A stretch of DNA of 64,000 bases from Lachnospiraceae bacterium NE2001 (GTDB lineage: Bacteria; Bacillota; Clostridia; Lachnospirales; Lachnospiraceae), in NCBI GenBank assembly GCA_900110635.1, contig FOEK01000002.1, forward strand, positions 124,001 to 188,000, in the 5' to 3' direction. The notes under the pieces were generated by a model. The model did not search any database and was not told the origin of the DNA. It saw nothing but the letters and a program-made list of their open reading frames with translations. The stretch's first letter is position 1. Each line of letters starts with the position of its first letter. This document shows positions 1 to 64,000 of this stretch, in pieces. The translations under genes were made by a program, and so were the position numbers.

Positions 1-42
1 TAGAGTTATAAGAAATAAAAAATATAAGAATTGGAGGATGTT

Positions 43-525
43 ATGAAGACTGCAATAGTATATTATTCCATGCTTGGTAATTGTGAGATGGTGGCAGAGA
101 GGATAGCTGAAAGGCTGGATGTAGACATGATCAGGATAGAGCCTGATAAGGCGTATCCTGATAAAGGGGCAAAGAAGTTTTTATGGGGAGGAAAGAGTGC
201 TGTGATGGGAGAAAAACCAGCGCTTAAGCCTTATGATTTTGATGCAGATAAGTACGGCAATGTGATCATTGGGTTTCCAGTATGGGCTAGTCGTCCTGCC
301 CCACCCATTGTTTCATTTGTAGATCAGAATAAGGTAAAGCTTGCTGGTAAGAAGATATCTGCATTTGCGTGCCAGAGTGGGAATGGTGCAGAGAAAGCAT
401 TTGACAAGCTTAAAGATCAGCTTGGAATAGACGCTTTCTGGGCAGAGCTTATTCTCATAGATCCTAAAATCAGACAGAAGAATGATGATATTGATAAGAT
501 AGAAGCATTTTGCCAGAAGCAATAA
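43..525 (+). CDS. Flavodoxin family protein
   Basis: A 160-residue FMN-binding flavodoxin-like protein, likely a soluble low-potential electron carrier or small quinone/flavin reductase. The N-terminal beta strand runs into an FMN phosphate loop (YYSMLGNCE, a variant of the usual T-x-T-G-N-T loop). The central GFPVWASRPAPP segment matches the flavin-contacting loop of the family. I chose the ATG at 43 because GGAGG at 33-37 is correctly spaced; a TTG at 31 lies in front of that ribosome site. The gene is followed at once by a terminator, so it appears to be monocistronic or the end of an operon outside the window. The electron partner is unknown. Confidence 0.85.
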   Translation: MKTAIVYYSMLGNCEMVAERIAERLDVDMIRIEPDKAYPDKGAKKFLWGGKSAVMGEKPALKPYDFDADKYGNVIIGFPVWASRPAPPIVSFVDQNKVKLAGKKISAFACQSGNGAEKAFDKLKDQLGIDAFWAELILIDPKIRQKNDDIDKIEAFCQKQ

Positions 526-551
526 AGTCCTGTTTTTGCAGGACTTTTTTA
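526..551 (+). terminator. Rho-independent terminator after the flavodoxin gene
   Basis: The stem AGTCCTG / CAGGACT (526-532 with 539-545) has a short T-rich loop and is followed by a run of six T residues. It starts right after the stop codon. Confidence 0.9.
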
Positions 552-674
552 TTTTATATTAGTGAAATGAAATAAATATTTGTACTAGTCATATAACCAT
601 AATAGGTAATATAATAATATAATGTGAGTAAAGCATAGGAAGCACTGGATGATATGTTGTAAAGGGGTGGAGTT

Positions 675-3041
675 ATGGCCGAGGAGAAGACGTTTCATAT
701 TGGTGTTATGATCGGAAACGTTCATACTCAGCATCCGATGGAGCTGATACGGGGAATATGTGAAGCAACTAAAACTGAAAATGTAAATGTATCATTCTTT
801 GTTGGCGCACAGGGAAATGCGCTTAGCTTCTGGAATGGATCAGAGAATGATTTTAATGCATATAATTATCAATACAATTCACTCTATGACTATTCGCTGA
901 TTGCAGGTCTTGATGCGATAATCATATCGTACGGTACTCTGTGTATATATCTGGATAGAGAAGATAGAGAGACATTTGCCAGCAAGTTCAGAAGTGTGCC
1001 TCTGGTAATACTTGAGGAATATGATGAAGAGTCTGTGGACAGCTTTATCATTAGTGATAATTACGGAAGCATGTACACAATAGTAGAGCATCTTCTGAAG
1101 GATCATGGCTACAGGAATATATTATATCTGAGCGGTCCTAAAAATAATACAGATTCCAACGAAAGGGAGCGTGCCTATCTTGAGGCAATGAAGGCGTATG
1201 GCCTTACTGTGACAAGTGATATGGTGGAATATGGCGACTACTCCTCTGAAGTGGATGATCTTGTTGAGAGGCTTCTGGATAATCATCCAGAAGCAGAGGC
1301 TATTGTGTCTGCAAATGATGAAATGGCTGTCAGTATATATAGGGTGTGTCAGCAGAGAGGGCTTCGACCAGGAAGAGATATAGCAGTGACTGGCTACGAT
1401 GATGTGGAGTTTGCCCAGCGTATGGATCCGCCACTTACCACAGCAAACCAGGATGGCCTGGATATGGGATATAGAGCACTTAAATGTGCCGTTCAGCTTT
1501 GCAAAAATCCAGAACCTGTTAAGATGAAGATTCCTGCCAGATTCTTCTGCCGTCAGTCCTGTGGTTGCAATGTTAAGAGTGCTGCAGAAGGATGGGGAAT
1601 TACTCATCTTCTAGAGAGGATCAAGGAATCAAATGATAAGGAAGGAATAGAAGCTGCTATCTCAGCTGTACTGTCTTTAACGTATCAGAGTATTGCATCT
1701 GCAGAATCTAAAGAAAAAGGAAGACAGTATTTTTCGTATCTATTTGATCTTCTGTATAAGATAATTGATGGAAAAGAAATAATAGATGATAAAGAGGTGA
1801 CTGAGAATTCACTGCTTCAGGTGCAGAGGCTTTGTGTCGAGGATGCTGATGGAAGCCTTGATTACTCAGGATTTCTTAGATGCTTCCATCAGCTTATGAC
1901 ATTTTTCATGAAAAAAACAAATGATCCTAAAAGTCTGGTCAGTCTGGGTATAATAGTAGAACTGACTGACACATATATTGCGTCTTTTGTAATGAGGAAT
2001 GACGAAGATAGAATCCAGATGCTAATGAATAAGAGCTGGGAAGCTCCAGCATCTATTAGATATATGATTGATAAGGTTGAAGATGAAAATGCTTTCAATC
2101 GTATGGCGCTTGAGACAGCGGTTAATCAGGGGGCAAAGAGCGCATATCTGTTTTTGCTGCCTGAGCCTTTGGAGTGCAACAGAGAAGAAGCTTTTAAGTG
2201 TCCGGATAAATTGGAACTGGTAGCAGAATATGTGGATGATAAGGTAAACGTTTACGAAAAGGGCGGTCGCCCGGTTATCACAAAAACAGAGGGCTTCGCA
2301 GCGCATTATCCTTCGTCATCAAAGCACGACTTCGTTGTATTTCTTCTCTTTGCAAAGAAGTATCAGTATGGTGTGATGATATGTGAGATAGATGATGCTT
2401 CAATCGGACTCCTCTATGGAGTGGCTCTTCAGATAAGTACAGCCAAAGCTTATATGCAGATAAGTCAGCAGGAGAACGAGGCAAAGAGTCAGTTATATAA
2501 GACATTAAAAGAGCTTAAAGAAAAGAACAAGGTTCTCAGTTTTGTATCGTTAACTGATGAACTGACTGGACTATATAACAGACGAGGATTTATTGAACGT
2601 GCAGTAGCCGAAGTGGATAAGCATATTGGCTCTGTTGCAGCAATATTCTTCTCTGATCTGGATCATTTGAAGCAGATAAATGATGAATTTGGTCATAATG
2701 ATGGTGACTTCGCATTAATGAGTGCCGCTGAAATAATGAGAGAAACCTTTGAAAGCTTTGGCCGGGAAGGAACGGTTTGTGGACGAATTGGAGGCGACGA
2801 GTTCATATCCTTTATGATCTGTGATAATGAATCTGATACAAAAGAGGTGATGAAGCTGCTATCAGAGAACTGCCGCTGCTTCAATGAAAACTGCGACAAG
2901 CCGTACTATGTGGAGTTTTCCACAGGATGCGTAACATTTACCTGCTCAGAAAACTACTCCATAGCGGAGCTTACCAGTCAGGCGGACGATTGTCTCTACG
3001 AGGATAAAAAGAAGAGACGAGAGAGTATAGTTAAAGAATAG
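675..3041 (+). CDS. LacI-type sugar-receptor domain fused to a GGDEF diguanylate cyclase
   Basis: A 788-residue cytoplasmic protein. Residues about 1-300 resemble the periplasmic-binding-protein fold of LacI/GalR regulators (ending in a DIAVTGYDDVEFAQ-like motif) but have no helix-turn-helix in front. A helical middle region follows, then a GGDEF domain starting at SLTDELTGLYNRRGF, with GGDEF at residues 706-710. Known chemistry of the domain is 2 GTP to cyclic di-GMP. The inhibitory I-site RxxD is degenerate (RxxT), so product inhibition may be lost. No signal peptide or membrane segment is visible, so the receptor domain should sense an internal ligand, probably a sugar. Start ATG follows GGGGTGG. 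It stands alone after a terminator. A related protein is encoded at 20671-22587. Confidence 0.85.
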   Translation: MAEEKTFHIGVMIGNVHTQHPMELIRGICEATKTENVNVSFFVGAQGNALSFWNGSENDFNAYNYQYNSLYDYSLIAGLDAIIISYGTLCIYLDREDRETFASKFRSVPLVILEEYDEESVDSFIISDNYGSMYTIVEHLLKDHGYRNILYLSGPKNNTDSNERERAYLEAMKAYGLTVTSDMVEYGDYSSEVDDLVERLLDNHPEAEAIVSANDEMAVSIYRVCQQRGLRPGRDIAVTGYDDVEFAQRMDPPLTTANQDGLDMGYRALKCAVQLCKNPEPVKMKIPARFFCRQSCGCNVKSAAEGWGITHLLERIKESNDKEGIEAAISAVLSLTYQSIASAESKEKGRQYFSYLFDLLYKIIDGKEIIDDKEVTENSLLQVQRLCVEDADGSLDYSGFLRCFHQLMTFFMKKTNDPKSLVSLGIIVELTDTYIASFVMRNDEDRIQMLMNKSWEAPASIRYMIDKVEDENAFNRMALETAVNQGAKSAYLFLLPEPLECNREEAFKCPDKLELVAEYVDDKVNVYEKGGRPVITKTEGFAAHYPSSSKHDFVVFLLFAKKYQYGVMICEIDDASIGLLYGVALQISTAKAYMQISQQENEAKSQLYKTLKELKEKNKVLSFVSLTDELTGLYNRRGFIERAVAEVDKHIGSVAAIFFSDLDHLKQINDEFGHNDGDFALMSAAEIMRETFESFGREGTVCGRIGGDEFISFMICDNESDTKEVMKLLSENCRCFNENCDKPYYVEFSTGCVTFTCSENYSIAELTSQADDCLYEDKKKRRESIVKE

Positions 3042-3082
3042 TAAGAAGATGAAATAGTATCTGAGTATAGAGGAAGGGCAGA

Positions 3083-3970
3083 ATGCATTTTGTTGATGCA
3101 AAAGGAATACTTACCAGTAACAATGGTCTTACTGGCATGAATATATATCGTGGCTGTTCTCACGGCTGTATCTACTGTGACAGTAGAAGCAAGGTATATC
3201 AGTTCAATCATCCTTTCGAGGATATCGAAGTGAAGCAGAACGCTCCGGAGCTTCTGGAGAAGGCGCTCCGGTCAAAGAAGAAAAAGTGTATGATAGGAAC
3301 TGGTGCTATGTCAGATCCATATATGCACTGCGAAGAGCAGCTTCGTCTCACTCGTAAATGTCTAGAGGTCATACGAAAGTACGAGTTTGGTGTGGCGATT
3401 CAGACTAAGTCTGATCGGATACTTCAGGATATCAATCTACTGGATGAGATAAATAAAGCTTCTAAGGCGGTTGTTCAGATGACACTCACGACCTTCGATG
3501 ATGATCTGTGTAAGAAGCTGGAACCTAATGTTTGTAATACGAAACGTCGTATCGAAGTGTTGGAAAAGATGCAGGAGAGAGGCATACCTACAATTGTGTG
3601 GCTGACTCCAATACTTCCTTTCATCAATGATACAGAAGAAAATGTTCTGTCAATTCTTAAAGAATGCTCCAGAGCTGGCGTGAAGGGCATTATCGATTTT
3701 GGTATGGGACTTACCCTAAGAGAAGGTGATAGAGAGTATTACTATGCTGCACTGGATAAGCATTTCCCTGGCATGAAGATGAGATATATAAAGACCTATG
3801 GAAATGCATATGAGCTTCCTAGTCCAAACAGTGATAAGCTGTTAAAGCTGTTACAAACATACTGCAAGGAAAACGGTATGATGTGGAATCCGTATGACTG
3901 TTTTAAATATATGAATGAAATACCAGATAAATATCCGCAGATGAGTTTATTTGATCTGCTTGATGAATAG
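3083..3970 (+). CDS. Radical SAM protein, SPL/Rv2578c-like family
   Basis: A 295-residue radical SAM enzyme. The cluster-binding motif CSHGCIYC (Cx3Cx2C) lies near residue 25, inside the context NIYRGCSHGCIYCDSR that is typical of the spore-photoproduct-lyase-like Rv2578c group. The rest is a TIM-barrel-like core with GAMSDPYMHCEEQ and a WLTPILPFIND strand. No substrate can be assigned. It starts 41 bp after the diguanylate cyclase gene and may be cotranscribed with it and with the following two-component genes. Confidence 0.8.
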   Translation: MHFVDAKGILTSNNGLTGMNIYRGCSHGCIYCDSRSKVYQFNHPFEDIEVKQNAPELLEKALRSKKKKCMIGTGAMSDPYMHCEEQLRLTRKCLEVIRKYEFGVAIQTKSDRILQDINLLDEINKASKAVVQMTLTTFDDDLCKKLEPNVCNTKRRIEVLEKMQERGIPTIVWLTPILPFINDTEENVLSILKECSRAGVKGIIDFGMGLTLREGDREYYYAALDKHFPGMKMRYIKTYGNAYELPSPNSDKLLKLLQTYCKENGMMWNPYDCFKYMNEIPDKYPQMSLFDLLDE

Positions 3971-4016
3971 ATTACAGTGGACCACTATGCTATCAATAAT
4001 TAGATTGGAGAAGTAG

Positions 4017-4778
4017 ATGGATTACAAGGTACTTATGATAGATGATGACGAGCTGATAGCACGTTCTACATCAGATTATTTTAATATAGTAGGAGTAAAG
4101 ACAGCTTACGTCACAAGCTTTGATGCAGCAATAGAATTCCTGGAAAAAACGCAAGTCTCACTTCTTCTGCTGGATATAAATCTGGGAGATAAGTCAGGCT
4201 TTGAGCTTTGCAGGAAGGTACGAGAATCTTATGATATGCCTATATTCTTTATCAGTGCACGTACCAGTGATGATGACGTTCTGATAGCTCTTAACATTGG
4301 TGGAGATGATTATATAAAAAAGCCATATACTCTGAATATTCTTCTGGCCAAGGTCAAGGCAGTTCTTGCGAGATATGATAAAGCAAAAGAGGATGCGGCA
4401 AATGCAGCGAAAAATGCAGAGAGTATGAATACATCCGGTTCTTCTGAATCGGGAATCGTAAGTGGCAGGATAACTCTACGAGACGGAGTATATCTTGATA
4501 CAGCTCTCCATAAGCTTGAAATAGACGGAAAATCAGAAGAACTAAGAGCTATGGAGTATAAGCTCCTTCTTTACCTTCTGGAAAACTCTGGAAGAGTCAT
4601 AACCAGAGATGAGCTCTTCGATAACGTATGGGGTGATGATAATACCTGCGACGGAACCATCACTGTTCATATACGTCACATTCGAGAGAAGATAGAAGTT
4701 GATCCAAAGAATCCTGAGATAATCAAAACTGTCTGGGGCGTCGGATACGTAGTTGAGAAGGACATAACTAAAGAATAG
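4017..4778 (+). CDS. OmpR/VanR-type response regulator
   Basis: A 253-residue two-component response regulator. The receiver domain (about 1-120) has the acidic pair DDD near residue 9, the phosphoacceptor Asp53 in LLLLDINLG, and a conserved KKPY lysine. A variable Ala/Ser-rich linker (about residues 122-150) follows. The C-terminal winged helix (about 155-250) contains ELRAMEYKLLLYLLENSGRVITRDELFDNVWG. The gene ends 8 bp before its partner kinase. Targets are unknown; the ABC exporter at 7717-11005 is the nearest plausible one. Confidence 0.9.
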   Translation: MDYKVLMIDDDELIARSTSDYFNIVGVKTAYVTSFDAAIEFLEKTQVSLLLLDINLGDKSGFELCRKVRESYDMPIFFISARTSDDDVLIALNIGGDDYIKKPYTLNILLAKVKAVLARYDKAKEDAANAAKNAESMNTSGSSESGIVSGRITLRDGVYLDTALHKLEIDGKSEELRAMEYKLLLYLLENSGRVITRDELFDNVWGDDNTCDGTITVHIRHIREKIEVDPKNPEIIKTVWGVGYVVEKDITKE

Positions 4779-4786
4779 AGGATAAT

Positions 4787-6157
4787 ATGAAAAGCTATAT
4801 CAAGATAGTAATGGTGGTAGCATCAGTATATCTAATCGGCGTAATCCTTCTTATTATTGTTACAGGTAATCTGACCTCTGGAAATAATGGCACAAAGGGC
4901 GAAGTATCAGCATTAAATGATATCGCTAGAACAGCTGAATCTAACCAGTCTGATCTTTCTGTCCTGGATGAATATAACTATGGTTTTGATTATGTGATAG
5001 TGGATATGACACAGAATATCCTGTACACGAATTCTGCGGGAGATTTAACCCAGGAAAAAATCACAGTAGAAACTGCCATACAGAACCGCTATCCATATAT
5101 ATACCTAAAAAGTGGAGATAAAATCTGGGGATGCCTTATCGAGCTTGATGATGGACTTAGTAGTGTCAGAAGGATACGAAAACGTTTTATTATTGGAATA
5201 AGCTTAGCAGGTCTCGTGATAATCCTGGCTATGGCGGGATTTGGATTATATATTAATCAAAATGTAATTGCACCATTTAGGAATATGAAGGATTTTGCCG
5301 GGAAGGTGGCTCAGGGAAATCTTGATGAACCACTTGCCATGGATAGAGGAAACATGTTCGGAGCATTTTCTGAAAGCTTCGACATAATGAGAGAGGAACT
5401 GGCTCAGTCTAGAAGGAGAGAACTTGAGCTTCAAAAAAAGGAGAGGGAGCTGGTTGCGTCCCTTAGTCATGATCTAAAAACCCCAGTTACTGGAATAAAG
5501 CTGACAGCAGAGCTGATGCAGATGCGTCTTTCGGTCAAGAAGGAACAGGATCCTGAAATATCATACCTGGAGCAAGAAAAACAAAAGGAGATAGCAATTA
5601 GTTCAGAGGAGATGGATATTCTATCTGCAGATGCTGAGGGAATCCGCCAGAAAGCCGAACAGATAGATGCTCTTGTAAGCGACCTCTTTGCTTCGACCCT
5701 TGATGATCTTGGAGAGTTCAAGGTTACAGTAAATGATGAAGATTCATCGGTTATTACTAGCTTGGTAGAAAGCTATGATAATAGAAAACTTGTTACTACC
5801 GAAGAGGTTCCAAAGGTAGTACTAAGTATAGATAAAAACAGGATGGGGCAGGTTATAGGAAATATAATTTCCAACTCCTATAAGTACGCAGATACTAAGA
5901 TAGATATATCATACAGGCTGTCAGAAGGATATCTCGAAATGGAGATAAAGGATTATGGACCAGGTGTTCCTTCAGAAGAACTTGATCTTATTACAAATAA
6001 GTTCTATCGAGGTAAGAATTGGCAGGACACTGATAAAGATGGAAATGGCCTGGGACTCTATATAGCAAAGACATTAATGCAGAAGATGAACGGTGATCTT
6101 GTGGCTGAGTCAGATGGATATGGTCTCTCAGTTACGCTGATAATCCCACTTAGTTAA
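4787..6157 (+). CDS. Membrane sensor histidine kinase (HAMP, HisKA, HATPase)
   Basis: A 456-residue sensor kinase paired with the regulator just upstream. It has one N-terminal membrane helix (about 5-27), a short extracellular sensor of about 100 residues, a second helix (about 130-155), a HAMP linker, and a dimerisation domain with His228 in SLSHDLKTPVTG. The ATPase domain has the N box (GQVIGNIISNSYKYAD), G1 (DYGPGVP) and G2 (GNGLGLYIAK). An acidic insert lies between the H box and the N box. The small sensor and the neighbouring exporter are compatible with sensing a peptide or envelope stress, but this is inference. A strong terminator follows. Confidence 0.9.
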   Translation: MKSYIKIVMVVASVYLIGVILLIIVTGNLTSGNNGTKGEVSALNDIARTAESNQSDLSVLDEYNYGFDYVIVDMTQNILYTNSAGDLTQEKITVETAIQNRYPYIYLKSGDKIWGCLIELDDGLSSVRRIRKRFIIGISLAGLVIILAMAGFGLYINQNVIAPFRNMKDFAGKVAQGNLDEPLAMDRGNMFGAFSESFDIMREELAQSRRRELELQKKERELVASLSHDLKTPVTGIKLTAELMQMRLSVKKEQDPEISYLEQEKQKEIAISSEEMDILSADAEGIRQKAEQIDALVSDLFASTLDDLGEFKVTVNDEDSSVITSLVESYDNRKLVTTEEVPKVVLSIDKNRMGQVIGNIISNSYKYADTKIDISYRLSEGYLEMEIKDYGPGVPSEELDLITNKFYRGKNWQDTDKDGNGLGLYIAKTLMQKMNGDLVAESDGYGLSVTLIIPLS

Positions 6158-6168
6158 CATAACATTAA

Positions 6169-6228
6169 CAAAAAAATGAATTCATTCAGCTTTTTGCGCA
6201 CAAAAAACTGAATGAGTTCATTTTTTTG
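6169..6228 (+). terminator. Strong hairpin terminator after the two-component operon
   Basis: The stem ATGAATTCATTCAG (6175-6188) pairs with CTGAATGAGTTCAT (6208-6221) with one wobble position. A-tracts on the left and a T7 tract on the right suggest it could act in both directions. Confidence 0.85.
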
Positions 6229-6294
6229 TTTGACCAAGGTTTGAGCAGGTGTTAATATTCATATTAAGAAGTACAATGTAACGGAGGATTCGTT

Positions 6295-7590
6295 ATGTAT
6301 AGAAAGTTTTATGAAGTACTAAAAAAATGGGAAGAGAATAGTGTTCAGGAACCGATGCTGGTTATTGGGGCAAGACAGGTTGGGAAAACCTGGTTGATAA
6401 AAAAGTTCTGTGAGAATACATATAAAGATTATATCTATATTAATTTAGAGGAGCAAAAGGATATAATCTCATTATTTGATGGAAATCTGACTCCAGAGGA
6501 TATATTGAAAAAGCTTAGCATTCTTCTTGGAAGAAATATAGATTATAATACCACTATTGTAATAGATGAGATCCAGCAGAGTGAGAGAGCTATCACATCA
6601 CTAAAATATTTTTGTGAAGCAAAAGAGAATTATCGTATCATTTGTGCGGGAAGTCTGCTTGGAATCAAAGTGAAAAGGTTTGAAAGTTCATTTCCAGTTG
6701 GAAAGGTATATATAAAGAATATGTATCCTATGGACTTTGAAGAGTTTCTTCTTGCGTCGGGAGAAGATATCTTAAGGGATGGAATAAGGGAAGCGTCTAG
6801 TAAAATGCTACAGTTTCCGGAGGCGATACATAATAAAGCGCTTGCACTTTACCATGATTATCTTATAACAGGTGGTATGCCTCAGGTGGTTTTGAGCTAT
6901 CTCGAAAATGGAAAAAGTGTTTTAACATTTAACAGAGAATTATTGGATTTCCTAAGACTTGCATATCTTGCAGATATGTCTAAGTATGTGACAAATGTTA
7001 CCGAGACGGCCAAGATTACTGCAGTGTATGAATCCATTCCAAGACAGCTCGCAAAGGAAAATCCAAAGTTCAAATATAACGAAATAAAAGGGACTGCAAT
7101 AAAAAGAGATTATTACGGTCCTATTGACTGGCTTGCTGCATCACAAATGATATATAAGATAAACAAGCTTGATTCACCGGAATCACCTATAAAAGCGTAT
7201 GAGAATACAGATAGCTTTAAGATATATTTTTCTGATGTAGGTTTATTATCTCGAGTATGCGGCATTAATTTACAGGATCTGCTTCCAGATAATCACAACA
7301 TATATAAGGGGGCAGTTATTGAAAACTATGTAATGGAGCAGTTAATTGCAAATGGAAAATACCTTTATTATTTCAAACCTGCTGTTAATATGGAAATAGA
7401 TATAATTACAAGTATAGATGAAAAAGTGATTCCTATTGAGATTAAATCGGGTCGTCATAAAAAGTCGACCAGCTTAAATAATTATGTAGAAAAGTATAAG
7501 CCTGAGTATGTGATTCGTATATCGGAGAGCAATTTTGGAATGGCAAACAATATAAAATCAGTACCGCTATATGCAACCTTCTGTATATAG
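6295..7590 (+). CDS. AAA_14 / DUF4143 ATPase
   Basis: A 431-residue protein of the widespread AAA_14-DUF4143 family. The Walker A motif GARQVGKT lies near residue 28, the Walker B region is TTIVIDEIQ, and a sensor-like IICAGSLLG follows. The C-terminal DUF4143 part ends in a PD-(D/E)xK-like strand pattern (EIDIITSIDEKVIPIEIKSG), which in this family resembles a nuclease fold. The function of the family is not settled. These genes often occur alone and in variable numbers, as here, where it sits between a terminator and the ABC exporter. Start ATG follows CGGAGG. Confidence 0.85.
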   Translation: MYRKFYEVLKKWEENSVQEPMLVIGARQVGKTWLIKKFCENTYKDYIYINLEEQKDIISLFDGNLTPEDILKKLSILLGRNIDYNTTIVIDEIQQSERAITSLKYFCEAKENYRIICAGSLLGIKVKRFESSFPVGKVYIKNMYPMDFEEFLLASGEDILRDGIREASSKMLQFPEAIHNKALALYHDYLITGGMPQVVLSYLENGKSVLTFNRELLDFLRLAYLADMSKYVTNVTETAKITAVYESIPRQLAKENPKFKYNEIKGTAIKRDYYGPIDWLAASQMIYKINKLDSPESPIKAYENTDSFKIYFSDVGLLSRVCGINLQDLLPDNHNIYKGAVIENYVMEQLIANGKYLYYFKPAVNMEIDIITSIDEKVIPIEIKSGRHKKSTSLNNYVEKYKPEYVIRISESNFGMANNIKSVPLYATFCI

Positions 7591-7716
7591 AATGAAATAT
7601 TTATCAATATGCATTTAAGAATTTTTTAACAATTTTACAACATCGTTTTAAGGAACATAATTTAGAAGTCATATATACTACTTTCAGATGATGAAAAAAG
7701 AAAGGAAATAGTATAT

Positions 7717-8478
7717 ATGGCTTCTTCTATTTTAAAAACAGAAAAACTCTGCAAATCATTTTCAAATGGTGGCAGACAGCAGCATGTAATTAAGAACTTA
7801 GATATGGAAATAATCGAAGGCGACTTCACAGTTATCATGGGAGCGTCAGGATCTGGAAAGTCTACACTTCTTTATGCGCTTTCAGGAATGGACAAGCCTT
7901 CAATGGGAAAGGTTCTCTTTGGAGATACAGAGATTCAGGACTACACAAATGATGAGCTTGCAGTATTTCGTAGAGGTAATTGTGGCTTCGTATTCCAGAG
8001 TGTATATCTCCTTGAGAATCAGACAATTCTGGATAATGTACTGACAGGAGCGCTGATCGTTCAGAAGAATTCGCCTGAGCTTGTTAAGAAAGCAAAGAAC
8101 CTTCTCGATAAGGTTGGAATCAAGAGTGACATGTGGAATAAGTATCCCAACCAGTTATCTGGTGGTGAGGCACAGCGAGTAGGTATCGTAAGAGCGGTCA
8201 TCAATGATCCGAAGATACTCTTTGCAGATGAGCCGACTGGACAGCTTAACTCAGCATCAGGACAGGATGTTCTCGATATTTTTTCTGAGGTACATAAGAA
8301 AGGTCAGTCAATTGTAATGGTAACCCACGATCTAAAGACAGCCCTTAGAGGAACAAGAGTAATCTTCCTTAGAGACGGCGGAATCGACGGAGAATACAGA
8401 ATGCCAATTTACGGTACAGATGATATTAAAGAGCGTCGCGCAGGACTGCAGAAGTTCCTTGACGAAATGGGATGGTAA
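7717..8478 (+). CDS. ABC transporter ATP-binding protein (MacB/LolD type)
   Basis: A 253-residue ATPase for the FtsX-type permease encoded 43 bp downstream. It shows Walker A (GASGSGKST), the Q loop (FVFQSVYLLENQT), the signature LSGGEAQR, Walker B (ILFADEPTG) and the H loop (VMVTHD). The group usually moves lipoproteins, peptides or antimicrobial compounds out of the membrane rather than importing nutrients. It is closely similar to the ATPase at 16809-17573, including a shared C-terminal F-L-x-x-M-G-W ending, so the two modules look like paralogs. Confidence 0.9.
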   Translation: MASSILKTEKLCKSFSNGGRQQHVIKNLDMEIIEGDFTVIMGASGSGKSTLLYALSGMDKPSMGKVLFGDTEIQDYTNDELAVFRRGNCGFVFQSVYLLENQTILDNVLTGALIVQKNSPELVKKAKNLLDKVGIKSDMWNKYPNQLSGGEAQRVGIVRAVINDPKILFADEPTGQLNSASGQDVLDIFSEVHKKGQSIVMVTHDLKTALRGTRVIFLRDGGIDGEYRMPIYGTDDIKERRAGLQKFLDEMGW

Positions 8479-8521
8479 AGGGCAGGTGGCGTTAAGATAG
8501 AAGCCCAGAAAGAGGTTAACA

Positions 8522-11005
8522 ATGAAAATATTTAGATTATCATTATTTAATTTAAAAAAGAACAAGAAAGAAGCTGTCGCCATTATGCTTCTTACCCTTG
8601 TATCCACAATGATGCTTGGTCTGTTCTTTGCAAATACTTCCAGAATCAATTCTGCATTTGATATAAGCTTTGAAGAAAGTGGAAGTAAAAATACAATTTT
8701 TTATTTAGAAGAAAAGGAATACAGGGACGCATACAGGGATGTTCTGGTAGAAAACTATAAGGTTGATAATTTAGAGGAAATAAGAATAGAGTATGCTTTT
8801 GGAATTGATGTTATCAGAAATGATGAAAAAATAAGCTATGGCCTTTGGTTTATAACAGAAGAAAATGACAAGAAACTGGAAGACTATGAAATGTTAGAGT
8901 CGTTATCTGATAGTGAGATAGAAGGGCTGGAGCATCCTATATGGCTTCCGGGATATTGCAAGTATAACCTCGGATATGAGCTTGGGGAAGCATTTACACT
9001 GGAAACTCTTGGAAAGCAGTATCCATTTATTATAGCAGGTTTTTATAATTCAGGATTTATGAATGATACTGAACCCAAGTGTGTTGTCACAAAGAAAGAC
9101 TATAAAAAACTGGCAGAGATAACTGATACACATGTTCTTCTGGCATTTGACAGTGATTCGGATTATGACTTTCAGGATTATATAGATAAATGCCGTGCTG
9201 AGTCAGGTGAAGATATCAAGTCTGTTATCGGAGAAACTAAAGAAGTATGCAAGGCAGATGATAGTCAGTTTCTGATGATGTTTCTTTATTTAGGAGTCAG
9301 TGTGTCACTTATAACATTTATAGCGTCGATATTTATGATCAGGAACAAGATATCTAATGATATTGAAGATCAGATGCAGCAGATAGGCGTTCTTGAGGCG
9401 CTTGGTTATAAGAGTGGGGAGATATCGCTTAGTTATGTAGGTGAATATATGATATCAGCTGGTATAGGAACGCTGATTGGTGGTGTGCTTGCCGCTATTA
9501 TAACACCTCTGGCAAATACAGCAATAAGTGTAATGCTTGGAAGAAAAGTAACTTCAAGTGGTGATCTGATATTAATCATTCCTGTAGGGCTTTTTATTCT
9601 GTCTGTCATATTACTCTTTGCACTCGCAAAGGCTGGAAAGGTAAAGAAATATCCACCTGTCATCGCATTTCGTAAAGGAATAAAAACTCATAATTTTAAG
9701 AAAAACATACTTCCTCTGGCTAATCTGAAGGGGAATGTTAATGTCAGGATTGCTTTTAAGGAAAGTCTTAGGAATATAAAAACTCAGCTGGGCGTTGGTA
9801 TTTGTATAGTATTATCTGGTATACTACTTATTTTTGGAGTACTTAATTACGACTTTTTTAAGGTTGGAGTACAGGCTTTCTCTTCTATCACAGGTATGGA
9901 AGAACCTGACCTCATTATTACTCTTAATTCGGGAGTTGATGCATATGAGTTCAGAGATGAAATGCTGGAGATGCCTGAAGTCAGAAAGTCACTGGTTACA
10001 TATGAATGGTTGTATTATAACATAAAGGGTTCAGATTATGACGCATCTGCAATAGCATATGATGATTTTTCTGAAACAGAGAATATATTTTTGTCTGAAG
10101 GAAGATATCCTGTTCACGATAATGAAGCGATGATCTCGATTCAGAGAAGTAAGAGAGAAAGCTTAGGAATAGATGATATCATAGTCGTAAAGAGTAATGG
10201 AATAGAGGAAAGCTATATCATAACCGGAGTTGTTGGAAACTTTGGAAATGGCTGTAACTGTATCTACCTAACCTCTGATGGATATAGGAAAATAAATGGA
10301 GGCTCTAATCAGGATGTTGTAAATGTTTATCTAAGTGATGGTGTTGATGTAGAAGAATTTAGTAGTATGCTTACATCAAAGTTTGGTCAGAGTGTTGACT
10401 CGGAATTTGGTGAGACGGGTGATACTTTAGAAGATCATCTGAGTGATGCTGCAAAAGAAAAGATAGCTACTCTTATATCTAAGTATGGAGTAACTGATCT
10501 TGACTGGGCTGTGCAGATAGGCGACAAGGTTTATACAGGAAACAGCAGGCAGTTCGTTATAAAGAGTATACTGAATTTCAAGTATCTTAATGAGTCCCAG
10601 GCAGGACAGATTGCCAGAATATCCAAAGTCGTTTCTCTTGTTATAGTAATTGCTGCTATATTGATTGTTGCTTTAATTCTGGGGATAATTGCTGCTTCAA
10701 ATGTTAAGAGAAGAAGCAGGGAGCTTGGAATAATGAAGGGGCTTGGGTACTCGTCGAAGAATTTGATGACACAGGCAGCGGCAGGTATCATACCTGTTAC
10801 AATGGTATCCGTGAGTATATCCTGCTATCTGGGTTCGCTTATAAATAAGCTGTTCTGGCTTTATATATGGGGGGCTGATATGCACACTAGTCTTCCGGTT
10901 GTAATAATATCAGGAATAATGATGGTTGTATTCTGCTACATAGTAACCTATATCGGAGCCGGAAAGATAAGAAAGATATCAGTAACTGAACTCATCACTG
11001 AATAA
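8522..11005 (+). CDS. ABC transporter permease with two FtsX domains
   Basis: An 827-residue membrane permease. An N-terminal membrane helix (about 18-40) is followed by a large extracellular domain, a first FtsX core (about 255-385, with the EALGYKSGEISLSYVGEYM segment), a single helix plus a second extracellular domain (about 425-690), and a final FtsX core (about 700-820, KGLGYSSKNLM). This MacB/LolCE-like double arrangement fits an exporter or mechanotransmission system driven by the ATPase just upstream. It ends 17 bp before the start chosen for the serine hydrolase gene, which is probably in the same operon. Substrate unknown. Confidence 0.85.
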   Translation: MKIFRLSLFNLKKNKKEAVAIMLLTLVSTMMLGLFFANTSRINSAFDISFEESGSKNTIFYLEEKEYRDAYRDVLVENYKVDNLEEIRIEYAFGIDVIRNDEKISYGLWFITEENDKKLEDYEMLESLSDSEIEGLEHPIWLPGYCKYNLGYELGEAFTLETLGKQYPFIIAGFYNSGFMNDTEPKCVVTKKDYKKLAEITDTHVLLAFDSDSDYDFQDYIDKCRAESGEDIKSVIGETKEVCKADDSQFLMMFLYLGVSVSLITFIASIFMIRNKISNDIEDQMQQIGVLEALGYKSGEISLSYVGEYMISAGIGTLIGGVLAAIITPLANTAISVMLGRKVTSSGDLILIIPVGLFILSVILLFALAKAGKVKKYPPVIAFRKGIKTHNFKKNILPLANLKGNVNVRIAFKESLRNIKTQLGVGICIVLSGILLIFGVLNYDFFKVGVQAFSSITGMEEPDLIITLNSGVDAYEFRDEMLEMPEVRKSLVTYEWLYYNIKGSDYDASAIAYDDFSETENIFLSEGRYPVHDNEAMISIQRSKRESLGIDDIIVVKSNGIEESYIITGVVGNFGNGCNCIYLTSDGYRKINGGSNQDVVNVYLSDGVDVEEFSSMLTSKFGQSVDSEFGETGDTLEDHLSDAAKEKIATLISKYGVTDLDWAVQIGDKVYTGNSRQFVIKSILNFKYLNESQAGQIARISKVVSLVIVIAAILIVALILGIIAASNVKRRSRELGIMKGLGYSSKNLMTQAAAGIIPVTMVSVSISCYLGSLINKLFWLYIWGADMHTSLPVVIISGIMMVVFCYIVTYIGAGKIRKISVTELITE

Positions 11006-11022
11006 AGAGGAGGATGTATAAA

Positions 11023-13047
11023 ATGAGAAAAATAACAAAAATAACAGGATTATGCAGCCTTCTTGGGTTAGCAGTACTTTCAGCATATAATCTTAAATAT
11101 AACTCGAATGATGTATCCGTTAACATAGATACAGTTTACGCTGATTCATCAACAGAAGTAGAGAAGAATGATACTTTTGATTCATCAGCCAAAACAGATG
11201 AAAGAATCTATGGCATCGGCTCTGTCAGTAAAGTATATGTAACTACAGCGGTTATGCAGCTGGTAGATCAGGGTAAGGTGGAACTTGATAAGTCGGTAAC
11301 AGAATATATTCCTGATTTTAAGATGGCAGATGAAAGATATAAGGATATCACTGTTCGTATGCTTATGAATCATACTTCAGGAATAATGGGGTCAAGCTGG
11401 ACTAATATGATGCTATATGAAGATAATGATATGTCGTGTCATGACAATATTCTAAAGTCACTTTCTACTCAAAGACTGAAGGCTGATCCCGGACAGTATG
11501 CTGCTTATTGCAACGATGGATTTACTCTGCTTGAGCTGATCGTGGAAGAAGTTACTGGCATGAGCTATACAGAATATGTGGATAAGAATATAGCTGCAAA
11601 AATAGGTGCAGAGCATACAGGAACACCTGTAAATCTCTTCCAGGATCCTATGCAGACTGATATTTATATTAAAAATATGCAATATGATTATAATTATTGT
11701 ATGGCTTTGGGAAGTGGTGGAATGGAGTCTACTGCAACTGAAGTGGCGAGATTTGGCAGCACATTTTTCACAGGAGATAATACCCTTCTGTCGGAAGAAT
11801 CAAAGAATGCGATGGCAACACGTTGGAATGAGGATGGAGTTGGCACTGATATCTATACTGATGATAACGGACTTGGCTGGGATTATGTTGAAACCTGGAA
11901 GTGTAATGGAGAAGATGTAAAGGTTATATCCAAGGGAGGTGATATAACATTGCAGCACGCCTGGCTTTCAGTTGTTCCCGATGAAGAAATATCTGTAGCA
12001 GTTCTTTCGGCTGGAGGTGAAAGCAGTACTAATAGAATTCTTGCCAACGCATTAACTGAAGTAATCTTAGAGGATATGGGAAAGCCTGTGGATGAACCGG
12101 AGGCAGAGGATATATCCTTTGCGGATAGTATTCCGGAAAGATATAAAAGCTTTGAAGGATACTATAATATGTATACTAATGCAGGTAATGAAATCGTCTA
12201 TATATCATTTACAAATGACACTTTGGTGATGCAACATCTATATCTGAATAATAAGCTTGATTACTTTAAGATGACTGAGGAAGAGTCTTTTGTAAAAGTA
12301 GATGATGATGGAGAACTAAGTGCCCAGCTTCAGACTATGTACTTTGAAGAAAAAAATGGCGGGGTATACGTAAAAGCAGATGAAGAGGACGAGAGTGTAG
12401 GTCTTGGTAAGGTTACATATCATCTAAACAGTGGAGAGAGACTTGTACCAGGCGAGGTAGAAGGTGAGGCTTCTGAATCCTGGAATAAGTTAAATGGTGA
12501 AAGAGTAGTGCTATATAATGATAAATATACATCTACAGACTATGACACTCCATTTCAGATCATTACCGTTTCAGACGACATGATGGGTTATATAAATATT
12601 GGCAAACCGGGTGCATTTGGAGACTTACTTAAGATAGAAAGCAGTACAAAGGCAGTTGCATTCTCGACTGTCGAATCCTCAGCAAGCCGTGATATCTATG
12701 ACATATCTGTTGAGAAAGAAAAACTAGAAGACGGAAATGAAGTAACAAGTGTAAATGTAACGACTGGAAATAAATATCTTCTGGTCAGCGAGCTTCCAAT
12801 ACTTGATAACAGCGTAAAAAGTGTCGATTTGTATACCGAAGAAGCTTCCTGGTACAAGATTGGTGATGATATATCCGGAGGAACTCTCAGTGTGGACAGG
12901 CCGGAGAATTCCAATATCTATGTATATAACAAATATAGCGAAATGGTATATTCAACACATATGCATATAGATAACGATATCCCACTTCCAGCCGGAGGAT
13001 ACATCCTCTTCCTGGGTGAAGATGGCGGTACCATTACGATTAACTAA
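11023..13047 (+). CDS. Secreted or anchored beta-lactamase-family serine hydrolase
   Basis: A 674-residue protein with an N-terminal hydrophobic signal/anchor segment and a class C beta-lactamase/D-alanyl-D-alanine-peptidase-like domain. The SxxK motif is S67-V-S-K70, the YxN motif is Y162-C-N164, and MLMNHTSGI is typical of the family. Residues about 370-674 form a beta-rich extension with no function I recognise. I start at the ATG at 11023: AGGAGG (11008-11013) touches the earlier ATG at 11014 but is ideally spaced for 11023. It is the last gene of the ABC exporter operon, so it probably acts outside the cell on peptides or cell-wall fragments related to the exporter's role. Confidence 0.85.
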   Translation: MRKITKITGLCSLLGLAVLSAYNLKYNSNDVSVNIDTVYADSSTEVEKNDTFDSSAKTDERIYGIGSVSKVYVTTAVMQLVDQGKVELDKSVTEYIPDFKMADERYKDITVRMLMNHTSGIMGSSWTNMMLYEDNDMSCHDNILKSLSTQRLKADPGQYAAYCNDGFTLLELIVEEVTGMSYTEYVDKNIAAKIGAEHTGTPVNLFQDPMQTDIYIKNMQYDYNYCMALGSGGMESTATEVARFGSTFFTGDNTLLSEESKNAMATRWNEDGVGTDIYTDDNGLGWDYVETWKCNGEDVKVISKGGDITLQHAWLSVVPDEEISVAVLSAGGESSTNRILANALTEVILEDMGKPVDEPEAEDISFADSIPERYKSFEGYYNMYTNAGNEIVYISFTNDTLVMQHLYLNNKLDYFKMTEEESFVKVDDDGELSAQLQTMYFEEKNGGVYVKADEEDESVGLGKVTYHLNSGERLVPGEVEGEASESWNKLNGERVVLYNDKYTSTDYDTPFQIITVSDDMMGYINIGKPGAFGDLLKIESSTKAVAFSTVESSASRDIYDISVEKEKLEDGNEVTSVNVTTGNKYLLVSELPILDNSVKSVDLYTEEASWYKIGDDISGGTLSVDRPENSNIYVYNKYSEMVYSTHMHIDNDIPLPAGGYILFLGEDGGTITIN

Positions 13048-13051
13048 AAAG

Positions 13052-13085
13052 TGAGAGGTGTGAGTCCCGCGCCTCTCATTATTTT
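13052..13085 (+). terminator. Probable terminator after the serine hydrolase gene
   Basis: The arms TGAGAGGTG and CGCCTCTCA can pair with one wobble. The following T-tract (TTATTTT) is broken, so termination may be partial. Confidence 0.6.
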
Positions 13086-13211
13086 GGCATCTTGTGTAGT
13101 GGATATGGCAACTTATGTGTCAGGCTATTGTATGGCTAGAATATATTTGATAGTATGGGTTCAAGTAAAGAAAACAGTGAATAGTAGAGTGACGAATAAG
13201 GAGGATTGTTT

Positions 13212-14030
13212 ATGAAACAATATAGGCTTCCAATTATAATGCTGGCTATATTTGAGGCTGTTGCTATAAGCTTGTGGCTGACAAAAGATAATATTTTCTA
13301 TCTTTTCAATTTCAGTTACATAGGTTTATCTATATCATTTGGAGTATTTCTGTTCATAAAGAAATATAAGCATGCTCGTCGTATTGTACAGCTGCTGGTA
13401 GGCCTATATATGCTGATCTATCTTGGTCTCATTTGTCAGGAAAACATGCAGATAGAGGGCTTCTGGTATTATCTATTTACAGGGGTTTTTGAAGCAGCAA
13501 CCATACATTATGCTGTTGCAAAAATCTTTGGACCACTTATCTTCGGACGAGGATGGTGCGGATATGCATGCTGGACAGCTATGGTGCTAGATTTTCTTCC
13601 GTATAAGGTACCACAGGAGCCAAGGCGAAAAATAGGTTGGATCAGATATATCACATTTGCTGTATCACTGATATTTGTATCAGCACTATTCCTTGCAAAG
13701 GTCGGAAATATAGAACGTATAATGTTCTGGGCGTTTGTTATCGGTAATATCGTATACTATGCAGTAGGTATAGCACTGGCTTTTGCCTTTAAGGATAACA
13801 GAGCATTTTGTAAATATATCTGTCCGATAACCGTATTTCTGAAACCTATGAGTTACCTATCGCTGATACGGATAAAGTGTGATAAAGATAAATGTGTATC
13901 CTGCGGAAAATGCAAGCAGGTATGTCCGATGAATGTGGATGTGACAGACAATTCAAGAAAGAGAGAGAATGGAACAGAGTGTATTCTGTGCATGGAATGT
14001 GTCAGGAATTGCCCAAAGAAAGCACTTTAA
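13212..14030 (+). CDS. NapH-like polytopic membrane protein with two 4Fe-4S clusters
   Basis: A 272-residue membrane ferredoxin-like protein. It has about five hydrophobic helices, a conserved GRGWCGYAC loop (Cys116 and Cys120) like the one in NapH/NosR/CcoG relatives, and a C-terminal double cluster site with Cys228/231/234/238 and Cys257/260/263/267, both Cx2Cx2Cx3CP. The family passes electrons between membrane flavoproteins or quinols and soluble partners. No redox partner gene is adjacent. ATG 13212 has AAGGAGG seven bases ahead; the TTG six bases earlier is less likely. Convergent with the next gene across a terminator. Confidence 0.85.
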   Translation: MKQYRLPIIMLAIFEAVAISLWLTKDNIFYLFNFSYIGLSISFGVFLFIKKYKHARRIVQLLVGLYMLIYLGLICQENMQIEGFWYYLFTGVFEAATIHYAVAKIFGPLIFGRGWCGYACWTAMVLDFLPYKVPQEPRRKIGWIRYITFAVSLIFVSALFLAKVGNIERIMFWAFVIGNIVYYAVGIALAFAFKDNRAFCKYICPITVFLKPMSYLSLIRIKCDKDKCVSCGKCKQVCPMNVDVTDNSRKRENGTECILCMECVRNCPKKAL

Positions 14031-14063
14031 ATATTTATTTTATTAATAGAACAGCTTGAAAAA

Positions 14064-14111
14064 GTGACAGCTGAATCAGGTTCAAACTGGTTCAACTGTC
14101 ACCTTTTTTTT
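14064..14111. terminator. Bidirectional terminator between convergent genes
   Basis: GTGACAGCTGAA (14064-14075) pairs with TTCAACTGTCAC (14091-14102) with one mismatch. A T8 tract follows on the plus strand, and the A-run before the stem gives a T-run on the minus strand, so it can serve both flanking genes. Confidence 0.85.
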
Positions 14112-14125
14112 GCTGTGTACTTAAG

Positions 14126-16522
14126 TTATTTTAGTGAATCAACCGCTGCTTTGTAGTGGGTTAGCAGATTTTCGTGATTTGCTTCGATTGTACCTATTTC
14201 TTCACTCTTTGCGGCAAGCTCCAGAACCAGAGCTTCCTCTGCGATAGAGCTTAGTCCAATGGTCTTGGACAGGCTCTTTATTGAGTGGGCATCTATGCCG
14301 TAGTTCTTCCAGTTTTTGTTCTGGTAGTTTGCAGATAGCGAAGCGCTTTTTTCTTCGTAGGCATTTATATAATCTCCTACAAGCTCCAGGTAGAAATCTC
14401 TATCGCCCATTGCAAATGTGAGTCCAGCCTCTACATCGAGTCCGGCTCTTGCCAGCCTTCCTAGCTCGTTGTCATCATCATATAGAATTTGCGTAGTTTC
14501 ATCTGTATCTAAACTAGTGTTGTTTGTAACCTGGATGCTTTCTTTTGAATCCTGAAAGCTCCTTTCTGTATCTGTTTCAACATTAGTAGATGACTGAGTA
14601 GAGCTGGTGATCGGACTAGCACTAGCACTCACGTCATGCAGTACCTTTTCGGCAGGCAGCCATTTGCGGAGCATATCCTGCAGATCCCAGCCGCTTATTG
14701 GCTTGGCCAGATAATCCGAGAACCCCTTCTCCAGATACATTTCCCTTGCACCAGATATGGCATTTGCAGTTAGGGCAATCACCGGTGTGTTACTTATATT
14801 TATATCCTGATCCTTCTGCAGGCGTTCAAGGGTTTCGATACCATCCATATGCGGCATCTGATGATCCATAAAGATGATATCATAGCGATTTGCTCTGATT
14901 AGATTGATGGAATCGATTCCGCTGGTGGCAGTATCAATTTTCATTTCAGATTTATTCAGAAGTCCCTTAAATACCTTCAGATTCATATCCACATCATCAA
15001 CCACCAGGATGTGGGCATCAGGAGCCTTGAAATCTTCTTTATATACCTTAACCTCCTCACGGATGTTCATGCTGGCCAGGTTGAAATCACCTACAGGTTC
15101 TGGATTCATAACCTTCTGATTCAGGAAGAAATAGAATATGGAACCCTCGCCATATACACTCTTAACCTCCAGACTGCTTCCCATAAGATTAAGACATTTC
15201 ATAGAGATAGGAAGTCCAAGTCCTGTACCCTCGATCCTATGGATATGGGAGTCTTCAATACGACTGAACTCAGAGAACAGAACAGCGGTGTTTTCTTCTT
15301 TGATTCCAACGCCGGTGTCTTTAACTCTGAATAACAGATGAACATTATCGGCTTCGGGTTTCTCTGCTTTTATCTGAAATGTTATCTCGCCTGTTTCGGT
15401 ATATTTAACAGCATTTGTCAGCAGGTTGGTGAGAACTTGTGAGATTCTTACATCGTCTCCGTAGAGCTTTCTAGGAATCTTGCTGTCTATATCCACAGTC
15501 AGCTTCAGTCCCTTTTCCATAACCTTTGGAGTTATCATTTTAACCAGTCCGGAAACCAGCTCGACTATGTCGTATTCCTCGGGGATGATCTCCATCTTTC
15601 CTGCTTCGATCTTAGATAGGTCTAAGATATCATTTACCAGAGATAGAAGAGTCTGGCCGCTGTCCTTGATATTGGAAGCGTATTTATAGGTATCCTTTTC
15701 CTTGCTCTCACGAAGGATCATCTCATCAAAGCCAAGGATTGCATTTATAGGAGTACGTATTTCGTGGGACATATTTGCCAGAAAGTCTGACTTTACCTGA
15801 TTAGCGTGCCAGGCCTCCTGTTTTGCATTCTCCAGCTCGTCCATGGTTTCTATCAGCTTGCGATAGTCAGGGGTTTCAAGAGAGAAGACAAGCATCAGGA
15901 GGGCAACAGGAATGATTGCATAGGTAAGATATATGTCGGGAACCACAAATGCCTGAAGCAGCATAGCTACGAATACAACGAAGATAAAAGCAAGGCTTGA
16001 AAGGCGCTGCTTGCTGTTAAAACAGTTTTTATAGCTCAGGATCTGAACAAGGGCTCCAACAGTAAAGATACTAGGAATTATATAGCCCAGAATATATAAA
16101 GGGCCGTGTTGATACATTCCATTCTCGTCAAAATAAAATGCCAGTTTGGTGAAAGGATTGAGAAGTCCATGAACCACGTAGAAGACGAAGATTATGCGCC
16201 TGATTATTCCGTACACCTTATTTTCTACAAGAACGTCTATATGGCTGGCAACATAGCCCTCAAACTCAACGGCCGTTGCGGCAACGCACATATAGTAGCA
16301 GGTATTCATAAATAGATTGAAGAGATTCCACTTTGGATCATCGAAGGAGAAAGTGAACGCTGTAAGCATATCCAGAATCTGTGCAACTATTATAAAGTAG
16401 AGCAGCTTCTTGAATGCTTTGTCACTTCTGGTGGTCACCACATAATTCATGTGAAAGTAAAATGCAATAACCAGAGTGACTATAAACCCCATTATTTCAA
16501 AATCGATATTATACTTTAACAT
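14126..16522 (-). CDS. Hybrid histidine kinase with membrane sensor, REC and HPt domains
   Basis: A 798-residue hybrid kinase. Residues about 1-215 hold six or seven membrane helices with little extracellular sequence, then a short coil, HisKA with His253 in [14 protein letters not shown], the ATPase domain (N box [14 protein letters not shown] boxes DTGVGI and GTGLGLPIS), a receiver with Asp553 in [13 protein letters not shown], a Ser/Thr-rich linker, and a C-terminal HPt domain with His746 in DAHSIKS. All phosphorelay steps up to HPt are in one chain, but no output regulator is adjacent. It is transcribed away from the ABC exporter at 16809; a link between them is only positional. Confidence 0.9.
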
Positions 16523-16808
16523 AGGCGTATCCCTCTTAACTTGCCAAGAACCATCTCCCCCAGATGATCAAGTAAATACCTTATGTGAGTGTAGTATATC
16601 ACAAAAGGCTTTTTGAAACAATTTACCTTTAAAAAGAAAGTGAGTGAGACCATTTTTCGATAGTGGTCGCTATTGCTTCAGAACTATTGAAAAACACAGG
16701 CTCTATATGCTATTTATGTACTTGTGTACACGGTCACTTTTGAAAAATCGCCAAACGGAGACAGTTCTCAATTGGTTATTTTTTGTGGATATTAAATGGA
16801 GGATTGAG
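16523..16808. other. Divergent intergenic region between hybrid kinase and ABC exporter
   Basis: These 286 bp must carry the promoters of both flanking genes. It contains a GTGTACAC palindrome near 16726 and TTGAAA at 16687-16692, but no promoter or operator convincing enough to call. The plus-strand frame stays open into the ATPase gene, yet it has no ribosome site until GGAGG at 16798-16802. Confidence 0.5.
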
Positions 16809-17573
16809 ATGAAAGCAAGTGAAGTTATTATAAAAACTAAGAATCTGGAGAAGAGTTTTCAGGTGGGTGGCAGGAAGCAGACGATCATTGATAATCTGGA
16901 CCTGGAGATATATAAGGGAGACTTTACGGTGATCATGGGCTCCTCGGGTGCTGGCAAGTCAACACTGCTGTATTCTCTCGCTGGTATGGATAAGGCCTCT
17001 CGCGGACAGATTACCTATTGTGGTAAGGATATAACTAAAATGAATGACGATAAGCTGGCAGTTTTTAGAAGAAAACACTGTGGTTTTGTGTTCCAGCAGG
17101 TACATCTTATAGAAAGCATGAGCGTGATGGACAATGTTATCAGCACCGGTATGCTGACTGGACAGAGGCAGAAAGCGCTGAGAGGAAAGGCCAGCCAGCT
17201 TTTTGACAGAGTTGGAATTGGTCCGGATATGACCGAGAAGTTCTCGTCCCAGATGTCAGGAGGCGAGGCTCAGAGATGTGCAATGGTAAGGGCGCTTATA
17301 AATGATCCTGATGTGGTCTTTGCTGATGAGCCAACAGGTGCCCTTAACAGTGCGGGGGTGAAGGCAGTGCTGGATGTGCTGACTGATATAAATGAGTCTG
17401 GCCAGTCTGTGGTAATGGTAACCCACGATATAAAGTCTGCACGCCGCGGCAACAGGATCATATATCTTAAGGATGGTGGAATCCTTGGTGAATGCAACCT
17501 GGGTAAATATGTAAGCGGCGACAAAGAACGCCACGCAAAACTGAGAGAATTTCTTGAAAAGATGGGATGGTAG
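16809..17573 (+). CDS. ABC transporter ATP-binding protein (second exporter module)
   Basis: A 254-residue ATPase with Walker A (GSSGAGKST), the Q loop (FVFQQVHLIESMS), signature MSGGEAQR, Walker B (VVFADEPTG) and the H loop (VMVTHD). It is very similar to the ATPase at 7717-8478. The true start is the ATG at 16809 with TGGAGG just upstream; the longer open frame back to 16644 has no ribosome site and its extra sequence is unlike the family. It is followed 25 bp later by its permease and then by a TetR gene. Confidence 0.9.
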   Translation: MKASEVIIKTKNLEKSFQVGGRKQTIIDNLDLEIYKGDFTVIMGSSGAGKSTLLYSLAGMDKASRGQITYCGKDITKMNDDKLAVFRRKHCGFVFQQVHLIESMSVMDNVISTGMLTGQRQKALRGKASQLFDRVGIGPDMTEKFSSQMSGGEAQRCAMVRALINDPDVVFADEPTGALNSAGVKAVLDVLTDINESGQSVVMVTHDIKSARRGNRIIYLKDGGILGECNLGKYVSGDKERHAKLREFLEKMGW

Positions 17574-17598
17574 CTGGCAAGAAAGAAAGGAAAAAACT

Positions 17599-19971
17599 AT
17601 GAACAAATTGATCAAATCCCACATAAGAAAAGACCGCACAATCCTGACCATATTCCTTATGATAATGATCCTTTCGGCATTTCTTATGAATATCGGTCTT
17701 ATGGCTTCCAAGTACCAGAGCCTCTACGACGAATACCGAGATGAAACCGACCTCGCTGATTATATAGCATTTATCGTCGCGTACATTGTTCCTGACTCAG
17801 AGGATGATATCAGTGAAATGTTTCAGGATGCCGAATATGTTGAGTCATACTATATGTCTGACGTTGTAAGCTTCAAGTCCTACAATATAAAAACAAGCAG
17901 GGATATGAAGGAAAAGACTCAGGATTATCTTATGATTCAGAATGTGGATGACAGTAATCTAAGTGATTCCCTGATATTCATGGCCAGGGATGATTCAGTA
18001 TCAGGTAAGAGGCTGTATCTCAATATTAAGACAGCAATGAGCAATAATCTGGAGGTGGGAGATAAGGTTTATATCAAAGCAGAGCAAGGGGATTACGAAT
18101 ATACAGTTGCAGGCATATATCAGCATCTCGTGATGGGGGCATTTGAAACCTATAATTCGGCAATGGTAGAAGAGGATGAGTTTGAAGCTTTGCTGGAAGA
18201 CAGAGACCAGGCACTAAAGGATGGCGCAGCAGTTATATGCGATAAGATAGTAACAGTACACGTGAAGGAAGGCTGCGATGTAGATAAGTGCCTGAAGGAA
18301 ACAAAGGATTCACTGGCTAAAGATCTTCTTCTCCCTGCCGATGGAATCACAAGTCAAGAGGTTGCAGAGAGTTCTTACGTGTCTATTGCAAATATTCTGG
18401 CTGGCTTTATGAGTGCATTCGCCCTGCTGATACTCATAATATCCATAATCATCATAGTATTTACGATCAATAATAACATAAACAGAGATGTGACCAATAT
18501 TGGAGCATTAAAGGCTGTGGGTTACACGGTGGCCCAGATCAGAGCTTCACTTATGGCTGAGTATATTCTTGTTGGAGCAGTTGGTACGGCTTTAGGAATT
18601 GGATTATCATATGTGATATATCCTGTACTGGAAGAGAACATAATAAGAGAAATAACCGGACTGATCTGGAAGAATCGTTTTATGCCTGAGTTCAGTCTTA
18701 CAATCTTTGCAGGAATTATTGTGGTTATAACATTTACTGTATTCTTTGCCACTATGAGGATTAGGAATTTGCATCCGGCAAATGCCCTTCGTTTTGGCTT
18801 TACCTCAGCGAAGAGGTTGAAGAACATCTTGCCTATGGAGAAGACAAAGGGCGAGGTTAATACGCTTCTTGCGATAAAAACCTTCCTTCAGTCTCCGATT
18901 CAGAGTTTTGTTATAGTCTGTATCGTGCTTTCGGTCGCATTTATCACAGCATTTTCTGCGGTATTATATTATAATACGAAGGTGGATATATCAAAGTTTC
19001 AGCGTATGATAATGGGCGATGTGGCAGATGCGTATTTCTATGTAAATGATACATCTGCAGATGCCGTGAATGACTCGATCAAAAAGCTGCAGGAGAGTGA
19101 TCCGGAGAACACATATTACGCCATAGCGTTGTATTACGCTTATATAGACGACAAGGAGACCAATCTCTGCTATACAACTGATCCATCTGCTCTAAGCTTT
19201 GATCTGTATAAGGGTGAAATGTTTACGACAGATGACGAGACTGTTCTGGGAAGCTCCCTTGCAGATGATCTGGGGCTCGACATAGGCGATGAGATAGAGG
19301 CATCATATGGTGGCAGGTCAAAGACCTTCAGGATTACAGGTATTCAGCAGTCTGCACTCAATAACAGGCTGTATGTGACAGAGGGGGCGGCTGAAGAGCT
19401 GGGAGTTAATACTAACTATGAATATATCAGAGCTTCTATTAAAGATGCTGACACAGAAAAGGTGGACGCAGTTATAAAGAAAGGGAAGGCTCTTGGCGAC
19501 AGCAACATAACCGATACGGAGAACAGCTACAAATATCAGCATAGCAAGGAAAATGCGCCGGTCTATGCCATAGGCTTTATAGTGGCAGTTCTGGTGCTGA
19601 CCAATATCGCCATCATTTTACTTGTGATCAGGCTTCTGCTTAAGAGTATCTTCGTAAAGAGGGAAAAGGAGTTTGGAATCAAGAAGGCCCTTGGTTTCAC
19701 TAGTAATCAGCTGAGGTTTCAGCTTTCGTTATCATTGATTCCTGCCACAGCATTTGCATCAGCTCTGGGAGCGGTAGTCGGATACTTTTTTATTAATCCG
19801 CTCTTTGGACTTGTGCTCAGTAATTTCGGAATCAAAAGCTCACATCTTATAGTAAGACCAGAGATAGTTACAGCACCAGCAATTGCTGTAACAATCATGG
19901 TATTCATATTCAGCTTCATAATGTCAGGCAGAATGAAGAAGGTTTCCGCCTATAAGCTAATTCAGGAGTAA
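17599..19971 (+). CDS. ABC transporter permease with two FtsX domains (second exporter module)
   Basis: A 790-residue permease with the same plan as the protein at 8522-11005: one N-terminal helix, an extracellular domain, an FtsX core around residues 270-400 (IGALKAVGYTVAQIRASLMAEYI), a second extracellular domain, and a final FtsX core (KKALGFTSNQLRFQLSLSLIP). The start ATG at 17599 follows an AAGGAA-type site; the frame extends further upstream without a better start. It ends 5 bp before a TetR regulator. The export substrate is unknown; regulation by TetR suggests a toxic or signal molecule. Confidence 0.85.
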   Translation: MNKLIKSHIRKDRTILTIFLMIMILSAFLMNIGLMASKYQSLYDEYRDETDLADYIAFIVAYIVPDSEDDISEMFQDAEYVESYYMSDVVSFKSYNIKTSRDMKEKTQDYLMIQNVDDSNLSDSLIFMARDDSVSGKRLYLNIKTAMSNNLEVGDKVYIKAEQGDYEYTVAGIYQHLVMGAFETYNSAMVEEDEFEALLEDRDQALKDGAAVICDKIVTVHVKEGCDVDKCLKETKDSLAKDLLLPADGITSQEVAESSYVSIANILAGFMSAFALLILIISIIIIVFTINNNINRDVTNIGALKAVGYTVAQIRASLMAEYILVGAVGTALGIGLSYVIYPVLEENIIREITGLIWKNRFMPEFSLTIFAGIIVVITFTVFFATMRIRNLHPANALRFGFTSAKRLKNILPMEKTKGEVNTLLAIKTFLQSPIQSFVIVCIVLSVAFITAFSAVLYYNTKVDISKFQRMIMGDVADAYFYVNDTSADAVNDSIKKLQESDPENTYYAIALYYAYIDDKETNLCYTTDPSALSFDLYKGEMFTTDDETVLGSSLADDLGLDIGDEIEASYGGRSKTFRITGIQQSALNNRLYVTEGAAEELGVNTNYEYIRASIKDADTEKVDAVIKKGKALGDSNITDTENSYKYQHSKENAPVYAIGFIVAVLVLTNIAIILLVIRLLLKSIFVKREKEFGIKKALGFTSNQLRFQLSLSLIPATAFASALGAVVGYFFINPLFGLVLSNFGIKSSHLIVRPEIVTAPAIAVTIMVFIFSFIMSGRMKKVSAYKLIQE

Positions 19972-19976
19972 TCAAT

Positions 19977-20546
19977 ATGCAGGTAAAGAAAGACGACATA
20001 CAGAACAAAATACTCACCGTAGCCCAGAGACTATTCATTAAGAATGGCTATGAGAACACATCTCTTAAAATGATCGCTGATCGTAGCTATATCAGCAAGA
20101 GCAACATATATCGATATTACAGATCCAAGGAGGATATATACGAAGCTCTTGTTGGACCAGCAAGACAGGCGGTTGTTAATACCATGTCGATCTTTTTTAC
20201 CCCTGAATTTATTGGAATATATTCTCCAGATAAATGTGAAGAGATAGCGCCTATCCTTGCAAAGCTATTCTGTGAGCATCGCAAGGGAATGCTTATAGCC
20301 CTTAGGTCAGAGACAGGAACTGACAGGAAGATGATAGAGCAGAGTATAATAGCGAAGTTTATCGAGGCCTGTCCGATTGATGATGATGGTACGAAGGAAC
20401 TGATATCAAAGCTGCTGATATATGGACTTATAGAGATACTGCTTAAATACAGTGATGAAGAAAATATCCAGAAGCATCTTAAGCATCTCATCTATTATCA
20501 CTACCTGGGGTTGGACGGACTAAAGGCAGATATAGGCTGCAAATAA
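19977..20546 (+). CDS. TetR family transcriptional regulator
   Basis: A 189-residue regulator. The N-terminal helix-turn-helix covers about residues 8-55 (ILTVAQRLFIKNGYENTSLKMIADRSYISKSNIYRYYRSKEDIYEAL), with a helical ligand domain after it. Its start is 5 bp from the permease stop and its ribosome site (CAGGAG) lies inside the permease end, so translation is probably coupled. It most likely controls the exporter genes at 16809-19971 in response to the exported compound. Confidence 0.9.
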   Translation: MQVKKDDIQNKILTVAQRLFIKNGYENTSLKMIADRSYISKSNIYRYYRSKEDIYEALVGPARQAVVNTMSIFFTPEFIGIYSPDKCEEIAPILAKLFCEHRKGMLIALRSETGTDRKMIEQSIIAKFIEACPIDDDGTKELISKLLIYGLIEILLKYSDEENIQKHLKHLIYYHYLGLDGLKADIGCK

Positions 20547-20552
20547 TAACAT

Positions 20553-20581
20553 TTCCATATTTTGCTTCAAAGTGTTATAAT
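20553..20581 (+). promoter_or_regulatory. Probable extended -10 promoter for the 20671-28619 gene run
   Basis: TGT followed by TATAAT at 20576-20581 forms an extended -10 element; the -35 at 20553-20558 (TTCCAT) is weak, at 17 bp spacing. An inverted repeat AGTACAC (20624-20630) / GTGTACT (20644-20650) lies in the leader just before the ribosome site and may be an operator or a hairpin. Confidence 0.5.
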
Positions 20582-20670
20582 TCATCGTGGTGAAGTTTTA
20601 TTAGAATCTAGAAAGTGTTTACAAGTACACAGATTTGGATACAGTGTACTGATAATCGGAGGGACAGCAA

Positions 20671-22587
20671 ATGAATAAACGAATTGCTGTATTCACGAAT
20701 GGATTTAGCAATGAATTTATTGAATACGTCGTCACCGGTCTCAGGAAAAAAGCTGAGGCCGGTGGCGTTGATATATTTGTTTTTGCAACATATTGTACAG
20801 TAGCAGATCACGAGCTGCAGAATAAGTGTCAGCTCAATATCTTCCATCTGCCGGATCCGGCGGATTTTGATGGCGCTATAATGCTTACGAACACGTATAA
20901 TTTCCCTGATGAGCAGGAGAGAGTATGTGCTCGTTTTCAGCGTGCAGGCGTCCCTATGATTTCGCTCGAAGTAGATGTTCCCAACATGTCCACTTTAAAA
21001 ACTGAAAACTATAATGGTGTGCGGGACCTGGCACTCCATCTTGTTGAGCATCACGACGCGAAGAGGTTTATATATGTAAATGGTGTCGATGGAAATGTAG
21101 AAAACAAGACGAGACGTCAGGCTCTTGTTGATGTGCTGACGGAACACGGTCTGGAGCTCTATGATGAGTTCAAGTGTGACTTTGGTTTCTATACTGCATA
21201 TCTCAAAATGAAGGCATTTTTGGAAGTTGGAAAAGAGATTCCGGATGCTATAGTATGTGCAAATGATAATATGGCCCTTGGAGTAAACTCTGCACTTACT
21301 GAGTTCGGCTATAGTGTTCCTGAGGATGTACTTCTCACTGGTTTTGATATGATAAAGGATGGCCAGTTTACATTTCCTATTCTGTCTTCAGTTTCAAGAG
21401 GATGGGAGGTTTTTGGCGAGACAGCCTATGATAAGCTGATGTATCAGATAGCTCATCCGGATGAGAGATTCACAGAGGTTTATGATTCTTACTTCGTTCC
21501 GTCTGAAAGCTGTGGCTGCCCGGCAACAGAGGAGGCGATAAAGAATAGATTTAATCGTATCAGAAACTTCTATTTCGATAATCTTCAGAAGAATATTATG
21601 GATATATTCTTCCAGAGACTTCAGATTCCACTTTCTCTGGCAACCAGTAAAGAGGACTTCTATAAAAAGGGTATTAATAACACCAACGATATTCCTCTTC
21701 TGGGAAAGAATTACTGCCTTTGTACAGAAAGTGAGTTTTTCGAGATAGATGATAATGAGTATCCTGAGAGAATTCGCGGATATAGCTCCAATATGGATAT
21801 ACTCTATGAACTTCGAGATGGAAAGAGGCGTAAATTAAATCATTTTGATTCGCAACAGTTGTATCCCGATTATGAACATATAGAGGGAGAGTCGCATCTG
21901 TATATCTTTGCTCCTCTCAATTATCTGAATTTTATTATAGGGTACATTGCCATAAAGGATACACCGGATCTTTTATATAATTCGGATCTCAGCAGGTTTA
22001 TTAAGAATATGAATGCAGTGCTCTTCAGTATGCGCCGTCATATATTCTCACAACGCACAAATCAAGAGCTGAAACGTATATATATGAATGATGCGCTTAC
22101 TGGAATGTACAATCGTACTGGCTGTGAAAATGTGCTTTACGAATATATATCAACGAAAAAAGAAAAGAATGAGAAGTCAATCCTTGTCTTTGCAGATATT
22201 GATCGTATGAAGACAATAAATGATGTATATGGTCATCTGAATGGAGACTTTGCTATCAAAGCTACAGCAGAAGCATTTATGAAATGTTCACCGAAGGACT
22301 GGCTCTTTGGAAGGTACGGTGGTGATGAGTTTATTGCTGTGGGTTCCTGTCCTGATGAGGAAAGCATAGTGTGGCTTATCAAGGATATCTCGGAATCCAT
22401 GACCAAAGAGTTCAAATCCCTGAGTCTTCCGTTTATGCTTCACGCAAGCATCGGTTATGCAGTGATCGAGCCGGAAGACGATGGAACGATTGATGAATAT
22501 ATAGATCGCGCTGATAAGTTTATGTATGTGGAGAAAGAGAAGTATCATAAGCTTATTGATTCTATGAATATGAAGAAAGCAGATTAA
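20671..22587 (+). CDS. LacI-type sugar-receptor domain fused to a GGDEF diguanylate cyclase (second copy)
   Basis: A 638-residue cytoplasmic protein with the same plan as 675-3041 but shorter. Residues about 1-290 are a LacI-like receptor fold (MNKRIAVFTNGFSNEFIEYVVTGL at the start, PDAIVCANDNMALG later) without a DNA-binding domain. A middle region is followed by a GGDEF domain from DALTGMYNRTGCE with GGDEF at 550-554. The I-site position reads PxxW instead of RxxD, so feedback inhibition by cyclic di-GMP is unlikely at the usual site. It is the first gene of a tight run with GH43, DHH and TIR genes. A sugar released by the GH43 enzyme could be its ligand, but this is inference. Confidence 0.85.
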   Translation: MNKRIAVFTNGFSNEFIEYVVTGLRKKAEAGGVDIFVFATYCTVADHELQNKCQLNIFHLPDPADFDGAIMLTNTYNFPDEQERVCARFQRAGVPMISLEVDVPNMSTLKTENYNGVRDLALHLVEHHDAKRFIYVNGVDGNVENKTRRQALVDVLTEHGLELYDEFKCDFGFYTAYLKMKAFLEVGKEIPDAIVCANDNMALGVNSALTEFGYSVPEDVLLTGFDMIKDGQFTFPILSSVSRGWEVFGETAYDKLMYQIAHPDERFTEVYDSYFVPSESCGCPATEEAIKNRFNRIRNFYFDNLQKNIMDIFFQRLQIPLSLATSKEDFYKKGINNTNDIPLLGKNYCLCTESEFFEIDDNEYPERIRGYSSNMDILYELRDGKRRKLNHFDSQQLYPDYEHIEGESHLYIFAPLNYLNFIIGYIAIKDTPDLLYNSDLSRFIKNMNAVLFSMRRHIFSQRTNQELKRIYMNDALTGMYNRTGCENVLYEYISTKKEKNEKSILVFADIDRMKTINDVYGHLNGDFAIKATAEAFMKCSPKDWLFGRYGGDEFIAVGSCPDEESIVWLIKDISESMTKEFKSLSLPFMLHASIGYAVIEPEDDGTIDEYIDRADKFMYVEKEKYHKLIDSMNMKKAD

Positions 22588-22614
22588 ATAGTATTTATAC
22601 GAGGGAGAATTAAT

Positions 22615-24003
22615 ATGTCAAATCCATATTTACCAAGATGGGAGTATATCCCGGACGGCGAGCCAAGAGTATTCGGAGACAGAGTATATATCTATGGCTC
22701 TCACGACAAGGCAGGAAACGCAGAGTTCTGCGACTGTGTACTGAAATGCTGGAGTGCGCCAGTGGCAAATCCATCTGAGTGGGTATGTCATGGAGATATC
22801 TTTAGGGTTGGAAAGACCAGAGATTATGAGTCTGACACTGACTATACGAAAGAGGATTCCAGGCTCTTTGCACCTGATGTAGTTGAGAAGGACGGAAAAT
22901 ATTATCTTTACGCTTATATAGAGGGACAGAAGGGCTGTGTTGCTGTCAGCGACAGACCGGAGGGGCCATTTAAGTATCTTTCACAGTTAAAATGTCCGGA
23001 TTCAGAAGCATTTAACAGCGGTATCTTTATTGATCCTTCTGTATTTGTGGACGATGATGGCAGAGCTTATATCTATTGTGGATATCTGGCATCTGAGCTG
23101 GCTGAGTTAAATTCCGACAACATGTTTGAGGTTATAGATGGAAGCATACAGAAGGACTTTATACCTGCGCTAATAACTGACGAAGGTAAGGAAAGCGGCT
23201 TTGATGAGGATGATAAGCTGTTCTTCGAGGCTGCATCCATGCGTAAGGTGGGCGACACCTATTATATGATCTATTCACCAAAGGCTTGTCCAAGACTTGC
23301 TTATGCAACCTCTGACAGTCCAACAGGTCCATTTACATTCAGAGGCTACATCATAGATAGTGGTGTTGATTATCCAGGTGGAAATGACCATGGTTCTATA
23401 ATGAATGTGAATGGCCAGTGGTACATCTTCTATCATAGAATGACCAATGGTACCATTATGTCACGCCGTGGCTGTGTTGAGAAGATTGAGATACTTCCAG
23501 ACGGAACTATTCCTATGGTTGAGACCACCTGTCAGGGCTTCGGTGATGCACTGAATCCTTATCAGATAATAGATGCTGATCTTGCATGTGTTCTGACTGG
23601 CGGAGCATTTATCACAGAGAGAAATGTCTTCTCACGTTTTATCAGAAATATAACCGCAGAGACGATTATCGGATATAGGTATTTCGACTTTGGCGAAGAC
23701 TTTGGAAGCAAGACCATGGAGTTTGCGGCTAAGGTTCGAGGACTTGGCACAAACTGCCGTATGAACATCTATATCGATGGCGTGGACAGTGCAGATAAGC
23801 TAGAAACCTGTAAGACTGTTGGTAAAAAGATCGGCAGTATCGAGATAGGCCACGACGATGAGGTGATAACAACTGTGGTAGAGGCCGTGACCGGACGTCA
23901 CGCTGTTTACTTTACATTTGAAACCGACTATAGCGACTGGATGGGCGACTACTTTAAGGGCAGAAGCTTGTTCGAGCTTGAAAGCTTTGTATTTATGAAA
24001 TAA
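22615..24003 (+). CDS. Family 43 glycoside hydrolase (intracellular)
   Basis: A 462-residue GH43 five-bladed propeller with a C-terminal beta-sandwich-like region (about 330-462). Family residues visible are the early aspartate in LFAPDVVEKDGKYYLYA, the IDPSVFVDDDGRAYIY strand, the general-acid Glu region EAASMRKVGDTYYMIYS, and GNDHGSIMNVNGQWYIFYHR with the conserved His. The family mostly acts on arabinose- or xylose-containing oligosaccharides. It has no signal peptide, so it should work on imported oligosaccharides. It lies 27 bp after the receptor-GGDEF gene and 19 bp before the DHH gene. Confidence 0.85.
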   Translation: MSNPYLPRWEYIPDGEPRVFGDRVYIYGSHDKAGNAEFCDCVLKCWSAPVANPSEWVCHGDIFRVGKTRDYESDTDYTKEDSRLFAPDVVEKDGKYYLYAYIEGQKGCVAVSDRPEGPFKYLSQLKCPDSEAFNSGIFIDPSVFVDDDGRAYIYCGYLASELAELNSDNMFEVIDGSIQKDFIPALITDEGKESGFDEDDKLFFEAASMRKVGDTYYMIYSPKACPRLAYATSDSPTGPFTFRGYIIDSGVDYPGGNDHGSIMNVNGQWYIFYHRMTNGTIMSRRGCVEKIEILPDGTIPMVETTCQGFGDALNPYQIIDADLACVLTGGAFITERNVFSRFIRNITAETIIGYRYFDFGEDFGSKTMEFAAKVRGLGTNCRMNIYIDGVDSADKLETCKTVGKKIGSIEIGHDDEVITTVVEAVTGRHAVYFTFETDYSDWMGDYFKGRSLFELESFVFMK

Positions 24004-24022
24004 TAAAAAAGAGATAATAATT

Positions 24023-25540
24023 ATGAGGTTAAATGAATTACTCCAGTTTAATGATATAGTTATCCAATGTCACGACAATCCCGATGCAGATGCACTCTCA
24101 TCGGGGTTTGCCCTTCATTGGTATCTTACAAAGATGGGAAAGAGCCCTCGCTTTATCTATCGCGGGCAGAATAAGATTAACAAGAGCAACCTGCTTATAA
24201 TGCTGGACCGTCTTGAGATTCCTGTTACCTACGAGCCGGATTTCGACGAAGTACCGGAGCTGCTTGTTACAGTGGACTGTCAGTATGGTCAGTCAAATGT
24301 TACAAGGACAGAGGCTCAGAATATAGCTACTATCGATCACCATCAGGTTACGGTTGAGCTCCCAGAGCTTTCAGAGGTGAGAAGCAATATCGGTAGCTGT
24401 GCTACGGTTATGTGGGATATGATACGTATGGAACGGGTGAGTGTTGATGAAAGTCCTGCACTTTCAACGGCCATGTATTATGGTCTTTATACCGATACCA
24501 ATAAGATGTCAGAAATATCCCATCCGCTGGACAGGGATATGAGAGATTCTCTGAACTTCATCAGAAGTGTCATAACAGAGATGAGCACCTCTAATATATC
24601 TCTTAATGAACTGAAGATAACCGGTAAGGCAATTCTGGATTATCAATATTTTATTAATCACAAATATCTTATGATCCAGGCTGATCAGTGCGACCCGATC
24701 ATCCTGGCTGTGATCAGTGATTTTTCAATGGAGACAACTGATGTAAATGTTTGTCTCTCATATTTCGTGACCCCTGAAGAAATACGTTTCTCCATAAGGA
24801 GCTGTGTGAAAGAGGTTCACGCAAACGAGCTGGCCAGATTTATCTCAGATGGTATAGGTGGCGGTGGTGGTCATATAACCAAGGCTGGCGGAGCAATTAG
24901 ACCAGAGAAGCTGATGCAACTTCCTGATTATGAGAATGCTTCAGTGGAAGATGCCATAAATGCTGAATTCCAGAAGAGGATTGATAAGTATTTTAATTCC
25001 TTTGAGATAATGTACGCAAAGGAAACTATTCTCGACACCAGTGATATGAAAAAATACGAGAAGCTTCCGCAGCTTTTAGGCTATGTGAAGTTGACGGATA
25101 TATTTCCCGAGAATACTATGGTGGAAATCAGAACCATGGAGGGAGATGTCAACATTCGTATAGATGATGAGAAATACCTTATGATCGGTATAGAGGGAGA
25201 AGTTTATCCTATCAAGAAGGAGAAGCTGGACAACAGCTACCGTCTGGTGGATATCCCGTATATGGGTGAGTTTGAGTACGAGCCCCGCATCAAGGATAGT
25301 GTTACCGGTGAAGAAAAAGGTGTTATAGCATTTGCAAGATCCATTATAGGAACGGGCAAGACCAGAATATATTCAAAGCCTCTTGATACATATATAAAGC
25401 TTTTCACCGAATGGGATGAGGACAAATATTATTCAGGTGTCCCAGGGGATTATATAGCAGTAAGAGAGGATGATCCCCACGATATCTACATAATAAATGG
25501 ACGACTCTTTGATCAGCTTTATAAGGAGGTTGAGGAGTAA
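24023..25540 (+). CDS. DHH/DHHA1 phosphoesterase with long C-terminal extension
   Basis: A 505-residue protein. The N-terminal DHH domain has CHDNPDADALSSGFAL and the IDHHQV motif; the DHHA1 domain has GGGGGHITKAGGA near residue 288. The pair is the core of NrnA-type nanoRNases and cyclic dinucleotide-related phosphodiesterases, which cut short RNA, pAp, pApA or pGpG with Mn ions. NrnA relatives are usually near 310-340 residues, so about 170 residues at the C terminus are extra; they end in a PGDYIAVREDDPHDIYII-like segment I cannot assign. The stop codon abuts the start of the TIR gene. Confidence 0.85.
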   Translation: MRLNELLQFNDIVIQCHDNPDADALSSGFALHWYLTKMGKSPRFIYRGQNKINKSNLLIMLDRLEIPVTYEPDFDEVPELLVTVDCQYGQSNVTRTEAQNIATIDHHQVTVELPELSEVRSNIGSCATVMWDMIRMERVSVDESPALSTAMYYGLYTDTNKMSEISHPLDRDMRDSLNFIRSVITEMSTSNISLNELKITGKAILDYQYFINHKYLMIQADQCDPIILAVISDFSMETTDVNVCLSYFVTPEEIRFSIRSCVKEVHANELARFISDGIGGGGGHITKAGGAIRPEKLMQLPDYENASVEDAINAEFQKRIDKYFNSFEIMYAKETILDTSDMKKYEKLPQLLGYVKLTDIFPENTMVEIRTMEGDVNIRIDDEKYLMIGIEGEVYPIKKEKLDNSYRLVDIPYMGEFEYEPRIKDSVTGEEKGVIAFARSIIGTGKTRIYSKPLDTYIKLFTEWDEDKYYSGVPGDYIAVREDDPHDIYIINGRLFDQLYKEVEE

Positions 25541-25541
25541 T

Positions 25542-28500
25542 ATGATAGATCATTATAATGCGTTTATCTCCTATAAGCATGCTCCGGAGGACACTCGTGT
25601 TGCTGAGGCAGTGCAGCGTGGTCTGGAGCATTTTCATATTCCTGCCAAGATTAAAAGCTCCACTGGAATGAAAAAGATAGACAGGATATTCAGGGATAAG
25701 GACGAACTTCCGATCACAAGTGATCTGAGCGAAACCATAGCAAATGCACTGGCCCACTCTGATTATCTGATAGTAATCTGTTCTACTAATACAAAGGAGT
25801 CAGCCTGGGTTCCCAGAGAGATAGAGTATTTCCTAAGATTCCATACAAAGAAAGATATATTTACAGTTCTGGTAAATGGCGAGCCTCAGGATGTTATTCC
25901 AGAGATGCTTCTTTACGAGGACCGTTATGTGCTGGATCAAAATGGTATGCAGCAGCGTGTCAGGATTCCAATAGAACCGCTTTCCTGCGACTTTAGAATG
26001 CCACTAAAAAAGGCGGAGAAGGTCGAGCTTCCTCGACTTGCCTGTGGTCTGATCGGATGCTCCTATGATGAACTGATGAATCGTCGCAGACAGTATAGAA
26101 TGAGACGTGTCATGCTGGCGACGGCGGCTGCCTTTTCTGTTAGTCTGGCATTCATTTCATACCTGCTTTACTCGAGACACGAGATAAATAAGAATTATCT
26201 GAGTTCACTTCGAAATCAATCAAAATATCTGGCAAATGAATCTGAGAATCTTCTGAATGACGAGCAGCGTATAACCGCACTTCAGCTGGTTCTTGAAGCA
26301 CTTCCCAAGGATGAAAACGATCCGAGACCTATTACGCCTGAGGCTATAAGTGCGCTTACGGAAGGTACCCTGGCGTATGAAACAAATGATGGCGTTAATA
26401 TCCACGCAACCTGGAACTATATAATGCCTAACTATATAGAGGATTTTAAGGTTTCTTCTGATTCTTCTACGATCACTATCCGAGATGCTGAAAATGTATT
26501 AGGTATATGGAGTACTAGAACCCACGAACAGATTCTTTATCTTGATAAAATTGGCGAAAAGATAAATGGAATGGAGTATCTCTCGGAGAAATCTCTTGTT
26601 TTCTGGACTGATAATAAGATAATCTGCTACGATACCATTTCAGGAAAAATGCTCTGGGAATATACTCTTAAAGAAGGAGCTTTTCTTCTTCAGGAAAATC
26701 TGACGGTGTCGGACAGCAGTCTGTTCATTGCAACCGAGGATTTAAGATTCATTGAGATTGATTCCTCAACGGGAGAGGCTAAAAATGAATATCATTTAGA
26801 TAAGAAAGATATTCAGGAGGATTTTTTATTATCTGAAGCAAAGCTTTCTCCAGATGGTACCAGAATAGCATTTCGTGGCAACGTTGGAGTTTTCGAATAT
26901 GTATATGGTGTAATGGATATTGATACTGGAGACGTCCGGATCTCGGATCCTATAGAAGAGTTCGTTAGACATATTGAGTGGATTGACGATACAAACCTTA
27001 TGGTGTCTCATATTTATGTTGATTTTAACGGAAGCATGTCTATTGGTGATCTTGATATCCTGTCGGAGGATCATAGTACTATTCTCTGCGTCGATCCTGC
27101 TACCCTGGAAGATAGATGGACTGCTGATTTTGCCTGTACTGGAGTAACCTTAAATGGAGGCTTCTTTAATCTGGCTAAAACAGGTTCGGTTGTATATTAT
27201 TCGGGAAATGTTGCCACCACCTATGACCTGGCAACAGGCGAAACTCTTTATGTCCATAATGTTAATAGCTCGATAATTGATGTAAGTGATAGGGATGGAG
27301 ATGGAAACCCACTCTATATTACTGAACACGGTGACTATACTTATCCTGCTTTAAATGTAAGCGATAGATCTGTATATAGCAAAAAATACTTTGCTGAGGA
27401 TCTGAGACAGGTTGTTGTAAATGAAGGCGTTTATGTGAGACAGTTTTTGGGTTATGAGGTCATCTATTATGGCGTTGGGGTTTATGATGATAATTGGAAA
27501 CCTCTTTCAGATGATATAGCGATAACAAGCTATTCTACAGATTATTATATGGGTGAAGATACGCTGGCTGTTCTTACCGAAGAAGACGATATACCAGTTC
27601 TTTCATTATTTGGACTTGGTGATAATAAAAAGTCGAGTCAGGTTAAGCTAAGTAAAGATGACTCATTTAGCCAGTATTCCATCTTAGGTATAAAAGACAA
27701 TAAAGTTCAGGTGGGACATCTGGAAAGCTCCAGATATGAATTAATAACTGTAGATATTTCAACTAGTGATATGGAGACGGAGGAAATAAGTAATAGTTAT
27801 GCATCCCTTATCAGCAGCCGTGTAGATGATTCCGGAAAGATGGTTTATGTGTTTAAGGATGATCATCTTAAATACAAACTGGGACTCTATGATCTTGAAA
27901 CTAAGAAAACAAACTCCATAGCGCTTCCTGAGGATGCTGGATATCCTACAAAAGCACCGCTCTATTTTAAGGATTCTAATTCGGTATATTTCTTTGGTGC
28001 TAAGGAGTACATTATTGATGTAAAGGAAGGTACTTCAGAAGAGGTTGATGTTCCTAGTCAGTGGATTGGAACAGACTGTATATCAGAAAATAGTAATGGC
28101 GAACTGATTGCATTATCTGATGGAAAGAGGATCATACTTCTGGACAAGGAAGGAAAGGTAATAGTTAAGATAGATTGTCCGGGAATAGCTCCTGTTGGGA
28201 TGTCATTCACCCCAAATGGAAAAGAATTACTTGTAGTTTACGGTGATGGAGGTCTGTATTGGTATTCTGTAGAAGGAATATTTAAGAAGAAATCCAGGGC
28301 TTCGGTCTATTATAATTCCACGGGTAAGGTTCATTTTGATTACGATACTGATAATGGCATCATATATATCCAGATGAGTATGCTTACGGATATGATAGAT
28401 ATGGATAGCGGAGTGGAGTTTACGCATATTGTAAATTGTTACGGTCATCACGATAAGACAGATACCTTTATTACGCAGTCGTATGATACGAAGAAAACAG

Positions 28501-28619
28501 TGAAGGTTGGTTATTATCCGCACTATACGGTGGATGAGCTCATCGATATGGCCCAGGAGATAACCGATGGAACCAAGCTCAGTGACGAGCTTAAATCACA
28601 GTATGGAATAGAGGATTAA
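25542..28619 (+). CDS. TIR domain - transmembrane helix - beta-propeller protein
   Basis: A 1025-residue protein. Residues about 1-150 form a TIR domain beginning YNAFISYKHAPEDTRVA, with W89xxxE93, the motif that carries the catalytic Glu of NAD-cleaving bacterial TIRs. A single membrane helix (about 191-211) follows, then a coiled segment and a long repeat region (about 265-990) of WD/PQQ-like strands that probably folds into propellers outside the membrane. I start at ATG 25542, one base after the DHH stop, with GAGGAG ahead; an upstream in-frame ATG at 25497 lies inside the DHH gene. TIR inside and propeller outside suggests a sensor with NADase or scaffold output. Biological role unknown. 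Confidence 0.8.
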   Translation: MIDHYNAFISYKHAPEDTRVAEAVQRGLEHFHIPAKIKSSTGMKKIDRIFRDKDELPITSDLSETIANALAHSDYLIVICSTNTKESAWVPREIEYFLRFHTKKDIFTVLVNGEPQDVIPEMLLYEDRYVLDQNGMQQRVRIPIEPLSCDFRMPLKKAEKVELPRLACGLIGCSYDELMNRRRQYRMRRVMLATAAAFSVSLAFISYLLYSRHEINKNYLSSLRNQSKYLANESENLLNDEQRITALQLVLEALPKDENDPRPITPEAISALTEGTLAYETNDGVNIHATWNYIMPNYIEDFKVSSDSSTITIRDAENVLGIWSTRTHEQILYLDKIGEKINGMEYLSEKSLVFWTDNKIICYDTISGKMLWEYTLKEGAFLLQENLTVSDSSLFIATEDLRFIEIDSSTGEAKNEYHLDKKDIQEDFLLSEAKLSPDGTRIAFRGNVGVFEYVYGVMDIDTGDVRISDPIEEFVRHIEWIDDTNLMVSHIYVDFNGSMSIGDLDILSEDHSTILCVDPATLEDRWTADFACTGVTLNGGFFNLAKTGSVVYYSGNVATTYDLATGETLYVHNVNSSIIDVSDRDGDGNPLYITEHGDYTYPALNVSDRSVYSKKYFAEDLRQVVVNEGVYVRQFLGYEVIYYGVGVYDDNWKPLSDDIAITSYSTDYYMGEDTLAVLTEEDDIPVLSLFGLGDNKKSSQVKLSKDDSFSQYSILGIKDNKVQVGHLESSRYELITVDISTSDMETEEISNSYASLISSRVDDSGKMVYVFKDDHLKYKLGLYDLETKKTNSIALPEDAGYPTKAPLYFKDSNSVYFFGAKEYIIDVKEGTSEEVDVPSQWIGTDCISENSNGELIALSDGKRIILLDKEGKVIVKIDCPGIAPVGMSFTPNGKELLVVYGDGGLYWYSVEGIFKKKSRASVYYNSTGKVHFDYDTDNGIIYIQMSMLTDMIDMDSGVEFTHIVNCYGHHDKTDTFITQSYDTKKTVKVGYYPHYTVDELIDMAQEITDGTKLSDELKSQYGIED

Positions 28620-28649
28620 AAAAAATTATTTGGTTATAGTAAAAACCTA

Positions 28650-28678
28650 TTGACTTACTAGGTGAATAATGTTAATAT
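28650..28678 (+). promoter_or_regulatory. SigA-type promoter of the mccBA leader
   Basis: TTGACT (28650-28655) and TAATAT (28673-28678) are separated by exactly 17 bp. ACCTA (28645-28649) and TAGGT (28659-28663) flank the -35 element as an inverted repeat. The expected transcript start is near 28685, about 30 bases before the small ORF. Confidence 0.75.
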
Positions 28679-28714
28679 GACACCGTTCAAAGATTTGGAA
28701 GAAGGAGACAGGCT

Positions 28715-28831
28715 ATGTCAAAGAATATAGTGAGCATAACTAAAAACTGTTGTTGCTGCTGTTCTATGTTAGATACCCGGACATATTATATGGCTGGTGT
28801 TTTGACGTGCCGATGTTGCTGTCTTAAGTAA
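28715..28831 (+). CDS. Cys-rich leader peptide, probable cysteine attenuator
   Basis: A 38-codon ORF with a good ribosome site (GAAGGAG at 28701-28707). It has nine cysteines: a run of five at residues 12-16 and four more at 32 and 34-36 (C-R-C-C-C), followed by Leu-Lys and TAA. Consecutive Cys codons just before a terminator and ahead of cysteine-forming enzymes are the mark of ribosome-mediated attenuation: low charged Cys-tRNA would stall the ribosome and favour read-through. CTGCTGTTC in the first Cys run (28756-28764) is perfectly complementary to GAACAGCAG (28844-28852) after the stop, and TGCTGT in the second run (28817-28822) can pair with part of the same segment. A free-standing metal-binding peptide is the alternative. 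Confidence 0.75.
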   Translation: MSKNIVSITKNCCCCCSMLDTRTYYMAGVLTCRCCCLK

Positions 28832-28890
28832 ACGCCAAACACTGAACAGCAGAGTGACTCATATGTCATAAACGAAGTTCGAAACCATAT

Positions 28891-28924
28891 GCCCGGGAGC
28901 TTTACAAAGCCTCCGGGCTTTTTG
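28891..28924 (+). terminator. Attenuator terminator ahead of mccB
   Basis: GCCCGGGAGC (28891-28900) pairs with GCCTCCGGGC (28909-28918) with one wobble and one mismatch, followed by T5. It lies 60 bases after the leader ORF and upstream of mccB, so it must be read through for mccBA expression from the leader promoter. Confidence 0.8.
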
Positions 28925-28925
28925 A

Positions 28926-28976
28926 TGCAGTGGGGTCCGTCCCCACTGCACGGGGGTCTGTCCCCAACTGCACATT
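28926..28976. repeat. Dispersed palindromic element, copy 1
   Basis: Perfect 10-bp arms TGCAGTGGGG / CCCCACTGCA with a 5-base loop, followed by a second GGGG...CCCC pair and CTGCACATTTT. Related copies are at 53656-53684 and 63701-63757. Read as protein it gives a false N-terminal extension of mccB. Confidence 0.8.
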
Positions 28977-29001
28977 TTATAAAAAAAAGGAGATTAGAAA
29001 G

Positions 29002-30156
29002 ATGTCAATTAAGTTAGATTCATTAGTAATTCATGGTGGTATAGATGGTGATGAGAGAACAGGTGCTGTAAATGTACCTATCTATCAGACCTCAACATAT
29101 AAGCAGGATGGTCTGGGTGAGAACAGAGGCTGGGAGTATTCAAGAACTGGCAACCCTACAAGAGCAGCGCTTGAAAAGCTGATAGCTGACCTGGAAGGTG
29201 GAGAGTATGGACTTGCATTTGCCTCAGGTCTTGCAGCCATCAACACAGTTCTTTCACTTTTCAAGGAAGGTGACAGACTCATTGTCTCAGACAATATCTA
29301 TGGTGGTACCTTCCGTATTCTTGATAATGTCTTCAAGAATTTTGGAATCACATATACGATCGTTAATACTTCAAATCTGGATGAGGTTGAAGCAGAGCTT
29401 AAGGGCGATAATGCAGATGAAATCAAGGCTGTATATATCGAGAGCCCAGCCAACCCACTTCTTACAGTAACAGATATCGAGAAGGTATCAGAGCTTGCAA
29501 AGATCTATAACAAGAAGATTATTGTAGATAATACCTTCCTTACCCCATATCTTCAGAGACCACTTTCACTTGGTGCAGATATCGTGATCCATAGCGGAAC
29601 CAAGTATCTAGGTGGTCACAGCGACACAGTATCAGGCTTTGTTGTTGTAAATGATAAGGAGATTGCTGACAGACTTTACTATCTGCAGAACGCTATCGGT
29701 GGTGTTCTCGGTCCTTGGGACAGCTACCTTATGATCCGTGGTATCAAGACGCTTGCAGTAAGAATGGATAGACATGTGGCAAATGCTATCAAGATCGCTG
29801 AGTGGCTCGAAAAGAGCGGTTATGTTGAAAAGGTTTACTATCCGGGACTTAAGTCGGATCCTGGCTATGAGGTACAGAAGAAGCAGGCCGATGGCCCTGG
29901 AGCTATGATCTCATTTACCCTTAAAAAAGAGTACGACTATAAGAAGTTCTTCAAGTCACTGAAACTCGTTACATTGGCAGAAAGCCTTGGTGGTGTGGAG
30001 TCACTTGTATGCCATCCTGCATCCATGACACACGCAGCAATCCCTAAGGATATCCGCGAGGCAGTTGGAATCACAGACGAGCTGATCCGTCTTTCAGTTG
30101 GTATCGAGGATGTAGACGACATCATCTCTGATCTGGAGCAGGCAATCAATGCATAA
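29002..30156 (+). CDS. mccB: Cystathionine gamma-lyase / gamma-synthase family PLP enzyme
   Basis: A 384-residue Cys/Met-metabolism PLP enzyme. PLP-binding Lys201 lies in SGTKYLGGHSD, with SRTGNPTR, ASGLAAI and the C-terminal SLGGVESL / RLSVGIEDVDDI motifs. Sequence alone does not separate cystathionine gamma-lyase, gamma-synthase and homocysteine gamma-lyase. The MccA-like gene 54 bp downstream makes the lyase of reverse transsulfuration (cystathionine to cysteine and 2-oxobutyrate) most likely. I start at ATG 29002 after AAAGGAG; an earlier in-frame ATG at 28930 falls inside the palindromic repeat. Expression is probably set by the Cys-codon attenuator upstream. Confidence 0.8.
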   Translation: MSIKLDSLVIHGGIDGDERTGAVNVPIYQTSTYKQDGLGENRGWEYSRTGNPTRAALEKLIADLEGGEYGLAFASGLAAINTVLSLFKEGDRLIVSDNIYGGTFRILDNVFKNFGITYTIVNTSNLDEVEAELKGDNADEIKAVYIESPANPLLTVTDIEKVSELAKIYNKKIIVDNTFLTPYLQRPLSLGADIVIHSGTKYLGGHSDTVSGFVVVNDKEIADRLYYLQNAIGGVLGPWDSYLMIRGIKTLAVRMDRHVANAIKIAEWLEKSGYVEKVYYPGLKSDPGYEVQKKQADGPGAMISFTLKKEYDYKKFFKSLKLVTLAESLGGVESLVCHPASMTHAAIPKDIREAVGITDELIRLSVGIEDVDDIISDLEQAINA

Positions 30157-30210
30157 ATGAGTCAAAAGGAATCTCAAGCTAATCGACTCATTTGAAGAAA
30201 GGAAGACATT

Positions 30211-31119
30211 ATGGAAGTTTTTAATAGTGTTCAGGAAATGATCGGTAACACTCCGATAATGAAGATAAATCATATGGGCGTTAAGCCCGGTGTTAATCTA
30301 TATGTTAAGCTGGAGCTTATGAATCCGGCTGGCAGCGTAAAGGACAGAGTTGGTGTATATATGATAGAGGATGCGGAGCGTAGAGGCATCCTTAGTCCTG
30401 GTGGTACAATAGTTGAGGCCACTGCCGGAAATACTGGAATAGGCATAGCTGTAGCAGCGCTCAACAAAGGATATAAGATTATATTTGCAGTTCCTGAGAA
30501 GTTCTCACTTGAGAAGCAGCGTGTTATGGCAGCTCTGGGAGCAGAGATTGTTCATACTCCTAGAGAGGAGGGAATGCTGGGTGCAGATAGAAAAGCCGAT
30601 GAGATAATCGCTTCAATCCCAGGGGCTATCTCAATGAAGCAGTTCAAGAATCCAGCCAACCCACAGGCTCACTATGAGACAACAGGTCCAGAGATATTTA
30701 AGCAGCTGGATGGACATATAGATTACCTTGTGGCAGGAGCCGGAAGCGGCGGTACATTTTCAGGTGTTGTTAAGTACCTCAAGGAGCAGAATCCTGGAAT
30801 TAAAGGTGTTCTTGCAGATCCTATTGGTTCGATCATTGGCGGTGGCGAGCACGCAGATTATGATATAGAGGGAATTGGAAATGACTTTATTGCTGATACC
30901 ATGGATGTATCCCTAGTAGATAAGGTCATCAAGATTACAGATGAAAATGCATTTACCACTGCACGAGAGCTTGCAAAAACAGAAGGAATACTGGCTGGTT
31001 CATCATCAGGTGCAGCCCTCTATGCAGCTCTTAAGCTGGCAGAAGAGATTGACACAGGAAATATAGTTGCTATACTTCCAGATAGGGGTGACCGCTATAT
31101 TAGCAAGGGACTCTTCTAG
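30211..31119 (+). CDS. mccA: Cystathionine beta-synthase / O-acetylserine-thiol-lyase family PLP enzyme
   Basis: A 302-residue fold type II PLP enzyme. Lys44 in NPAGSVKDR binds PLP, TAGNTGIG binds the substrate carboxylate, and GSGGTFSG binds the phosphate. The PEKFSLEKQ motif is like that of cystathionine beta-synthase/MccA proteins rather than the PETMS-type of ordinary CysK. With mccB just upstream, the likely role is condensing homocysteine with (O-acetyl)serine to cystathionine as the first step of methionine-to-cysteine conversion. Cysteine synthase activity cannot be excluded. Confidence 0.75.
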   Translation: MEVFNSVQEMIGNTPIMKINHMGVKPGVNLYVKLELMNPAGSVKDRVGVYMIEDAERRGILSPGGTIVEATAGNTGIGIAVAALNKGYKIIFAVPEKFSLEKQRVMAALGAEIVHTPREEGMLGADRKADEIIASIPGAISMKQFKNPANPQAHYETTGPEIFKQLDGHIDYLVAGAGSGGTFSGVVKYLKEQNPGIKGVLADPIGSIIGGGEHADYDIEGIGNDFIADTMDVSLVDKVIKITDENAFTTARELAKTEGILAGSSSGAALYAALKLAEEIDTGNIVAILPDRGDRYISKGLF

Positions 31120-31146
31120 TGTTATATTAAGAAAGGTTTTAACGTT

Positions 31147-32058
31147 ATGACTTTAAATCAATTGAAATATGTAATAGAGATATCAAAGCAGAACTCTATA
31201 AATGAAGCGGCCAAGAGTCTCTTTATATCGCAGCCAAGTCTTACTGCAGCTCTGAAATCCCTGGAGCAGGAGGTGGGTTTTGATATATTTACCAGAACCA
31301 ACAGTGGTATTACTCTCACTGTAAAGGGTGAAGAGTTTCTTGGATACGCAAAGTCCGTAGTGGAGCAGTATGACATCCTGGATGCAAAGTATATCTCAAA
31401 GAGCAATGTGAAGAGAACCTTCCAGGTATCTATGCAGCATTATACCTTTGCACTAAATGCATTTATAAATGTTATCAAGCAGTATGGCATGGATGAGTAT
31501 GAGTTCGAGGTTCATGAGACCAGAACCTATGATGTTATAGACAATGTAAGGAGTCAGAAGAGTGAAATCGGCGTGCTCTATATGAATGACTACAACAGAA
31601 CTGTTCTGGAGAAGATTCTAAGAGATGCAGGACTTAAGTTCACGCCTCTTTTTGACTGCAGCATTTATGCATATATGAGTAAGAGCAATCCTCTTGCAAA
31701 CAAGAAGTATGTAACTATGAAGGATCTGGATGATTATCCTTGTGTTGCATTTTCTCAGGGCGAGCATAACTCCTTCTACTTCGCAGAGGAGGTAATGAGC
31801 ACCTATGAGTATAAGCGTCTAATCAGGGTAAGCGATAGAGCCACCATACTGAATATGATGGTGGGTCTTAACGGCTACACCCTCTGCTCAGGCATTATCT
31901 GCGAGGACCTTAATGGTACAGATTACTGTGCAGTTAAGCTTAAGACCAAGGAGAAGATGACCATCGGTTATATCTCACGTAAGCATTCCAAGATAAGTGA
32001 AATGGGTCAGAAGTACGTAGAGGAATTAAGCAAGTATAAAGAGATGGTTCTGGATTAG
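31147..32058 (+). CDS. LysR family transcriptional regulator
   Basis: A 303-residue LysR regulator with an N-terminal winged helix (MTLNQLKYVIEISKQNSINEAAKSLFISQPSLTAALKSLEQEVG) and a periplasmic-binding-like effector domain. It lies 27 bp after mccA in the same direction, so it is probably cotranscribed and controls sulfur amino acid genes. It is closely related to the convergent LysR gene ending 5 bp away. CTATAAC-type motifs in nearby promoters are candidate operators. Confidence 0.85.
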   Translation: MTLNQLKYVIEISKQNSINEAAKSLFISQPSLTAALKSLEQEVGFDIFTRTNSGITLTVKGEEFLGYAKSVVEQYDILDAKYISKSNVKRTFQVSMQHYTFALNAFINVIKQYGMDEYEFEVHETRTYDVIDNVRSQKSEIGVLYMNDYNRTVLEKILRDAGLKFTPLFDCSIYAYMSKSNPLANKKYVTMKDLDDYPCVAFSQGEHNSFYFAEEVMSTYEYKRLIRVSDRATILNMMVGLNGYTLCSGIICEDLNGTDYCAVKLKTKEKMTIGYISRKHSKISEMGQKYVEELSKYKEMVLD

Positions 32059-32063
32059 CCTAT

Positions 32064-32954
32064 TTAATTCTTGAGAAGATTGATATACTCAAGAGTAAGT
32101 GTGGATGGGCGTATAGCTTTTGGAAGTATATAGCCTACCTCCATATAGTCATTCACCTTCAGCGGGCGGGCAACTATGTTTGGACCGTTCAGTTCTTCAC
32201 TGATGATACCGCTGCAGATAGTATATCCGTCCATACCTATCAGCATATTGAAGAGTGTAGCTCTGTCCCGGACAATTATCTCTTTGTCACAGTCCACAGT
32301 ACTGAGAATCTCTTCAGAAAAGTAAAATGAATTATGACTGCCCTGCTCGTAGGAAAGACGAGGGTAGGGTTTCAGGTCCTCCAGAGTGAGGGCCTTTTTC
32401 TTTGCCAGAGGAGAACTGCGTCCGATGAAGACGTGGGGCTTTACCTTAAAAAGAGAAGTGAAGCTTAGGTTATTATCTCTTAGTGTTTTCTGTATGATGG
32501 TCTCATTGAATTCATTTAAGTATAGAATACCTATTTCACTTCTAAGTTGTGATACATCTCGGATGATGTCATAGGTCTCAGTTTCTCTCATATGGAACTC
32601 ATACTTGTCACCGCCGTACATCTTAAGCAGCTTTACAAATGCTTCTACAACAAATGAGTAGTGCTGGGAGGATACAGAGAATCTGTGCTTTCCGGTGGTG
32701 CTGCCGGTATATCTCTCATTTATTAGGTTTGTCTGCTCCAGAACCTGTCTTGCATACCCCAGGAATTCCTCTCCATCCTGGGTGATCTCAATTCCCTTCT
32801 TAGATCTGTTGAAGATTGTAATGTCATATTCTTTTTCCAGCTCCTGAATTGAGGCGGTAAGACTGGGCTGTGCAATGTAGAGCCTGCGTGCAGCTTCAGT
32901 GATATTTTCTGTGTCAGCAACTGTTACTACATAATTTAACTGTTTTAATGTCAT
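32064..32954 (-). CDS. LysR family transcriptional regulator, divergent from metE
   Basis: A 296-residue LysR regulator (MTLKQLNYVVTVADTENITEAARRLYIAQPSLTASIQELEKEYD at the N terminus), paralogous to the gene at 31147. It is transcribed divergently from metE, the usual arrangement for a MetR-like activator of methionine synthesis. Tandem CTATAAC / CTATAAT motifs at 32967-32980 overlap its own ribosome site, suggesting autoregulation. The effector is unknown; homocysteine or O-acetylserine are known effectors of similar regulators. Confidence 0.85.
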   Translation of the reverse strand: MTLKQLNYVVTVADTENITEAARRLYIAQPSLTASIQELEKEYDITIFNRSKKGIEITQDGEEFLGYARQVLEQTNLINERYTGSTTGKHRFSVSSQHYSFVVEAFVKLLKMYGGDKYEFHMRETETYDIIRDVSQLRSEIGILYLNEFNETIIQKTLRDNNLSFTSLFKVKPHVFIGRSSPLAKKKALTLEDLKPYPRLSYEQGSHNSFYFSEEILSTVDCDKEIIVRDRATLFNMLIGMDGYTICSGIISEELNGPNIVARPLKVNDYMEVGYILPKAIRPSTLTLEYINLLKN

Positions 32955-33162
32955 TATAGTTTCCTCCTATAACCTATAATAACCATAGATTATACCTGAT
33001 ATTTTATCATATTCCATAGATAAAATCTATGGATAAGCAAAAGATTTTTATATTTTACGATTAACGCTGTCTGCCCTATACTACACCTGAATCAAAGCTT
33101 TTACCGGAGAAGGCTAATACATATTAAGGAAAAACAAAAGAAAATGTGGAGGTCGTAATATT
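32955..33162. promoter_or_regulatory. Divergent LysR-metE control region with palindromic operator
   Basis: The 19-bp perfect palindrome CCATAGATAAAATCTATGG is at 33014-33032. A further half-site CCATAGAT is at 32983-32990 and a CTATAAC CTATAAT tandem at 32967-32980. Spacing and position fit LysR binding to a recognition and an activation site. I see no S-box, T-box or cobalamin riboswitch core. Confidence 0.65.
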
Positions 33163-35430
33163 ATGAAAACATCAGTTGTTGGTTATCCAAGAATAGGAAA
33201 AACCAGAGAGCTTAAGTTCGCTTCAGAGAAGTTCTTCAAGGGTGAAATTTCAGAGGTTGAGCTAAAGAATGTAGCGAAGGAGATAAGAAAAGCGAATCTG
33301 CTGAAGCAGAAGGATGCAGGAATCGATTTTATCTCATCAAATGATTTCTCGTTCTATGATAATGTGTTGGATACAGCATTTCTCCTGAATGTAATCCCAG
33401 CAAGATATAAGCAGCTGGGCCTTGGGGAGACAGAAACCTACTTCGCACTGGCTCGAGGCTATCAGGCTGAAAAGGGAAATGTTAAGGCTCTCGCTATGAA
33501 GAAATGGTTTAACACAAACTATCACTATATAGTTCCTGAGTTTGAAGACGATACAGAGGTAAAGTTAAATGCATCAAAGCCAGTTAGTGAGTTTAAGGAG
33601 GCTAAGGCACTGGGGGTTGATACAAAGGTACAGCTTATTGGCCCTTTCACATTGCTGAAGCTTGCAAAGTATACTGGAGATAAGAAACTGGAAGATTTTA
33701 AGGATAAGGTTACTGATGCGTATGCAGCCCTCCTGGAACAGCTTGGCGCAGAAGGCGCTGAGTGGGCACAGCTTGATGAGCCTTATCTTGTAAGAGATCT
33801 GACAGATACGGATATTAAGCTTTTCAGTGATATCTATAATGTAATCCTGGCAAAGAAGAGCAGCGTGAAGATACTTCTGGAGACCTACTTCGGTGATATT
33901 CGTGACATCTATGAGACTGTGATCAGCCTCGGCTTTGATGGCATAGGACTTGACTTTATTGAGGGTAGAAAGACAAAGGAACTGGTTAAAGAGTTCGGCT
34001 TCCCTAAGGATAAGCTTCTCTTTGCAGGTCTTGTAAATGGCAAGAATATCTGGAGAAATAATTACGAGAAGACTCTTGGAGAGCTTAGTGAATTAAAGGA
34101 AACCATAGGAGATAGTGTGGTACTTAGTACCTCCTGTTCACTTCTTCACGTACCATATACTTTGGATAGTGAGACCAAGCTGACAGAGGATTATAAGAAG
34201 CATTTTGCATTTGCTGAGGAGAAGCTGGTGGAGCTGGCAGGTATAGCTGAGCTTGCAGACTCTTCAGATGCTGCAGCAGCTGATGCATATATAGAGAATC
34301 AGAAGCTCTTCGCTGGACGTGTAGATAGTAAGGATGAAGCTGTACAGGAGAGAGTCGCAGCTATAAAGGACGAGGATTATACAAGACTTCCGGACTTCTT
34401 CGAGAGAGAAAAGATCCAGAAGGCAAAGCTTGGTCTTCCGCTGTTCCCAACCACTACGATCGGATCCTTCCCTCAGACACAGGATGTTAGAAAGAACAGA
34501 CAGAATTTCCGTAAGGGTCTTATCACAAAGGAACAATATGAGGAGTTCAATAAGAAGAAGATTGCTGACTGTATCGCTCTTCAGGAGGAGATTGGCCTGG
34601 ACGTTATAGTTCACGGTGAATATGAGCGAAACGACATGGTTGAGTATTTTGGCGAGAACCTTGCTGGATATGTATTTACTGAGAAGGCCTGGGTTCAGTC
34701 ATACGGAACAAGATGTGTAAAGCCGCCAATTATCTGGGGAGATGTATCAAGAAAATCACCTATCACAGTTCCTTGGTCAAAGTACGCAAAGAGCTGTACA
34801 GAAAAACCAGTAAAGGGAATGCTCACTGGTCCTGTTACTATTCTCAACTGGTCCTTTCCAAGAGAAGACATTTCAATCAAAGAAAGCACTCTTCAGATAG
34901 CTCTTGCTATCCGCGATGAAGTACTGGATCTTGAGGCAAATGGCATAGATATCATCCAGATTGACGAGGCGGCGCTTCGTGAGAAGCTTCCGCTCAGAAA
35001 GTCTGACTGGTACTCACAGTATCTTGACTGGGCAATCCCTGCTTTCAGACTGGTTCATAGCGGAGTCAAGCCTGAGACACAGATACATACACATATGTGC
35101 TACAGTGAATTTACGGATATCATCCCTGCAATCGACGCAATGGATGCAGATGTTATAACATTTGAAGCATCACGTTCAGACCTTCAGATTCTAGATTCTC
35201 TTAAGGAGAATAATTTCAAGACTGAGGTTGGACCTGGTGTATATGATATTCACAGCCCGCGTGTTCCTTCGGTAGATGAGATAGTTGAAGCTCTTACAAA
35301 GATGCGTGACAGAATCGAAGACAGTAAGCTCTGGGTTAACCCTGACTGTGGTCTTAAGACAAGAGGCGAGACAGAAACCAAGGCAAGTCTCATCAACCTG
35401 GTTGAAGCAGCAAAGATTCTCCGTGCATAA
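33163..35430 (+). CDS. metE: Cobalamin-independent methionine synthase
   Basis: A 755-residue MetE, the expected full length. It transfers the methyl group of 5-methyltetrahydrofolate-polyglutamate to homocysteine. The N-terminal domain starts [25 protein letters not shown]. The C-terminal catalytic barrel has [14 protein letters not shown], the zinc ligands in HTHMCYSEF, and the late Cys in [13 protein letters not shown] 33163 follows TGGAGG. metF begins 12 bp downstream, giving methyl donor supply in the same operon. Confidence 0.95.
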
Positions 35431-35442
35431 TGAGGAAGTAGT

Positions 35443-36300
35443 ATGAAAATATCTGAGATATATAAGAAAAAGAAGAGTCTATCCTTTGAGATATATCCGC
35501 CTAAAAAGGATGCGGAGCTTGAGAATATAGATGAAACACTGGATGTGCTGTGCGAGTTAAAACCTGACTTTATCAGTGTTACTTTTGGAGCAGGTGGTTC
35601 CTCGAATAATAACAGGACTATCGAGCTCGCAAAAAAGATTAAATATCAGTACGGCGTAGAGCCTGTGGTACATCTTACCTGTCTTCATTATGATAAGCAG
35701 GAGATAGAAGAATTTGCCCGTGTTCTTGAGGCTGAAGGAATAGAAAATGTGCTTGCTCTGCGCGGTGACAGGAATGACAGGGTTGAGGAGAAGAACGTAT
35801 TTAAGCATTCCTCCGACCTTATAACCTATATGAAGCAGAGCCACGATTTCTGCTTCCTGGGTGCCTGCTATCCTGAGATTCATCCTGAGTCTGAAAGCAG
35901 AGTGACAGACATAAAGGATCTTAAGACAAAGGTAGACGCTGGAGCGGAGGTGCTTATATCTCAGCTATTCTTTGATAACAGCTCCTTCTTCAGATTTAAG
36001 GAGGACTGCAGCCTGGCTGATATAAATATTCCAATTATTCCAGGAGTTATGCCTGTAATAAATGCAGCTCAGATAAGGCGTATGGTCAGCATTTGTAATG
36101 CAGCATTTCCGGAGAGGTTTCAGAAGATCATTAATCGATACGAGAACAATCGTGATGCCCTTTTTGATGCAGGTATGTCCTATGCGCTCAGCCAGATAAT
36201 CGATCTTTTGGTAAGTGATATACAGGGAATTCATCTCTATACTATGAATAATCCGGTGGTGGCCAGGAGAATATGTGAAGGCATCAGGAATATCATATAG
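35443..36300 (+). CDS. metF: Methylenetetrahydrofolate reductase
   Basis: A 285-residue FAD-dependent MetF barrel that reduces 5,10-methylene- to 5-methyltetrahydrofolate. Family features are SFEIYPPKKDAELENIDETLD at the start, the FISVTFGAGGSS strand, LALRGDR and VDAGAEVLISQLFFD. It lies directly after metE, for which it makes the methyl donor, and is followed by a strong terminator, so metE-metF form a two-gene unit. Confidence 0.9.
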   Translation: MKISEIYKKKKSLSFEIYPPKKDAELENIDETLDVLCELKPDFISVTFGAGGSSNNNRTIELAKKIKYQYGVEPVVHLTCLHYDKQEIEEFARVLEAEGIENVLALRGDRNDRVEEKNVFKHSSDLITYMKQSHDFCFLGACYPEIHPESESRVTDIKDLKTKVDAGAEVLISQLFFDNSSFFRFKEDCSLADINIPIIPGVMPVINAAQIRRMVSICNAAFPERFQKIINRYENNRDALFDAGMSYALSQIIDLLVSDIQGIHLYTMNNPVVARRICEGIRNII

Positions 36301-36337
36301 CCGTGCCATTAAACAACTGAATCAGTGACAATGATGG

Positions 36338-36371
36338 GTAACAGCTGGTACTTTGCCAGCTGTTACTTTTT
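36338..36371 (+). terminator. Terminator after metF
   Basis: Perfect 11-bp stem GTAACAGCTGG (36338-36348) / CCAGCTGTTAC (36356-36366) followed by T5. Confidence 0.9.
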
Positions 36372-36387
36372 GTGTGAAAAACAGTCT

Positions 36388-36410
36388 TGTTATAAAAAAT
36401 ATTTATAACA
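36388..36410. promoter_or_regulatory. Palindromic operator candidate upstream of metNI
   Basis: TGTTATAAA, five bases, TTTATAACA: perfect 9-bp arms about 110 bp upstream of metN. It shares TTATA(A/G) half-sites with the CTATAAC motifs of the other sulfur gene promoters. Confidence 0.55.
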
Positions 36411-36522
36411 AACGATAGATTTTTAGACTTAGACAGATAACCAAAGTTTGAATTAGAATGAACGCCGTCAAGAGGAAATGGATAAAACAAAAACAAAGCA
36501 TTAAAGACAGGAGATGGAGAAT

Positions 36523-37563
36523 ATGTCAGATAAAGAAGAACGAAAGGATATTATTAGCTTCGAAAATGTAAGCGTTAGCTTCAGGCAAAAAAGAAAGAAG
36601 GTTGAAGCTGTTAAAGATGTAAGCTTCAACATCAAAGAAGGTGATATCGTCGGTATCATCGGTTCCTCAGGAGCTGGCAAGAGCACACTCCTTAGAACAA
36701 TCAACGGTCTGCAGAACCCATCATCGGGCACTGTAAATGTTGATGGAAAGATAGTTGGAAAGCTTAAGGACAGAGAGCTTCGACTTCTGAGAAGTAATAT
36801 CGGAATGATATTTCAGCATTTCAATCTGATAAACAGCAAGGATGTGTATTCAAATATAGAGTTTGTTCTTACTGAGAATGGCAAGACAAAGAAGGAAGCT
36901 GCTGAAAGAATAGATGAGCTGCTCAGTTATGTAGGAATCGAAGATAAGAAGCATGCATTTCCAGAGCAGTTATCCGGTGGACAGAAGCAGAGAGTTGCTA
37001 TAGCGAGAGCACTTGCGAATAATGCAAAGATTCTTCTCTGCGATGAGCCAACCTCAGCCCTTGATACAGAAACAACTGAAGCAGTGCTGAATCTTATAAA
37101 GAAGATCAACAAGGAACTGAACATCACAACGGTGATCATCACTCACGAGCTGGATGTGGTAAAAGAGGTTTGCGACAGAGTCGTAGTTATGGATGGCGGT
37201 GAGGTTGTAGAGGCGGGGGATGTGTACGATATCTTCACAAAGCCGAAAAATGAGTTCACAGAGACACTCATTAAAAAAGAAAACAAGTTCACCATTCCAA
37301 AGAATGTTTTGGAAAATGCCAAAGGAACAGTAGTCAGAGTTGAATATTATAACGAAAATGCAGAACGTGCTCTGATAGCTGAAGCAATAAGGAAGTTTAA
37401 TGTGAAGATAAATATACTTCACGGAAAGATAGAGTTTATAAAGAAACAGCCTCTCGGTGTTCTCTATATATGTGTAGATGGAACAGAGGAACAGAAGAGG
37501 GATGCACTAGAGTTTATAAAGGACAATGCAGGAAGAACGGAGGTGCTTAGAGATGCTAGCTAA
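36523..37563 (+). CDS. metN: Methionine ABC transporter ATP-binding protein (first set)
   Basis: A 346-residue MetN. Walker A is GSSGAGKST, the signature LSGGQKQR, Walker B ILLCDEPTSALD. The last 80 or so residues match the NIL domain through which intracellular methionine inhibits MetNI transporters. ATG 36523 is chosen because AGGAG at 36509-36513 abuts the earlier ATG at 36514. It overlaps metI by 11 bp. The transported compound could also be a methionine derivative. Confidence 0.85.
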   Translation: MSDKEERKDIISFENVSVSFRQKRKKVEAVKDVSFNIKEGDIVGIIGSSGAGKSTLLRTINGLQNPSSGTVNVDGKIVGKLKDRELRLLRSNIGMIFQHFNLINSKDVYSNIEFVLTENGKTKKEAAERIDELLSYVGIEDKKHAFPEQLSGGQKQRVAIARALANNAKILLCDEPTSALDTETTEAVLNLIKKINKELNITTVIITHELDVVKEVCDRVVVMDGGEVVEAGDVYDIFTKPKNEFTETLIKKENKFTIPKNVLENAKGTVVRVEYYNENAERALIAEAIRKFNVKINILHGKIEFIKKQPLGVLYICVDGTEEQKRDALEFIKDNAGRTEVLRDAS

Positions 37564-38236
37564 TTTCATTCAGATTTTTTTAGAGATACAGGACAAGCTT
37601 GTTAAGGCACTTAGTGAGACAGCATTTATGACACTTACTTCTCTTGTCCTTGCAATAGTTTTGGGAATAGCACTTGGTCTCATTCTCTACATAACAAATG
37701 AACCGCTGCTTTCGAAAAATACACCGGTATATCAGATAGTTGGTTTTATATCAAATATGATAAGTTCCATACCATTTCTGATACTTATGATCTTCTTCCT
37801 TCCACTCTCTTCAATAATCGTAGGAACAAAGATCGGCTCTAAGGCAGTAATCGTACCACTTACTATTGCTGCAACAGCATTCTTCGGAAGACTGGCAGAG
37901 GCTTCATTTTCAGAGGTTGATAAGGGGGTTCTTGAAGCAGTTCTTTCATCAGGAGCTAAAAAGAGCCACGTGATCGCAAGGATAGTTCTTCCTGAAGCAA
38001 GGATATCACTTATTAAAAATATAACTGTAACAGCTATAACAGTTCTGGGCTTCTCAGCCATGGCAGGACTTGTTGGCGGCGGTGGGATCGGAGATCTGGC
38101 TTACAGATATGGCTATCAGAGATATCAGAAGGAAGTAATGATCATATGTATCGTAATGCTGATAATCCTGGTTCAGGTGATACAGACAGTTGGTGATCTG
38201 ATAGTAAGAGGACTTCTTAAGAGAAAGCAGGGATGA
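37553..38236 (+). CDS. metI: Methionine ABC transporter permease (first set)
   Basis: A 227-residue MetI with five hydrophobic helices and the coupling segment EAVLSSGAKKSHVIARIVLPEA. The C-terminal GGGGIGDLAYRYGYQRYQ motif is characteristic of this permease family. Start ATG 37553 lies inside the end of metN with GGAGGTG upstream, so translation is coupled. Unusually, the next genes are oxidoreductase subunits; metQ follows only after four of them. Confidence 0.85.
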   Translation: MLANFIQIFLEIQDKLVKALSETAFMTLTSLVLAIVLGIALGLILYITNEPLLSKNTPVYQIVGFISNMISSIPFLILMIFFLPLSSIIVGTKIGSKAVIVPLTIAATAFFGRLAEASFSEVDKGVLEAVLSSGAKKSHVIARIVLPEARISLIKNITVTAITVLGFSAMAGLVGGGGIGDLAYRYGYQRYQKEVMIICIVMLIILVQVIQTVGDLIVRGLLKRKQG

Positions 38237-38237
38237 T

Positions 38238-38777
38238 ATGAAGGAGATAACGTGGTATGGCCGAGGCGGACAGGGAGCGTTCACAGCATCCCGCGTATTA
38301 GGTGCTTCGGCAATATATAAGGGCTTTAAAAGTCTGGCATTTCCATCCTTCGGACCTGAAAGAAGAGGTGCTCCCATAAGAGCATTTACCAAGATTTCAG
38401 ATAAGAGAATCGTTGATAGAAGCATCATAAAAAAGAATGATTACATCATAGTTCTTGATGACAGCCTTTATACAGAAGGAATGCTTGAGGAACTAAAACC
38501 TGGTGGTCATCTGCTTCTCAATACTAAAAAGGAAGCATCGCATTTCACGGACGAAAGAATTATTGCTGGAGATATAACTACAAATGCTGAGCTTATCCTG
38601 AAACGTCCGATAGTGAATATTGGTATCCTCGGACTACTGATAGGCAGGGATAAGGATATAGACCTTCAGATTCTGGAAAGGAGTATCAGCGAATATATGC
38701 CAGCAAAGGTGGCAGGGAAGAATATAGAGCTGCTTCGAAAAATATATGAGATAAGTGGAGGAGAAAAAAATGATTAG
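38238..38777 (+). CDS. 2-oxoacid:ferredoxin oxidoreductase gamma subunit
   Basis: A 179-residue gamma subunit of a four-subunit pyruvate/2-oxoisovalerate:ferredoxin oxidoreductase. The start KEITWYGRGGQGAFTASRVL and the PSFGPERRGAPIRAFTKIS segment are diagnostic; the domain takes part in CoA binding. Its start is one base after the metI stop, so it is in the metNI transcript. The four subunits are encoded in the order gamma, delta, alpha, beta. Confidence 0.9.
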   Translation: MKEITWYGRGGQGAFTASRVLGASAIYKGFKSLAFPSFGPERRGAPIRAFTKISDKRIVDRSIIKKNDYIIVLDDSLYTEGMLEELKPGGHLLLNTKKEASHFTDERIIAGDITTNAELILKRPIVNIGILGLLIGRDKDIDLQILERSISEYMPAKVAGKNIELLRKIYEISGGEKND

Positions 38778-39099
38778 ACCTTCACTAGGACCGAGACCTG
38801 TTATAAGAAAGCTTTCGGAGATACCTCAGGGTGGGAGCTGCAAAGCAGGATTTCTGGTTGATAAAAATGCAGGCTGGAGGAACAGAACCCCGAAGCTTGA
38901 TATAGATAAATGTATAGGATGTCTTCAATGCTATCTATATTGTCCAGATGGCGTAATAAGCAAAAAAGATCTGGTCTCAGATGGCAAGCAGCTTACAAAG
39001 GTTGATATAGATTACGACTTCTGTAAGGGATGCGGAATATGTGAAAGGATATGCAGAAGAGGTGCTATCAGTATGGAGGAAAATGATGGGCGAGATTAG
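38770..39099 (+). CDS. 2-oxoacid:ferredoxin oxidoreductase delta subunit (2[4Fe-4S] ferredoxin)
   Basis: A 109-residue ferredoxin-like subunit with two cluster motifs, CIGCLQCYLYCP and CKGCGICERIC. It passes electrons from the TPP-bound intermediate towards soluble ferredoxin. ATG 38770 follows GGAGG and overlaps the gamma gene by 8 bp; it in turn overlaps the alpha gene by 14 bp. The second motif ends Cys-Arg-Arg where Cys-Pro is usual. Confidence 0.9.
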   Translation: MIRPSLGPRPVIRKLSEIPQGGSCKAGFLVDKNAGWRNRTPKLDIDKCIGCLQCYLYCPDGVISKKDLVSDGKQLTKVDIDYDFCKGCGICERICRRGAISMEENDGRD

Positions 39100-40267
39100 A
39101 TATGTATCAGGTGATGAAGCATTTGCCCAGGGCGTTCGTCTTGCTAAGCCTCAGGTTATATCGGCATATCCTATAACACCACAGACCATAGTTGTTGAGC
39201 GGCTTGCTGATATGGTAGAGGATGGAAGCTTAGACAGCAGGTTTATCCACGTGGAATCAGAGCATTCGGCAATGATGACAGCAATGGGAGCATCAGCCAT
39301 GGGGGCAAGAACATTTACAGCCACCTCGTCCCAGGGGCTTCTCTATATGGCAGAATGCCTCACCTATGTTTCAGGTGGAAGGTTCCCCATAGTAATGATG
39401 AATGCCAATCGTGCCACTGCACTTCCCTGGAGCATATACGGGGATCATCGAGATTCACTGTCTCAGCTGGATTCAGGCTGGGTACAGATATATGTGGAGG
39501 ATGCTCAGGAAAGTCTTGATATGGCTCTCGAGGCCTATAGGCTTGCAGAAAGCGAGGATGTCAGGCTTCCTGTAATGATAAATCTGGATGGATTTATCCT
39601 GACACATACCTACGAGGCGGTGGAGATACCGTCAGAGGAGGAAATAAGCGGCTTCCTGGGACCCAGAGATACCTGGGACAAACTTGATCTGGATAATCCA
39701 GTGAGCATGGCATTTACAGTTGGTCCCGAGCTGAATGAGGAGTTTAATCTCCTACATCATAAAGCGTCACTTGCAGCAATAAAGGAGCTTGGAAGGATTG
39801 ATGCTGAATATGCGAAGCTTACAGGTAGAAGCTATGGCGGGGCCGTCAGCGGTTATCTTACTGAGGATGCGGATTATATCCTGATAACCATGGGAAGCAT
39901 CAGCGGTCTCGTAAGAGATACAGTAGACGAGCTCAGAGCTGAAGGCATTAGGGCAGGTGTTTTGAAGATAAGGATGATTCGGCCTTTCCCAACAGATGAA
40001 CTGTTAAAGCATCTGGAAAATGCTATAGCCATTGGAACTCTCGAGAAGGATATCTCATTTGGCTACGAAGGCACAGTTTATACAAATGTTAATTCTGCAC
40101 TTCATAAAGGAAGAAACTTTGCTGATTCATATGACTTTATCGGTGGTATCGGTGGCAGGGATATATCGAAGGAGATGATCAGAGAGTGCTTCAAAGTGAT
40201 GATAAATCAGGAGACAGACCAGCTCATAAGATTCGTAGGATTGGAGGTAGCGGATGATGTCAGATAG
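39086..40267 (+). CDS. 2-oxoacid:ferredoxin oxidoreductase alpha subunit
   Basis: A 393-residue alpha subunit. VSGDEAFAQGVRLAKPQVISAYPITPQT, FIHVESEHSAMMTAMGASAMGARTFTATSSQGL and SIYGDHRDSLSQLDSGWVQ are hallmarks of the PorA/VorB pyrimidine-binding domain. Sequence reading cannot separate pyruvate from branched, aryl or methylthio oxoacids. Start choice: GGAGG at 39075-39079 suits ATG 39086 (or 39083). It overlaps the beta gene by 14 bp. Confidence 0.85.
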   Translation: MGEIRYVSGDEAFAQGVRLAKPQVISAYPITPQTIVVERLADMVEDGSLDSRFIHVESEHSAMMTAMGASAMGARTFTATSSQGLLYMAECLTYVSGGRFPIVMMNANRATALPWSIYGDHRDSLSQLDSGWVQIYVEDAQESLDMALEAYRLAESEDVRLPVMINLDGFILTHTYEAVEIPSEEEISGFLGPRDTWDKLDLDNPVSMAFTVGPELNEEFNLLHHKASLAAIKELGRIDAEYAKLTGRSYGGAVSGYLTEDADYILITMGSISGLVRDTVDELRAEGIRAGVLKIRMIRPFPTDELLKHLENAIAIGTLEKDISFGYEGTVYTNVNSALHKGRNFADSYDFIGGIGGRDISKEMIRECFKVMINQETDQLIRFVGLEVADDVR

Positions 40268-41150
40268 GATAAATGCAAGAAATATATCTGATAGCGAATT
40301 CTTCTACGGACATAAGGCATGTGCCGGATGCGGCGGATCGCTGGCAGTAAGGATAGCGCTTAAGGTTCTGGGAGAGAACACACTTCTCGTTGAACCGGCA
40401 GGTTGTATGTCAGCAGTAAGCTTCAACTATCCACAGATGAGCTTTGCAAATAATGCCATAATATCAGCATTTGCCGGAACTGGAGCTGTGATGAGTGGTC
40501 TTAAAGCAGGAGCTGAGGCCATGGGTCTTAAAGACTACCACGTGCTGGGCATAGCCGGTGACGGTGGTACAGCGGATATAGGCATCCAGGCCCTGTCGGG
40601 TCTTATAGATAGAAATGATGATGTGATCTATATCTGTTATGACAACGAAGCCTATATGAATACAGGAATACAGAAGAGTGGTCTGACACCATTTGGTGCA
40701 ACCACCACAACGACTCCTGCGAGAAGCAAAGTTAAAGGAAATATAAGACCTAAGAAGAATCTCTTCGAGATTGTAGCAGCCCATGGTATTCCTTATGCGG
40801 CAACAGCCAGTGTTGGATATATAGAGGATTTTGCTAACAAAGTAAAAAGAGCTTCTGAGGTAAAAGGGACATCATTTATTCATGTTCTTGCACCTTGCCC
40901 CACAGGCTGGGGAGTAGATACTTCAGAAACTATAGATATAGCAAGAGAGATAGTAGATACAGGACTGTGGTATCTTGCAGAATACTATGATGGTGAAATG
41001 CATCTCAATATGAAGCCAAAGGCTTTAGATAGTGTAAGCCATTATATAAAAAGACAAGGCAGGTTCAAACATCTTAGTGATGAGGACATAGATAAAATAA
41101 TACGTGAAAGGGATAAAACCTGGGAGCGTATCGCCGTATTCGGCATTTAA
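40254..41150 (+). CDS. 2-oxoacid:ferredoxin oxidoreductase beta subunit (TPP-binding)
   Basis: A 298-residue beta subunit with the ACAGCGG cysteines, the TPP/Mg site GDGGTADIGIQALSGLIDRNDDVIYICYDNEAYMNTG, and a late cysteine in HVLAPCPTGWG. It completes the complex that converts a 2-oxoacid, CoA and oxidised ferredoxin to acyl-CoA, CO2 and reduced ferredoxin, or the reverse. GGAGG at 40243-40247 precedes the start. The next gene, 44 bp on, is metQ. Confidence 0.9.
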   Translation: MMSDRINARNISDSEFFYGHKACAGCGGSLAVRIALKVLGENTLLVEPAGCMSAVSFNYPQMSFANNAIISAFAGTGAVMSGLKAGAEAMGLKDYHVLGIAGDGGTADIGIQALSGLIDRNDDVIYICYDNEAYMNTGIQKSGLTPFGATTTTTPARSKVKGNIRPKKNLFEIVAAHGIPYAATASVGYIEDFANKVKRASEVKGTSFIHVLAPCPTGWGVDTSETIDIAREIVDTGLWYLAEYYDGEMHLNMKPKALDSVSHYIKRQGRFKHLSDEDIDKIIRERDKTWERIAVFGI

Positions 41151-41194
41151 GTTTTTTCAAGAGATCTCAAAATGAGGTCGGAAGGAGGATTATT

Positions 41195-42196
41195 ATGAGA
41201 AAACAGATTTTAAAGAAGGCACTTGTAGGTTTAGTTATTGCAACACTTGGACTGACAACAGGATGTGGTTCATCAGATAGCGCATCAAATGATGCAAGCG
41301 ATGTAAAGACAGAGGCTGCTGAGGTTACAGAGGTAACAGAGTCTACTGAGAAGGCAGAGGAAACAGAAGAAAATAGTGAACCAGTAGTTGAAGCAACAAG
41401 CTTAAATGTGTTAGGTGCAGCACCAAGTGAAGAGGATAAGAAGGTAACAGTAGGTGTATGTGCTGGCCCTTATGGAGATATGTTTGCGGATGCAATCCAG
41501 CCATCACTTGAGGAGATTGGATATGAAGTTGAGATTATCGAGATTTCAGATATCGTTACTCCAAATACAGCAGTTGATGAAGGTGAGATTACTCTTAATG
41601 TATTCCAGCATTCAATCTACCTCAACAACTTCAATGAGGAGCATGGAACACATCTTACATATGTAACAGAGATTCCAACTGCAGGAATGGGTATCTTCTC
41701 TGATAAGTATGATAAGCTTGAGGACCTTCCAAAGGGTGCAACAATCGCTATTCCTAATGATGTAACTAATACAGCAAGAGCACTCAGAGTGCTTGCACAG
41801 ACAGGTCAGATCGAACTTGATCAGAGCGTTGAGCAGGCAACTGTAACAGTAGATAATATTACAAGCAATCCAAATGAGTACGTATTTGAAGAGATGAACC
41901 CAGAGGTTCTTCCTAACATTCTTGACAGCGTTGACGCAGCTATCATCAATGGTTACTTTGCAATCGCAGCTGATCTTGATCTTTCAACAGATCTTTACAA
42001 TGAGCAGGTTACAGAGGGATATATCAACGTTATAGCAGTAAGAGAATCTGATAAGGATTCTGAGCTTACAAAGACAATTGATAGAATAGTACATTCAGAT
42101 GCATTTAGAACAGCTATTGAGGATGAGAACAAGCAGTATAAGTCATTCACAAAGCCAGATGGCTACTATGATGAGAGCCAGTTCGCAAATGAATAA
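41195..42196 (+). CDS. metQ: MetQ/NlpA-family substrate-binding lipoprotein (first set)
   Basis: A 333-residue extracellular lipoprotein. The lipobox LTTGC places the lipid-modified Cys at residue 24, followed by an acidic Thr/Glu-rich linker to about residue 75. The binding domain has VTVGVCAGPYGDMFADAIQPSLEEIGYEVEI and the LNVFQHSIYLNNFNEEHGTHL segment of NlpA/MetQ proteins. It is the missing partner of metN-metI at 36523-38236 but lies behind the four oxidoreductase genes. Methionine is the most likely ligand by family. Confidence 0.85.
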   Translation: MRKQILKKALVGLVIATLGLTTGCGSSDSASNDASDVKTEAAEVTEVTESTEKAEETEENSEPVVEATSLNVLGAAPSEEDKKVTVGVCAGPYGDMFADAIQPSLEEIGYEVEIIEISDIVTPNTAVDEGEITLNVFQHSIYLNNFNEEHGTHLTYVTEIPTAGMGIFSDKYDKLEDLPKGATIAIPNDVTNTARALRVLAQTGQIELDQSVEQATVTVDNITSNPNEYVFEEMNPEVLPNILDSVDAAIINGYFAIAADLDLSTDLYNEQVTEGYINVIAVRESDKDSELTKTIDRIVHSDAFRTAIEDENKQYKSFTKPDGYYDESQFANE

Positions 42197-42261
42197 TTTG
42201 AGAGAAGACTAATAAGATATTACGATATTTCGAAAAATAGTAGATGATTTCGGAGGCAGAA

Positions 42262-43596
42262 ATGGGAGAAAGTAAATACTGGGAGGAAGAGTGGGAAACT
42301 CTTCCTCGCGAGGATATAGAAGCAGCTCAGTTAGAGAGTCTGAAAGAGATAGTAAAATATGCTTATGATAATACTGTTTATTATAAGAAGAGCTTTGACG
42401 AGGCAGGTGTAAAGCCTGAGGATATCAAAACTCTGGAAGATATAAAGAAGCTGCCGTTCATTGATAAACAGACAGAGCGAAAAACTCAGGGAATAGGTTC
42501 TATGGTTGGTGAGCTCTGTGCAGTACCAGAAAATGATATCGTATTCATTTCAGCTTCCAGCGGCTCAACAGGAGTTCCAACTATCAGTCCATTTACACAG
42601 AAGGATTTTGATGAGTGGATGAATATAGAGAGCCGACTCATGTACCAGGCCGGAATGCGTAAGCACGACAGATATATGCATGGCATAAACTTCAGTCTTT
42701 TTGTCGGAGGACCTTGTGTCCTTGGTGCACAGAGACTGGGAGCCATGGGAATATGGGCAGGAACACTCCCGTCTGACAGATTGTTATATATAATACAGCA
42801 GTTTAAACCAACTTTTATCCAAACAACTCCATCTTATGCTTTGTACCTTGGCGAGACGGCGAAGAAGAAGGGAATCGATCCAAAGAGCCTTTCGGTGAAA
42901 AGGATTATAGTTGCAGGTGAGCCTGGTGGTTCAATTCCTGCAACAAGAAATGCTATAGAGGCACTATGGGATGCCAAGCTAATTGAGTTCTATGGTTTAT
43001 CCGATATCTTTGGAGCCTGTGCGGGTATGTGCGATGAACAGCACGGCCTGCATCTTGCTGAGGATCATATCCTGGTTGAAACTGTAGATCCGAAGACGGG
43101 AGATGTTTTAAAGGATGGAGAAACTGGAGAGCTTGTATTTACAAGTATCCGTAAGCATGCACGACCTATGATCCGCTTTAGAACAGGAGATATAGGATAT
43201 GTTGACAAGAGCACATGTAAATGTGGAAGAACATCGGCCAGAATTCATATCGTAGGAAGAAAAGACGACATGTTCATTGTTTCCGGAGTTAATATCTTCC
43301 CATCAGATGTTGAGACAGTTCTTAGAGATTTTGAAGGTATCACTGGTGAGTATAGGATCCACGTATTTGAGCGTGACTATACTGCAAGATATGGAGTAGA
43401 GGTTGAAAAGGCTGAGCCTGATGCTGATGTAGAGGATATCAAGAAGAGAGTTATCGGCGCACTTAAGAGCCGTATTGGCGTAAAGCCGGATTATATATCA
43501 GTACTTGCTGATGGCGAACTTCCAAGAGCAGAACATAAAGCTAAGAGACTGATAGACGAAAGAGAACACAAGATCGATCAGGCAATCCTGATCTAG
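42262..43596 (+). CDS. PaaK-like acyl-CoA ligase (phenylacetate-CoA ligase family)
   Basis: A 444-residue AMP-forming ligase of the PaaK family. Motifs are YKKSFDEAGVKPEDIKTLEDI near the N terminus, the phosphate loop SASSGSTGVPT, YGLSDIFGACAG, and RFRTGDIGYVDKSTCKCGR with paired cysteines. The family joins aryl or short acids to CoA. ATG 42262 follows GGAGG; an earlier ATG at 42244 precedes that site. Behind an oxoacid:ferredoxin oxidoreductase it would handle the acyl-CoA product (releasing acid and ATP) or activate the acid for reductive carboxylation. Confidence 0.85.
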   Translation: MGESKYWEEEWETLPREDIEAAQLESLKEIVKYAYDNTVYYKKSFDEAGVKPEDIKTLEDIKKLPFIDKQTERKTQGIGSMVGELCAVPENDIVFISASSGSTGVPTISPFTQKDFDEWMNIESRLMYQAGMRKHDRYMHGINFSLFVGGPCVLGAQRLGAMGIWAGTLPSDRLLYIIQQFKPTFIQTTPSYALYLGETAKKKGIDPKSLSVKRIIVAGEPGGSIPATRNAIEALWDAKLIEFYGLSDIFGACAGMCDEQHGLHLAEDHILVETVDPKTGDVLKDGETGELVFTSIRKHARPMIRFRTGDIGYVDKSTCKCGRTSARIHIVGRKDDMFIVSGVNIFPSDVETVLRDFEGITGEYRIHVFERDYTARYGVEVEKAEPDADVEDIKKRVIGALKSRIGVKPDYISVLADGELPRAEHKAKRLIDEREHKIDQAILI

Positions 43597-43613
43597 ATTT
43601 GGAGGATAAGACA

Positions 43614-44786
43614 TTGCCTGAACTAGCTGAAAGAACAAATGGATTTACAGATTCTGTAATTAGACGAATGACTCGTGTGGCTAACAAATATGGAGCCATC
43701 AATCTATCCCAGGGATTTCCGGATTTTGATCCACCTGTAGAGATAGTAAAGAGATTACAGGATATATCACTTATTGGTCCTCATCAGTATCCGATAACCT
43801 GGGGAGCTAAGAACTTCAGAGATGCGCTTGCTAAGAAGCAGGAAAGATTTATGGGAAGAACCATAGATCCTGAACAGGAAATACTTGTTACCTGTGGAAG
43901 CACAGAAGCAATGATAACTGCAATGCTTACAGTAATTAATCCTGGAGATAAGGTTATAGTATTTTCACCATTCTATGAAAATTATGGAGCTGATGCCATA
44001 CTATCTGGAGCTGAACCAATATACGTTCCGCTAAATCCGCCTGACTTTGGCTTTGATCCAGAAGTGCTGGAAGATGCATTTAGACAGCATCCTAAAGCGT
44101 TGGTGCTTTGTAATCCTTCAAATCCTTCTGGAAAGGTTTTCACTCGTGCTGAACTGAAGATAATTGCTGATCTGGCAATAAAGTATGACAGTTTTGTGAT
44201 AACCGATGAGGTGTATGAACATATAGTATACGAACCATATCAGCATACCTATATTAATTCACTTCCAGGAATGTATGAGAGAACAATATCCTGCAGCTCG
44301 TTATCAAAGACCTATTCAATAACAGGATGGCGACTTGGATATTTGATCGCACCTCCTGAACTGACTGAGAGAGCAAAAAAGGTTCACGACTTCCTGACAG
44401 TTGGAGCGGCAGCTCCACTTATGGAGGCAGCCGTAGTTGGACTTGAATTCCCTGATTCATACTATGATGAACTAAGGGCACATTATACTCATATGAGAAA
44501 TCTATTCCTAAAGGGTTTAAAGAATCTTGGATTTCATTATTCAGAACCACAGGGTGCGTATTTTGTACTGGTAGATGTTGCAGAGTATGGCGTAAAGGAT
44601 GACCTTAAGTTCTGTGAGTGGCTTGCGGAGCACGTTGGTGTGGCAGCAGTTCCTGGATCCAGCTTCTTTAAAGAAGATATAAATAACTATATTCGACTTC
44701 ATTTTGCTAAGAAAGATGAGACACTGAACGAGGCTCTGGACCGACTCGCTTCCTTTAGATCAAAGGTAATCGGATATTCGGCATAA
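43614..44786 (+). CDS. Class I/II PLP aminotransferase
   Basis: A 390-residue fold type I aminotransferase with INLSQGFPDFDPP, NPSNPSGKVFTRAEL, and PLP Lys232 in SSLSKTYSITGWRLGY. The sequence resembles the methionine/kynurenine/aromatic aminotransferase group (YbdL-like), which makes 2-oxoacids such as 4-methylthio-2-oxobutyrate. The start appears to be TTG at 43614, eight bases after GGAGG at 43601-43605; no ATG is available nearby. It follows the ligase gene directly and would supply or use the substrate of the oxidoreductase. Confidence 0.8.
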   Translation: MPELAERTNGFTDSVIRRMTRVANKYGAINLSQGFPDFDPPVEIVKRLQDISLIGPHQYPITWGAKNFRDALAKKQERFMGRTIDPEQEILVTCGSTEAMITAMLTVINPGDKVIVFSPFYENYGADAILSGAEPIYVPLNPPDFGFDPEVLEDAFRQHPKALVLCNPSNPSGKVFTRAELKIIADLAIKYDSFVITDEVYEHIVYEPYQHTYINSLPGMYERTISCSSLSKTYSITGWRLGYLIAPPELTERAKKVHDFLTVGAAAPLMEAAVVGLEFPDSYYDELRAHYTHMRNLFLKGLKNLGFHYSEPQGAYFVLVDVAEYGVKDDLKFCEWLAEHVGVAAVPGSSFFKEDINNYIRLHFAKKDETLNEALDRLASFRSKVIGYSA

Positions 44787-44891
44787 TAGCTTTTTCCTAT
44801 AACGAACTATTGCTTATAGGTATTATACAGAACTGAAATTATGGAGTAATATAACGACATAATAAAAAAAGCCGGATGGAGGAAAGAAAAA
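44787..44891 (+). promoter_or_regulatory. Upstream region of the AhpD-like gene with CTATAAC motif
   Basis: CTATAAC at 44797-44803 is followed by CTATT and CTTATAGG, an imperfect dyad similar to motifs at 45630 and 47456. This suggests separate control of the AhpD-like gene. Confidence 0.45.
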
Positions 44892-45446
44892 ATGGCAAGA
44901 GTAAAATTATTAACACTTGAAGAAACAAGCGGAGCAGAGAAGGAAAGATATGAGGAGTTAGCAGGAAGAAATGCTGTTACAAATATGAAGGCAGGACTTC
45001 TTAATGATGCAGCAACATATGATGCATATATGGGTTGGTACACATCCTGGAACAGACTTGTTGAAGTAATTGGTGAGAAGGATGCAATACTTTATGCACA
45101 CGCAATCTCAACAACCAATTCCTGCCAGTTATGCTCACTGTTCTTTATTAGTGATGTAAAGGGTCTTGGACTTGATCCAGCAAATCTTCAGTATGATGAG
45201 AAGGAACAGGTTCTTGCTGAGCTTGGACAGCAGGCAGTTAAGAATCCTACAGCAGTTTCAGATGAGCTTTTCGAGAAGCTTCATAGCTTCTGGACAGATC
45301 AGGAAATTGTAGTAATCGTTGGTTTCGCAGGTCAGATGATCGCTACAAATAACTTCAACTCAATCCTGAAGATAGATGTAGATAAGAGACTTCTCCCTAT
45401 CATCAATGAGTTTAAACCAGCTACTTGGAGAGATAATATCAAATAA
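44892..45446 (+). CDS. Carboxymuconolactone decarboxylase / AhpD-like protein
   Basis: A 184-residue all-helical protein of the AhpD-like superfamily. The redox CxxC pair is in TTNSCQLCSLFF with the neighbouring EKDAILYAHAISTT helix. Relatives are thiol-dependent peroxidases or disulfide reductases. It starts after TGGAGG. Placed between two sulfur amino acid transport sets, it may deal with thiols or peroxides, but no specific substrate can be named. Confidence 0.75.
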   Translation: MARVKLLTLEETSGAEKERYEELAGRNAVTNMKAGLLNDAATYDAYMGWYTSWNRLVEVIGEKDAILYAHAISTTNSCQLCSLFFISDVKGLGLDPANLQYDEKEQVLAELGQQAVKNPTAVSDELFEKLHSFWTDQEIVVIVGFAGQMIATNNFNSILKIDVDKRLLPIINEFKPATWRDNIK

Positions 45447-45742
45447 TCTCCTTATAGCCTTACATTCACAAAATAAGTGACAGTTTCTATACGAATTTGT
45501 CACATACCTCCTAAGTAAAAAAGTATATACAAAGTTTTAAAATGTGACAAAGTGCAAAAAGCAGTCCCTTAGCACTTTGTCACATTTTTTGTTTAATCAT
45601 AACGTGCAGATATAAAGGCTTTTGAATGGCTATAACGAAAATCTATAACAAACTATAAGTTCTAGGTATTTGTCAATATAGGAGAGTGGCTTTATATTTA
45701 AACAGGCATAAGAAATAACTATAACAAAGCGAGGTGTTGGAT
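45447..45742 (+). promoter_or_regulatory. Terminator and multi-site control region before the second metNIQ set
   Basis: After the terminator at 45541-45591, the motif CTATAA(C/G) occurs at 45630-45636, 45643-45649, 45653-45659 and 45719-45725. The first three are direct repeats 13 and 10 bp apart. No SAM or T-box riboswitch core is visible. Confidence 0.55.
45541..45591 (+). terminator. Strong terminator before the second metNIQ set
   Basis: Perfect 15-bp stem AATGTGACAAAGTGC (45541-45555) / GCACTTTGTCACATT (45572-45586) followed by T residues. Confidence 0.9.
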
Positions 45743-46759
45743 ATGTCGGAGGTTGTATATAAGCTAAGTAACGTGAAAAAAGTCTATAAAAACGAAGGGA
45801 AAGATTTCGTTGCTCTGGATGATATAAATCTTGAAATCTATGAGGGTGAAATCTTTGGAATCATTGGAATGAGTGGTGCAGGAAAGTCAACTCTGGTACG
45901 TACACTTAATCGTCTGGAGGATGTGACTGAAGGAGAGGTCAGCTTCTTTGGGAAGAATCTGTCAGAACTAAGTCCTAGAGAACTTAGGAAGACTCGCCAG
46001 TCCATCTCTATGATATTTCAGGGTTTTAATCTTCTGATGCAGAAGACTGTTCTGCAAAATGTAATGCTCCCTCTTAAGATTGCTGGAGTACCACGTAAGA
46101 ATCGAAAGAAGACAGCTCTTGAGATGCTGGAGGTGGTGGGACTGTCTGAAAAGCAGAACTCCTATCCTGCCCAGCTTTCTGGAGGTCAGAGACAGCGAGT
46201 TGCAATAGCTCGTGCTCTTACAGTGGATCCCAAGGTGCTTCTCTGTGACGAGGCAACCTCGGCACTTGATCCAAAGATAACAGAAGAAATCCTGGCTCTT
46301 CTTCAGGAGATAAATAAGACTAGAGGTCTGACAGTAATTATTATTACGCATGAGATGTCAGTAGTAGAAAAGATATGTGACAGAGTAGCAATTATTGATG
46401 AAGGAACTCTTGCAGAGGTGGGGGAGGTTAAGGATATCTTTACTTCTCCAAAGTCCGATGCAGCAAAGCAACTGGTGTTCCCTAACAATAGTGAAGGTCT
46501 GGTCAGCAGCTTCGATAGGACTGATGAAAATAGCAAGGTTATCCGTATTGCCTTCGATGGTGCGTCAGCCAAAGAACCATTTATTGCAGAGCTTGTTGAA
46601 CAGACTGGCGAGAAGGTCAATATACTAGGTGCTAATACCAAGAGTGTTGGTGGCATAGTATATGGCCAGATGGTACTGGAACTTCCGAGAGATAGGAATA
46701 GCCAGGAAACTGTCCTGAACTACTTTAACAGCAAGCACCTTAGTATCGTTGAGTTATAA
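45743..46759 (+). CDS. metN: Methionine ABC transporter ATP-binding protein (second set)
   Basis: A 338-residue MetN with Walker A GMSGAGKST, signature LSGGQRQR, Walker B LLCDEATSALD and a C-terminal NIL domain (about 260-338). ATG 45743 is spaced six bases from GAGGTG; the GTG at 45734 is part of that ribosome site. It heads a compact metN-metI-metQ operon with CTATAAC motifs in front. Confidence 0.85.
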   Translation: MSEVVYKLSNVKKVYKNEGKDFVALDDINLEIYEGEIFGIIGMSGAGKSTLVRTLNRLEDVTEGEVSFFGKNLSELSPRELRKTRQSISMIFQGFNLLMQKTVLQNVMLPLKIAGVPRKNRKKTALEMLEVVGLSEKQNSYPAQLSGGQRQRVAIARALTVDPKVLLCDEATSALDPKITEEILALLQEINKTRGLTVIIITHEMSVVEKICDRVAIIDEGTLAEVGEVKDIFTSPKSDAAKQLVFPNNSEGLVSSFDRTDENSKVIRIAFDGASAKEPFIAELVEQTGEKVNILGANTKSVGGIVYGQMVLELPRDRNSQETVLNYFNSKHLSIVEL

Positions 46760-46783
46760 ATAGAAGGATAGGAGGAGAAAATA

Positions 46784-47437
46784 ATGAGTGATTATATAAG
46801 AGACGCAATAATAAAAGGAATCTTCGAAACCCTGCAGATGACAGCATTTGCATCACTATTTGCATACCTGATAGGACTTCCTCTGGGAATCCTTCTGTAT
46901 GTGACTTCCAAGGGGCGCATCTATGAAAACCTGGTGGTGAATACAGTAGTTGGTGCCGTAGTAAATATCAGCAGATCGCTGCCATTTCTGATCCTTCTTG
47001 TACTGCTTATCCCAGTTACAAGGTTTATAGTTGGTTCTTCCATTGGAACCACAGCAACCATAGTGCCACTTACAATAGGAGCAATCCCTATTGTAGCCCG
47101 AATGGTGGAATCATCCTTAAATGAAGTACCTTCCGGTATTATCGAGGCAGCAAACTCCATGGGAGCAAGCCCATTATTTATCGTATTTCATTTTATATTG
47201 CCAGAAGCGGGTCCATCTCTTTTACTTGGTGCAGCTATCAATATAGCCACAGTTCTTGGATACTCAGCCATGGCAGGTGTTATTGGTGGTGGCGGACTTG
47301 GTGCTCTTGCCCTTCAGTACGGCTATTACAGATATCAGAAGGACGTTCTCTGGATAACTGTGGGAATACTTGTAATAATGGTCTGGGCGGTTCAGGAGAT
47401 AGGTGGCGCCATCTCAAAGGGCGTTCGTAAGAGTTAA
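46784..47437 (+). CDS. metI: Methionine ABC transporter permease (second set)
   Basis: A 217-residue MetI with five hydrophobic helices, the coupling segment EAANSMGASPLFIVFHFILPEA and the C-terminal GGGGLGALALQYGYYRYQ motif. It starts after AGGAGG, 24 bp behind metN. It differs enough from the first MetI to indicate an old paralog rather than a recent copy. Confidence 0.85.
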   Translation: MSDYIRDAIIKGIFETLQMTAFASLFAYLIGLPLGILLYVTSKGRIYENLVVNTVVGAVVNISRSLPFLILLVLLIPVTRFIVGSSIGTTATIVPLTIGAIPIVARMVESSLNEVPSGIIEAANSMGASPLFIVFHFILPEAGPSLLLGAAINIATVLGYSAMAGVIGGGGLGALALQYGYYRYQKDVLWITVGILVIMVWAVQEIGGAISKGVRKS

Positions 47438-47588
47438 ATATGCTATAAGTAAAACCTATAACAGAATATAGAATATTAAGATTTGTGCTATAACGAAAAT
47501 CGGTATATAGTACATTACATCAAAGGAATATCACAAAACCCCATTAGATATCCCTTACAAAATCAAAGCATATAGGAGGAACAAAATT
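47438..47588 (+). promoter_or_regulatory. metI-metQ spacer with CTATAA motifs
   Basis: CTATAAG at 47443-47449 and CTATAAC at 47456-47462 and 47488-47494 lie in the 151-bp gap before metQ, suggesting a second promoter that raises the binding protein relative to the membrane parts. Confidence 0.45.
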
Positions 47589-48563
47589 ATGAGAAAGAAG
47601 ATTTTAGTAGTAGGTATTACATTTGCATTATTACTTGGAGCAGTTGGATGTGGAGCATCAAATGATTCATCAAATGACACTGCATCTGAGCTAGCAACAG
47701 TTGAGACAGCTTCTGAGGAAGCAAGCGAAGAGAAGGAGCCAGAGACAGAGGTTGAAGAGAGTGAGTCACTTGCAAGCGCAAATGAAGACGAGAGTGCTTC
47801 AGAGACAGACAGCACATTTGTTTACACAGGTGATCCTGTAACAATCAAGGTTGGAGCAAACATTACTCCACATGCTGAGATCCTTAGAGAGGCACAGCCA
47901 ATCCTTGCAGAGCAGGGTATCACACTTGAGATAGTAGAACTTGAAGATTCTGTTACACCTAATACAGGAGTTATCGAGGGAAGTCTTGATGCAAACTACT
48001 TCCAGCATGTTCCATATCTTGAGCAGTTCAATGAAGAGAACGGTTCAGATCTTGTATCAATCGGAGCTATTCATTATGAGCCATTTGGCGTATACGCTGG
48101 CAAGACAACATCACTTGCAGATCTTCCAGACGGAGCAACAGTTGCAGTTCCTAACAACGTAACTAACGAAGCAAGAGCACTTCTTCTCCTTCAGCAGGAA
48201 GGTATCCTTACACTTAAGGAAGATGCAGGAATCAATGCAACAGTTGAAGATATAGTAGATAATCCAAAGAACATTCAGTTCAAGGAACTTGCACCAGAGC
48301 AGTTAGTACAGGCTCTTCCAGATGTTGATGTAGCAGTAATCAATGGTAACTATGCAATCGAGGGTGGTCTCAGTGTTAAGGATGCACTTGCAGTAGAGGC
48401 AAATGATGGTCTTGCAGCTCAGACATACGGAAATATCGTTGCAACCTCACCAGAGAAGGAAAACGACGATGCACTTAAAGCTCTTGTATCAGTTCTTCAG
48501 AGTTCAGCAATCAGCGATTATATCAATAGCACTTATGACGGAGCAGTAGTTCCTTTATATTAA
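47589..48563 (+). CDS. metQ: MetQ/NlpA-family substrate-binding lipoprotein (second set)
   Basis: A 324-residue lipoprotein with Cys21 in the lipobox LGAVGC, an acidic Ser/Glu-rich linker to about residue 75, and a MetQ domain (IKVGANITPHAEILREAQPILAEQGITLEIV; DANYFQHVPYLEQFN). It completes the second metNIQ transporter. The family binds methionine, but a sulfoxide or related amino acid is possible. Confidence 0.85.
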   Translation: MRKKILVVGITFALLLGAVGCGASNDSSNDTASELATVETASEEASEEKEPETEVEESESLASANEDESASETDSTFVYTGDPVTIKVGANITPHAEILREAQPILAEQGITLEIVELEDSVTPNTGVIEGSLDANYFQHVPYLEQFNEENGSDLVSIGAIHYEPFGVYAGKTTSLADLPDGATVAVPNNVTNEARALLLLQQEGILTLKEDAGINATVEDIVDNPKNIQFKELAPEQLVQALPDVDVAVINGNYAIEGGLSVKDALAVEANDGLAAQTYGNIVATSPEKENDDALKALVSVLQSSAISDYINSTYDGAVVPLY

Positions 48564-48569
48564 AGACTA

Positions 48570-48619
48570 TAAGGCTTCCCCTGGAGAGGAAGCTGTCTAC
48601 GAAGCAGACTGATGAGGTG
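48570..48619. repeat. Structured dispersed repeat (GGCTTC...ACTGATGAGGTG), short copy
   Basis: The element runs from TAAGGCTTCC through GAGAGGAAGCTGTC and GAAGCAGACTGATGAGGTG. GGCTTCC pairs with GGAAGC, and GTCT...AGAC forms a second stem. A longer copy is at 57409-57514. The final GAGGTG acts as the ribosome site of the following dehydrogenase gene. Confidence 0.75.
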
Positions 48620-48624
48620 TAAAA

Positions 48625-49815
48625 ATGATAGGTTTTGAATATTACAATCCTGCGAAGATCATTTTCGGAGCAGGCAGCATAAAGAAATTAAAAGCCCTCC
48701 TGGAGAAGCAAAAAGCAAAGTCGCTCCTTCTGGTATATAGTGGAGACTTCATTAAGGATCTTGGAATATATCAGGAGGTTAGGGAGGCGACGGAGGAGCT
48801 GGGAATCAGCTTCTATGAAAATGGTACAGTAGTTCCTAATCCATCTATAGAGCTGGTAAGAACACTTGTTGCCGAAGGAAAAGAACATTCAGTAGATTTT
48901 ATCCTGGCAGTAGGCGGTGGAAGCTCTATAGATACTGCAAAAGCGGTATCAATCGGAATACCTTACGATGGAGATGTTTGGGACTTCTTTGATAAAGGCA
49001 TTGTTCCTGAAGAAGTACTTCCAATAGGAGTTATCTCTACAACCGCATCCAGCGGATCTGAAACATCCAATGCAGCTATCCTGTCAAATGGAGAATGGAA
49101 GCTTGGTTTCGAGGATGACCGTATCATTCCACAGTTTGCAATTATGGATCCAGCATATACAGCTGGACTTCCAAAGTATCAGACTGCAGTAGGAATTGCC
49201 GATGTACTGGCACATTTACTTGAGCGTTACTTCTCAGATGAGAAGAATAGCGATACAACCGACTACCTGATTGAGGGGGCAGTCAGAGCTCTTATCCTGA
49301 ATGGAAAGAGACTCATAAGCCTTCTTGAAAAGGGAGAGGAGAAGACTCGATATGAGGATTATATAAATGCAAGAGCAGAGGTTCAGTGGCTTGCAAGCGT
49401 AGCGCATAATAATTTCCTGGATGCAGGAAGAAGCGCTGACTGGGGTTCTCACAGGATCGAGCACGAGCTTTCAGCGCAGTATAACATCACCCACGGCGAA
49501 GGAATGGCAGTTGTGTTTGTAGCCTGGACCAAGTATATAGCTAAGGTTAAGCCTTGGCGACTGGCTCTTCTTGCTAACAGGGTTTTCGGTGTAGATACAT
49601 TTGACTATACAGAAGAAGAGAGAGCGCTGATCCTATCAGATAAGCTTAAGGAGTTCTTCAAAGAGCTTGGTGTTGCCACTACACTGACCGAACTGGGAAT
49701 AGATGATAAGGATTTCCAGGTTATGGCTGATAGAGCTACCAGAAATGGAACAGTTGGTCATTACGAGAAGCTGGATAGTGAGAAGATAAAGGCAATACTT
49801 AATCTTGCACTGTAA
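48625..49815 (+). CDS. Iron-containing alcohol dehydrogenase (butanol dehydrogenase/YqhD-like)
   Basis: A 396-residue group III metal-dependent alcohol dehydrogenase that reduces aldehydes to alcohols with NAD(P)H. FGAGSIKKL, the nucleotide-binding AVGGGSSIDTAKAVS and TTASSGSETSNAAI are present, with metal-site residues in GIADVLAHLLERYF and GRSADWGSHRIEHELSAQYNITHGEGMAV. Its ribosome site comes from the repeat element upstream. Next to the methionine genes it might reduce aldehydes from oxoacid breakdown, but the group is widespread in fermenters and no substrate can be assigned. Confidence 0.85.
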   Translation: MIGFEYYNPAKIIFGAGSIKKLKALLEKQKAKSLLLVYSGDFIKDLGIYQEVREATEELGISFYENGTVVPNPSIELVRTLVAEGKEHSVDFILAVGGGSSIDTAKAVSIGIPYDGDVWDFFDKGIVPEEVLPIGVISTTASSGSETSNAAILSNGEWKLGFEDDRIIPQFAIMDPAYTAGLPKYQTAVGIADVLAHLLERYFSDEKNSDTTDYLIEGAVRALILNGKRLISLLEKGEEKTRYEDYINARAEVQWLASVAHNNFLDAGRSADWGSHRIEHELSAQYNITHGEGMAVVFVAWTKYIAKVKPWRLALLANRVFGVDTFDYTEEERALILSDKLKEFFKELGVATTLTELGIDDKDFQVMADRATRNGTVGHYEKLDSEKIKAILNLAL

Positions 49816-49860
49816 GATAATATCTCACATTTATAACTGTAAGATGATATCTCACATTTG
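49811..49860. repeat. Tandem direct repeat at the dehydrogenase stop codon
   Basis: Two 22-bp copies of TGTAAGAT(A/G)ATATCTCACATTT, at 49811-49832 and 49839-49860, with one difference and a 28-bp period. The first copy includes the TAA stop of the dehydrogenase gene. Confidence 0.8.
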
Positions 49861-49900
49861 ACTTGCATAAAACAGATAAAAATGTTATCATTCACAAGAC

Positions 49901-49937
49901 ATAAACCTACTCTCACAGTAGGTTTATAGTTTTATTT
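49901..49937 (+). terminator. Hairpin before the glutamate-cysteine ligase gene
   Basis: Perfect 11-bp stem ATAAACCTACT (49901-49911) / AGTAGGTTTAT (49917-49927). The following AGTTTTATTT is only a moderate T-tract, so termination may be partial. Confidence 0.6.
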
Positions 49938-49957
49938 AAGATATTTGGAGGTAGGCC

Positions 49958-51214
49958 ATGGGTTTTTTAGAAGACATATCTGCATATATTAGATCTGGGG
50001 AAGCATTAGATCAGAATCTTGGGCTTGAAATAGAGCATTTTATTATAAATGATGAGGGAAAACAGATGGAGTTCAGTGAGATATCGTCCCTTATCAATCT
50101 TGTGGGTAAAAGACTGGGGGCGGAGATAATTCATATCGATAGCTATCCTGTAGGTTATTATACAGGGGAGTATTCAACCAGCCTTGAGCCATCCTGTCAG
50201 TTTGAGATAAGTATAAATCCTTATAATGATCTGGAAACAATTGAGAGTATATATGAGGAGTTCCGTGCACTCTGGGAGCCAATCTTTAGAGAGAGGGGAT
50301 ATCATTTTGAAACCAAGGGTAATCTTCCTCTTGTTGAAACACAGGCTATTACTCCTGATGATATACCATTATCTCCAAAGAAGAGATATAAATATATGGA
50401 TGCCTATTTTAAGAGAAGCGGCAAGTATGGAAAGTATATGATGCGTGCTTCTGCTTCTACACAGGTGTCTATTGATTATAAGTCGGAAGAGGATATGGTA
50501 AGGAAACTTACAGTCCTTCAAAAGATTTCTCCAATTCTTATGATAATGATGGAGAACAAGACTGATGAATACTCAACCCTTCCTGGAGTAGAAGATAAGA
50601 CACATCTGCTTAGAATTCAGGAGTGGGATGATCTGGATCCAGACAGAACAGGTTTTGTTCCATTTTCCTTGGATGATGACTTTGGCTATGATAAAATGGC
50701 TGAGGTTATCTACCATACACCGTTGATCCTGCTTACGGATAATGGAGAGACAGTAAATGTAGGACATCAGAGCGCAGAGGAACTGGTGGCTAACAGTATC
50801 ATTTATACAGATGATTTAGAAGAGGATAGGAAGAAGAAGCTTATAGAGCATTTTATGTCTATGGGATTCTTCCATTTCAGAGTTAAGAAATATATAGAAG
50901 TGAGAGTGGCAGACAGCGTTCCGATAGAAAAGGCACTTGGATATGTGGCCCTGCTGAAGGGACTTATCTATTCAGAGGAAACACTGGAGAAGCTTGAAAA
51001 TGAGCTTGCCAGCGTTACAAGTATTGATGAGCTTCAGGATGCTGTAGAGGAGATAGAACGATATGGCTACGATGCTGTGATCTATGACGGACGTACTGCA
51101 TCAGACTGGGCTAATAAGCTCCTTAATCTGGCGGCTGCCTCTCTATCTAAGAATGACAGGGAGTACCTTAAGAATGTGCGAACTATTTGGGATAACTGCC
51201 AACAGGCGTGTTAA
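49958..51214 (+). CDS. Glutamate-cysteine ligase (GCS2 family)
   Basis: A 418-residue ATP-dependent ligase of the GCS2 type, forming gamma-glutamylcysteine or a related gamma-glutamyl amide. The N-terminal LGLEIEHFIIND carries the metal/ATP-binding Glu pair; SLEPSCQFEISINPYNDLETI and the MMRASASTQVSIDYKSEEDM strand match the family. Start ATG follows TTGGAGG. Its end overlaps the next gene by 41 bp. No glutathione synthetase gene is in the window, so the final product could be gamma-glutamylcysteine itself or another thiol. Confidence 0.8.
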   Translation: MGFLEDISAYIRSGEALDQNLGLEIEHFIINDEGKQMEFSEISSLINLVGKRLGAEIIHIDSYPVGYYTGEYSTSLEPSCQFEISINPYNDLETIESIYEEFRALWEPIFRERGYHFETKGNLPLVETQAITPDDIPLSPKKRYKYMDAYFKRSGKYGKYMMRASASTQVSIDYKSEEDMVRKLTVLQKISPILMIMMENKTDEYSTLPGVEDKTHLLRIQEWDDLDPDRTGFVPFSLDDDFGYDKMAEVIYHTPLILLTDNGETVNVGHQSAEELVANSIIYTDDLEEDRKKKLIEHFMSMGFFHFRVKKYIEVRVADSVPIEKALGYVALLKGLIYSEETLEKLENELASVTSIDELQDAVEEIERYGYDAVIYDGRTASDWANKLLNLAAASLSKNDREYLKNVRTIWDNCQQAC

Positions 51215-51947
51215 GATAAATGACTTTCTAAAAAGATTTTTTGAGCATAGCTGCGACCATAGAAATGGCTGGGGACTGGCATTTCTCGATGATAATTCAA
51301 TATCCATTGAGAAGGAGCCTATCCGTGCCAGCGACAGTCTCTACCTGAAAAATAGACTTACTGGCCGTATCGAAACCTCTCGTTGTATGGCTCACATACG
51401 AAAGGCTACTAAGGGCGAGGTCAACTTCAGTAACACTCATCCATTTACCAAAAGAGATGAGTCGGGAAGAACCTGGGTGCTGGTACATAACGGCACCATC
51501 TTTGAGTCTCCGATACTTAGTGCTTATCAGTATCAGCAGGAGGGCTCTACAGACAGTGAGAGAATCCTGCTCTACATTGTAGATCAGATGAATAAGCACT
51601 ATATTAGTGAGTTAAATGGATTCGATGCCAATGAACGTATCAGGCTGATCGAGAAGATACTTAAAAGGCTTGCTCCAGAGAATAAGCTGAATCTTATGCT
51701 CTATGACGGTGACTACTTCTACGTACATAAGAATGAAGTGGGAACACTATATAAGAGTGAGAGAAGTGGTTCGGTAATCTTCTCCACACATCCACTTCAG
51801 CCAGAGGGCTGGACAGAGGTGCCTGACAACCAGCTGCTGGTTTATAAAGACGGCGAACTGGTCCATACAGGGGAAAAGCATGAGTTCACCTTCGTCGAGA
51901 CCGAAGAAAAGATGAAACTCCTATACCTTGAGTATGCATCACTATAA
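51174..51947 (+). CDS. Class II glutamine amidotransferase-like Ntn hydrolase
   Basis: A 257-residue protein of the YafJ/EgtC-like class II amidotransferase group. It starts Met-Cys-Glu-Leu-Phe-Gly, so Met removal exposes the catalytic Cys. RNGWGLAFLDD, AHIRKATKGEVNFSNTHPF and LVHNGTI are active-site loops. Relatives remove glutamine amide or, in ergothioneine synthesis (EgtC), a gamma-glutamyl group. ATG 51174 lies 41 bp inside the end of the ligase gene, giving tight coupling of a gamma-glutamyl-forming and a gamma-glutamyl-cleaving enzyme. The only alternative upstream starts have no family similarity. Confidence 0.8.
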   Translation: MCELFGITANRRVKINDFLKRFFEHSCDHRNGWGLAFLDDNSISIEKEPIRASDSLYLKNRLTGRIETSRCMAHIRKATKGEVNFSNTHPFTKRDESGRTWVLVHNGTIFESPILSAYQYQQEGSTDSERILLYIVDQMNKHYISELNGFDANERIRLIEKILKRLAPENKLNLMLYDGDYFYVHKNEVGTLYKSERSGSVIFSTHPLQPEGWTEVPDNQLLVYKDGELVHTGEKHEFTFVETEEKMKLLYLEYASL

Positions 51948-51983
51948 TAAAGGCTATATAAAGAAGAATGTTAAATAAGTATT

Positions 51984-53639
51984 TTAATCTAGAGAAATGT
52001 AGCGGATACTTACAAGGGATCCGTCCATGGCGTTAAGGTATACTATCGCAGTATTTCCATCGCCCTGGACTCGGGTTACACTAAATTGCCATGCGGGGAT
52101 AGAGACGTAGGTGTCGCTTTCTGGGTCTTCGTAATAGTCAACATTTGACAGATACACTGAGTTTATTTCCAGCGTGTCGGGATTGCCCATCTTTTCAAGG
52201 TCCAGTTCTTCTTCAATTGCAGCCTGTAGACAAGGCTTAATTTTTTCAAAATCCAACAGTTGTACGTTATCGATGGAGTCTGTTATCTTGTTGGATAGCC
52301 TGATATCTACACTGTATAATCCATTGCTCGTATATTTGATAATTCCTGAATTATAGTTTACTGGACCCAATATGTTCTTTTCAGAATCTGAGCTTTCAGA
52401 GCTGATCGAATCTGAATCTTCAAAGTAGCTGTCACTCTCCAGGTATACTGCGTAGCCATCAACAGTGTAGCTGGCAATATCCATAAGCTTGGATGCCCCT
52501 TCACTATATACAAAATCGGTATAATCCTTTGTACTGTTTGGATTCTCTTCTATATATTCCTGGAGCAGGTCTCTTTGTTTGGACAGAACTCTGTAATCAT
52601 AAGCCATTCCCTGAACACCAGTCATGATTGTACTTATAAAATCACTGTCAGAAAACATAAGAACGGAATTTCCCAGATCCCTGGAATTGCTTCCAAAAGG
52701 ATCAATCATATTGATAGGTGAAGAAGAGTCTATGATGGAATCAACTATGCTGTTCTTATAGAATCTTCCGTCATATGAAATGGTATAGTCACCATTTAAT
52801 CTTAGTTCATTATTGACAAAGCTTTCAGCATTTTCCTTTATAGTTTCGATACTGTCGGAGCATAGATTGTCCAGTTCCAGTGGGTTTCCTGCGGAATCAT
52901 TTGACCCTGATACCATCAATGTCTCAAATTCGTAATTTGGAAAATATTCCCGAATATTTTTTGGCTCAAAGAAGATATATCTGAAGTCTGCAGTATAGTC
53001 ATATGCCAGGAGCAGCACGAATCTTGTGTTTTGATAATCTCCTTCGTACATATGGATATAGATATCGTCATCATCCTTCCAGTAATAAACATCTCCAGTG
53101 GTGGAGGTGATTATAGATTTCTCATATTGAACCCATCTGATCTCGTCAGAACTTTTATAGGTCTCGTGAGCGGCAAGTATCTGTCTGTACTTGTAGAGCA
53201 GAGTCATATAATCATACCCATCGGTATACTCTATCTTATCCAGCTTTTCAGCGCTGTCACCGAAGAGGGAATCTACTATAGCCTGTTCATCCTTCTTTCC
53301 GTCACTTATCTTATGCATGTTATATACATTTACGTAAGCATTATCCAAAATATCATAGGACGCATTGCCCTTAAACTCGGTCTTGCCAACTGTAAAGTCA
53401 TCCTGATAGCTGACCTTGGAACCGAAGAAGTCTCTTAGTGACTCGTTATCACCTCTTGCGATACTGATGCCATCTGTGCCAGTGCTGGTTTCAGCGTCTG
53501 TCTCAGCGCTTTCCGTCTTTTGATCGTTTGATCCGTAATCATCTACAACAGTATCCTCATTTCCACAGGCAGAAGCAGAAAGACAAAGTGCTGCTGTAAG
53601 TACTAAACTAGTTATTCTTTTCACATATTTTTTCTTCAT
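51984..53639 (-). CDS. Lipoprotein of unknown function
   Basis: A 551-residue exported lipoprotein with the signal MKKKYVKRITSLVLTAALCLSASAC, lipid Cys25 and an acidic Ser/Thr/Asp-rich linker to about residue 60. The rest is a Tyr/Asp/Ser-rich beta-type domain with no motif I recognise; the end (VSIPAWQFSVTR...AIVYLNAMDGSLVSIRYI) resembles YycI/PepSY-like folds only in general character. The start is ATG 53639 with an AAGGAT site; a longer frame would translate the palindromic repeat. It is convergent with the amidotransferase gene and divergent from a two-component system, which may regulate it. Confidence 0.6.
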   Translation of the reverse strand: MKKKYVKRITSLVLTAALCLSASACGNEDTVVDDYGSNDQKTESAETDAETSTGTDGISIARGDNESLRDFFGSKVSYQDDFTVGKTEFKGNASYDILDNAYVNVYNMHKISDGKKDEQAIVDSLFGDSAEKLDKIEYTDGYDYMTLLYKYRQILAAHETYKSSDEIRWVQYEKSIITSTTGDVYYWKDDDDIYIHMYEGDYQNTRFVLLLAYDYTADFRYIFFEPKNIREYFPNYEFETLMVSGSNDSAGNPLELDNLCSDSIETIKENAESFVNNELRLNGDYTISYDGRFYKNSIVDSIIDSSSPINMIDPFGSNSRDLGNSVLMFSDSDFISTIMTGVQGMAYDYRVLSKQRDLLQEYIEENPNSTKDYTDFVYSEGASKLMDIASYTVDGYAVYLESDSYFEDSDSISSESSDSEKNILGPVNYNSGIIKYTSNGLYSVDIRLSNKITDSIDNVQLLDFEKIKPCLQAAIEEELDLEKMGNPDTLEINSVYLSNVDYYEDPESDTYVSIPAWQFSVTRVQGDGNTAIVYLNAMDGSLVSIRYISLD

Positions 53640-53655
53640 GTTTTTATCCTTGTAA

Positions 53656-53684
53656 TGTGCAATGGGGACTGACCCCATTGCACA
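53656..53684. repeat. Dispersed palindromic element, copy 2
   Basis: Perfect 12-bp arms TGTGCAATGGGG / CCCCATTGCACA around a 5-base loop. It lies in the leader of the lipoprotein gene, 16 bp before its start codon. Confidence 0.85.
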
Positions 53685-53835
53685 ATCATACGCATTCCTA
53701 TCTTTTATAGATATTAATGGTTACGGTTAAAGTATAAATATAATATGTATCGAAAATGTATCATTATCTGTTATAATGGCGTAAAATGAATACGTAGATT
53801 TATACGCATAAAAACATGAATGAGGTTTACATAAT

Positions 53836-54525
53836 ATGAGAATTCTTTTGGTTGAAGATGAAAGGTCTCTGGCCGAACTTGTGGCTGAGAGACTTAAGAA
53901 AGAACGATATACGGTGGATATGAGCTTCGATGGCGAGGATGGTCTCTATAATGCACTGACCGGGATATATGACCTGATCCTTCTGGATATAATGCTTCCA
54001 AAGAAGGATGGTCTGGAGATTCTCAGTGAGATAAGAGCAGAGGGGATTACGTCGAAGGTTATAATGCTGACAGCGAAGGGCGAGCTGGAGGATAAGCTGA
54101 AGGGGTTTAGCGAAGGGGCAAATGATTATGTTCCAAAACCATTTCACATAGATGAACTGGTGGCTAGGGTCAACGCTCAGATTCGTATGACAGCAGTTGC
54201 TAAGGAGGAGTTGTCCTATGGAAATGTAATCCTGGATTATAAGACTCCGGCAGTGGTGAATAAGGACTCGGGCGAGAGCATCAAGATAAATAACAAGGAA
54301 TTCCAGCTTCTTGAGTATTTTATGATGAACCATAGTCAGGTGCTTTCAAAGGAGATGATCTTCGACAGAGTATGGGGAATGGACAGCGATACATTATCCA
54401 ACAACCTGGAGGCATATCTGTCATTTGTCAGAAAGAAGTTAAAAGCAGTTGATGCAAATGTAACTATCAAATCGCTTCGTAATATGGGATATAGAATGGA
54501 GACACTGGATGAAGGAACTAAGTAG
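53836..54525 (+). CDS. OmpR-type response regulator
   Basis: A 229-residue regulator. The receiver has the acidic pair EDE near residue 7, phospho-Asp51 in LILLDIMLPKKDG, the LTAKGE switch region and the VPKPF lysine. A winged helix (about 130-225) with NNKEFQLLEYFMMNHSQVLSKEMIFDRVWG follows. It overlaps its partner kinase by 17 bp. The cluster at 55968-58969 and the divergent lipoprotein gene are likely targets. Confidence 0.9.
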   Translation: MRILLVEDERSLAELVAERLKKERYTVDMSFDGEDGLYNALTGIYDLILLDIMLPKKDGLEILSEIRAEGITSKVIMLTAKGELEDKLKGFSEGANDYVPKPFHIDELVARVNAQIRMTAVAKEELSYGNVILDYKTPAVVNKDSGESIKINNKEFQLLEYFMMNHSQVLSKEMIFDRVWGMDSDTLSNNLEAYLSFVRKKLKAVDANVTIKSLRNMGYRMETLDEGTK

Positions 54526-55804
54526 AAAGGTCTTTCTAACAATTCTGGGAATGCTGACATTTATCCTTGTTATCAGCCTTGTGATACTAAACATAGTGAG
54601 CTACCGCAGGGAATATGAGAGTGTTAAGCGGAATCTGGATCTGATGGATAACCGTGGCGGGGGCTTTGAGGGTGATAAACCTCCAGGCTTTGACCCGGGA
54701 GGGTTCTTTTCGGGAAATGAACCAGAAAATCAGCCTAATGATATTCCAGATGACCTTCCAGAGATGAACTTTGATGACTTTGCAAATATGATGATCATGG
54801 ACTACGAGGTCTATACGGTTGAGGTGACAGAGAGCGGGACTGTGTCCAGAGTTTTCAGTCTGGGTAACAACGATTCAGGCTTTGATGCGGCGGCGGCAGC
54901 TCAGGAGATTCTTCTGGGATACGACAAGGACACCGTGAAGATAGAGAATCTGTTCATTGGAAAGTACTCATTTAATTATAAAAGAAATAATTCTATAGTA
55001 ATTGTAAATGATGCTTCTGTTGCTAAGAAGCTGAGAAAGCTTTTACTGGAAACTATAGGACTATTCCTTGTTATAGAGCTTATTATTATCTTTATATCAA
55101 GGCTTGTGACTGGCTGGATTACCAGACCCGCCCGGGAAGCATTTGAAAGACAGAAGGAGTTTATTGCCGATGCATCTCACGAGCTAAAGACGCCCCTTGC
55201 AGTTATTATGGCGTCTTCTGACGAGCTGGTAGCAGATGAAACAAATGCCAGATATGTCGAGAATATCAAGTATGAGTCGGACCGAATGAATAAGCTTATT
55301 TCCGGACTTCTTGATCTTTCCAAGCTGGAGGAGGGGGTATCGAAGGATACATATAAGGATCACAATCTGTCAAAGATAGTTGAGAAGACTGCATTGGTTT
55401 TCGAGGGCGTTGCTTTCGAGCAGGGGGTTCTGATAGAAACCGATATTGAGGAAGATATAACTCTTAAGTGCAGTAAAGATGAAATGGAAAAGCTGGTTTC
55501 AACTCTTCTTGATAATGCTGTAAAGCATAGCAATAAGGATACAACTGTCAGGATCAGCCTATATAGGTCAAATGCTACGACCAAGCTTAAGATCACGAAT
55601 ACAGGCGAGCCTATAGCTGAAGGCGATGAAGAAAAAATCTTCGAGAGGTTCTACCGTGCGGATAAGTCCAGGAGCAGAAGCGAGAATCGATATGGTCTTG
55701 GTCTTGCCATAGCAAAAAGGATAGTGCTTAATCACGGAGGTACTATAAAAGCTTCCTCCAATAGAGAAGAGGGAACGACTACATTTAAAGTAGAATTCAA
55801 GTAG
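54509..55804 (+). CDS. Membrane sensor histidine kinase
   Basis: A 431-residue kinase with a membrane helix at about 7-30, an extracellular domain of about 150 residues that contains a Gly/Pro/Phe-rich stretch (residues about 50-80), a second helix (about 180-205), and a dimerisation domain with His224 in DASHELKTPLAV. The ATPase domain has LVSTLLDNAVKHSNKD and RYGLGLAIAKRIVLNHGG. No clear HAMP domain is visible. The Gly-rich segment is reminiscent of the Gly-rich tail of the beta-helix lipoprotein encoded at 57557, which is in the same neighbourhood. Confidence 0.9.
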   Translation: MKELSRKVFLTILGMLTFILVISLVILNIVSYRREYESVKRNLDLMDNRGGGFEGDKPPGFDPGGFFSGNEPENQPNDIPDDLPEMNFDDFANMMIMDYEVYTVEVTESGTVSRVFSLGNNDSGFDAAAAAQEILLGYDKDTVKIENLFIGKYSFNYKRNNSIVIVNDASVAKKLRKLLLETIGLFLVIELIIIFISRLVTGWITRPAREAFERQKEFIADASHELKTPLAVIMASSDELVADETNARYVENIKYESDRMNKLISGLLDLSKLEEGVSKDTYKDHNLSKIVEKTALVFEGVAFEQGVLIETDIEEDITLKCSKDEMEKLVSTLLDNAVKHSNKDTTVRISLYRSNATTKLKITNTGEPIAEGDEEKIFERFYRADKSRSRSENRYGLGLAIAKRIVLNHGGTIKASSNREEGTTTFKVEFK

Positions 55805-55817
55805 ATTATATGGTGAC

Positions 55818-55850
55818 GAACAGTCTGCCGAAGGGTGGACTGTTCTTTTT
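55818..55850 (+). terminator. Terminator after the second two-component operon
   Basis: GAACAGTC (55818-55825) pairs with GACTGTTC (55838-55845), followed by T6 and further T-tracts. Confidence 0.8.
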
Positions 55851-55967
55851 TAATTTTTTTTCTTTTTTTAATTTTTTTAATTTTGATTTAAGGTTTAGGA
55901 ATTATCATACGTTCAAAGCTTATAAAACCGTTTGCTTTAAAGCGAAGAATAGAAAGGAGGAAAGGCA

Positions 55968-56738
55968 ATGAGTGAATATATAGAAAACTTTAAAAGAACC
56001 GAGATCAAATACCTCCTTAGTAGCGATCAGTTCGAAAAACTCTTTTCCTTCCTCCAGGGCTTCGCCAAGGTTGATGCCTACGGAAAGACGAGAATCAATA
56101 ACATATACTTTGATACACCAGACTATCTGATGATCCGAACCTCGCTGGAGAAACCAGTTTATAAAGAAAAGCTGAGACTTAGAACCTACGGCGATACGAC
56201 GGATAGTACGAACTCATTTATAGAGATAAAGAAAAAATATGACGGAATAGTTTATAAGAGAAGAGTATCAGGAACATATAAAGCTGCTTACGATTATCTG
56301 GTAAATGGAGGAGCTCCACTGGATGAATCGCAGATATCCAGAGAGATTGCAGGACTTATATATATGTATGATGGACTGAAACCAGCGATGAGAATCAGCT
56401 ACGACAGAGTGGCTATGGCTGGCACCGTTGACTCGGATTTTAGAGTAACATTTGATACGAATATAGAGTGGAGTACAGATTCTCTTGATCTAAGAGAGAA
56501 AGCTGTTGGTACACCGATCATAGAAGAAGGACAGTATATGATGGAGATAAAGGTAAAAGATGCTATGTCCCTTGAACTGACAAAGAAACTGAGCGAGCTT
56601 GAGATATTCCCAGCATCCTTTTCTAAATACGGAAGAGGGTATATAGATATGATACAGATGAGTAGTGAAATGTGTTATGAGAATCGTACTGAAACAAATA
56701 TCACATCATCAAAGAAAGGAGTGAGAGTCTATGCTTAA
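55968..56738 (+). CDS. VTC-domain (polyphosphate polymerase-like) protein
   Basis: A 256-residue cytoplasmic protein of the VTC family, whose yeast members make polyphosphate from ATP in a tunnel lined with Lys and Arg. Visible features are KRTEIKYLL at the N terminus, INNIYFDTPDYLMIRTSLEKPVYKEKLRLRTYG, and FIEIKKKYDGIVYKRRVSG, followed by a late EIKVKDAMSLELTKKLSEL. It overlaps the membrane-protein gene by 8 bp. In Firmicutes this pair recurs with surface carbohydrate-binding proteins, and polyphosphate synthesis has not been shown for most of them. Confidence 0.85.
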   Translation: MSEYIENFKRTEIKYLLSSDQFEKLFSFLQGFAKVDAYGKTRINNIYFDTPDYLMIRTSLEKPVYKEKLRLRTYGDTTDSTNSFIEIKKKYDGIVYKRRVSGTYKAAYDYLVNGGAPLDESQISREIAGLIYMYDGLKPAMRISYDRVAMAGTVDSDFRVTFDTNIEWSTDSLDLREKAVGTPIIEEGQYMMEIKVKDAMSLELTKKLSELEIFPASFSKYGRGYIDMIQMSSEMCYENRTETNITSSKKGVRVYA

Positions 56739-57411
56739 CAATATATTTTCTTCAATTATAACAAATGGAACATTTACAGGAACCGAGTTCTTAATTGCAA
56801 CTATTACATCAATCCTGTGCGGAATAGTTATAGCAGTCACATACGGAATTAAGAATAAGTGTTCAAAGAGCTTTGCCATAACTCTTGTGCTCCTTCCGGC
56901 TATCGTAGAGCTGGTAATAATACTGGTAAATGGAAATATAGGCGCTGGAGTTGCTGTAGCAGGAGCCTTTAGTCTGGTACGCTTCAGATCAGCACCGGGC
57001 AGAGGACAGGAAATAACAAGTATATTCCTCGCTATGGCTGTTGGACTAGCAACAGGAATGGGCTACATCGGAGTAGCCATCCTCTTCTCCATAGTTATCT
57101 CAGGCATCAACCTGATATTTAATCTGGGCAAGTTCGGTGAGGCAAATGAGAACCACAGAACCCTCAAGATTACGGTACCTGAGAACCTGGATTATGAAGG
57201 AAAGTTTGAGGATATCTTTGATAAGTATCTGACAAATTACACCTATGATGAGGTAAAGACCAGCAATATGGGAAGCCTTTATAAGTTGACACTCAGTGTT
57301 GTAATGAAGACAGACGTTTCTACAAAAGCCTTCCTGGATGATCTGAGAACAAGGAACGGAAACCTTGACATAAGCCTTGGTAGACGTATCGACAGTCTTG
57401 ACACCCTATAG
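56731..57411 (+). CDS. DUF4956 membrane protein
   Basis: A 226-residue protein with four hydrophobic segments in the first 135 residues (including GAGVAVAGAFSLVRFRSAPGRGQEITSIFLAMAVGLATG, the most characteristic part of DUF4956) and a soluble C-terminal domain. It is translationally coupled to the VTC gene by an 8-bp overlap and may serve as the membrane part of that system. Its stop codon touches a structured repeat. Confidence 0.85.
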   Translation: MLNNIFSSIITNGTFTGTEFLIATITSILCGIVIAVTYGIKNKCSKSFAITLVLLPAIVELVIILVNGNIGAGVAVAGAFSLVRFRSAPGRGQEITSIFLAMAVGLATGMGYIGVAILFSIVISGINLIFNLGKFGEANENHRTLKITVPENLDYEGKFEDIFDKYLTNYTYDEVKTSNMGSLYKLTLSVVMKTDVSTKAFLDDLRTRNGNLDISLGRRIDSLDTL

Positions 57412-57514
57412 GCTTCTCCTTGAGGACGGCCTGTGTGCCAGTGGCACACGGTTTAGGCCGATTGACCGAGTCGGCAGACGAGAGGAAGCTGTCAGCGAAG
57501 CTGACTGATGAGGT
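57409..57514. repeat. Structured dispersed repeat, long copy with inserted hairpins
   Basis: The ends (TAGGCTTCTCC; GAGAGGAAGCTGTC; GAAGCTGACTGATGAGGTG) match the short copy at 48570-48619. The middle adds a stem around GTGTGCC / GGCACAC flanked by GGCCT / AGGCC, and a CGA...TCG pair. The reverse strand reads as Thr-Pro-His-Gln-Ser-Ala, a false-protein signature I recall from other clostridial genomes. Confidence 0.75.
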
Positions 57515-57556
57515 GTTATCCTGATCCTAGAGAAGGAAAAAAAGGAGGAAAAAGTT

Positions 57557-58969
57557 ATGAGAAAAAAGGTAAGTATGATATTAGTTACTCTAATGATGGT
57601 GGGAACTCTGGCTGCATGTGGCAGTTTAAATATATCAAATGAAACCGCTATGGACAGTGTATCAGCAGAGTCCGCAGAAGACGAACTGGAACAGGCATTT
57701 TCAGATACTGAAAGCAAGACATCCTCTGATAAGTCGACACAGGATGTGGATTCAGATAAGTCCGAAGAGGATACGGATTGTACTGCATCGAACGACAATG
57801 CTTCAACAGTTGTAACAACAGCGAACGTTACCTCTGGCGGGATGATCGATGCAACCGATATGTTCACTGACAGGGACCTGGAACAGACAGCAGATCTCTC
57901 CGAAGCAGAGTATCATACACTTAGTGATGGCAAAGATATTACCATTACAGCTGCCGGTGTATATGTAATCTCAGGTGATGCAGAGAACGTTACAATCTAT
58001 GTTGAAGCAGATGACGAGGACAAGATACAGCTGGTTCTGGATGGGACATCTATATCAAATGATTCTGCACCAGCCATCTATGTAAAGAGCGCAGATAAGG
58101 TCTTCGTTACTACAACAGATTCAGAGAATAGTCTTGAAGTAACTGGAGATTTTGCAGGTTCAGAAAATGAAGCGGATGACACGAATCTTGATGCTGTGGT
58201 CTTCTCAAAGGATGACCTGGTGATAAACGGAGTTGGAACCTTGAATATCACATCATCAGATAATGGTGTTACAAGCAAGGATACTCTGAAGATTACAGGC
58301 AGCACCATAAATGTATCCTGCACGGGAAATGCTTTCGAAGCTCACGATGCTATTGAGATAGCAGATGGATATATCACCGTGACTAGCTGTAATGATGGTC
58401 TTCGCGCAAAGGACAGCGATGATGATACAGTAGGCTATATCTATATATGTGGAGGCACATTTGATATCACAGCTAATGATGATGCTATCCACGCAACAAC
58501 TATAATTCAGATAGATGATGGTTCACTTAACCTCGCAGCAGCAGAGTGTATCGAAGGAACCTATATACAGATAAATGGTGGAACCATTACAATAAATGCT
58601 TCTGATGACGGAATAAATGCCGCACAGAAGTCCAGTGCATACACCCCAACCTTCGAAATAAATGACGGATCCCTTAAGATAACAATGGGTGCAGGCGATA
58701 CAGATGGAATAGACTCCAATGGCAACATCTACGTAAATGGCGGTACCGTAGATATAAGCGGACAGTCAACCTTCGACTATGACGGAACAGCTGAATATAA
58801 CGGTGGAACAATTATTGAGAATGGTTCTGAAACAAATACGATCACCAATCAGTTCTTCGGCGGTGGCCCAGGTGGAGGCTTCGGTGGTGGTGATCATGGT
58901 GGCCCAAGTGGTGGGTTTAATGATGATGGCTTCGGTGGTGGAGGCTTCGGTGGCCCTGGCGATAATTAG
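57557..58969 (+). CDS. Carbohydrate-binding beta-helix lipoprotein (Cthe_2159-like)
   Basis: A 470-residue surface lipoprotein. Lipid Cys21 ends the signal (LAAC); an acidic linker runs to about residue 110. The main domain (about 115-430) is built of short repeats such as DDLVINGVGTLNI, NGVTSKDTLKITGSTINV, DALEIADGYITV, typical of the parallel beta-helix family whose Cthe_2159 member binds acidic pectin sugars. The C terminus (about 432-470) is Gly/Phe-rich with GGGFGG repeats. Together with the VTC and DUF4956 genes it forms a recurrent cluster, here under a neighbouring two-component system. Confidence 0.8.
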   Translation: MRKKVSMILVTLMMVGTLAACGSLNISNETAMDSVSAESAEDELEQAFSDTESKTSSDKSTQDVDSDKSEEDTDCTASNDNASTVVTTANVTSGGMIDATDMFTDRDLEQTADLSEAEYHTLSDGKDITITAAGVYVISGDAENVTIYVEADDEDKIQLVLDGTSISNDSAPAIYVKSADKVFVTTTDSENSLEVTGDFAGSENEADDTNLDAVVFSKDDLVINGVGTLNITSSDNGVTSKDTLKITGSTINVSCTGNAFEAHDAIEIADGYITVTSCNDGLRAKDSDDDTVGYIYICGGTFDITANDDAIHATTIIQIDDGSLNLAAAECIEGTYIQINGGTITINASDDGINAAQKSSAYTPTFEINDGSLKITMGAGDTDGIDSNGNIYVNGGTVDISGQSTFDYDGTAEYNGGTIIENGSETNTITNQFFGGGPGGGFGGGDHGGPSGGFNDDGFGGGGFGGPGDN

Positions 58970-59061
58970 AATAAATATGATATCTTGTTTTTTGTTTACA
59001 GCACTATTTGCGAGATAGTAGAATAAAGGGGTATTTATATATCAAGGGGAGTAAGTAGGTT

Positions 59062-61245
59062 ATGGGTAAAGAAATAGATATAAACAGGATTACCTTCGAC
59101 AGTCCGGCGGAAGACTGGAACGAGGCTCTTCCTATTGGAAATGGCAAGCTGGGTGGTATGGTCTTCGGAAATCCATATACAGAACGTATCCAGTTAAATG
59201 AGGACAGTGTGTGGTTCGGCGGACCTCAGGATCGGATCAATCCTTCGGCAAAGGAGAGGCTTCCCCAAATCAGGCGACTTATCTTCGAGGGACGGATCAA
59301 GGAGGCAGAGGAGCTTTGTACCTTTGCTCTTTCAGGAACGCCAGAAGAGGAGCGTCACTACGAATGTCTTGGTAATCTCTACATAGAGTTTATGGGTACA
59401 ACCACCGAATATACGGATTATACTCGTGAACTGGATATCAGCAGAGCGGTCGCTACAACGACCTTCACAATGAATGATGTCAGATATACGCGCGAAGTAA
59501 TAGCCAGTTTTCCACAGAATGCGATGATCATTCATCTCACAGCAGACACTCCGGGGAGTTTATCATTTCACACTCAATTAGGGCGGGGCTTTAAGCCCTG
59601 GGAGAATGTTCCCTATCAGCTTCAGACCATAAGAAGGCAGTGCTATAACGTATATACTGATAGTGTAAAGGTGTATCCTGAGAGTATCCAGCTTATGGAG
59701 GCAGTTGCTGGTGGACGTGATGGAGTGTCTCTTGCAGCAGGAGTCAAGATTATTCCATCAGGTGGTACAACAGAAATAATCGGAAATAGTATTATCATAA
59801 GAAATGCAGACGAAGCCTTACTTATCGTTGCAGCAGATACAACCTTTAGAGAGGAACAGCCAGTTGATTCGGTATTGGACCGACTTAGTAGCGTTTCGAA
59901 ACTAAGCTGGAGCGAACTTCTGGAGGATCACATTGCTGATTATCAGTCCCTGTTTGATCGCGTAACACTTGAGATAGAAGGGCAGGAGAAGGTGACTCGA
60001 TTCTTCCAGTTTGGAAGATATCTGCTGATCGCTTCTTCCAGAGGTGATTCTCTTCCTGCAAATCTTCAGGGCATCTGGAATCAGGACTATACTCCAATCT
60101 GGGGAAGTCGTTTCACTATCAATATTAATACCGAGATGAATTACTGGCCTGCCCTGCTGACTAATCTCGAAGAGTGTAACGAGCCGCTTATAGCATTTAT
60201 CAGAAGAGTTAGTGAGAACGGCAAGAAGACTGCCCGTGAAATGTATAGCTGCGGCGGTTCTATGGCGCATCACAACACAGATATCTGGGCCGATACCTGT
60301 CCTCAGGACGTTTGTATCAGTTCAACCTACTGGGTTATGGGCGGTGCCTGGCTGGCACTTCATATCTGGGAACAGTATCTCTTTACCGGGGATAAGGATT
60401 TCCTTAAGAATAATTACGACATAATGCGTGAGGCTGCAACCTTCGTGATGGACTATCTTGTAGAGGATGGGGACTATCTTGTGACCTGTCCAACACTTTC
60501 TCCAGAGAACACCTATATACTGCCAAATGGAGAAAAGGGTGTTATCTGTAAAGGTGCATCTATGGATAATCAGATCATAAGAGAACTGCTCCGTGCCTGC
60601 ATTAGTGCAGAGAATATAATAAAAGAAGACGGAGCTTTAACTGCTGACGTTGGATCGGAAATAGCATCAATCACAGATAGGGCTCGTCAGGTTCTGGAGC
60701 GAATTAAGCCTGATACAGTTGGAAAGCACGGCCAGATAATGGAGTGGAACGAGGACTATGACGAAGAGGAACCGGGGCACAGACACATTTCACAATTATT
60801 TGCCCTATATCCTGGAACTATGATCACAAAAGAAGATACTCCAGAGCTTTTCGAGGCGGCGAAGAAAACTATAGAGAGAAGGCTGTCCTTTGGCGGCGGT
60901 CACTCAGGATGGAGCAGGGCGTGGATAATAAATATGTATGCTCGTCTTGGCGAGGGTGATCTGGCATCTAAGAATATCGAGAAGCTAATCGATGAACAGA
61001 CGCTGCCGAATCTCTTTGATGATCATCCTCCATTCCAGATAGATGGTAACTTCGGCTGTACTGCTGGTATAGCTGAAATGCTAGTGCAGAGCCACACTGG
61101 TGAGATAAAGCTCCTGCCAGCCCTCCCAGCTGCCTGGAAAAATGGCAGGGTTACGGGCCTCAGGCTTCGAGGTGGTAAGGTACTGAAAAACCTTGAATGG
61201 CGTGATGGCGAGATCGTTTCCAGTGAGATAGTGTCAGTGGAATAA
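59062..61245 (+). CDS. Family 95 glycoside hydrolase (alpha-L-fucosidase/galactosidase type)
   Basis: A 727-residue GH95 enzyme. The N-terminal beta domain has [50 protein letters not shown]; the helical barrel has [23 protein letters not shown] with the likely acid Glu region, [13 protein letters not shown], and [18 protein letters not shown] with the likely catalytic Asp. The family cleaves alpha-1,2-L-fucose or alpha-L-galactose from glycans. No signal peptide, so it acts on imported oligosaccharides. No transporter or regulator is adjacent. Confidence 0.9.
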
Positions 61246-61254
61246 TTTGTTGTT

Positions 61255-61281
61255 TTGAAAAAAATATGTATGTGATATAAT
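61255..61281 (+). promoter_or_regulatory. Extended -10 promoter of the DUF4867 gene
   Basis: TGA followed by TATAAT (61276-61281) forms an extended -10; TTGAAA at 61255-61260 is a -35 candidate at a short 15-bp spacing. Confidence 0.55.
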
Positions 61282-61346
61282 TAAAAACGGACGTAATCTG
61301 CGTAGGCAGATACTATAGATTAAAAGTATTTAGGAGGTTATAAGAC

Positions 61347-61967
61347 ATGACAATTTATTCAGTTTTTGATCCAGAGTTTGCTGAGTTCGGAAAGGTTCTT
61401 ACAGGATATGACACAGCTGAGCTTATCGATGCCATGAACGCAGTTGAGATGCCAGCTGAGGGCGTAGCTTACGAGCCTTGGATTGATTCTCTCGAGGCAA
61501 CAGGCATCTTCAAGGAGCTGGGAGACAATGCATTTGGTGGTATGCCTATTGAGCTTGGTATGTGCTGGGGCTACAACAAGGCACTTAACTGCCTTGAGTA
61601 TCACAGAAACAGTGAGATCAATATTGGAGCTACAGACTTCGTGCTTCTTCTCGCAAAGCAGGAGAAGATTATTGATGGAAAGCTTGATACAAAGGATGTT
61701 GTAGCATTTAAGGCACCAGCTGGAGCAATCGTAGAGGTTTATGCTACATCACTTCACTATGCACCTTGTATGGTAACAGATGATGGCTTCAGAGTTGCTG
61801 TAGTTCTTCCAAGAAATACAAACACTGATCTTGAGAAGGGTGCTGAGAAGGATCCTGAGGACAAGATGCTCTGGGCTAGAAATAAGTGGCTCATTGCTCA
61901 TCCAGATGCATCCGAGGCAGCTGATGGCGCATACGTTGGTCTTGTAGGAGAAAACATCTCCATCTAA
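61347..61967 (+). CDS. DUF4867 family protein
   Basis: A 206-residue cytoplasmic protein that I recognise as the DUF4867 type: YEPWIDSLEATGIFKELGDNAFGGMPIELGMCWGYNKALNCLEYHRNSEINIG, then a cupin-like strand pattern (FKAPAGAIVEVYATSLHYAPCMVTDDGFRVAVVLPRNTNT). Conserved His and Glu residues in the middle could bind a metal, as in sugar isomerase or lyase cupins, but no activity is known to me. It has a TAGGAGG ribosome site, its own promoter and a strong terminator, and lies after the GH95 gene. Confidence 0.75.
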   Translation: MTIYSVFDPEFAEFGKVLTGYDTAELIDAMNAVEMPAEGVAYEPWIDSLEATGIFKELGDNAFGGMPIELGMCWGYNKALNCLEYHRNSEINIGATDFVLLLAKQEKIIDGKLDTKDVVAFKAPAGAIVEVYATSLHYAPCMVTDDGFRVAVVLPRNTNTDLEKGAEKDPEDKMLWARNKWLIAHPDASEAADGAYVGLVGENISI

Positions 61968-62031
61968 CAAGAAATTGATGACATCTGTATAGGACAGATT
62001 TGGACACGGTTATATAAAGAATAATTTAAAG

Positions 62032-62078
62032 TGACAGATTCTGAACGTATATCAAACGTCAGAATCTGTCATTTTTTT
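62032..62078 (+). terminator. Strong terminator after the DUF4867 gene
   Basis: TGACAGATTCTGAACG pairs with CGTCAGAATCTGTCA (about 62032-62071, one bulge), followed by T7. Confidence 0.9.
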
Positions 62079-62116
62079 GTTTTGTAATTTCGTTGAATAT
62101 AAATTCAAAAAAGTGT

Positions 62117-62145
62117 TGACAAATGATTTATGGGGTGATATATTG
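62117..62145 (+). promoter_or_regulatory. Consensus SigA promoter of the FAD oxidoreductase gene
   Basis: TTGACA (62117-62122), exactly 17 bp, then TATATT (62140-62145) preceded by TGA, an extended -10. This is the best promoter in the window. Confidence 0.85.
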
Positions 62146-62173
62146 AATCCAGATTCAATGAACGATAGTTCAA
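62143..62173. promoter_or_regulatory. Operator candidate overlapping the -10 box
   Basis: ATTGAATC-CA-GATTCAAT (62143-62160) is a perfect dyad covering the -10 and start region. A second dyad, TGAAC-gata-GTTCA, follows at 62160-62173. It is well placed for repression by the TetR protein encoded at 63796. Confidence 0.75.
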
Positions 62174-62200
62174 TAAAACAAAAAACAGGAGGAAATAAAG

Positions 62201-63700
62201 ATGAAGAATAATGCTAGTAAAGAGAAGGTTATAGTAATTGGTGGTGGTATCGCAGGACTATCAGCAGGAATCTATGCTTGCCTTGGAGGCTTTGATGTTA
62301 CAATATATGAGAAAAATGCTATCCCAGGCGGTGAGTGCATCGGGTGGAACAGAAAGGGTTATCATATAGATAACTGCATTCATTGGCTTACAGGAACCAA
62401 GAAGGGTACAGAGCTTTACGATGTTTGGAAGCAGGTTGGAGCCATTTCTAACGAAACAGAGTATGCGCCGATAGAAGCATTTTACTCTGCTAAATATGAA
62501 GGAAAGACAGCGACTCTGTGGAATGACCTGAAGCGTACAGAGAGAGAACTTATCGCCCTTGCCCCAGAGGATGAGGAAGAGATAAAGAAGTTCATCCAGT
62601 ATACAGAGTATTCAAAGCAGTGCCAGATCCCTGCTAAGAAGCCTATGGAAATGTGGGGCGTTAAGGACTATATCTCTATGGGAAAGACAATGGCTGACTT
62701 CCCTAAGGTAATGAAGAAGTTCGGAAAGATATCTCTGGAGGAGTACAGCAAGAGATTTAAGAATCCACTTATGCAGAGACTGATGTGCGATTATCTTCCA
62801 AAGGATTACTGTATATATGCATTTATGGTATCATACGCTACTATGTCTGATGGTAACGGAGGCGTTCCAATGGGCGCTTCACTTCAGATGTCACTTCGTA
62901 TGGAAAAAAGATTTAAGGACTTAGGCGGAAAGATATATTATAATACTGGTGTGGAGAAGTTCGAGCTTGGTAAGAAATGTGTGTCAGGCGTAAGACTTGA
63001 GGATGGAAGTGTAGTAAAGGCTGACTATATTATCCCAACGGTTGATACAAACCTGCTCTTTAACAAGTTCCTACCAAAGAGCTATATGCCAAAGGAGCTT
63101 AAGGTGGCTTACGATTCTCCAAAGGATTACCCAGCCTGCAGCGGATTCCAGGTTGCATTTGCAGTAACAGTCGATTATTCTGAGGGTGAGACAGTATTTA
63201 TCGATATAGATCCGATCAAGGTTGGAAATAGAACATTTGACAGAATGTATGTAAAGGCTTACGGCTATGATCCTATCTTCGTGAAGGATGGAAAGCAGGT
63301 TATCCAGACCTGTATCACTCAGATAGATGAGGACTATAAGTACTGGAAGAGCCTTTCAAAAGAAGAATATACAAAGGTTAAAGAGGCGCTGGTTAAGGAA
63401 GTAGAGAAGAGGATCCTGGCAGCATTCCCAGAGGTTGAGGACAGCATAGAGTATCTTGATGCGTGGACCCCACTTACCTACGAGAGATATGTAAATGCAT
63501 ATCACGGCAGCTACATGAGCTTTACAACAACTCCAACTGGCAAGTCAGTACGCCTTAAGGGCAAGCTGAAGGGTATCGATAATCTGTACCTTGCCGGACA
63601 GTGGACAAGCTCACCAGGCGGTCTCCCAGTAGCAGTAACCAGCGGCAAGTTCGCAGTACAGCGCCTCTTAAAGTCCCAGAAAAGAGATATCAACATATAA
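62201..63700 (+). CDS. Phytoene-desaturase-like FAD-dependent oxidoreductase
   Basis: A 499-residue flavoprotein of the phytoene desaturase/carotene isomerase-like NAD(P)/FAD group. The dinucleotide-binding start is VIVIGGGIAGLSAGIYACLGGFDVTIYEKNAIPGGE, and the C-terminal FAD motif is NLYLAGQWTSSPGGLPVAVTSGK. No signal peptide or membrane helix. No carotenoid genes are nearby; in gut Firmicutes such proteins often pair with a TetR gene, as here, and may act on fatty acids or terpenoid-like compounds. Strong promoter with operator upstream; AGGAGG precedes the start. Confidence 0.85.
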   Translation: MKNNASKEKVIVIGGGIAGLSAGIYACLGGFDVTIYEKNAIPGGECIGWNRKGYHIDNCIHWLTGTKKGTELYDVWKQVGAISNETEYAPIEAFYSAKYEGKTATLWNDLKRTERELIALAPEDEEEIKKFIQYTEYSKQCQIPAKKPMEMWGVKDYISMGKTMADFPKVMKKFGKISLEEYSKRFKNPLMQRLMCDYLPKDYCIYAFMVSYATMSDGNGGVPMGASLQMSLRMEKRFKDLGGKIYYNTGVEKFELGKKCVSGVRLEDGSVVKADYIIPTVDTNLLFNKFLPKSYMPKELKVAYDSPKDYPACSGFQVAFAVTVDYSEGETVFIDIDPIKVGNRTFDRMYVKAYGYDPIFVKDGKQVIQTCITQIDEDYKYWKSLSKEEYTKVKEALVKEVEKRILAAFPEVEDSIEYLDAWTPLTYERYVNAYHGSYMSFTTTPTGKSVRLKGKLKGIDNLYLAGQWTSSPGGLPVAVTSGKFAVQRLLKSQKRDINI

Positions 63701-63757
63701 TGTGCAATGGGGACTGTCCCCATTGCACATAGGTGTGTCCCTTTTTGCACATTTTCC
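63701..63757. repeat. Dispersed palindromic element, copy 3
   Basis: Perfect 12-bp arms TGTGCAATGGGG / CCCCATTGCACA (63701-63712, 63718-63729), then a degenerate second part ending TTTGCACATTTT, the same layout as copy 1. It starts right after the oxidoreductase stop codon and lies before the TetR start. Confidence 0.85.
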
Positions 63758-63795
63758 TACAAATGTTATGTTTGGTTGCACATGGAGAGTAGAGT

Positions 63796-64000
63796 ATGAC
63801 AAGAAAAGAACAAAAGGAAGAAAAAAGACAGAAGATTCTTATGACGGCGCTCACGCTTTTTGTGGAGCGTGGATACTATGATACGAAGATTACTGATATC
63901 GCTTCGGCGGTTCCCATGAGCACAGGTCTTATGTTTCATTATTTTGAATCTAAGGAGGAGCTTCTGCTGGAACTGGTTAAAATGGGAGCGGGAGCTACCA
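63796..64000 (+). CDS. TetR family regulator (partial, cut by the window end)
   Basis: The first 68 codons of a TetR protein are present and the frame is still open at the window end. Residues about 12-60 hold the helix-turn-helix (ILMTALTLFVERGYYDTKITDIASAVPMSTGLMFHYFESKEELLLEL). The start ATG follows GGAGAG. It is in the same direction as the FAD oxidoreductase and probably represses that promoter through the ATTGAATC dyad. Confidence 0.85.
   Translation, partial: MTRKEQKEEKRQKILMTALTLFVERGYYDTKITDIASAVPMSTGLMFHYFESKEELLLELVKMGAGAT

What the first reader, a model, noticed from the sequence alone, without database searches (positions are those of the whole stretch)
28650..29001. Poly-cysteine leader ORF and terminator ahead of mccBA: a probable ribosome-mediated cysteine attenuator
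A promoter, a 38-codon ORF with a good ribosome site, five consecutive Cys codons plus a C-R-C-C-C cluster, and an intrinsic terminator precede the genes for making cysteine from homocysteine. CTGCTGTTC in the first Cys run (28756-28764) is perfectly complementary to GAACAGCAG (28844-28852) downstream of the ORF, and the second Cys run competes for the same segment, so ribosome position could switch the folds. I did not find an obvious strand that directly opens the terminator stem. Poly-Cys leader ORFs are described in mycobacteria; Firmicutes usually use T-boxes or repressors for these genes, so this looks new for the group.
Basis: partly seen in the sequence, partly recalled or inferred. 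Interest (0 to 1): 0.85.

Follow-up and report, generated by a model that had tools for sequence, protein, structure and literature searches.

The report
Cysteine-codon attenuator before cysteine genes
Ahead of its cysteine-making genes this relative of rumen bacteria carries a tiny gene full of cysteine codons that seems to act as a ribosome-read gauge of cysteine supply, and related bacteria carry the same device before several other sulfur genes, in a bacterial group better known for sensing amino acids with RNA switches that bind tRNA.

Summary
In detail: a 38-codon ORF with ribosome site, five consecutive Cys codons and an intrinsic terminator precede the mccB-cysK-type operon. A Cys-cluster ORF lies within 450 nt upstream of close mccB orthologues in 19 of 23 regions (antisense 0, shuffles mean 0.16). 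The candidate switch is an antiterminator: leader RNA just after the Cys run (28776-28786) with the terminator's 5' arm (28887-28897). Three unrelated sequence versions keep it in nearly the same place, and it covaries in 73 aligned leaders, though alone it is weak in the window (P 0.152). Modelled ribosomes up to the last Cys codon leave it free (about 0.8); one to five codons later it falls to 0.23, then partly returns. A covariance model matches 30 of 250 genomes of the family and 36 of 61 of the genus (E<=1e-3), mostly before metY, mccB and transporters. No Rfam family matches. I read it as a Cys-tRNA-responsive attenuator regulon. Not shown: transcription, translation, cysteine response, and how a finished leader enforces termination.

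The parts
28645..28663 (+). palindrome ACCTATTGACTTACTAGGT, putative operator (Rrf2/CymR type) overlapping the -35 region
   Evidence: CCTAY..RTAGG in 72 of 117 leader upstream regions, expected 0.2 (the window's own copy reads CTAGG and is not among the 72); same palindrome before metY of this genome, beside a divergent Rrf2 gene
28650..28678 (+). promoter-like TTGACT-17-TAATAT with extended TG
   Evidence: not above chance as a single match
28702..28707 (+). ribosome-binding site AAGGAG
28715..28831 (+). 38-codon leader ORF MSKNIVSITKNCCCCCSMLDTRTYYMAGVLTCRCCCLK
   Evidence: no Pfam or NCBIfam match
28748..28762 (+). first Cys cluster, five TGY control codons
   Evidence: kept in relatives while flanking residues change
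28776..28786 (+). segment 2, antiterminator strand CCCGGACAUAU
   Evidence: pairs with 28887-28897, one mismatch; P 0.152 in the window alone; supported by the family
28777..28797 (+). hairpin 2:2' (CCGGACAUAUUAUAUGGCUGG), may protect segment 2
   Evidence: no covariation excess of its own in 15 rows
28790..28794 (+). AUGGC, in the family also pairs with GCCAU before the terminator (antiterminator helix B)
   Evidence: in the window the partner is ACCAU, part of which helix A also uses
28808..28822 (+). second Cys cluster TGC CGA TGT TGC TGT, with the conserved CGATGTT at 28811-28817
28885..28897 (+). segment 3: CCAUAUGCCCGGG, partner of segment 2; its 3' part is the 5' arm of the terminator
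28891..28923 (+). intrinsic terminator, stem 28891-28918 and U-tract 28919-28923, dG -17.0
29002..30156 (+). mccB-type PLP enzyme (Cys_Met_Meta_PP), first gene of the operon
   Evidence: below the curated cut-off of each NCBIfam equivalog shown
30211..31119 (+). mccA/cysK-type PLP synthase (PALP; over the TIGR01136 cysKM subfamily cut-off)

Best explanation
It is a ribosome-mediated transcription attenuator that senses cysteine through charged tRNA-Cys. RNA polymerase makes the leader and a ribosome translates the Cys-rich ORF. When Cys-tRNA is short the ribosome stalls on the first Cys cluster. The RNA just ahead of it (segment 2, with AUGGC behind it) is free and pairs with the 5' arm of the terminator as soon as that arm is made, so polymerase reads into mccB-cysK. 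When Cys-tRNA is plentiful the ribosome runs over segment 2; segment 2 then folds on its own partner (2:2'), or in other versions on other leader RNA, the terminator forms and transcription stops. Shown by sequence and comparison: ORF, Cys codons, terminator, antiterminator, its covariation and its narrow range of places after the Cys codons. Inferred: transcription, translation, stalling, the tRNA signal, and the step by which the finishing ribosome favours the terminator. In relatives the same element stands before metY, amino-acid and MetQ-type transporters, and most leaders also carry a promoter palindrome likely to bind an Rrf2/CymR-type repressor.
For: Cys-cluster ORF in 19 of 23 upstream regions against 0.16 expected. 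Terminator in 19 of 19 genus leaders and 15 of 15 further ones. Segment 2 starts 12-19 nt after the last Cys codon in 16 of 19 and 4-6 nt in three near-identical ones; 5-18 nt in 15 of 15. Pairing beats dinucleotide shuffles at P<=0.03 in 14 of 19 and 11 of 15. Three unrelated versions, each binding its own terminator arm more strongly on average than arms of other types do. Covariation on 73 rows: helix A 48 double-change cells against 27.6 shuffled, 0 of 500; helix B 20 against 6.5, 0 of 500, all five pairs; double changes stay above shuffles on 56 rows not used for the model (0 of 1000 for both helices). Ribosome scan over 77 leaders: 0.77-0.80 before the last Cys, 0.72 at it, 0.59, 0.37, 0.28, 0.26, 0.23 one to five codons after it. 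Targets: of 88 model hits read, 41 metY, 14 mccB, 13 amino-acid ABC binding proteins, 6 MetQ-type. Cys is 12.4% of the residues of the leaders chosen and 0.21% of the downstream ORFs.
Against: In the window itself the pairing alone is weak (P 0.152), as in L069, L070, L074 and L075. Equilibrium folding of the full leader favours the terminator at nearly every ribosome position, L070 excepted, so the switch must be kinetic. For the model family, before the second terminator arm is made, the antiterminator is as likely in ribosome-free RNA (0.79) and, if pairing across the ribosome is allowed, with a ribosome at the stop codon (0.80) as with a stalled one (0.72). In the ribosome scan the value rises again to about 0.5 some 10-14 codons after the Cys cluster, then falls to about 0.3; the four type iii leaders show no fall because their ORF ends at the Cys run. 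On the 15-row alignment two of five measures are no better than shuffles (pairs with double change 128 of 500, pair types 353 of 500). On non-training rows the percentage paired of helix A is not above shuffles (154 of 1000). The 2:2' hairpin alone showed no covariation excess. No shuffle control was run for the terminators. Three of 23 regions show no leader (L082, L086, L088), and none of 17 fetched regions with more distant mccB (64% identity or less) has a Cys-cluster ORF directly before it by the same screen. No expression data.
Confidence: 0.86

Rival explanations
1. Arrest-peptide sensor: the nascent peptide (with M-C-C-R-M) stalls the ribosome in response to free cysteine or another thiol, as TnaC does for tryptophan, rather than the ribosome waiting for Cys-tRNA.
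For: CCRM and SRA..MAG recur across diverged leaders; CGA codons flank the Cys codons.
Against: SRA..MAG falls on RNA pairing segments. Types ii and iii lack the CCRM motif yet keep a Cys run and the antiterminator. Starvation genes need stalling when cysteine is low, the opposite of a ligand-induced stall (inference).
Confidence: 0.06
2. The short ORF encodes a working small Cys-rich protein (metal or redox) and its place before mccB is incidental, with an ordinary terminator between.
For: It has a ribosome site and recurs in relatives.
Against: The peptides differ almost wholly outside the Cys run between types; the leaders have terminators whose 5' arm matches leader RNA after the Cys run; much of the conserved residue pattern maps to RNA pairing segments.
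Confidence: 0.03
3. Repressor control alone: an Rrf2/CymR-type protein at the promoter palindrome does the regulation and the leader is a relic.
For: Palindrome before 72 of 117 leaders; in this genome metY has the palindrome but no Cys leader, beside a divergent Rrf2 gene.
Against: A relic would not keep covarying antiterminators and Cys codons across the family. 45 of 117 leaders lack the palindrome by the strict pattern, though some, such as the window's, have a near match.
Confidence: 0.05

Closest known systems
Cys-run leaders of Mycobacterium, Propionibacterium acnes and Bifidobacterium longum cbs (PMC1262725, passages); mycobacterial polycysteine ORFs (Canestrari 2020, seen only as a reference entry)
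   Same: Runs of Cys codons in a short ORF before cysteine genes.
   Different: In those leaders terminators were missing and Rho was proposed (PMC1262725); the mycobacterial ORFs are leaderless by the title of Canestrari 2020. Here there is a Shine-Dalgarno site, an intrinsic terminator and a covarying antiterminator.
uORFC-8-2 motif (PMC8632094, passages)
   Same: uORF with tandem Cys codons, stem and intrinsic terminator; proposed ribosome-mediated attenuation.
   Different: Found exclusively before cysS of Rhodobacterales, two tandem Cys codons, no antiterminator named in the passage. Here: Lachnospiraceae and relatives, before metY, mccB and transporters.
Cys T-box of clostridial ubiGmccBA (PMC2940859, passages)
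   Same: Same operon type; signal there is tRNA-Cys charging, outcome premature termination.
   Different: A T-box binds tRNA directly (recalled); no Rfam family matches here.
His leader peptides of hisS/hisZ in bacilli (PMC2965389, passages)
   Same: Leader-peptide attenuators that stand in for T-boxes in Firmicutes.
   Different: Histidine, bacilli; no relation tested.
Leucine-rich attenuator peptide of Staphylococcus aureus (PMC5794164, title and start of abstract in a search listing)
   Same: An amino-acid attenuator peptide in a Firmicute.
   Different: Branched-chain amino acids; paper not read.
E. coli trp attenuator (recalled)
   Same: Control codons, terminator, antiterminator.
   Different: In the trp leader the stop codon lies close to segment 2; here, in type i leaders, the stop lies about 45-75 nt after the start of segment 2.

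Membership tests
ribosome-mediated (leader-peptide) transcription attenuator | short ORF with ribosome site before the operon | tested here: met
   ORF and AAGGAG present, similar ORFs in relatives; actual translation not shown
ribosome-mediated (leader-peptide) transcription attenuator | control codons for the amino acid that the downstream genes supply | tested here: met
   Cys 12.4% of leader residues against 0.21% downstream; mostly sulfur amino acid genes downstream
ribosome-mediated (leader-peptide) transcription attenuator | intrinsic terminator before the first gene | tested here: met
   19 of 19 and 15 of 15, no shuffle control
ribosome-mediated (leader-peptide) transcription attenuator | antiterminator that excludes the terminator | tested here: met
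   weak in the window taken alone
ribosome-mediated (leader-peptide) transcription attenuator | structure that removes the antiterminator strand when translation is complete | tested here: inconclusive
   All ten type ii/iii leaders: in ribosome-free RNA the terminator arm is held upstream with a chance of only 0.01-0.33. Model family: 2:2' hairpin pairs well but equilibrium does not favour it
ribosome-mediated (leader-peptide) transcription attenuator | read-through responds to charging of the cognate tRNA | not testable with these tools
   needs reporters
T-box riboswitch (RF00230) | matches the T-box covariance model | tested here: not met
   no Rfam match in 28600-29050 at E<=1; the same genome has five T-box matches elsewhere, one over the cut-off
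mycobacterial leaderless polycysteine ORFs | leaderless start, no intrinsic terminator | tested here: not met
   ribosome site and terminator present; the transcript start is not mapped
uORFC-8-2 motif | sequence/structure match to that motif, cysS target | not tested
   its model was not at hand; no cysS was noted among the downstream genes read, eight of which stayed unclassified
CymR/Rrf2 operator | palindrome at the promoter of cysteine genes with an Rrf2 regulator in the genome | tested here: met
   agreement with a published CymR motif was not obtained
CymR/Rrf2 operator | bound by the regulator in response to cysteine | not testable with these tools
   needs binding assays

The most novel reading that the evidence does not exclude
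A new, family-wide class of cysteine attenuator in which the ribosome works as a movable wedge: rare CGA codons placed beside the Cys codons slow it first at the Cys cluster and again at CGA-TGT near the stop, so that a stalled ribosome leaves both antiterminator strands on the same side, while a ribosome that has moved to the end of the leader stands between them until the terminator has formed. CGA makes up 116 of 137 Arg codons beside Cys codons in leaders, against 32 of 968 in the downstream genes.
Probability: 0.3. Interest if true: 0.85.

Novelty: new variant of a known kind. Interest (0 to 1): 0.74.

Why it matters
Firmicutes are usually credited with T-boxes and proteins for amino-acid control (recalled; PMC2965389, passages, calls histidine leaders in bacilli the first regular leader peptides there, and a leucine-rich attenuator peptide is reported in S. 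aureus, PMC5794164, listing only). A cysteine leader regulon across Lachnospiraceae, on the very operon that some clostridia put under a Cys T-box, would show one sensing system replacing another while keeping the signal. It also names a set of small ORFs in rumen bacteria (the one tested matches no Pfam or NCBIfam family) as likely regulators, explains much of their conserved pattern by RNA pairing, and offers a clean test of how ribosome position and rare codons set the decision.

Tried and rejected
Equilibrium folding of the complete leader as proof of switching was rejected: it favours the terminator nearly everywhere. A blind scan of alignment A2 for further paired regions, such as a partner for CGATGTT, gave nothing convincing, but it was insensitive: it did not list the known helices either. 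Helix B came from reading the consensus and was then counted. The pattern of five Cys codons was followed in 30 fetched loci: 24 lay inside longer ORFs of another frame, three were mccB leaders, three were neither; the rest of that capped list was not examined. Candidates L150 and L156 were dropped (no ribosome site; poor hairpin, or duplex far from the Cys codons); near copies L148, L206 and one of L159 were not analysed. L293 and L294 (E 0.003-0.004) have no credible leader and are probably chance hits; the ORFs that the script chose for L250, L255 and L302 are also doubtful. Own-genome metY was checked for a leader: none seen, and no model match. CymR's published motif was sought in passages of three papers and two listings without obtaining the letters. 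Literature: ten searches, and term searches within PMC8632094, PMC1262725, PMC13236596, PMC2940859, PMC2965389, PMC11109978, PMC8040213 and PMC6429828, showed no cysteine leader in Lachnospiraceae; no paper was read whole, no supplements were seen, and most subscription papers are not in that library.

Full report
WHAT IS THERE. The window lies in a 3.72 Mb, 62-contig genome. Its closest named relative in this operon is Lachnospiraceae bacterium AC2031 (MccB 98% identical; lineage). The leader ORF, ribosome site, Cys clusters and terminator are as described. Downstream are an mccB-type enzyme of the Cys/Met PLP family, a cysK/mccA-type enzyme, two LysR genes and metE. The leader peptide matches no Pfam or NCBIfam family and the region no Rfam family.

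IS IT MORE THAN CHANCE. MccB was sought in 146 relatives (72 with a match at E<=1e-60), and 40 regions were fetched. With the window, 23 regions lie before close mccB orthologues (79% identity or more) with upstream DNA. In 19 of these 23 a Cys-cluster ORF lies within 450 nt on the sense strand; none on the other strand; 100 dinucleotide shuffles gave a mean of 0.16 and a maximum of 2. Missing were L082, L086, L087 and L088; in L082 and L088 mccB directly follows a metY-like gene. The covariance model later found a leader before mccB in the L087 genome, making 20 of 23. Of the other 18 regions, one (L102) has no DNA upstream of mccB and 17 hold more distant mccB (64% or less); none of these has a Cys-cluster ORF directly before mccB by that screen. 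Outside the Cys run the peptides differ strongly between types, and the Cys codons mix TGT and TGC (84 and 42).

THE SWITCH. All 19 genus leaders have a terminator between leader and mccB (dG -11.6 to -21.6; no shuffle control). In each, RNA after the Cys run can pair with the terminator's 5' arm. There are three unrelated versions: CCCGGACAUAU with AUAUGCCCGGG (type i, window), CAUUCUUCGC with GCGAGGAAUG (type ii), CUUGUUUCGU with ACGAAGCAAG (type iii), and two leaders outside these types. The best duplex starts 12-19 nt after the last Cys codon in 16 of 19 leaders and 4-6 nt in three near-identical ones; 14 of 19 beat shuffles at P<=0.03; the window does not (0.152), nor do L069, L070, L074 and L075. 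Leader RNA of another type binds an arm more weakly on average, with single exceptions. Seventeen more candidates were analysed; two were dropped as not leaders; of the other 15, some near copies of each other, all have a terminator, segment 2 starts 5-18 nt after the Cys cluster, and 11 reach P<=0.03. On a tree of 30 MccB proteins (10 of 27 inner branches well supported) type i stands both in the window's clade and in a second clade, type ii in one clade plus L075, and type iii in one clade that also holds L085 (types labelled by eye). So the pairing seems to have been rebuilt with other letters at about the same place.

COVARIATION. Fifteen type i leaders were aligned (A1). The antiterminator pairs in 72.2% of cells (0 of 500 shuffles reach it), with 18 double-change cells against 11.0 (5 of 500) and a covariation score reached by 2 of 500; the number of pairs with a double change (7 of 13; 128 of 500) and of pair types (353 of 500) is not above shuffles; slid registers give 24-49%. 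A covariance model (R1) was built from A1 with the terminator and the 2:2' hairpin only. On 73 distinct matches (A2) the antiterminator, which the model did not contain, pairs in 81.7% of cells with 48 double-change cells against 27.6 (both 0 of 500). A second helix, AUGGC with GCCAU, pairs in 86.3%, with double changes in all five pairs (20 cells against 6.5, 0 of 500). On the 56 rows that are not training rows or near copies, helix B stays above all 1000 shuffles on both measures; helix A stays above on double changes (0 of 1000) but not on percentage paired (154 of 1000 reach it); with a 75% identity filter (47 rows) the figures for helix A are 6 and 29 of 1000. Terminator and 2:2' hairpin together have 7 of 14 pairs with double changes (0 of 500), but A2 was fitted to that structure; the 2:2' hairpin alone showed no excess on A1. 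The recurring peptide stretches SRA..MAG and NSILRMF fall on these pairing segments, which explains them in large part (inference).

RIBOSOME POSITION. Before the second terminator arm is made, the chance that the first arm is held by upstream RNA is 0.77-0.80 while the A site lies before the last Cys codon of the first cluster, 0.72 at it, and 0.59, 0.37, 0.28, 0.26, 0.23 one to five codons later; it then rises to about 0.5 at 10-14 codons and falls to about 0.3 (77 leaders scanned, 11 skipped). Among the 19 genus leaders 15 show a fall after the Cys run, a modest one in the window (about 0.6 to 0.3-0.4); the four type iii leaders end at the Cys run and show none. Against a simple story: the complete leader at equilibrium favours the terminator nearly everywhere, L070 excepted, and in the model family ribosome-free RNA (0.79) or a ribosome at the stop codon with pairing across it allowed (0.80) leave the antiterminator as likely as a stalled ribosome does (0.72). 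If pairing across the ribosome is excluded, late positions give about 0.3. In all ten type ii and iii leaders the arm is held with a chance of only 0.01-0.33 in ribosome-free RNA, a more classical design; in type iii the competing partner looks, by eye, like leader codons before the Cys run. How completion of the leader favours the terminator in the main family is inference: a fast 2:2' trap, or the ribosome standing between the strands.

SPREAD AND TARGETS. R1 matches at E<=0.1 in 44 of 250 family genomes (249 genera) and in 37 of 61 genus genomes (stricter filters); at E<=1e-3, counted from the tables and including the window's genome, in 30 of 250 and 36 of 61. A few of the weakest (L254, L255) have no convincing leader. 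Adding eight genus genomes with only type ii, iii or other leaders, 44 of 61 species have at least one Cys leader. At E<=0.01 it matches 12 of 196 genomes sampled from the order and 11 of 245 from the class, each count including the window's genome; the others belong to other families, and two class hits (L293, L294) look like chance. I read 88 hits: 59 of the 104 distinct matches (those given as loci, among them the window and leaders already known), three second hits in named loci, and all 26 new ones. The next gene is metY in 41, mccB in 14, an amino-acid ABC binding protein in 13, MetQ-type in 6, PepT-like in 1, a cysK fragment in 1, other in 8 and none found in 4. A cystine substrate for the binding proteins is possible but rests on weak family scores of a truncated query. 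Among the others are a 3-sulfopropanediol dehydratase relative and a methyltransferase. Twenty such loci gave no Rfam match but one tRNA.

SECOND LAYER. CCTAY-N4..9-RTAGG stands before 72 of 117 leaders (0.2 expected, maximum 2 in 50 shuffles; spacer 7 in 69 of 72); a few loci are counted twice under two ids. In this genome metY has two copies of CCTA..TAGG upstream, no Cys leader, and a divergent Rrf2 gene. That this is a CymR-type operator is inference.

A CODON SIGNATURE. Of 137 Arg codons beside Cys codons in the leaders, 116 are CGA; in the downstream genes CGA is 32 of 968. Two cautions: the leaders are related, and R1 itself rewards CGA, so its hits are partly selected for it. But CGATGTT is invariant in the 15 rows of A1, which were chosen by Cys clusters. 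No RNA partner was found, by an insensitive scan. A pace-setting role for a rare codon is a guess.

KNOWN AND NEW. Cys-run leaders are predicted in mycobacteria, P. acnes and B. longum, without terminators (PMC1262725, passages), and before cysS in Rhodobacterales (PMC8632094, passages). In some clostridia the same operon has a Cys T-box (PMC2940859, passages). Leader peptides in Firmicutes were reported for hisS in bacilli (PMC2965389, passages) and for branched-chain amino acids in S. aureus (PMC5794164, listing). My ten searches found no cysteine leader in Lachnospiraceae, in a library that lacks most subscription papers. This genome has T-box matches at other genes. I call it a new variant of a known kind.

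Noticed in passing
28926-28978: A GGGGTCCGTCCCC-type repeat between terminator and mccB; the query region has 47 further matches in this genome, all to this part.
   Followed up: no
25497-28619: 1040-aa protein with an N-terminal TIR/ThsB-like domain and beta-propeller repeats just upstream.
   Followed up: no
28811-28817 and leaders in general: Rare Arg codon CGA flanks Cys codons (116 of 137 Arg codons beside Cys against 32 of 968 in downstream genes, partly selected by the model); CGATGTT invariant in 15 of 15 aligned leaders. Unexplained.
   Followed up: partly
L147, L155, L160, L167, L181, L185: Many leaders end in Arg-Cys-stop; function unknown.
   Followed up: partly
L219 4145-4549 and the metY promoter: This genome's metY-cysK operon has the promoter palindrome but no Cys leader seen, and a divergent Rrf2 regulator.
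   Followed up: partly
L251: A Cys leader hit before a relative of 3-sulfopropanediol dehydratase, a sulfonate-using glycyl radical enzyme.
   Followed up: no
31147-32058 and 32064-32954: Two LysR regulators between the cysteine operon and metE, converging tail to tail.
   Followed up: no
L063, 254 nt before mccB (match start): In a more distant relative a short ORF with C-C-M-C and further Cys residues precedes mccB; it was not caught by the CCC screen and not analysed.
   Followed up: no
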